A DNA stretch of 25,598 bases from Candidatus Tectimicrobiota bacterium (GTDB taxonomy: Bacteria > JACPSX01): contig JACPSX010000054.1 in the NCBI GenBank assembly GCA_016193065.1, positions 1-25,598 on the forward strand, given 5' to 3'. Positions 1 to 25,598 of the stretch are shown in pieces (within the stretch, counting starts at the first letter, position 1; every line of letters begins with the position of its first letter). Under the pieces are notes generated by a model. That model searched no databases, had not been told where the DNA came from, and saw only the letters and a program-made list of their open reading frames with translations. A program made the position numbers and the translations under genes.

Positions 1-159
1 CGAGAGCACCGCTCCGATTCCCTCCACTTCCTTGAGCTGCGACAGGGGCACGGAAAAAACCCGTTCCGGGCTTTCAAAAGTTCTCGTCAACCGGGAAAAC
101 AAAACTCCCCCTAACCCCCGCACCACATTGAGAGCAATAAGCCAATGGCGACTTTCCAC
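1..159 (-). CDS. dprA: DprA DNA-processing protein, N-terminal fragment (cut by window edge)
   Basis: The minus strand encodes 53 codons that run off the left edge of the window. The translation begins VESRHWLIALNVVRGLG and continues with FESPERVFSVP and LKEVEGIGAVLS. This matches the start of DprA/Smf, where a helical N-terminal region with a helix-hairpin-helix-like 'VEGIG' motif precedes the Rossmann fold. DprA loads RecA onto incoming single-stranded DNA during natural transformation. The start is a GTG at 157-159, preceded by GAGAGGGG a few bases upstream. It lies 61 bp downstream of the FlgT-C-like gene and is probably co-transcribed with it. Only the first ~15% of the protein is visible, so the Rossmann domain cannot be checked. 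Confidence 0.8.
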   Translation of the reverse strand, partial: MESRHWLIALNVVRGLGGVLFSRLTRTFESPERVFSVPLSQLKEVEGIGAVLS

Positions 160-220
160 TCTTCCCCTCTCGGAATGGAGCCCGAGCGAGGTCCTTATTA
201 TACGGGGGCAGGTCCGGGCG

Positions 221-1003
221 TCAAGGGCCGGCGGTGGATTCGACCACGCCCCCCACCGTGAGTTCGCTCAGACTCTTTACGATGCGGGCTGTGGAACTTC
301 CCGCTTGGGTGCTGAGAACGACCAACTCCGCCAGGATTTGTTTCTCCTGGCCGGTTATCTTGGAAGCGGGCCTTTCCGCGCTCCCCTCACGGGCTCCGTA
401 AACGTAAAAGCGGTCTCCTGCGGACACCCCCTGTTGGTTTCCGACGTCCAGGTAGACGATGTCCTCTTCCCCCACTCCCAAGCGATTCCCGCGCAAGGCC
501 ACGATCATCCCGGAAATCTTCTTGGAGCTCCGCCTCGCTTCCCACTGTGCTAAGGGCTGGGAGGGGAGTTCGAGCGGCGCGATCCAGTCACCCGGGCTGA
601 CCTCGGCCAGCGATCTGAGGATAACCCCTTTGGCGTGGGGAAAATTTTCTTCCTGGATCTCGATGATCCCAATGCCCGCCACCAGGCGGCCGAGGGGCTT
701 TTTGCTGCGCGGGTGTCGAACCTCACCGGCGAATCGGAAAACCGCAAACTCTTTCACCCCGGAGGGCAGGCGACTGCGCAAGCGCACGTACACCGGATCG
801 CCTTCCACCAGAGAGAGGCGGGGCTCGGAGCCGCTCGTGATAACTCCGAGGCCCGGCTGCTTCTCCATCGTCAGGTACCCCAGCCCGATCCACTCGATCT
901 TTGCAGCCAGATCCTGCGCGCTTCCGGCGCCGGGAGAACTCAGGACGATTGCTGCCAGCATGGCTATGAGAAGTTTCTTCTTCCAGGTCGAGGTTCGCGT
1001 CAC
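221..1003 (-). CDS. Exported protein with two FlgT-C/LysM-associated modules
   Basis: A 260-residue protein of unknown function. It opens with a lysine-rich start (WKKK), a hydrophobic stretch and a likely signal peptidase I site after AGSA, so it is probably periplasmic. Two similar halves can be seen. The first runs from about LSLVEGDPVYVRL to SPGDWIAP. The second runs from VGEEDIVYLDVG, through GVSAGDRFYVYG, to LSELTVGGVVES. Each has the pattern 'D-hydrophobic-Y-hydrophobic … G-D-x-F … ARI … VGD'. This is the FlgT C-terminal-type module that normally follows LysM domains in deltaproteobacterial proteins, but no LysM motif is visible here. The GTG at 1001-1003 is chosen over the upstream GTG at 1012 because the AAGGGAGG ribosome-binding site overlaps the latter. 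It sits between a TPR gene and dprA. Confidence 0.7.
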   Translation of the reverse strand: MTRTSTWKKKLLIAMLAAIVLSSPGAGSAQDLAAKIEWIGLGYLTMEKQPGLGVITSGSEPRLSLVEGDPVYVRLRSRLPSGVKEFAVFRFAGEVRHPRSKKPLGRLVAGIGIIEIQEENFPHAKGVILRSLAEVSPGDWIAPLELPSQPLAQWEARRSSKKISGMIVALRGNRLGVGEEDIVYLDVGNQQGVSAGDRFYVYGAREGSAERPASKITGQEKQILAELVVLSTQAGSSTARIVKSLSELTVGGVVESTAGP

Positions 1004-1089
1004 GTTGAACACCTCCCTTCGCGTAAGCGGAGAATACGCCGGCCACGATAACGAAGAGGGAGGAAATTTGTCAAGGCGATTCCCGGCTT

Positions 1090-1806
1090 TCAGGAGCTGG
1101 GACCCAACACCGGGTAGAGGCGATGGATGTTATCCAGCCACCTCTCCAGGATGGAGAGTATTGCCGCTGCTGACCTATCGGGTGTGTCGCCGGTTGGCAG
1201 GGGTCTGTCGAACTCTGGTGTCTCTTCGCTGGGGGCCGGAAGTGTTTCTGAAGATGGTGCCGCGACGGCAGCACCGGAGAGCTCTGCCGGGATCTCAGGA
1301 ACCTGATCCTCCGCCCCGGAGATTTCCTCGAGGCCGATGTCCTCTGGGTTAAGCTCGGGAAGGTCGTCCCCGCTGAAATCTCTTCCGCGATCTCCCAGCT
1401 CCTGGATCTTCCGATCGTATTTCCGGCTCAGCGGGGCCAATTGTTGCAGAGTTTGGTACTCTTGAATGGCTTTGTCCTCTTGCCCGCGCCGGCAGTACGT
1501 TTCCGCCAAAATTTCCCGGGCCAAAAGATTATTGGGATTGACCTCCAGGACCCGTAAGACCTGGTCCGCGGCTTCTTCCACTTCTCCGCGGTCCAGGTAG
1601 GCCAGCGCCAGATTGACTCGGGCGCTGTGGTAATGGGGGTAGAGCTCCAGCCCATGAAGACAGAGGTCAATGGCCCGATCCGGTTCTCCGTGCTTCCGGT
1701 ATAGGACTGCCAAGGGGAGAAAGAGTCTGCTGTCGGGTTCCGCTTCGAGTCGAAGCCGGTAGACCTCCATCAAGGTCTGGTCATCCAGGACCGGTTTCTT
1801 GCCCAT
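1090..1806 (-). CDS. TPR-repeat protein with acidic linker and C-terminal helix
   Basis: A 238-residue cytoplasmic protein with no signal peptide. Residues ~28-128 form about three tetratricopeptide repeats (RLFLPLAVLYRKHGEPDRA, SARVNLALAYLDRGEVEEA, LAREILAETYCRRGQEDKA), a scaffold for protein-protein contacts. An acidic, proline-rich linker follows (~145-212), then a C-terminal amphipathic helix (ILSILERWLDNIHRL). The ATG at 1806 has only a weak upstream purine run (GCGGGA). The gene lies 25 bp after the FliL-like gene and 86 bp before the exported FlgT-C-like gene, in the probable operon headed by the histidine kinase. It has no catalytic motif. I infer an adaptor role but do not know the partner. 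Confidence 0.8.
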   Translation of the reverse strand: MGKKPVLDDQTLMEVYRLRLEAEPDSRLFLPLAVLYRKHGEPDRAIDLCLHGLELYPHYHSARVNLALAYLDRGEVEEAADQVLRVLEVNPNNLLAREILAETYCRRGQEDKAIQEYQTLQQLAPLSRKYDRKIQELGDRGRDFSGDDLPELNPEDIGLEEISGAEDQVPEIPAELSGAAVAAPSSETLPAPSEETPEFDRPLPTGDTPDRSAAAILSILERWLDNIHRLYPVLGPSS

Positions 1807-1831
1807 TCCCGCAGTGTAGCCGATTTGAGGA

Positions 1832-2461
1832 TCAGTGATACAGAAAATCCGCCACGAAAACCCGCTCGATTCCCGGTGGGGACGAGACCCCCTGCGTCTT
1901 GAGCGCTTCCACTGCGGCAGCTGTAATCTGGGTTTTCACCTTCTCCATCCACTGCGGAGATTCCGCAAAGGGGATGCCGTGGGCTGGGTCCAGGAATATC
2001 TTCTCGATGGCCTCCCGGATGGCAGGAATCTGCTCCTGGAGGCGAACCTGGGTCTCGGAGGAGTGTTGGGGATTCAATCCGAAACCGAGTAAGAAGCTGA
2101 GCACGCGCACCTCTCGCGGGGCGTGGACAGGGAGGGCAACAGCGGCAAAGTAAGTGGAGTTGGCCGGGTCGTATTGACCCCGGGCAGCCAGCAAGGCCCG
2201 GTTGGGGTCAAATCCATCCGGGCCCGGGCGCCCTTTGGATGTAGGGGCAGAGGTTGGAGATACGGGGGCAGGGAGGAAGATGAGGCCGCGCAAAAGATAA
2301 ATCGAAAGTGTCGCCGCCGTCAGAGCGATACCCATTCCCAGGAGGAACGGCTTTTGCTTCCACAAGACGGGCTGCGCCGCCTCGGTCGCCACGAACTCTG
2401 GCGAATCGGGTAGTGCAATTTCGGCCTTGTCGATTTCGGTGCGCCGGCGGGTCACAACCAA
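1832..2461 (-). CDS. Single-pass membrane protein, FliL-like
   Basis: A 209-residue protein. It has a ~37-residue cytoplasmic N-terminus, one transmembrane helix (about 38-60, FLLGMGIALTAATLSIYLL), a proline-rich tether, and a C-terminal domain from ~95. That domain has alternating strands and helices and ends IERVFVADFLYH. The topology and the closing 'V-x-F-x-D/E-F' strand resemble FliL, the flagellar stator-associated protein, but similarity is weak and no flagellar gene is nearby. The best start is TTG at 2461, a few bases after AAGGA; an in-frame GTG at 2455 is possible. It lies 15 bp after the receiver-TPR gene, which argues for joint expression. The FliL assignment is tentative; a generic membrane-anchored hypothetical is the safer reading. 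Confidence 0.6.
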   Translation of the reverse strand: MVVTRRRTEIDKAEIALPDSPEFVATEAAQPVLWKQKPFLLGMGIALTAATLSIYLLRGLIFLPAPVSPTSAPTSKGRPGPDGFDPNRALLAARGQYDPANSTYFAAVALPVHAPREVRVLSFLLGFGLNPQHSSETQVRLQEQIPAIREAIEKIFLDPAHGIPFAESPQWMEKVKTQITAAAVEALKTQGVSSPPGIERVFVADFLYH

Positions 2462-2476
2462 TTGTTCCTTGGGAAA

Positions 2477-3652
2477 CTAGGAGGCATGGGCGGCCGCTTT
2501 TTCCTCGGTTTCTACGGTGCTTAGGATATCGCGGGCCTCCTTGAACTTCGGCTCCAGCTCCAGGGCCTTGCGAAACTCCGCGGCGGCCTTGTGCTTTTCC
2601 CCCGCCTCCAGATAGGCCCTCCCCACGTTGTAGTGGAGGACCTCGTCTTCGGGGTCCACCGGGAGGGCCTTCCAGTATTCGTTGATCGCATCCTGATACC
2701 GCCCCTGTTTGCGGAAGGCAATTCCCAGCCGGTTGTAAATATGAACGTCCTGTGGTCTGAGCTTAAGGGCTTCCTGGAAGGCATTGCCGGCCTCCTCCGC
2801 CATTCCGGCTTCCAGGAAGGCTTCCCCGATCTGCATGCGGCGGTCGACGTTGCGAGGGTCCACGTCAACGGCCTTGCTGAAAGCCTGGCGGGCCAGATCC
2901 CCTTTTCCCTCTTTGAGGTAGAGGTGCCCGAGCGCTGTCTGCCGATCCGGATTCCGGGGGCTGATCTTTACGGCGCGCTCCAGAGATTCACGGGCTCTGT
3001 CCCGCTTCCCGCTCTTCTCGAAGTAGTCCGCCAGTGTCTGATACCCCTTGACGTACTGCGGATTTAAATTGATGGCCTCCAGATACTTTTCCTCCGCTTC
3101 CGCTTTTTTCCCCATCTGTTCGTACACTTTCCCGATTCCCTCCAGGACCCGGGCGCTCCTGGGCTTTAGCTCCAGGGCCTTCTCGTACCTGGAGAGTGCT
3201 TTGTCCAGGTGTCCTGCCTCGGCGTCACTTTGAGCGGCTTGCAGCAGGGAATCAAGTTCCGTGGGATTTGCCCTGTGCTCCAGGATTTTTTCGATCTTCT
3301 CCTGCAGAGTGCGGGCCACGAAGGGTTTGATGATGTAGCCGTCCACCTCGGTTTCGGCGGCCTCGGCCACGGTTTCTTCGGCAATCTCCGCAGTCACCAT
3401 GAGGAACGGGATATCTTTGAGCCTGTCGTCTTTGCGGGCCAGGCGTAGGAGTTCAATCCCGGTCATCTCGGGCATGTTCCAGTCGGCGATGACAAAATCG
3501 ATCTTGTGGTGCTTCAACTTGTCCAGGGCTGAGACACCGTAGTCAGCTTCCTCAAAATGAACGTACCCCAGGTGCCTGAGCATATTGCGGATGGTCCGGC
3601 GCATGTTCGCCATGTCATCCACGATGAGAAAGCGCATCTTCGTGTTGGGCAT
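2477..3652 (-). CDS. CheY-like receiver fused to TPR repeats
   Basis: A 391-residue response regulator with an unusual output. Residues 1-125 form a receiver domain with all the key residues: acidic D12/D13, phospho-acceptor D57 (ADWNMP), T87 and K109, the same numbering as CheY. No DNA-binding or enzyme domain follows. Instead, residues ~130-385 carry about seven tetratricopeptide repeats. Phosphorylation therefore probably alters a protein-binding surface rather than transcription. The ATG at 3652 follows GGGGAAGGA at good spacing. The gene lies 29 bp downstream of a soluble histidine kinase, its likely phosphodonor. Similar REC-TPR proteins occur in Deltaproteobacteria; targets are unknown. 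The adjacent FliL-like and TPR proteins are natural candidates. Confidence 0.9.
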   Translation of the reverse strand: MPNTKMRFLIVDDMANMRRTIRNMLRHLGYVHFEEADYGVSALDKLKHHKIDFVIADWNMPEMTGIELLRLARKDDRLKDIPFLMVTAEIAEETVAEAAETEVDGYIIKPFVARTLQEKIEKILEHRANPTELDSLLQAAQSDAEAGHLDKALSRYEKALELKPRSARVLEGIGKVYEQMGKKAEAEEKYLEAINLNPQYVKGYQTLADYFEKSGKRDRARESLERAVKISPRNPDRQTALGHLYLKEGKGDLARQAFSKAVDVDPRNVDRRMQIGEAFLEAGMAEEAGNAFQEALKLRPQDVHIYNRLGIAFRKQGRYQDAINEYWKALPVDPEDEVLHYNVGRAYLEAGEKHKAAAEFRKALELEPKFKEARDILSTVETEEKAAAHAS

Positions 3653-3681
3653 ACTCGGTCCTTCCCCGGCTTAGCGGGCCG

Positions 3682-4446
3682 TCAGGATTCCAAACTCGTC
3701 CCGGTTCCCACCGGGATCTCAATCCCAAAGGTGCTTCCCTGGTGGTCCTGGCTCTGCACCCAGATCCGGCCGTTGTGAGCCTCGACGGCCATCTTACAAA
3801 AGGTAAGCCCCAGCCCCGTGCTCAGGGGTCTCTTCTTGCCATCCCGTTCAACCTGGGCAAACTTGTGAAAGATCAGTTCCTGGTATTGGTGAGGAATTCC
3901 CTTGCCTTGATCCGTGACCGTGAGCACGACCTGATCCTCGCTCCGGGAACGGGAGAGTTTCAGGACGATCACTCCGTCTTCCGGAGAGTATTCGATGGAA
4001 TTCATGAGCAGATTGAGAACAACCCGCTCCAAGAGGGTGCGGTCCCCCGTGATCGGAACTTCCCCGGCGCCCCTCTGCAAGTCGAAGCGAACCTGTTTAG
4101 CGGCCGCTGTTTTGTGCAGGGACGACATACAGGACTGGACGACCTCTCGAAAGTCGAACTCGTGTCGGTGGACGACCAGGCGCCCCTCTTCCATCTTGTG
4201 AATGTCGAGAAGGTTTAGGACCATCTGGAGGAGGGTATTACAGCCTTGCTGGGCCGTTTCCACGTAGTCCCGCTGGTCTCCCGAGAGATCCTCAGAAGCC
4301 AACAGATCCAGGTTGGCCATGATTTCTCCCAGGGGACCCTTAATATCGTGGATCAGCATGGCCGTCTGCTCTTGCTGCAATGCCAGGAGTTCCTGCAGGC
4401 CCTCAATGTCCCCCTTACGTTTTCTTGTCTTTGCTGTAGCTGGCAC
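3682..4446 (-). CDS. Soluble sensor histidine kinase
   Basis: A 254-residue kinase with no transmembrane segment and almost no sensory region. The H-box LIHDIKGPL places the phosphorylated histidine at H33. The N-box (LLMNSIEYS), G1 (DQGKGIP) and G2 (TGLGLTFCKM) motifs form a complete HATPase_c domain up to ~245. Input must come from partner proteins or from the short basic N-terminus (TAKTRKRK). The GTG at 4444-4446 follows GGGAGG by 5 bases. It is the first gene of the leftward cluster and is directly followed by the CheY-TPR gene, so the two probably form a two-component pair. The 52-bp gap to the divergent DUF4911 gene holds a TATAAC -10-like box on the minus strand, without a good -35. 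Confidence 0.92.
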   Translation of the reverse strand: MPATAKTRKRKGDIEGLQELLALQQEQTAMLIHDIKGPLGEIMANLDLLASEDLSGDQRDYVETAQQGCNTLLQMVLNLLDIHKMEEGRLVVHRHEFDFREVVQSCMSSLHKTAAAKQVRFDLQRGAGEVPITGDRTLLERVVLNLLMNSIEYSPEDGVIVLKLSRSRSEDQVVLTVTDQGKGIPHQYQELIFHKFAQVERDGKKRPLSTGLGLTFCKMAVEAHNGRIWVQSQDHQGSTFGIEIPVGTGTSLES

Positions 4447-4460
4447 CGCTGCCTCCCGCC

Positions 4461-4489
4461 TTGCTCCTGCGCACAGCTCCGGTTATACT
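4461..4489 (+). promoter_or_regulatory. Candidate sigma70-type promoter for the DUF4911 gene
   Basis: TTGCTC (4461-4466) and TATACT (4484-4489) are separated by 17 bp. The -35 is poor (3 of 6) and the -10 is good (5 of 6). Initiation would fall about three bases before the ATG at 4499, giving an almost leaderless transcript. This fits the lack of a Shine-Dalgarno sequence before that ATG. Confidence 0.4.
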
Positions 4490-4498
4490 CCCGAATTC

Positions 4499-4750
4499 AT
4501 GGCGCATCTCAGCGAGTCCATCCGCTTCCTTATCCAGATTCCGAAACGGGAAATTGTCTATCTTCACGGTCTCCTGGAGGCCTATGAAGGGCTGGCCGTC
4601 GTGCGCACCATCGATCCACTGCAAGGCATCGTGGAACTTTTGGCTTCCCCCTCCTTTGCCGAGGAAGTCGAGGAAGTCCTAAAAAACATCGCCCTGGAAA
4701 TTCCCTTGCGGATCCTTGAGTGCACCACCACCCTCCGTCTTGGCAACTAG
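4499..4750 (+). CDS. DUF4911 family small protein
   Basis: An 83-residue protein encoded on the plus strand, opposite to its neighbours. The stretch from ~7 to ~70 (RFLIQIPKREIVYLHGLLEAY, then EGLAVVRTIDP, GIVELL and SFAEEVEEVLKNI) is the pattern of the DUF4911 family: a small α/β protein of unknown function found next to diverse housekeeping genes in Deltaproteobacteria and relatives. No catalytic residues are known. An open frame continues upstream to 4313, but that part is antisense to the kinase gene. The ATG at 4499 matches the usual family N-terminus. No Shine-Dalgarno sequence is present. It converges on the lipoprotein gene ending at 4881; the 130 bp between contain no clear terminator. 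Confidence 0.75.
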   Translation: MAHLSESIRFLIQIPKREIVYLHGLLEAYEGLAVVRTIDPLQGIVELLASPSFAEEVEEVLKNIALEIPLRILECTTTLRLGN

Positions 4751-4880
4751 GCCGGCTTTCCGTCCCTTGTCTCTTATCGTCATTGACGGGCAAATCTGAA
4801 CGGTTTTTTCGCCTTGGATGTCCGGTTTCAAGAGGGTGAGGTGAAAGAAGACTGCCAATCGGGAGAAGGGGATAGCGGGT

Positions 4881-5330
4881 TTACCCGATGGCAAGAATTC
4901 CGACGACGGCGACCACGATCCCGCCAATGACGATGAGGCGATTGCCGATCTTGCGAGCCCGGGTCCCCAGGGGACTGGTTTCCGAATCCACAGCAATGGT
5001 ACTGACTTGCTTGCCGTCTACGAAGAAAGCCGAACGAAACGGATTCCGGTAAACCCATTCATAGACCGGCTTGCGACCCTCCAGGGAGCGGAAAAAGAGG
5101 ATGGCTTCGGGGGTCCCCCACTTCTCGAAGACGCCGCGCTCGTCGGGGTTGAGTTCTGAAGCCGCCAGGCGTTCAACTTCCCAGCGAGCTTCCCGCTCCT
5201 CCGTACTCCCAAAGAGGCTGGTCCACAAGGGGGGGGCATTCTTTTCCCGGGCGAGATAGGAGGGCTTGTACCCACAGGCAGACAGGAGAAGGAGGAGAAC
5301 CAGAAAGAGTGCTGCTTTTGGCCGCATCAT
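4881..5330 (-). CDS. Lipoprotein of unknown function
   Basis: A 149-residue protein. It has a lipoprotein signal: a basic start (MMRPK), a leucine-rich core (ALFLVLLLLLSA) and the lipobox LSAC, giving a lipidated cysteine near residue 19. The mature part has a conserved-looking block (WGTPEAILFFRSLEGRKPVY followed by EWVYRNPFRSAFFVDGK). It ends in a second hydrophobic segment (LIVIGGIVVAVVGILAIG) that could span or associate with a membrane, which is unusual for a lipoprotein. I do not recognise a named domain. Tandem ATGs at 5330 and 5327 follow AAGGA; the first is taken. An unusually good promoter lies just upstream. Neighbours are a convergent DUF4911 gene and divergent oppD. Confidence 0.75.
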   Translation of the reverse strand: MMRPKAALFLVLLLLLSACGYKPSYLAREKNAPPLWTSLFGSTEEREARWEVERLAASELNPDERGVFEKWGTPEAILFFRSLEGRKPVYEWVYRNPFRSAFFVDGKQVSTIAVDSETSPLGTRARKIGNRLIVIGGIVVAVVGILAIG

Positions 5331-5363
5331 TGTCCTTATCCTCCGGGACCTCAAATCGGTTTG

Positions 5364-5393
5364 ACTATAGTCGAGTGCCTCCCCACCTGTCAA
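5364..5393 (-). promoter_or_regulatory. Strong sigma70-type promoter of the lipoprotein gene
   Basis: On the minus strand, TTGACA (5388-5393) and TATAGT (5364-5369) are separated by 18 bp, an 11 of 12 match to consensus. The expected start of transcription is near 5357, giving a ~27-nt leader that includes the AAGGA ribosome-binding site. The -10 box lies inside a GACTATAGTC palindrome. Confidence 0.75.
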
Positions 5394-5414
5394 ACGCATT
5401 CAGAGGGTACCCAC

Positions 5415-5482
5415 CTGTCTGCGTGCGGACCTGCCTGCGCCGCGGCCGGCGCGGCAGGCAGGCACGCACAGGCAGGCGCAGG
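5415..5482. repeat. GC-rich REP-like palindrome
   Basis: CCTGCCTGC (5430-5438) and GCAGGCAGG (5454-5462) form a perfect 9-bp stem, with further CGCG/CGCG pairing inside. The flanks extend the symmetry imperfectly (CTGCGTGCGG on the left, GCACGCACAGG on the right), followed by GGCAGGCGCAGG. It lies between the divergent lipoprotein and oppD promoters. No U-run follows on either strand, so it does not look like a terminator. Confidence 0.65.
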
Positions 5483-5511
5483 GGTCTCCTACATAAAAGA
5501 ACCTTTCTTCC

Positions 5512-5540
5512 TTGACTTGGGGTTTTCCGGCCGATATGTT
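5512..5540 (+). promoter_or_regulatory. Sigma70-type promoter of oppDF
   Basis: TTGACT (5512-5517) and TATGTT (5535-5540) are spaced 17 bp, a 9 of 12 consensus match. Initiation would be expected near 5546-5548, only a few bases before the oppD ATG at 5550. The transcript would be nearly leaderless, in agreement with the absence of a good Shine-Dalgarno sequence. Confidence 0.55.
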
Positions 5541-5549
5541 TAGCGAGCC

Positions 5550-6536
5550 ATGTCCTTAAATTCCAGGGTACTAGAAATCCGCAACCTGAAAACGTACTTC
5601 TTCACTCCGGAAGGCGTGGCGAAGGCGGTCGACGGGGTTTCTTTTACCCTGCACCAGGGGGAGACCCTGGGGCTCGTCGGGGAAAGCGGCTGCGGGAAGA
5701 CCGTGACGGCCCTTTCCATTTTGCGCCTGATCCCTTCTCCTCCCGGCCGGATTGTGGGAGGGCAGGTTCTCCTGGAAGAGAGGGACCTGATTCCCATGGC
5801 AGAGGCGGAGCTGCGGCGCATCCGGGGAAACCAGATTTCCATGATCTTCCAGGAACCCATGACTTCCTTGAACCCCGTGTTTACCATCGGGAACCAGATC
5901 GCCGAAGTTCTCACCCTTCATCAAGGGCTAAACCACCGGGACGCTACCGCAAGAGCGGTTGAACTCCTGGACCGCGTGGGTATCCCTTCTCCCGAGCGGA
6001 GGGTCAAGGAATACCCCCACCAGTTAAGCGGGGGAATGCGGCAAAGAGCGATGATTGCCATGGCTCTAGCTTGCAACCCCCGGGTTCTCATCGCCGATGA
6101 ACCAACGACGGCTCTGGATGTGACCATTCAAGCGCAGATCCTCGATCTGATGGGGAGGCTTAAGGAGGAGTTTCAGACCGCGATCCTTCTCATCACCCAT
6201 GATCTCGGCATCGTAGCGGAAACCGCAAAACGTGTGGTTGTGATGTACGCGGGTAAAGTAGTCGAAGAAGCATCCGTGCAAGAAATCTTCGAAAATCCCA
6301 AGCACCCCTACACTCAGGGATTGCTCAAGTCGATTCCCAGGATCGACCACCATCTGGGATCCCAGAGGGAGCGACTACGGGAAATTCCAGGCACCGTTCC
6401 CAATCTTCTGCGTCTCCCGGGGGGGTGCCCGTTCCACCCTCGCTGCCCCGTGGCCATTGAGCGCTGCTCCCGGGAAGAGCCCCTTCTCGAGCCGAAGGGA
6501 GAGGATCACCTGGCCAGTTGCTGGGTGGCTCGCTGA
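5550..6536 (+). CDS. oppD: Oligopeptide/dipeptide ABC transporter ATPase, OppD/DppD type
   Basis: A 328-residue ATPase that powers uptake of peptides (or nickel or other solutes) through an inner-membrane permease pair. Visible motifs are Walker A GESGCGKT (44-51), Q-loop Q101, signature LSGGM (159-163), Walker B VLIADEP (179-185) and the switch histidine H217. The C-terminal oligopeptide-transporter domain has the cysteine set CPFHPRCP…C…C (C293, C299, C306, C324), which binds an iron-sulfur cluster in DppD-type proteins. Length is normal. It is followed 19 bp later by oppF. No permease or substrate-binding protein lies nearby, so the ATPase pair must work with components encoded elsewhere. 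The substrate cannot be told from sequence. Confidence 0.93.
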
Positions 6537-6555
6537 GATAAGGTCATTGTCTGCG

Positions 6556-7527
6556 ATGGCACAGGAACTTCTAGAAGTAATAGAACTGGTCAAGTACTTT
6601 CCGGTCAAAGGGGGTCTGTTCTCCCGCACCGTGGCGAACGTGCACGCAGTCGACGGGATCAGCTTCACGCTGAGGGAGGGAGAAGCCCTGGGCCTGGTAG
6701 GGGAAAGCGGCTGCGGGAAGACCACCCTGGGCCGCACGATCTTGAGACTTCTGGAACCCACCTCGGGGGAAGCCCGCTTTCAGGGTAAGAACGTCTATTC
6801 CTTAGAGAAGGAGAAAATGAGGGCTCTCCGGCGGGAGATGCAGATTATTTTTCAGGATCCTTACTCCTCTCTCAATCCGAGGCTCACCGTGGGAAGCATC
6901 GTGGGGGAACCTCTGGAGATCCACGGGATCGCCAAGGGGAGGAAGAAAGAGGAGATGGTGGCTACCCTTCTCGAGCGCGTGGGTCTGGAAGCCGATTACA
7001 TGAAGCGCTACCCCCATGAATTTAGCGGAGGCCAGCGCCAGCGCATCGGCATTGCCCGGGCTCTGGCCCTGCGGCCGAAATTCATCGTCGGGGACGAACC
7101 GGTATCCGCCTTGGACGTTTCCATCCAGGCCCAGGTGCTCAACCTCCTGAAGGACCTGCAGGAGGAATTTCATCTCTCTTACCTGATCATTGCCCACGAT
7201 CTCAGCATGGTGGCTTACCTCTGCAATCGGGTCGCCGTCATGTACATGGGCCGCATCGTGGAGATCGCGGACTATAAAGAGATCTTCACGAATCCGCTGC
7301 ACCCGTACACGGAGGCGCTCCTCTCCGCCATTCCGGTCCCCACGCCGGGCAAGAAACGAGACCGCATCATCCTCCAGGGCGACGTTCCCAGCCCCCTGGC
7401 CCCCCCGAAGGGATGCCGATTTCAGAGCCGCTGTCCCTACAAAATCAAAGAATGCGAAGCCACCGATCCACCCCTAAAGGAAGTTGCAGGGGGGCACCAA
7501 GTCGCCTGTCTCCTGAGGTGGAAGTAA
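6556..7527 (+). CDS. oppF: Oligopeptide/dipeptide ABC transporter ATPase, OppF/DppF type
   Basis: A 323-residue partner of OppD forming the ATPase heterodimer. Motifs are Walker A GESGCGKT (49-56), Q-loop Q100, signature FSGGQ (156-160), Walker B FIVGDEP (177-183) and H214. The C-terminal region holds C287, C293, C300 and C318, the same cysteine spacing seen in OppD. The ATG at 6556 is preceded by AAGG about 12 bases upstream. An in-frame TTG at 6547 is closer to that site and is a possible alternative start. The open frame extends further upstream, but there it overlaps oppD and is not homologous. The gene ends in a convergent non-coding stretch facing the lytic transglycosylase gene. Confidence 0.92.
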
Positions 7528-7544
7528 TTGATCGGGAAGCCGCC

Positions 7545-7580
7545 GGGTATCCTCCTGGGGGACGCCGCGGGAGGACACCC
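7545..7580. other. Imperfect hairpin after oppF
   Basis: GGGTATCCTCC (7545-7555) can pair with GGAGGACACCC (7570-7580) with one mismatch. It lies 18 bp after the oppF stop codon. No T-run follows, so a rho-independent terminator is not supported; it may only protect the 3' end of the transcript. Confidence 0.35.
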
Positions 7581-7606
7581 GAAGACCCCTATCCCTCGAT
7601 GGGACG

Positions 7607-7625
7607 ATTAGCCCCAATCCGAAAT
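7607..7625 (+). repeat. 19-bp dispersed repeat, copy 1
   Basis: ATTAGCCCCAATCCGAAAT differs at one position from the sequence at 22087-22105, over 14 kb away, which is also present inverted at 22179-22194. It lies in the non-coding space between convergent oppF and the lytic transglycosylase gene. It looks like one end of a small mobile or repetitive element; no matching inverted partner is seen next to this copy. Confidence 0.6.
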
Positions 7626-7639
7626 TCCCCATCGGGGTC

Positions 7640-7773
7640 ATTCGCCTTTGGCCCGCAGGGCCTGTCGCCGGGGCGCCTCCTCGAACCGCGCTACGTCACC
7701 CTGACGAGGGTCCCACTTTCGCGCGGCTCTGCGGGGGCATCCCCGACGCCACCCGCGGGCCAACGGCGCGAAT
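7640..7773. repeat. Structured palindromic element, possible MITE or non-coding RNA
   Basis: Nested complementary segments are visible. The outer arms are 7640-7656 (ATTCGCCTTTGGCCCGC) and 7755-7773 (GCGGGCCAACGGCGCGAAT). A middle pair joins 7666-7673 and 7741-7748. An inner pair joins CCGCGC (7686-7691) and GCGCGG (7721-7726), with a small CCCT/AGGG hairpin at the tip. The perfect palindrome AACCAA-G-TTGGTT (7775-7787) adjoins it. No protein-coding signal is convincing here. Confidence 0.5.
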
Positions 7774-7802
7774 CAACCAAGTTGGTTCTCTTGGGATCAG
7801 CG

Positions 7803-8393
7803 TTAGTTAAGCTGGTAGGATATGAGCTGCCGGTATGTTTTTAGCACCTTTTCCGGGTACTCGGGACTTCCTAGGCTTCCGTTGTAGGCTGCCAGGGCCA
7901 CATCCAGGGCTTTGTAGCGTTGGAGGTAGTGCTTCAAGATAGAAATTCCCATCCACACATTGGTCTCGGGCTCGAAGATCGCCCGGGGGTCTGCCCCTAA
8001 CTCGGTGGTCCAAAAAGGCATCACCTGCATCAACCCCTTGGCCCCGCGGGGAGAAACAGCCTGAGGGTAGCCGGCGCTCTCCACTTTAATGACTGCGACG
8101 ACAAGCTCCCAGGGGATATTGCTGGCCCGTGCATAGCGGACCACGGAACCTGCCACCTGGTCTGCCAATTCCGCATCCATCCCCAGCTCTTTCTGCAGCA
8201 CCCGGGAAGAAATCCTGGCCTCACCGCGGTTTAGAAGTTCGTCGAGCGGGATCCCCCTCTCCGGGTACATTCCCGTCGCGGCGGGGAAGTAGAAGATGCT
8301 AAGGACCAGGAGCGCGATCACACTCCCCAAAAGTCCCAAATTGCACTTTTTCACCCAGTTCAAGAGGTTTTGTACCCATTTACTGGTTTTCAT
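7803..8393 (-). CDS. Membrane-anchored lytic transglycosylase (SLT family)
   Basis: A 196-residue enzyme that cleaves the glycan strands of peptidoglycan, forming 1,6-anhydromuramic acid ends. An N-terminal transmembrane helix (~18-36) anchors it with the catalytic domain in the periplasm. The domain from ~75 has VIKVESAGYPQAVSP with catalytic E105, then GAKGLMQVMP and ALAAYNG, the standard goose-lysozyme-like SLT motifs. There is no LysM or other wall-binding domain. The ATG at 8393 follows GGAGGAGCTG; an ATG 15 bases upstream overlaps that ribosome-binding site and is rejected. The leader carries a c-di-GMP-I riboswitch and a terminator, so expression is probably set by c-di-GMP. It converges on oppF. 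Confidence 0.93.
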   Translation of the reverse strand: MKTSKWVQNLLNWVKKCNLGLLGSVIALLVLSIFYFPAATGMYPERGIPLDELLNRGEARISSRVLQKELGMDAELADQVAGSVVRYARASNIPWELVVAVIKVESAGYPQAVSPRGAKGLMQVMPFWTTELGADPRAIFEPETNVWMGISILKHYLQRYKALDVALAAYNGSLGSPEYPEKVLKTYRQLISYQLN

Positions 8394-8413
8394 GGTCAGC
8401 TCCTCCATTTGCC

Positions 8414-8457
8414 AAAAAGCCGGGCTGCCGATCCATTTGCTTCGGCAGCCCGGCTTT
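8414..8457 (-). terminator. Riboswitch-controlled intrinsic terminator
   Basis: AAAGCCGGGCTGCCGA (minus strand, 8457-8442) pairs perfectly over 16 bp with TCGGCAGCCCGGCTTT (8431-8416) around a 10-nt loop and is followed by a run of five U. This is a textbook rho-independent terminator lying only 20 bases before the lytic transglycosylase ATG. Its 5' arm is the conserved 3' side of the riboswitch aptamer, so the two folds exclude each other. Confidence 0.92.
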
Positions 8458-8530
8458 CGGTCCCTTGAATTTAGGGAGGACGACCCGTGGCTTTGCGCCC
8501 CCCAATTTCTTGGGGTTTGCCTTTTCGGTC
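8441..8530 (-). ncRNA. Cyclic-di-GMP-I riboswitch (GEMM-I) in the lytic transglycosylase leader
   Basis: Read on the minus strand, the conserved GEMM-I core is present in order. GGCAAACC lies at 8521-8514. The P2 stem CCCCAA/TTGGGG (8515-8510 and 8505-8500) is closed by a GAAA tetraloop. GGCGCAAAGCC (8499-8489) follows, then ACGGGTC, a CCCT/AGGG hairpin, GGGACCGA, and the 3' block AGCCGGGCTGCCGA (8455-8442). The base equivalent to ligand-contacting G20 appears to be G (…AAAGGCAAACC), which favours c-di-GMP over the cGAMP-type variant. Because the 3' block is also the terminator's 5' arm, ligand binding should block termination, making this an ON switch. The direction of control is inferred from the overlap. 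Confidence 0.88.
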
Positions 8531-8887
8531 TTTAGGAGCCAGCCCAAGACCGCCTTCTTGATCACCGTCCCTGGCAATTCAGAGAAGTTTTCCATCTCAA
8601 AACATTATGATTTTTCTACGCTTATGTACTTTTTTTCTCCTTGGCCTTAAGGCCCAGCCCCATGAACAACAGTTCTCGGGTGATCTGCTGCTACGGGGTT
8701 TTTGAGGTTCCTTCCCCCCGGGTACCCTCCGGGCGTGCGAAAGGAACGATCTCTGAAAGAATGAGCGGGCTGCTGCCTGGCCTTTTCACTCCCTCATTCG
8801 ATTCTGGCCAGGTGACGCCATTGTGACCCAAGGGAGGGGGAAAAGTCAACCTCTTTCCACGCAAAAAAGCCGGATTTATTTATGATC
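8531..8887. other. Non-coding stretch upstream of the riboswitch
   Basis: No gene is supported here. It holds several inverted repeats: CGGTCTT/AAGACCG (around 8526-8552), the palindrome GGCCTTAAGGCC (8643-8654), GTTCCTT/AAGGAAC (8707-8713 and 8741-8747) enclosing CCCGG/CCGGG, and CCTGGCC/GGCCAGG (8776-8782 and 8816-8822). It should contain both the end of the hemW transcript and the promoter of the riboswitch transcript. An A-rich segment near 8590-8640 has CATAAT on the minus strand but no good -35. Confidence 0.5.
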
Positions 8888-10138
8888 CTATTGATTTATT
8901 GTGAGTTGTGAAATTAGCGGGGCGGCTTCTGGGGGTGGAGATAGCAGGGCCATAAAGACTTCGTTCGAAAACAGGATCCCCTTCCGGGTCAGTTTTAAAC
9001 AGTTGCCTTCCAGAGAGACGAGACCTTTTTCGACAAGTTCCCGGAAGGAGCTCCGGTAGGCTTCGCCAACGGGAATCCAATATCGGTTGGAAAGCTCTTC
9101 CAAATCAATCCCTTCGAGGAGGCGGAGCCCCATCATGAAGGATTCCCCCAGGGCCGTGGCCCCCGTGGATCTTTCCCGGCTCGACACAGCGGATCCTTTT
9201 TCCCTCACGGCCGCCACGTAACGACGCGGTAGGTGAAAATTGCAGAACCGCTCCCCGCCCAAGAAAGAGTGGGCTCCTGCCCCCAGCCCCAGATACTCCT
9301 GGTTGCGCCAGTAAGTCTGATTGTGGAGCGACCGTCGCCCCGGCAGTGCGAAGTTCGAGATCTCATAATGCTCAAAGCCAGCGGCAGGCAGGAAGTCCAT
9401 GGTCTCCTCCAGCATGGCGACCCCGTCTTCCTCGGGCGGAAGGAGGAGTCCCCCCTGGCGCCAAAGCCGGTAAAAGTCGGTCCCGGGCTCCAGCGTCAGG
9501 TGGTAGCAGGAAATGTGGTCCGGGCCCAGGGCTTTTGCTGCGCTCAGGGTCCATCGCCATTGTTCCAGGGTCTGGCCGGGCACGGCAAACATGAGGTCGA
9601 TCGAAAGGTTGGAAAATCCTGCCCGGCGTCCGGACCGGACCGCCTCCACTCCTTCTGCCACTGTGTGAATTCGTTCCAAGGTCCTCAGCAGTGGATCCGA
9701 CAGGGCCTGAATTCCCAGGCTGAGCCGGTTGAACCCCCCGGAACGGAGGATCTTGAGCTTCTCCAGTGTGAGGGTTCCTGGGTTGGCTTCGAGGGTGACT
9801 TCCAGACCCTCGGCCAGGGAAAAGGAGCGCGCGCAGTCTTCCAGGATCGAGAGGAGAGCCCCGGTGGGGAGGAGGGAAGGGGTCCCCCCGCCGAAGTAGA
9901 GGGTCTCGATGGACCTACCCCGGACTCGAGGGTCGGACTGCCAGTGGTGAAGCTCCCTCCTCAGCGCCGAAACGTACTCCTCCATCTGGGACTCAGGGGC
10001 ACCCGCGTAGGAGTTGAAGTCGCAGTACCCGCACTTGTGGACGCAGTAAGGGATGTGGATGTAGAGACCGAGACCAGCAGCTTCCGGAATGAAGGGACGG
10101 GTTTCAGGCACTAGTGCCGTTCCAACTTTTTGTACCAA
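8888..10138 (-). CDS. hemW: HemW heme chaperone, radical SAM (HemN-like)
   Basis: A 416-residue radical SAM protein of the coproporphyrinogen-oxidase-like family. The iron-sulfur/SAM motif CVHKCGYCDF has the CxxxCxxC spacing near residues 32-39. It is followed by FGGGTPSLLP, LEANPGTL, NRLSLGIQALSD, SIDLMFAVPGQT and ISCYHLTLEPGT, all typical of HemW. HemW binds heme and delivers it to target enzymes. Length and C-terminal HemN-type domain are normal. The start is uncertain. TTG at 10138 has GAGGTGAG upstream and is used. GTG at 10147 and GTG at 10111 are alternatives, and the last would begin outside the palindromic element covering the 5' end. It lies downstream of secF in the yajC-secDF unit. 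Confidence 0.9.
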   Translation of the reverse strand: MVQKVGTALVPETRPFIPEAAGLGLYIHIPYCVHKCGYCDFNSYAGAPESQMEEYVSALRRELHHWQSDPRVRGRSIETLYFGGGTPSLLPTGALLSILEDCARSFSLAEGLEVTLEANPGTLTLEKLKILRSGGFNRLSLGIQALSDPLLRTLERIHTVAEGVEAVRSGRRAGFSNLSIDLMFAVPGQTLEQWRWTLSAAKALGPDHISCYHLTLEPGTDFYRLWRQGGLLLPPEEDGVAMLEETMDFLPAAGFEHYEISNFALPGRRSLHNQTYWRNQEYLGLGAGAHSFLGGERFCNFHLPRRYVAAVREKGSAVSSRERSTGATALGESFMMGLRLLEGIDLEELSNRYWIPVGEAYRSSFRELVEKGLVSLEGNCLKLTRKGILFSNEVFMALLSPPPEAAPLISQLTINQ

Positions 10139-10218
10139 CTTACTCACCTCACACGGTCGGAATCTTTTACTGCAATGTACGCGGCCCAAATTCGGTATGT
10201 GAGTTGGAACGCTACTAG
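10111..10218. repeat. MITE-like palindrome spanning secF end and hemW start
   Basis: The 17-bp arms 10111-10127 (CTAGTGCCGTTCCAACT) and 10202-10218 (inverted) match at 15 of 17 positions. A second inner pair, CTCACA (10148-10153) and TGTGAG (10198-10203), followed by related CGGAAT/ATTCGG sequence, extends the symmetry. One arm contains the secF stop codon; the other lies in the hemW 5' region. No transposase is encoded, as expected of a miniature inverted-repeat element. Confidence 0.55.
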
Positions 10219-11132
10219 CGCCCCCCCCAGCTCACTTTGCCCAAAAACCGCTTGGGCCACATGAGAACGATGGGGCTAGCAATGAACACCGTGGAATAGA
10301 CTCCGGAGAGTGTCCCCACCAGGAGTGCAAAAGAGAAGTCGTGAATCACCTGTCCGCCGAAAAGGAACAGACCCAACAGGACCATAATCACGGTGGAGCT
10401 CGTGATAATCGTCCGCCCTAAGGTCTCGTTGACGCTCAAGTTCACGATCTCAAGGAGGTCCGTCTTGCGTGTCTTCTTTAAATTCTCCCGAATTCGATCA
10501 AAGATCACAATCGTGTCGTTAATTGAAAATCCTGCAATTGTCAGCAGAGCTGCAATCACGTTCAGGTCGATCTCCTTGTTGGTCAGAGAAAAAATTCCAA
10601 TGGTGATCATGATGTCGTGGATGAGGGCAATGATCCCCCCAAAGGCGAAGGTGTAATGAAACCGGATAGAGACATAAACCAGGATTCCAAGCAGCCCATA
10701 CCCCAGGGCCATGATCGCCTTCTCTGTTAAATCCTTACCCACCTTGGGGCCCACGGTCTCCTCCCGGCGGATCTGGAAGCTCCCCGGTGCGAATTCTTTG
10801 TTCAAGGCTTCACGAACCCTGGGGGTGACCTCTTCTAGACGGGTCGTGGCCAGCCCAGCTCGCACCAGAAATTCACGAGTGGCGCCCAGTTTCTGAATAT
10901 CGCTGTCTCCCATTTGGGCCCCGGCCATGGCGCGGCGCATCCGTTCCACGGAGACATCCTGGTTGAACTGGATCTGGAAAAGGGTCCCTCCGGAGAAGTC
11001 CACCCCGTAGCGAGGCCCCCCTTTGGCCACCAAAGAAATGAGCCCGGCCAGCAGAAGGAGAGTTGAGACTGCCATGGCCTGATTCTTCAAGCGCATGAAA
11101 TCGATTCGAATTCCCGGCTTGATGATCTCCAT
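10215..11132 (-). CDS. secF: Protein translocase subunit SecF
   Basis: A 305-residue membrane protein that forms, with SecD, the proton-motive-force-driven complex pulling proteins through SecYEG at the periplasmic side. It has a transmembrane helix at ~18-36, a periplasmic P1 domain beginning GVDFSGGTLFQIQF, then five helices. The family signatures LTIAGFSINDTIVIFDRIREN and NETLGRTIITSSTVI are present. Length is normal. The ATG at 11132 is preceded by GGGGGCAGGA. It follows secD by 17 bp. The stop codon lies inside one arm of a palindromic element, so the last residues (SWGGR) may be affected by its insertion. Confidence 0.97.
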   Translation of the reverse strand: MEIIKPGIRIDFMRLKNQAMAVSTLLLLAGLISLVAKGGPRYGVDFSGGTLFQIQFNQDVSVERMRRAMAGAQMGDSDIQKLGATREFLVRAGLATTRLEEVTPRVREALNKEFAPGSFQIRREETVGPKVGKDLTEKAIMALGYGLLGILVYVSIRFHYTFAFGGIIALIHDIMITIGIFSLTNKEIDLNVIAALLTIAGFSINDTIVIFDRIRENLKKTRKTDLLEIVNLSVNETLGRTIITSSTVIMVLLGLFLFGGQVIHDFSFALLVGTLSGVYSTVFIASPIVLMWPKRFLGKVSWGGR

Positions 11133-11149
11133 TGTGTTTTCCTGCCCCC

Positions 11150-12700
<1,551 letters not shown>

Positions 12701-12709
12701 AGATTCTCC

Positions 12710-14419
12710 TTAAAACATGCGCACGCCGCGCATCCGGTTAATGGCTGCGGCTACTTCCAAGAGCCTTGGCTCGGCCAGATCCCCCGCGGGAAACGGGGAG
12801 ATCACATCGAGACCTTTTTCTTCGATTTCTCTTTGGGTCAGTTCCAGGGCCTCGCGCAGGCTGCGGCCCCGGTTCCAGTGGTGTCGGGCGGCATACACGA
12901 TGATCCTGCCGATGGCCCGGGTTTGACCCGGGCTGACGAGCTGTTCCAGAGCATTTAGATCCACAGACTCACGACCGAACTGAAGAGTACGCGTTCCCTT
13001 GGCTTCCACGACGGTTTCCCGGCGGCCCTTGCCTGGAGAGAGGCTGGCGGGATCCGGATGGCGATTTGGGGCCGTCCCGAAGGAGTCTCCTCCTTCGCGC
13101 CGGCGCGGGAGCGCCCCGGTGCGAGCGATCTCTCGGGCCCGGGAAGTCACGTCCCGGGGGACAAACTCGTCCATCATGATCACGGTGTCGACCACTTCAA
13201 AGTAATCTCCGGATCCCCCCATCACCAGCACGGTGGAGATTCCATGATCCTGGTAGAGGAGCCGGACTTTATCCAGGAACGGGGTGATGGGCTCTTTTTC
13301 CTTGGCCACCAGTTGCTGCATCCGATGATCCCGGATCATGAAGTTGGTGGCGGAGGTGTCTTCGTCCATGAGCAGGACCTCCGCCCCGGCCTCGATCCCT
13401 TCCATGATGCCGGCTGCTTGGGAGGTGCTGCCGCTGGCGTTTTCCGTGGAGAAGCAGCGGGTGTCCTTCCCCTGGGGCAGAGGTCCGATGAACGGTCTTA
13501 TGTCCACTTGGCAGACGCTGCGTCCTTCCTCGGCTCGCACTTTTAAAGCATCGGGGCGGGAAACCACGTACTCCCGGCCGTCTCCGGGGATGTGGTTATA
13601 GACTCCCCGTTCGATGGCCCGCAGCAGCGTTGACTTGCCGTGAAATCCACCGCCCACGATGAGGGTGACGCCCTCGGGAATTCCAAGACCACGGATGGCT
13701 CCCCGGTTGGGGCACTGGAGTTCCACCTCCAGACTCGGGGGGGCTTGCAGGGGGACCGCTTCTGCCGTGTGGAGGGGGCGGTCATCCACTCCGCTGGCGC
13801 GTGGCAAAATCGAACTGTTGGCTAGAAACGTAACCAGTTTTTTCCCCTTCAACGAAGAGCGCAGGGCATCCTGGTCTTCGACGGTCTCCACGTGGCGGCG
13901 CACGGCCTCCGCATCCAGGTTGGCGAAAAACAGGGAACCCGACGCGAGGGCAGGGATCTCCTGGAAGAACATTACCTGCGCTTCCTGAGCCAGAATTGTG
14001 CGTCCGGCTGCCGGCAACCCGATTCCGAAGCGTGCTTCCACACGGGCATCGTCCAGGATCACCGCATTTCGGTTCAGTACTTCTTGCCCGCAGCGATCGA
14101 TGAAGGTCTGCCCGCTGTGGCCCGTGCCGCGGCGGCCGCGGACATGGCGGCGGATTTGCTCTGCGAAGACCCGGACCAGGTAGTCGCACAGCGCCAGGCG
14201 CCGGATCCGGGTGCTGAAGAGCGCTGGTGGGAAGCCAGCTTTCGCCTGAGAAACCGAAACCCGCAGCCGGGACGGGGAAGCAAAAGGATCGCCCTGGACG
14301 TGGTCGATGCTGAGGGCGAAATCCTCCCCCTGATAAGTTCCCTCCAGATCTTTATAAGCTTTGTATCCCCGGCGATCGATGCAGTTCAGGAGCGCGCGTA
14401 GATCTTGCCAATCCCTCAT
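12710..14419 (-). CDS. Predicted ATPase of the ABC class (COG3044 type)
   Basis: A 569-residue soluble protein matching the 'predicted ATPase of the ABC class' family in motif order and length. The N-terminal region (DLRALLNCIDRRGYKAYKDL and FALSIDHVQGDPFASPS) is family-specific. Then come Walker A VGGGFHGKSTLL (255-266), an ABC-like signature TENASGSTSQA (325-335) and Walker B EVLLMDEDTSATNFM (347-361), followed by GGSGDYFEVVDTVIMMDEFVPRDVT. The segment at ~437-465 is a variable linker. Biological function is unknown; no membrane segment is visible. It starts 12 bp after yajC with a weak ribosome-binding site and ends 9 bp before secD. That position inside the Sec accessory operon is notable. 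Confidence 0.88.
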   Translation of the reverse strand: MRDWQDLRALLNCIDRRGYKAYKDLEGTYQGEDFALSIDHVQGDPFASPSRLRVSVSQAKAGFPPALFSTRIRRLALCDYLVRVFAEQIRRHVRGRRGTGHSGQTFIDRCGQEVLNRNAVILDDARVEARFGIGLPAAGRTILAQEAQVMFFQEIPALASGSLFFANLDAEAVRRHVETVEDQDALRSSLKGKKLVTFLANSSILPRASGVDDRPLHTAEAVPLQAPPSLEVELQCPNRGAIRGLGIPEGVTLIVGGGFHGKSTLLRAIERGVYNHIPGDGREYVVSRPDALKVRAEEGRSVCQVDIRPFIGPLPQGKDTRCFSTENASGSTSQAAGIMEGIEAGAEVLLMDEDTSATNFMIRDHRMQQLVAKEKEPITPFLDKVRLLYQDHGISTVLVMGGSGDYFEVVDTVIMMDEFVPRDVTSRAREIARTGALPRRREGGDSFGTAPNRHPDPASLSPGKGRRETVVEAKGTRTLQFGRESVDLNALEQLVSPGQTRAIGRIIVYAARHHWNRGRSLREALELTQREIEEKGLDVISPFPAGDLAEPRLLEVAAAINRMRGVRMF

Positions 14420-14431
14420 GAGTGGCGGGCT

Positions 14432-14791
14432 TCAATCCTTGTCATCCCCGTTATCATCGGAGAGAGCTTGGCTGCCGAAGGAACTGGAGATGGCGCTGCG
14501 GGCCACCCGGATTTTCACCTGGTCGGCTATTTGAAGTAAGACCACGTCCCCGCGCAGCTTGGCAATCGTCCCGTAGATCCCTCCGCTGGTGATTACCTGA
14601 TCTCCCTTCTTGAGGTTGCTGAGAAGCTCCTTGTGTTTCTTTTGCGACTTCTGCTGTGGGCGTATAAGAAGGAAGTAGAATATGACGAAGATCGCGATGG
14701 GGAGCATGAGGCTTCCCAAAACACCGCCTCCACCTCCGCCCGCACCTCCACCCGGTGGTGCTCCTAGAGCCCAAGCAATGCCAACCAACAT
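14432..14791 (-). CDS. yajC: YajC, SecDF-associated membrane protein
   Basis: A 119-residue single-pass membrane protein that joins the SecDF complex. A glycine-rich start is followed by one transmembrane helix (~25-45) and the diagnostic RPQQKSQKKHKELLSNLKKG, then the small β-domain GDQVITSGGIYGTIAKL. The tail is acidic. The ATG at 14791 follows GGAGGTGA. It is the first gene of the yajC–ABC ATPase–secD–secF–hemW unit, with a promoter about 115 bp upstream. Confidence 0.95.
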   Translation of the reverse strand: MLVGIAWALGAPPGGGAGGGGGGVLGSLMLPIAIFVIFYFLLIRPQQKSQKKHKELLSNLKKGDQVITSGGIYGTIAKLRGDVVLLQIADQVKIRVARSAISSSFGSQALSDDNGDDKD

Positions 14792-14907
14792 CCAGTCACC
14801 TCCTTCCCATTTCCGAGATCTCCGTTAGGCCCGCTTCCCCTTCCTGTCCCCAAAAACTCGTCCCGGACTCCCCGGAATCTGAAATTTCCCATAGGAAGCG
14901 AGGCTCT

Positions 14908-15942
<1,035 letters not shown>

Positions 15943-15963
15943 AAACCACGCTGAGGGTGAGGA

Positions 15964-17553
15964 CTATCGGCTTGGCACCGGAACGCGGGTCAATAGGTAC
16001 TTGAGATCTTCGTCGTCGAAGGCGAATCCCCCGCCCAGGAAGAAGGTGCGCAAGCGGCGGTTGAGGATCTGATCCACCCCGGCGTTGACGAAGAAGGGTT
16101 TGTAGAGGTCGTACCGGCTGGTAAGCTTCAGGTTCGGCTCCCGGTCCCGGGTTCGATCCGGATTAAACTCAAATCCCTCCAGGGATAGGGTCAGGCGATC
16201 TTTGAGGAAGAGCTGATCGACGCCCGCGCCGAACGTGGATTCGATCAAACCGCCACGCACCACGGTATTGTAAAAGCGCTTGGCATACTCGGCACTAAAC
16301 TTTATTTTCCGCGAGGTCCGCTCTTCCGATGAAAGGGTTTCTATCCCATTGTTAATCGCCCTAGTCTGGACGGTACTGGTCTTCCCCCGGGGGTCATCCA
16401 CGATCTCCAGGAGGTAGTATTTATCCTCGCGGGGCTGGATTTTGAGCGAGAAGTACCCCTTGGTCTGCGTATGGCGGGCCTGGTACTCCCCCCTTAGACC
16501 CACGGTGAATTTGAAGGCGTCCGTCGCCGTGACCAGCTTGTTGACGCCGGTCAGGGTCTCGTTGAGGTTCTTGTAGGTTGTGTCTTCGGTGACCAGCTTG
16601 CCGATGGTCCCCTCGCCGCGCTCGATCTTGCCCGTGATCGTGTTCAAGGACTCCAGGGTCTTCTCCAGCTTCTCGGTGGAAGCGCGCAGGTTCTCCATGC
16701 TCTGCTTCAAGTTTTCCCGGTTCTCGGTCACCACGCCCTGTAAGTTTGTGGACAAGTTATCGAGGCTCTTGACCAGACCAGGGGTGTCCTGTTTAAGCGT
16801 GGCCGAGAACTGCTCCAAGTTGCGCAAAGTGTTTCCCAGGGGACCTTCGTTTTCCCGGACGAGAGTTTTCAGGCTTTGCGTGAGTACTTCCGTATTGTTC
16901 ATGATGGCGTTGAACCGGTCCTTGTTCAGGGCCACCGCCTCGTTTAAGTTGTTTACGAGGGCGGTTAAGTTTTGCCGGTTGGAGATCACCAACTGGTTCA
17001 AGTTCGCCGCTAGAGCGTCCACGTTGGCCAGGATTCGCTTGAGGCTCTCCTCTCCCTCGCGGCTGCCAAAGACAGTCTTTAAGGAAGAAGTGAGCTCTTT
17101 CACATCCTCGGTTACACCGGTGAGGCGGGTGACCAATTCGTCAAAATCCGCAGCGCGCCTGGTTTCCTGGATCGATTCCCCGGGCTTGAGATACTGAGCT
17201 TTCTGAACGGGCTCCGTAATCTCGATATACTTCTCGCCGAGAAGACCCTGGGTGCGGACGGTGACTGCAGCGTTCTTTTTAATCTGGTACTTGGGGTCAA
17301 TCCGCATGGTCACCTGGGCCTTGCCGTTGACCAGGTCGATTTTCTCGACTTCCCCCACCCGAACGCCGGCCACCTTGACGGGTGCCTTTACATCCAGGCC
17401 GGCGACCGTGTCGAGGACGGCGCTGATCAGGTATCCCGGCTTTTTCCCGATGCGGATTTCCCCCAGGCGGACGGTCATGTAGGTGAGTAGAATGATTCCC
17501 GCCAGAACAAAGAGCCCGACTTTCGCTTCCGGTGACAATCCCTTACGAGCCAT
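15964..17553 (-). CDS. mlaD: MCE/MlaD-family lipid transport protein with long C-terminal extension
   Basis: A 529-residue membrane-anchored protein. A transmembrane helix (~11-30) is followed by an MCE domain (~37-115: VAGLDVKAPVKVAGVRVGEVEKI and GLLGEKYIEIT). MCE rings carry phospholipids across the periplasm, fed by the MlaFE ABC transporter. Residues ~140-330 form a long helical region rich in repeated 'NL…LN' patterns, probably a coiled-coil tube. The last ~190 residues are β-rich (KFTVGLRGEYQARHTQTKGYF, SLEGFEFNPDRT, PFFVNAGVDQILN, TFFLGGGFAF) and resemble outer-membrane barrel strands. E. coli MlaD is ~183 residues and lacks these parts. The ATG follows GGTGGGGGAATC. It is last in alr–mlaE–mlaF–mlaD. 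Confidence 0.9.
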   Translation of the reverse strand: MARKGLSPEAKVGLFVLAGIILLTYMTVRLGEIRIGKKPGYLISAVLDTVAGLDVKAPVKVAGVRVGEVEKIDLVNGKAQVTMRIDPKYQIKKNAAVTVRTQGLLGEKYIEITEPVQKAQYLKPGESIQETRRAADFDELVTRLTGVTEDVKELTSSLKTVFGSREGEESLKRILANVDALAANLNQLVISNRQNLTALVNNLNEAVALNKDRFNAIMNNTEVLTQSLKTLVRENEGPLGNTLRNLEQFSATLKQDTPGLVKSLDNLSTNLQGVVTENRENLKQSMENLRASTEKLEKTLESLNTITGKIERGEGTIGKLVTEDTTYKNLNETLTGVNKLVTATDAFKFTVGLRGEYQARHTQTKGYFSLKIQPREDKYYLLEIVDDPRGKTSTVQTRAINNGIETLSSEERTSRKIKFSAEYAKRFYNTVVRGGLIESTFGAGVDQLFLKDRLTLSLEGFEFNPDRTRDREPNLKLTSRYDLYKPFFVNAGVDQILNRRLRTFFLGGGFAFDDEDLKYLLTRVPVPSR

Positions 17554-17567
17554 GATTCCCCCACCTT

Positions 17568-18320
17568 TCAGTGAACGGTGATGGGTCCCTCCGCCCGCCC
17601 CTGGATAAATTGCTGCACAACCGGATTTTCAGAGGTCTGGATCTGAGAGGGGGTGCCAATCTCGATGATTTTCCCCTGGTGAAGCATGGCAATCCGTGTG
17701 CCGATTTTATAAGACCCTTCGATGTCGTGGCTGATGACGACCGAGGTGACATGGAGGTGTTTGCGGGTGTCAATGATCAGCCGATTAATGGCGTCACACA
17801 GGATCGGGTCGAGCCCAGTCGTCGGTTCATCGTAGAGAAGAATCTCCGGGTTTAGGGCAATGGCCCGGGCGAGACCTACCCGTTTGCGCATTCCCCCGGA
17901 GAGTTCATCGGGCATTTTCCCCTCCACCCCTTCCAGACCCACCAGCCTCAGCTTTTGCCGCACGATCTCCTCAATCTCCCTTGCCGACAGTTTCGTGTGT
18001 TCCTGCAAGGGGAAGGCCACATTTTCTCCCACCGTCATAGAATCAAAAAGGGCCGAGTACTGAAAGAGCATCCCGAACTTCTTGCGCACCTCGTTCATTT
18101 CCCGGTCGTCCAGTCGGGTGATCTCTTGCCCGTCGACAAAGATTTCTCCGTCGTCGGGCTTCAGGAGGCCGATCAGGTGCTTGAGAAAGACGGTCTTCCC
18201 CTCCCCGCTACGGCCGATGACCACCAGGGTTTCCCCTTCCTCAATGCTGAGATCAATGCCCCGCAAGACCTCTTGCCCGTTAAATGACTTGCAAAGATTT
18301 AAAACTTCAATCTTGGCCAT
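17568..18320 (-). CDS. mlaF: MlaF phospholipid-transport ATPase
   Basis: A 250-residue ABC ATPase energising MlaE-driven phospholipid transport. Walker A GRSGEGKT (36-43) has the E found in Mkl/MlaF proteins. Other motifs are the Q-loop FQYSALFDSMTV, signature LSGGM (140-144), Walker B ILLYDEP (160-166), TTGLDP and H198. The ATG at 18320 is preceded by GAGGCG about 9 bases upstream. A longer in-frame extension to 18515 overlaps mlaE and lacks homology, so it is not used. The gene lies 68 bp after mlaE and 14 bp before mlaD. Confidence 0.95.
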   Translation of the reverse strand: MAKIEVLNLCKSFNGQEVLRGIDLSIEEGETLVVIGRSGEGKTVFLKHLIGLLKPDDGEIFVDGQEITRLDDREMNEVRKKFGMLFQYSALFDSMTVGENVAFPLQEHTKLSAREIEEIVRQKLRLVGLEGVEGKMPDELSGGMRKRVGLARAIALNPEILLYDEPTTGLDPILCDAINRLIIDTRKHLHVTSVVISHDIEGSYKIGTRIAMLHQGKIIEIGTPSQIQTSENPVVQQFIQGRAEGPITVH

Positions 18321-18388
18321 TGGGTCGCGCCTCAGAATAACACAGGTTTCAAGAAAAGAACAACAACCAGCATTTTCCTCCCGTAGAG

Positions 18389-19159
18389 CTAAAACATCAG
18401 AGCGGTCAGGAAGTAGTCGGAAATAATGATGAGAATTGCAGACAGGACAACCGCTCCCGTAGTTGCCCGGCCCACCCCTTCCGCTCCACCCTCCGTGTTG
18501 AAACCCTTGTAGCATCCGATCAGGGCCAGAATTAGACCAAAGAATGCGGACTTGATCAGGCCATTGACCAGGTCGCTCATCTCCACATACGTGGTCGTGT
18601 TTTGCATGTAAGTCACGGAATTAATTCCCAGCAAGATCACGCCCACGAAATAGCCGCCCACCACGCCGATAAAGTCGCTGATCACTGTGAGAATGGGAAG
18701 CATGAGAACTCCGGCCACCAGACGGGGGACGATCAGGTACCTCACCGGATTGGTGGCCAGAGCGTAGAGGGCATCGATCTGTTCGGTGACTCGCATGGTT
18801 CCCAGCTCGGCGGCCATGGCGGAGCCCGCCCGGGCCGTCACCATGATACCGGTTAACACGGGCCCCAGCTCCCGGGTCATGGACAGTCCCACGATAGCCC
18901 CCACCATGTTCTCGGCGTTGAACTTCTTAAAGCCGATGTAGCTTTGCAGGGCCAAAACCATCCCCGTAAAAGCTCCGGTCAGAAGAACCACCAGGACCGA
19001 TTTGACCCCCACAAACTCCATCTGCTTGAAGATCTGGCGCCAGCGCACCGGGGGGACGGCGAGCCACTGGATCGCCTGGACCAGCAGGAGGAGGATCTTC
19101 CCCATCTGCACGATCAGATCTTCCACGCCGCCCCCGATAAATTCCAGGAATCGAACCAT
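18389..19159 (-). CDS. mlaE: MlaE phospholipid-transport permease
   Basis: A 256-residue inner-membrane permease. After an amphipathic N-terminus it has about five hydrophobic helices. Family motifs are present: LLTGAFTGMVLALQSYIGF, TRELGPVLTGIMVTARAGSAM, AAELGTMRVTEQIDALYALAT and NPVRYLIVPRLVAG. Length is standard. The ATG at 19159 is only 1 bp after the alr stop codon and its ribosome-binding site (GGGGGAAAT) lies at the end of alr, so translation is probably coupled. The open frame extends upstream to 19285 but overlaps alr without homology. Confidence 0.95.
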   Translation of the reverse strand: MVRFLEFIGGGVEDLIVQMGKILLLLVQAIQWLAVPPVRWRQIFKQMEFVGVKSVLVVLLTGAFTGMVLALQSYIGFKKFNAENMVGAIVGLSMTRELGPVLTGIMVTARAGSAMAAELGTMRVTEQIDALYALATNPVRYLIVPRLVAGVLMLPILTVISDFIGVVGGYFVGVILLGINSVTYMQNTTTYVEMSDLVNGLIKSAFFGLILALIGCYKGFNTEGGAEGVGRATTGAVVLSAILIIISDYFLTALMF

Positions 19160-19160
19160 T

Positions 19161-20354
19161 TTATTTCCCCCGCGCTCCTGTGGAAGCCCGGCGGCGCCCG
19201 GACCTCGCCCCTCCGGGTTCCGCCAGCGCCGTTCCCCGGCAGTACACCCGGGGAACCCTCTTGGACACCCAACAGTAAATTTCATAGGGAATCGTCTTTA
19301 GCGCCAAGGCCCAATCCTCAGCGGAAATTTCCTGGTCCCCTTGTCGACCCAGGAGAACCACCTCGTCCTCCACCTGGACTCCGGGAATGTCCGTTACATC
19401 CACCATGATCAGGTCCATGCAGACCCGGCCGATCAAGGGTGCCTTCTGGCCCCGCACGAGCACACTCCAGCAATTGGACAGGAGTCGGTTCAATCCATCC
19501 GCATAGCCCACGGGAAGGGTGGCGATCCGGCTCGGGCGCTCCGTGCGGAAGGTGCGCCCGTAGCTGATGAAGGAACCGGCTGGCATCTCCTGAACCTGCA
19601 AGACCCGCGTCTTCCAGGTCATGACGGGACGCAGGGAGACCCGCCGCACCATTTGAGGGGAAGGATAGGAACCGTAGAGCATGATGCCGGGCCGGACCAT
19701 CTCAAAGTAGGCCTGGAAGCCGTCCAGGAGAATGGCACTGTTGGCGGCATGCCGTCGGGGAACCGCAATTCCACGTTCGCGAATCTCATCGGCCGCCTTT
19801 CGAAAAACCTCCACCTGGTGCTCCGTGTAGCTCTTGTCGGGGTCGTCGGCGCTGGCGAAGTGGGTCAAAATTCCGGCAATTTCAACCCCGGCCTCCCGCG
19901 CCATTTCCAGCGCGGCAGGTCCGACCTGGTCGGGCAAAAGACCCAGACGCCCCATGCCCGTGTCGACTTTGATGTGAATGGGCGACCGCTTCCCCTTGGC
20001 CCGGGCCGCCAGGCCCAGGGCTCGGACCACGGGAAGAGACCAGACAACCGCCTCCAGGTCTCCAGCCACGACCTGTGGAGCCTGCTCGGGAAAGATGCCT
20101 CCCAGCACAAGGATAGGCGCCTGGATCCCCCCCTCCCGGAGTTCGAGGCCTTCCTCGACCCGGGCCACTCCGAGGCCGAAGGCCCCCTGCCGAATGAGCT
20201 CCCGGCCCACGGCGACAGCCCCGTGCCCGTAGGCATCCGCCTTCACCACGGCCAGGATGTCCACCTGCTTTCCAACCTGGGCACGTACGGCGGCCAGATT
20301 GTGGGCCAGAGCGTCGAGGTCGATAATGGCCTGGCTTGCTCCTGCTTTAGTCAT
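19161..20354 (-). CDS. alr: Alanine racemase
   Basis: A 397-residue PLP enzyme converting L- to D-alanine for peptidoglycan. The PLP lysine is K38 (VVKADAYGHG). The second catalytic residue is Y266 (FISYGRTF). HIKVDTGMGRLG, HFASAD, RPGIMLYG and GRVCMDLIMVDVTDIP are all present. The C-terminus carries a basic tail (SGRRRASTGARGK) beyond the usual end. The ATG at 20354 overlaps the dnaB stop codon in ATGACTAA (8-bp overlap) and has AAAGG upstream; this start is preferred over one 24 bases earlier. It links cell-wall precursor synthesis to the replication/translation cluster and to mlaEFD in one likely transcript. Confidence 0.96.
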   Translation of the reverse strand: MTKAGASQAIIDLDALAHNLAAVRAQVGKQVDILAVVKADAYGHGAVAVGRELIRQGAFGLGVARVEEGLELREGGIQAPILVLGGIFPEQAPQVVAGDLEAVVWSLPVVRALGLAARAKGKRSPIHIKVDTGMGRLGLLPDQVGPAALEMAREAGVEIAGILTHFASADDPDKSYTEHQVEVFRKAADEIRERGIAVPRRHAANSAILLDGFQAYFEMVRPGIMLYGSYPSPQMVRRVSLRPVMTWKTRVLQVQEMPAGSFISYGRTFRTERPSRIATLPVGYADGLNRLLSNCWSVLVRGQKAPLIGRVCMDLIMVDVTDIPGVQVEDEVVLLGRQGDQEISAEDWALALKTIPYEIYCWVSKRVPRVYCRGTALAEPGGARSGRRRASTGARGK

Positions 20355-21615
20355 CGTAGCCTTTGGCGAGGTTTTCAAACCTGGTGTACTCTTTGAGGAA
20401 GACCAGATCGAAACTCCCGGTGGGCCCGTTGCGCTGTTTGCCGATGATCACCTCGGCAGTCCCCGGCTTTTCTTCCGTGTATACCTCTTCCCTGTAGAGG
20501 AACATAACCACATCCGCATCCTGCTCGATGGCGCCCGATTCTCGCAGATCCGAGAGCATGGGCCGCTTGTCGGTGCGGCTCTCCACGTTGCGGCTGAGCT
20601 GGCTGAGCGCCACCACCGGGCAGCGCAGCTCGCGGGCCAGGGCCTTGAGCGAGCGGGAGATCATGGAGATCTCCTGGGTGCGGTTCTCGATCTCCCGCCC
20701 GCGGGCCTTGGCCCGGATATTCAAGACCGAAAGGGCCGGGGAATCATCGATGAAAATTGGGGCCTCGTAGAGGGCCGCCGCGGCCCGGGCCAGGGCAGTG
20801 TGTTCTTCTTTGCGCAGGAAACCGGTCCGTACGCTCGTGGAGTTGACCCGCGCATCGGAGCACAGCAGGCGGATGCCCAGTTGCTCCTTGCTCATCTCCA
20901 GGCTGAAAACGGCCACCGGGAGCTTGGCTTCCACGGCCACGTAGCGGGCGATGTTCAGGGAGAAGCTGGTCTTCCCCATGCTGGGACGGCCCGCGATGAC
21001 GATTAGATCGGAGGGTTGAAACCCCGCAGTCCTTTCGTCGAGATCTTTAAAACCGGTAGGGACTCCGGTGACGAGTTCTTTGCGATCGTAGAGGCTCTCG
21101 ATGTGCCGCAGGCTCTCCTTGACCACTTGATCGAGGCTTACGAAGGCGGGCTGGATCCGCCGTTCGGAAATCTCGAAGATAGCCCGCTCCGCTCGGTCCA
21201 GCAGGACGTCCACGTCCTCACTCTCTTCGTAGCTTTGAGTAACGATCTCGGTGGCGGACTGGATGAGGCTGCGCACAACATATTTCTCCCGCACAATCAT
21301 ACTGTGAAACCGAACGTTGGCTGCCGTAGGAATCATGTCCGTGAGGCTGGCCAGGTAAGCCACCCCACCCACAACCTCGAGTTCCCCCCGGGCTCGCAGG
21401 CGTTCTTGCAGGGTCAACAGGTCGATGGGCTCACCCCGCTCGAAGAGATCGAGCATGGCCTGGAAGATCTTGCGGTGTGCCCCGCTGTAAAATTGGTCTT
21501 CCTGCAGAATGTCCAGCACTCGGGACAGCGCTTCATTTTCTCTGAGAATGGCGCCCAACACGCATTGCTCAGCTTCCAGATTCTGAGGCGGAAGTCTGTG
21601 AATCGCCGTCTCCAA
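20347..21615 (-). CDS. dnaB: Replicative DNA helicase DnaB, lacking the Walker B segment
   Basis: A 422-residue member of the hexameric helicase that unwinds DNA at the fork. The N-terminal domain (PPQNLEAEQCVLGAIL, 9-24) and linker are intact. The motor domain has Walker A GRPSMGKT (209-216) and the SLEMS motif with E240, plus ALSQLSRNVESR, DLRESGAIEQDAD and GKQRNGPTG. Between RAKAR (301-305) and ENRTQEIS (310-317), however, only four residues remain. DnaB proteins normally have about 25 more here, including the DYLQLM Walker B strand. The gap is in frame. The start codon is TTG at 21613-21615: an in-frame stop lies just upstream and GAGGAG precedes it. DnaB is essential, so either another copy exists or the assembly is faulty here. 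Confidence 0.93.
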   Translation of the reverse strand: METAIHRLPPQNLEAEQCVLGAILRENEALSRVLDILQEDQFYSGAHRKIFQAMLDLFERGEPIDLLTLQERLRARGELEVVGGVAYLASLTDMIPTAANVRFHSMIVREKYVVRSLIQSATEIVTQSYEESEDVDVLLDRAERAIFEISERRIQPAFVSLDQVVKESLRHIESLYDRKELVTGVPTGFKDLDERTAGFQPSDLIVIAGRPSMGKTSFSLNIARYVAVEAKLPVAVFSLEMSKEQLGIRLLCSDARVNSTSVRTGFLRKEEHTALARAAAALYEAPIFIDDSPALSVLNIRAKARGREIENRTQEISMISRSLKALARELRCPVVALSQLSRNVESRTDKRPMLSDLRESGAIEQDADVVMFLYREEVYTEEKPGTAEVIIGKQRNGPTGSFDLVFLKEYTRFENLAKGYDD

Positions 21616-21621
21616 GGGAGG

Positions 21622-22068
21622 TCACTCCTCTGGGGCCACCTTCACCATGATCTTGGCCGTCAACTGGGGGTGCAGCTTGATGAGGACCTCGTGCTCCCCC
21701 AGCGTCTTGATGGGGCCCTCCATCTCGATTTTCTTGCGGTCGACCTCGACCCCCTTCTCCCGGTAGAAGTCCGCAATGTCCTGAGCAGTGACCGAGCCAA
21801 AGAGCTTGTCTTCCTCTCCGACCTTGCGGGCAATCACACAGGAGATGGACTGCAGGCGCGTGGCCACCTCATCCGCCTGTTTTTTGGCCTTCCGAAGGCG
21901 ATCCTGAATGACCCGGCGCTGGGCCTCCAGCCGCTTGACCTCCCTGGGAGTTGCCTGCACCGCCTTTCCCTGGGGAATGAGAAAATTCCGGCCGAAGCCG
22001 TCGGCCACCTCCACGACCTCGCCGGCCTCCCCCACATTGACGACACTTTCCTGCAAGATGACTTTCAT
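21622..22068 (-). CDS. rplI: 50S ribosomal protein bL9
   Basis: A 148-residue ribosomal protein of the large subunit. The N-terminal domain has the conserved MKVILQESVVNVGEAGEVVEV and GFGRNFLIPQGKA. A long connecting helix (~45-75) joins the C-terminal domain (LFGSVTAQDIADF, HEVLIKLHPQL). Length is normal. The ATG at 22068 follows AAGGAGAG. The gene ends 6 bp before the dnaB start. Its leader lies next to a long inverted repeat (22089-22194) that could fold in the mRNA. Confidence 0.97.
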   Translation of the reverse strand: MKVILQESVVNVGEAGEVVEVADGFGRNFLIPQGKAVQATPREVKRLEAQRRVIQDRLRKAKKQADEVATRLQSISCVIARKVGEEDKLFGSVTAQDIADFYREKGVEVDRKKIEMEGPIKTLGEHEVLIKLHPQLTAKIMVKVAPEE

Positions 22069-22088
22069 CGTTTGACTCTCCTTGAAAT

Positions 22089-22194
22089 TAGCCCCGATCC
22101 GAAATGATAACCATGGCAGCCAATCCGCGATTCTACTCCCCGCTGCAATTCGTTGGACGGGGCTGACTCCCGATCTTTTTTCGGATCGGGGTTA
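22089..22194. repeat. Inverted-repeat element between DUF2232 gene and rplI (dispersed repeat copies 2 and 3)
   Basis: The arms 22089-22104 (TAGCCCCGATCCGAAA) and 22179-22194 are complementary at 15 of 16 positions plus one G-T. The left arm belongs to a 19-bp motif also found at 7607-7625. The right arm contains the DUF2232 stop codon. A compact alternative hairpin, CCCGATC (22169-22175) with GATCGGG (22184-22190), uses part of the same right arm, so the two folds cannot coexist. The left arm ends 10 bp before the rplI ribosome-binding site. Confidence 0.65.
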
Positions 22195-23163
22195 GCGCCT
22201 GAGCTTCCGAGGATCCATCCAGATGTCGAAGATCCCCAGGATGGCCAGCAGGACCACACCCCAGGGGGTGCCCAGGAGGAAGAAATAGCAAATCACGCGC
22301 AGGATCCGGGGGGAGCCCCAACGGTCGAACAGGGAACTCAGGATCCCGAGCCCCTGCAGCAAGTAGATTAACAGAAAGATGATCAGGCCGTTGAGCCCGG
22401 CAATCCGCACGGGATCCACGGGGACCAGCAGAGCAAAGCCGCTGGCGATCAGCCCCCACACCACAAAGTCGGGCGCGTGCCAGGACTTGAGGGAGTGGGA
22501 GAGTAAGGTTTGCCCTCCGTCCGGGTACCCGACTTTCGGGTGTAGCCACAAGAACCGTAAGAGGCCGTAGTTCAGAAAGGCCACGCTGGAATACCAGATC
22601 ACGCCCAGGGCCGGCAAGGCGCGCAGGAAAAAGCGAGCGGCCTCTGCCGCCTGCTCCCGGACCCCTTCCACCTGTTCCGGCGTCATGCCCATGCGCTGGT
22701 AGAGTTCCAGGCTCATCTGAACCACGGCGTCCACCTGTTCGCGCGCAAACGTGATCGGGTCGAGCCGGCTCACCCACAGGAAAACAGCCAAGGCACCGAA
22801 CCCGACCAGAAACGGGAAGACAACTCCGGCCGTCAGCACGGCCGCCGGTGCTCGTTTCCGCCTCACTCCCTCCCCGATAATCAGCGCTAACATACCATAT
22901 TCCATGACAAAGAGGATTGCCGAGTCGATCCCTCCCCACAAATAGGCCGCCGCGCTGGCAAAGGCAGTGGTCAGGACTCCGGCGGCCGCCCCTCGGCGCA
23001 CATGAAGATAGAGGAGCGGCAGGGGAGTTAGAAGGGAGAGAAAAATGCCCAGCCCCGGCAGGAGCAGCGGGGACCGAAAGAGTAGGACGGACAGGCCCCC
23101 TGCCATGGCAAGAGATAGCGGGTGTCCGACTGGCCACTTCGCACTAGGAAAAATGCCGCTCAC
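22192..23163 (-). CDS. DUF2232 (YybS-like) multi-pass membrane protein
   Basis: A 323-residue integral membrane protein with about eight hydrophobic helices. The pattern (LSVLLFRSPLLLPGLGIFLSL near the start; IWYSSVAFLNYGLLRFL and LNGLIIFLLIYLLQGLGILS near the end) and the position between rpsR and rplI match the DUF2232/YybS family, whose function is unknown. It may be an energy-coupling S-component-like or regulatory membrane protein, but that is not established. The start is GTG at 23161-23163 with GGGAAG upstream. A 334-residue frame overlaps it on the same strand but is arginine/proline-rich and not membrane-like, so it is a shadow. Confidence 0.85.
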   Translation of the reverse strand: MSGIFPSAKWPVGHPLSLAMAGGLSVLLFRSPLLLPGLGIFLSLLTPLPLLYLHVRRGAAAGVLTTAFASAAAYLWGGIDSAILFVMEYGMLALIIGEGVRRKRAPAAVLTAGVVFPFLVGFGALAVFLWVSRLDPITFAREQVDAVVQMSLELYQRMGMTPEQVEGVREQAAEAARFFLRALPALGVIWYSSVAFLNYGLLRFLWLHPKVGYPDGGQTLLSHSLKSWHAPDFVVWGLIASGFALLVPVDPVRIAGLNGLIIFLLIYLLQGLGILSSLFDRWGSPRILRVICYFFLLGTPWGVVLLAILGIFDIWMDPRKLRR

Positions 23164-23190
23164 TGTTTTCTTCCCGAGGCCAGGGCCTGC

Positions 23191-23248
23191 CCTGAGCCCA
23201 GCCGAAGGGCCTGTCCTGCACCCACCGCTCTCCTTCGACGCGCTCAGG
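23191..23248. repeat. Inverted pair of CCTGAGC…CGAAGG repeats
   Basis: CCTGAGCCCAGCCGAAGG (23191-23208) faces CCTTCGACGCGCTCAGG (23232-23248), which reads CCTGAGCGCGTCGAAGG on the other strand. The pair can form a hairpin. This 'CCTGAGC…GTCGAAGG' motif recurs in intergenic DNA of many uncultured bacterial genomes, as I recall. It lies in the 159-bp gap between rpsR and the DUF2232 gene. Confidence 0.65.
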
Positions 23249-23322
23249 AGACAAAGTTTCCCGCTGCCAGGAAGCAGAGCCGCCTCGTTGAAATTTCCCG
23301 CCTGCGATTTTTGTGTTCGGGG

Positions 23323-23574
23323 CTAGTGCTCCACTGTGAACGGCATCAGCGCCATATTGCGCGCTCTCTTGATGGCCACGGTGAGCTGCCGTTGGTGCTT
23401 TGCACAGTTTCCCGAAATGCGCCGGGGAATGATCTTCCCGCGCTCGGTGATCAGACTGCGGAGCCGCTTGATGTCCTTGTAGTCGATGTATTCCACTTTG
23501 TCGGCGCAAAACCGGCAGATTTTGCGGCGTATGAATCGTTTTTTCTTCTTCTTGCTCTTGCTTACTTGAACCAT
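23323..23574 (-). CDS. rpsR: 30S ribosomal protein bS18
   Basis: An 83-residue small-subunit protein. The sequence [21 protein letters not shown], followed by [20 protein letters not shown], is diagnostic. C20, C23, C57 and H60 form the CxxC…CxxH pattern of the zinc-binding type of bS18, indicating no adaptation to low zinc here. The ATG at 23574 follows GGAGGAATC. It lies downstream of ssb, separated by a 7-bp tandem repeat tract. Confidence 0.97.
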
Positions 23575-23590
23575 GATTCCTCCGTCAAAA

Positions 23591-23646
23591 GCGCTCAGTG
23601 CTTAGAGCTTGGCTCTCAGCTCTTAGTTCTCAGCTCTCAGCCCTCA
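23591..23646. repeat. Eight 7-bp tandem units between ssb and rpsR
   Basis: Eight 7-bp units lie in register, starting at 23591: GCGCTCA, GTGCTTA, GAGCTTG, GCTCTCA, GCTCTTA, GTTCTCA, GCTCTCA, GCCCTCA (consensus GCTCTCA; TGAGAGC on the transcribed strand). The tract abuts the ssb stop codon and ends 17 bp before the rpsR ATG, just ahead of its ribosome-binding site. Confidence 0.85.
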
Positions 23647-23647
23647 G

Positions 23648-24052
23648 CTAAAACGGGATATCGTCGTCTCCCCCCGCCTCGGCGGCGCTGGGCGGGGACC
23701 CGGCTTCCGGGTGATCGCCGGGGCGCCCGGAGGGGAGAAACTGCACGTTCATGGCGACGACCTCATGCTTGCTGCGCTTCTGCCCGTCCTCGGTCTCCCA
23801 CGAGCGCCACTGCAGACGCCCCTCGATGAAGGCCAGCCGCCCCTTGCTGAGGAACTCTCCGCAGCTCTTGGCCTGGCGGCCGTAGACCACGATGTCTACA
23901 AAACAAACCTCCTCTTTCCACTCTTCTCCCTGCTTGTAGCGGCGGTTTACGGCCAGTCCGAAGGTGGAGACCGGGGTGCCGTTGGGTGTGTAGCGCAGCT
24001 CGGGGTCGCGGGTGAGGTTTCCCAGAAGAAATATCCGATTCAGTCCAGCCAT
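23648..24052 (-). CDS. ssb: Single-stranded DNA-binding protein
   Basis: A 134-residue SSB. The OB fold is clear (LNRIFLLGNLTRDPELRYTP, then VDIVVYGRQAKSCGEFLSKG, then LAFIEGRLQWRSWE). A flexible linker leads to the acidic tip DDDIPF, which recruits repair and replication partners. The linker is short for the family. The ATG at 24052 overlaps the rpsF stop codon (TGATG) and has GAGGAGG upstream; a GTG three bases earlier is less likely. The rpsF–ssb–rpsR order is a widely conserved operon. Confidence 0.96.
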   Translation of the reverse strand: MAGLNRIFLLGNLTRDPELRYTPNGTPVSTFGLAVNRRYKQGEEWKEEVCFVDIVVYGRQAKSCGEFLSKGRLAFIEGRLQWRSWETEDGQKRSKHEVVAMNVQFLPSGRPGDHPEAGSPPSAAEAGGDDDIPF

Positions 24053-24414
24053 CACGAGACCTCCTCATAGCGCTCCTCGTGGCGCTCTTCTTCCATGTCC
24101 ACGATGTGATCGGAGACCTTGTGGCGTTCGTCGAGCTGGACGGTCATGAAGCGCAAAATGGACTCGTTGAGCTTTAAGTTCCGGTCCAGCTCGGTGAGTA
24201 AGGCGGGTTCTCCTCGGAAGTGAAACAGCACGTAGAATCCATAGCGGTTCTTGGCGATATCGTAGGCAAGCCGTTTCTTTCCCCACTTGCGGATCCGCAT
24301 GACCTCCGCCTGAAATCGAGCGCACAGGTCCTCGATCCGCTTGATCTGGGAGTCGATCTCCTCGTCGCTGAGATCCCCCTTGAACAGTACGATGGTTTCG
24401 TAGAGCCTGATCAT
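24052..24414 (-). CDS. rpsF: 30S ribosomal protein bS6
   Basis: A 120-residue small-subunit protein that pairs with bS18. Landmarks are MIRLYETIVLFKGDLSDEEI, RKWGKKRLAYDIAKNRYGFY, NLKLNESILRFMTVQ and an acidic C-terminal tail (EEERHEERYEEVS). The ATG at 24414 is chosen because AGGAGG lies 6 bases upstream and it matches the family N-terminus; the longer frame to 24450 is not needed. It overlaps ssb by one base. Confidence 0.97.
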   Translation of the reverse strand: MIRLYETIVLFKGDLSDEEIDSQIKRIEDLCARFQAEVMRIRKWGKKRLAYDIAKNRYGFYVLFHFRGEPALLTELDRNLKLNESILRFMTVQLDERHKVSDHIVDMEEERHEERYEEVS

Positions 24415-24478
24415 CAAAAGCCTCCTCTCGGTTTTGCAGCCCCAATTCACGATTGGAGCAAGGAGTTAAATAGGGGGC

Positions 24479-25018
24479 CTATCGCCCCGGCGTCCCTACC
24501 GCGATCTCTTCCAGACGCTGAACAGCTCGGGAGATCATCTCGCTGGCCAGGTCGAGTTCCCCCGGAGAAAACGGCTCTAAAACGTATTCCGCCGGATCCT
24601 GGCCTTCCGCAGGCCGCCCAATGCCGACCCGGAGCCGCACGAATTCAGCACTTCCCACCTCTTCGATGATAGAACGTATACCCCGATGTCCCGCATCGCC
24701 CCCCCGGAGCTTCTTGCGGATCTTTCCCAGGGCCAGGTCAATGTCGTCGTGGACCACCACCAGGTCTTCCAGGGAAAGCGAGAACTCTTTCAAGAGATCA
24801 CGCACGGGCTGTCCGCTGCGATTCATGAATTCCTGCGGCAAAGCCAAAATCACGTCCAATCCGTCGACCTTCCCCTTGCCCAAGAAGCAATGGCAACGCT
24901 TTTCGGTGAGAGTGACTCGGTGTCTTCGTGCCAGTTCTCGAACCACCATCATCCCAATGTTGTGACGGGTAAGCTCGTAGCGTCTCCCCGGGTTGCCCAG
25001 CCCCACGATGAGCTTCAT
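24479..25018 (-). CDS. pth: Peptidyl-tRNA hydrolase
   Basis: A 179-residue enzyme that frees tRNA from prematurely released peptidyl-tRNA. The active-site set N9, H19, N66 and D92 (MKLIVGLGNPG, RHNIGM, FMNRSG, VVVHDDIDL) is complete. GGDAGHRGIRSI and RLRVGIGRP follow. The N-terminal MKLIVGLGNPG fixes the start at ATG 25018, although the nearest AAGGA is about 14 bases upstream. It lies 11 bp downstream of the bL25 gene and 64 bp upstream of rpsF. Confidence 0.96.
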   Translation of the reverse strand: MKLIVGLGNPGRRYELTRHNIGMMVVRELARRHRVTLTEKRCHCFLGKGKVDGLDVILALPQEFMNRSGQPVRDLLKEFSLSLEDLVVVHDDIDLALGKIRKKLRGGDAGHRGIRSIIEEVGSAEFVRLRVGIGRPAEGQDPAEYVLEPFSPGELDLASEMISRAVQRLEEIAVGTPGR

Positions 25019-25029
25019 GCTCAGTGAGT

Positions 25030-25598
25030 TTATTCCTTTGTCTTGCCCTTCTCTTTGTCCTTCTCTTTTTCTCTGTCCTTGCCGGCCTCAGCCGCGGGTT
25101 GGGCAGCAGCAGCCTCGGCAGCCTCGCCTTCCACCGGGACTTCTTCAGCAGGCTTGGCAACTTCTTCCACGGTCGGGGCGCTGATGGAGACCACCGCTTC
25201 GTCGGGATCGTTCAAGATCCGGATCCCTTCCTGGACCGGCAGATCCCTCACGTGCAGAGCATCCCCGATGTCCAGTTGGGAAACTTCCAGGGGAATGAAT
25301 TCCGGAATCCGGCCGGGCAAGCATTCCACCTCCACCTCTCGCAAGAGGTGGCCCAGGATCCCTCCCGACATCTTGACCCCGACGGGCTCACCTACGAAGC
25401 GCAGGGGAACAGAGACAACGATCTCCTTTTCCATGGAGACTTCGTAGAGATCCACGTGCAGCATATCCCCGGAAACGGGGTGGAACTGGAGGTCCTTGAC
25501 GATGACCTTGCGTTCCCGGAATTCTTCCCCTTCCAGGTTCAGTTGAAAAATGGCATTTGTCCTGCCGGCCGTGCTCAGGAGATGTTTGAGCTTTTTTA
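25030..25598 (-). CDS. rplY: 50S ribosomal protein bL25, long Ctc/TL5 form (5' end outside window)
   Basis: The frame is open to the right edge and encodes at least 188 residues. The visible part starts KKLKHLLSTAGRTNAIFQLNL. It continues through VKDLQFHPVSGDMLHVDLYEV (end of the 5S rRNA-binding L25 domain) and the TL5/Ctc C-terminal β-domain (PLRFVGEPVGVKMSGGILGH, LREVEVECLPGRIPEFI, LDIGDALHVRDL). It ends in a low-complexity tail rich in A, E, P and then K/D/E (DREKEKDKEKGKTKE). About 40-50 N-terminal residues are missing because of the window edge. bL25 followed by pth is a common pair. Confidence 0.95.
   Translation of the reverse strand, partial: KKLKHLLSTAGRTNAIFQLNLEGEEFRERKVIVKDLQFHPVSGDMLHVDLYEVSMEKEIVVSVPLRFVGEPVGVKMSGGILGHLLREVEVECLPGRIPEFIPLEVSQLDIGDALHVRDLPVQEGIRILNDPDEAVVSISAPTVEEVAKPAEEVPVEGEAAEAAAAQPAAEAGKDREKEKDKEKGKTKE

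Follow-up and report, generated by a model that had tools for sequence, protein, structure and literature searches.

A c-di-GMP-I riboswitch with an overlapping terminator as a probable transcriptional ON switch for a lytic transglycosylase gene of Candidatus Tectimicrobiota

The window (the whole 25.6-kb stretch of DNA that was analyzed) contains, on its minus strand, a gene encoding a membrane-anchored SLT lytic transglycosylase, preceded by a leader with a c-di-GMP-I (GEMM-I) aptamer and an intrinsic-terminator hairpin. The positions of these features are given in Table 1.

Table 1. Features of the lytic transglycosylase locus (window coordinates).
Feature	Position	Strand	Basis or location
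c-di-GMP-I (GEMM-I) aptamer	8440..8530	-	RF03167 68.4 bits; RF01051 68.6 bits
P2 with GAAA loop	8515-8500	-	within aptamer
Intrinsic-terminator hairpin, perfect 16 bp, 10-nt loop	8416..8457	-	sequence and folding
Terminator U-run UUUUU, then GGC	8414..8418	-	sequence
Shine-Dalgarno GGAGG, 8 nt before ATG, outside terminator hairpin	8402..8406	-	sequence
Possible -10 CATAAT upstream of aptamer	8604..8609	-	sequence reading
Membrane-anchored SLT lytic transglycosylase, 196 aa	7803..8393	-	PF01464 75.7 bits; hydropathy

The SLT domain was recognized well above the PF01464 cut-off (75.7 versus 21.3 bits), and hydropathy analysis indicated a single N-terminal hydrophobic helix at about residues 19–39. 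The protein contains the motifs GLMQVMP and AYN, and its catalytic glutamate is intact (Glu105 aligns with Glu478 of Slt70), as in SLT-family (family 1) lytic transglycosylases. The domain, the helix and this residue bear out an earlier note on this DNA, which had placed a membrane-anchored SLT enzyme downstream of the riboswitch. The neighborhood of the gene comprises hemW-like, secDF and opp-type ATPase genes. Since the next real genes beyond it, encoding two opp-type ABC ATPases, lie on the opposite strand, the riboswitch appears to control a single gene.

The aptamer was identified by Rfam cmscan as RF03167 (c-di-GMP-I-GGC; 8530–8440, minus strand, 68.4 bits, E 1.9e-14, gathering score 59 bits), which was the sole gathering-level match in the window. 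The general c-di-GMP-I model RF01051, which the earlier note had named as the covariance-model check of its claim, matched the same site and strand with 68.6 bits (gathering score 35 bits). In a scan of the site with relaxed thresholds, other families gave chance hairpin matches only, e.g. to microRNAs. The minus-strand leader reads, from 5′ to 3′, GACCGAAAAGGCAAACCCCAAGAAAUUGGGGGGCGCAAAGCCACGGGUC...GAAAGCCGGGCUGCCGAAG, followed by CAAAUGGAUCGGCAGCCCGGCUUUUUGGCAAAUGGAGGAGCUGACC-AUG, and all the GEMM-I core motifs quoted in the earlier note, which named no strand, were found in it. The ligand contacts of the Vc2 aptamer are G20, A47 and C92 (PMC4744006); the model alignment puts their equivalents at positions 8521 (G), 8494 (A) and 8445 (C). 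G20 is present in 166 of 176 aligned GEMM-I matches, A47 in all and C92 in 174. The conserved positions of the aptamer are all intact, and the RNA fits the c-di-GMP-I class in every testable feature. This riboswitch is thus an ordinary, textbook member of its class, and its target gene alone is mildly unusual.

The 5′ leader also contains a competing expression platform, i.e. a terminator that shares the 3′ strand of the aptamer. The arms of its stem, AAAGCCGGGCUGCCGA and UCGGCAGCCCGGCUUU, occupy positions 8457–8442 and 8431–8416, and the former comprises the 3′ strand of P3, C92 and the 3′ strand of P1. Both the perfect 16-bp stem and its overlap with the 3′ block of the aptamer had been described in the earlier note and are present. 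When the whole window was Markov-shuffled 60 times, no perfect hairpin longer than 12 bp arose, compared to 16 bp here, and the folding energy of the hairpin with its flanks is −36.7 kcal/mol. A promoter/terminator pattern scan with a loop limit of 8 nt passed over this structure, whose loop is 10 nt long. The U-run previously reported does follow the hairpin (8418–8414), but three of its five U residues sit inside the 16-bp stem, paired with AAA. The element therefore reads, functionally, as a putative GC-rich 13-bp stem followed by U5 and then by GGC, and its termination efficiency is uncertain, with five U only, three of them able to pair into the stem. The gap between the hairpin and the ATG (8393) measured 22 nt rather than the 20 given before; the Shine-Dalgarno sequence and start codon are properly spaced behind the hairpin. 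The CATAAT sequence upstream of the aptamer may be the -10 element of a putative promoter; no convincing -35 was seen near it, and it was not reported by a consensus promoter scan.

Because the 5′ arm of the terminator is the 3′ strand of the aptamer, the two structures are mutually exclusive, and the ligand is therefore predicted to cause read-through. This anatomy backs the ON switch proposed in the earlier note, and we consider it probable that the GEMM-I aptamer and its overlapping terminator act as a transcriptional ON switch for the one SLT gene. In the absence of c-di-GMP, the downstream complementary arm would capture the 3′ strand of the aptamer (3′ side of P3, C92 and 3′ side of P1), a strong hairpin would form and the polymerase would halt at the U-run ahead of the gene. 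With c-di-GMP present, the aptamer would fold around its ligand via G20, A47 and C92 and retain its 3′ strand, so that transcription would read through and the transglycosylase would be made. Ligand binding and ligand-dependent termination are both steps that we infer. When leader prefixes of increasing length were folded, the aptamer P3 fold had the lowest energy at about nt 86–107, and the terminator took its place when the second arm emerged. In the full-length leader, the terminator state was ~20 kcal/mol better than the aptamer state. A kinetic switch, with a ligand that would have to act before transcription of the second arm, would be expected to show such a preference.

The identity of the ligand was assessed from the contact positions and from the cyclic dinucleotide synthases of the genome. 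RF03167 is the best Rfam model by E-value, and the short P3 region of the window RNA is like that of many members of this family. However, the RF03167 consensus carries G at the A47 position (CGCGAAGCC), whereas the window RNA carries A (CGCAAAGCC); we read the name “GGC” as the consensus residues at positions 20, 47 and 92. Since RF03167 is also the best-ranked model for many ordinary A47 aptamers, this label is not diagnostic. Membership in the c-di-GMP-I-GGC family was therefore rejected: the score lies above the gathering value (68.4 versus 59 bits), but the distinguishing G is absent. The cGAMP (GEMM-Ib) riboswitches reportedly have A at position 20 (attributed to Kellenberger 2015), and this position is G here. 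In the enzymes that make cGAMP, termed Hypr, an Asp that contacts guanine in ordinary GGDEF enzymes is replaced. The genome, which is 86% complete, encodes six GGDEF domains, five of them with an intact GG(D/E)EF motif; no Hypr substitution was found among the six, all of which keep the ordinary Asp in GxxxGD. Cyclic di-GMP is the expected ligand because the canonical G/A/C contacts occur together with ordinary GGDEF domains. It is quite improbable that the aptamer senses another cyclic dinucleotide, either 3′,3′-cGAMP, as in the Geobacter GEMM-Ib riboswitches, or the ligand of the GGC variant. The first rank of the GGC variant in Rfam would speak for such a specificity, as would the evolution of cGAMP specificity in some GEMM-I aptamers (PMC8835794). 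The former point is offset by the equally high RF01051 score and by the many A47 aptamers that rank best under RF03167, while cGAMP specificity is disfavored by G20 and by the lack of a Hypr GGDEF in the search of GGDEF-type synthases of this 86%-complete genome.

The output of the switch could also differ from that proposed. In the ligand-bound, read-through fold, the freed arm GGCUUUUU may pair with the Shine-Dalgarno region GGAGGAGCU and block translation, so that the output could be weakened or inverted. A 9-bp hairpin over the Shine-Dalgarno sequence (−9.8 kcal/mol) is indeed predicted once the terminator is open, and the Bc1 riboswitch of Bacillus thuringiensis shows such incoherent control of transcription and translation (PMC11218506). 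An OFF or incoherent output is nevertheless improbable: the helix contains many G-U pairs and is weak compared to the 16-bp terminator, ribosomes that initiate translation may compete with it, and since the gene stays terminated when the ligand is absent, the net effect of the ligand is likely still positive. We regard as very improbable a terminator that is constitutive (locked OFF), or a decaying riboswitch, with no ligand response in the cell. This possibility draws on the strength of the terminator, which surpasses every other overlapping hairpin in the 174 GEMM-I loci and is favored at full length by the margin noted above, and on the failure of Bc1 to respond to c-di-GMP in vivo (PMC11218506). 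A terminator-favored equilibrium is, however, what a kinetically controlled ON switch is expected to show, and the intact conserved positions of the aptamer, together with the intact SLT catalytic residues, give no sign of decay.

The ON reading has a parallel in Geobacter, in which GEMM-Ib riboswitches with terminator platforms are ON switches, e.g. that of GSU1761/pgcA (PMC6456294). In G. sulfurreducens, deletion of the cGAMP synthase lowers the expression of genes located behind GEMM-Ib, and the platform has been read as ligand-stabilized antitermination (PMC6456294). The regulon also includes a lipoprotein transpeptidase operon (GSU0181-0183) encoding wall-modifying proteins (PMC6456294). 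The window locus resembles this system in its terminator platform, its predicted ligand-stabilized antitermination and ON output, and its wall-modifying target, and differs from it in ligand: the Geobacter riboswitches are cGAMP-selective, whereas G20 and the lack of a Hypr GGDEF point to c-di-GMP here. With the Vc2-type RF01051 riboswitches the window RNA shares the core of sequence and structure, the GAAA-capped P2, the residues G20, A47 and C92 and the location in the 5′ leader, ahead of an envelope gene; there is no difference in the aptamer, and the target here is a single lytic transglycosylase gene. The transcript of the peptidoglycan hydrolase EagA of Erwinia amylovora is raised by c-di-GMP (PMC7705223), but EagA is an M23 endopeptidase, not a transglycosylase, and riboswitch control has not been reported for it. 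The C. difficile “cell wall hydrolase” CD0183 was rejected as a precedent, being linked to an antisense sRNA and not to a riboswitch. No published GEMM-I ahead of a lytic transglycosylase gene was found in the literature searched, which covered a minority of subscription papers, so that a firm claim to a novel target is not warranted.

Overlapping terminators recur among GEMM-I riboswitches. A hairpin of at least 9 bp that overlaps the aptamer and has a U-rich tail was found at 41 of the 174 GEMM-I loci, compared to 6 expected from shuffled downstream sequence, a contrast that is indicative only, as the loci are related to one another. One of these 41 loci is from a near phylum (L024).

The aptamer of the window is the only GEMM-I found in this 86%-complete genome, which is the sole representative of its phylum in the genome set searched. 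The nearest matches of its full-length SecD are in other phyla, and the protein is at most 61% identical to any from the 386 sampled genomes; such low identity, with no other phylum member in the set, suggests a deep-branching, poorly sampled lineage.

GEMM-I was absent from the loci of all 80 nearest SLT homologs (mostly from Zeta- and Gammaproteobacteria). In the phyla nearest by SecD, GEMM-I riboswitches are present, but ahead of other genes, whose products, named by reading their translations, include a FlgG-like protein (L120), a pilin-like protein (L121) and a response regulator (L015). A downstream gene for a membrane-anchored SLT protein on the same strand was detected at two of about 170 GEMM-I loci (L210 and L213), which belong to one genus of another phylum (genomes G469 and G470). 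Their GEMM-I scored 70.8 bits, and their SLT protein is 34% identical to that of the window. These loci share with the window a GEMM-I upstream of the SLT gene on the same strand, but differ in that the gene is part of an apparent operon, in which it follows a short membrane ORF and the gene of an exported hypothetical protein of ~245 aa (no family assigned). Neither of them showed an overlapping terminator with a U-rich tail. They represent a second, independent linkage of GEMM-I with an SLT gene; the pairing is therefore rare, not unique.

The earlier note had suggested that the enzyme opens the wall for a pilus, secretion or envelope machine. This idea has no local backing as regards pilus or secretion machines: no pilus or secretion gene adjoining the SLT gene was seen in the neighborhood, and no equivalog-level family of flagellar, T3SS or pilus transglycosylases was matched, all NCBIfam matches lying far below their cut-offs. 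The genome does encode the type IV pilus secretin PilQ (TIGR02515, 424 bits versus a cut-off of 284) and a second secretin, both on other contigs, which is also where four other SLT-domain proteins are encoded. That this SLT enzyme helps to seat a pilus or secretion machine is speculation, while its physiological role is presumably to couple wall remodeling to c-di-GMP. It is unlikely, but conceivable, that in this isolated lineage of phylum rank c-di-GMP has a single RNA effector, which serves only to permit the production of a wall-cutting enzyme, e.g. for the seating of the type IV pilus encoded on other contigs; if so, the sessility signal would have peptidoglycan cleavage as a direct output. 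Elsewhere in the same genome, a GAF-GGDEF protein whose active site is degenerate (GADRF for GGDEF) is encoded beside an MreB-like gene (L117; G000:C128:6971-7438), which may hint at a connection of c-di-GMP with cell shape.

The RNA itself offers nothing new on riboswitches, and wall enzymes controlled by cyclic dinucleotides are known from other bacteria. The interest of the locus lies in the direct RNA-level control that c-di-GMP is expected to exert over an enzyme that cleaves peptidoglycan, a clean example that can be tested. The link between the sessility signal and wall remodeling is little documented, and the locus comes from a poorly sampled lineage with only one GEMM-I found.

Two further observations concern other parts of the window. 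The tgt gene (tRNA-guanine transglycosylase; 14906–15942, minus strand) shows an apparent frameshift: its N-terminal part corresponds to the ORF at 15031–15942 and its conserved C-terminal part, in another frame, to the ORF at 14906–15502. A short repeated stretch (MRKIREKIV..) is located at the end of tgt, and the frameshift reflects either an assembly error or a broken gene. At about 23120–23330, between an rpsR-like ORF (23323–23574) and the next gene (22192–23163), ORF translations (PGPALSPAEGPVLHPPLSFDALRRQSFPLPG) resemble an intergenic repeat element, not coding sequence.
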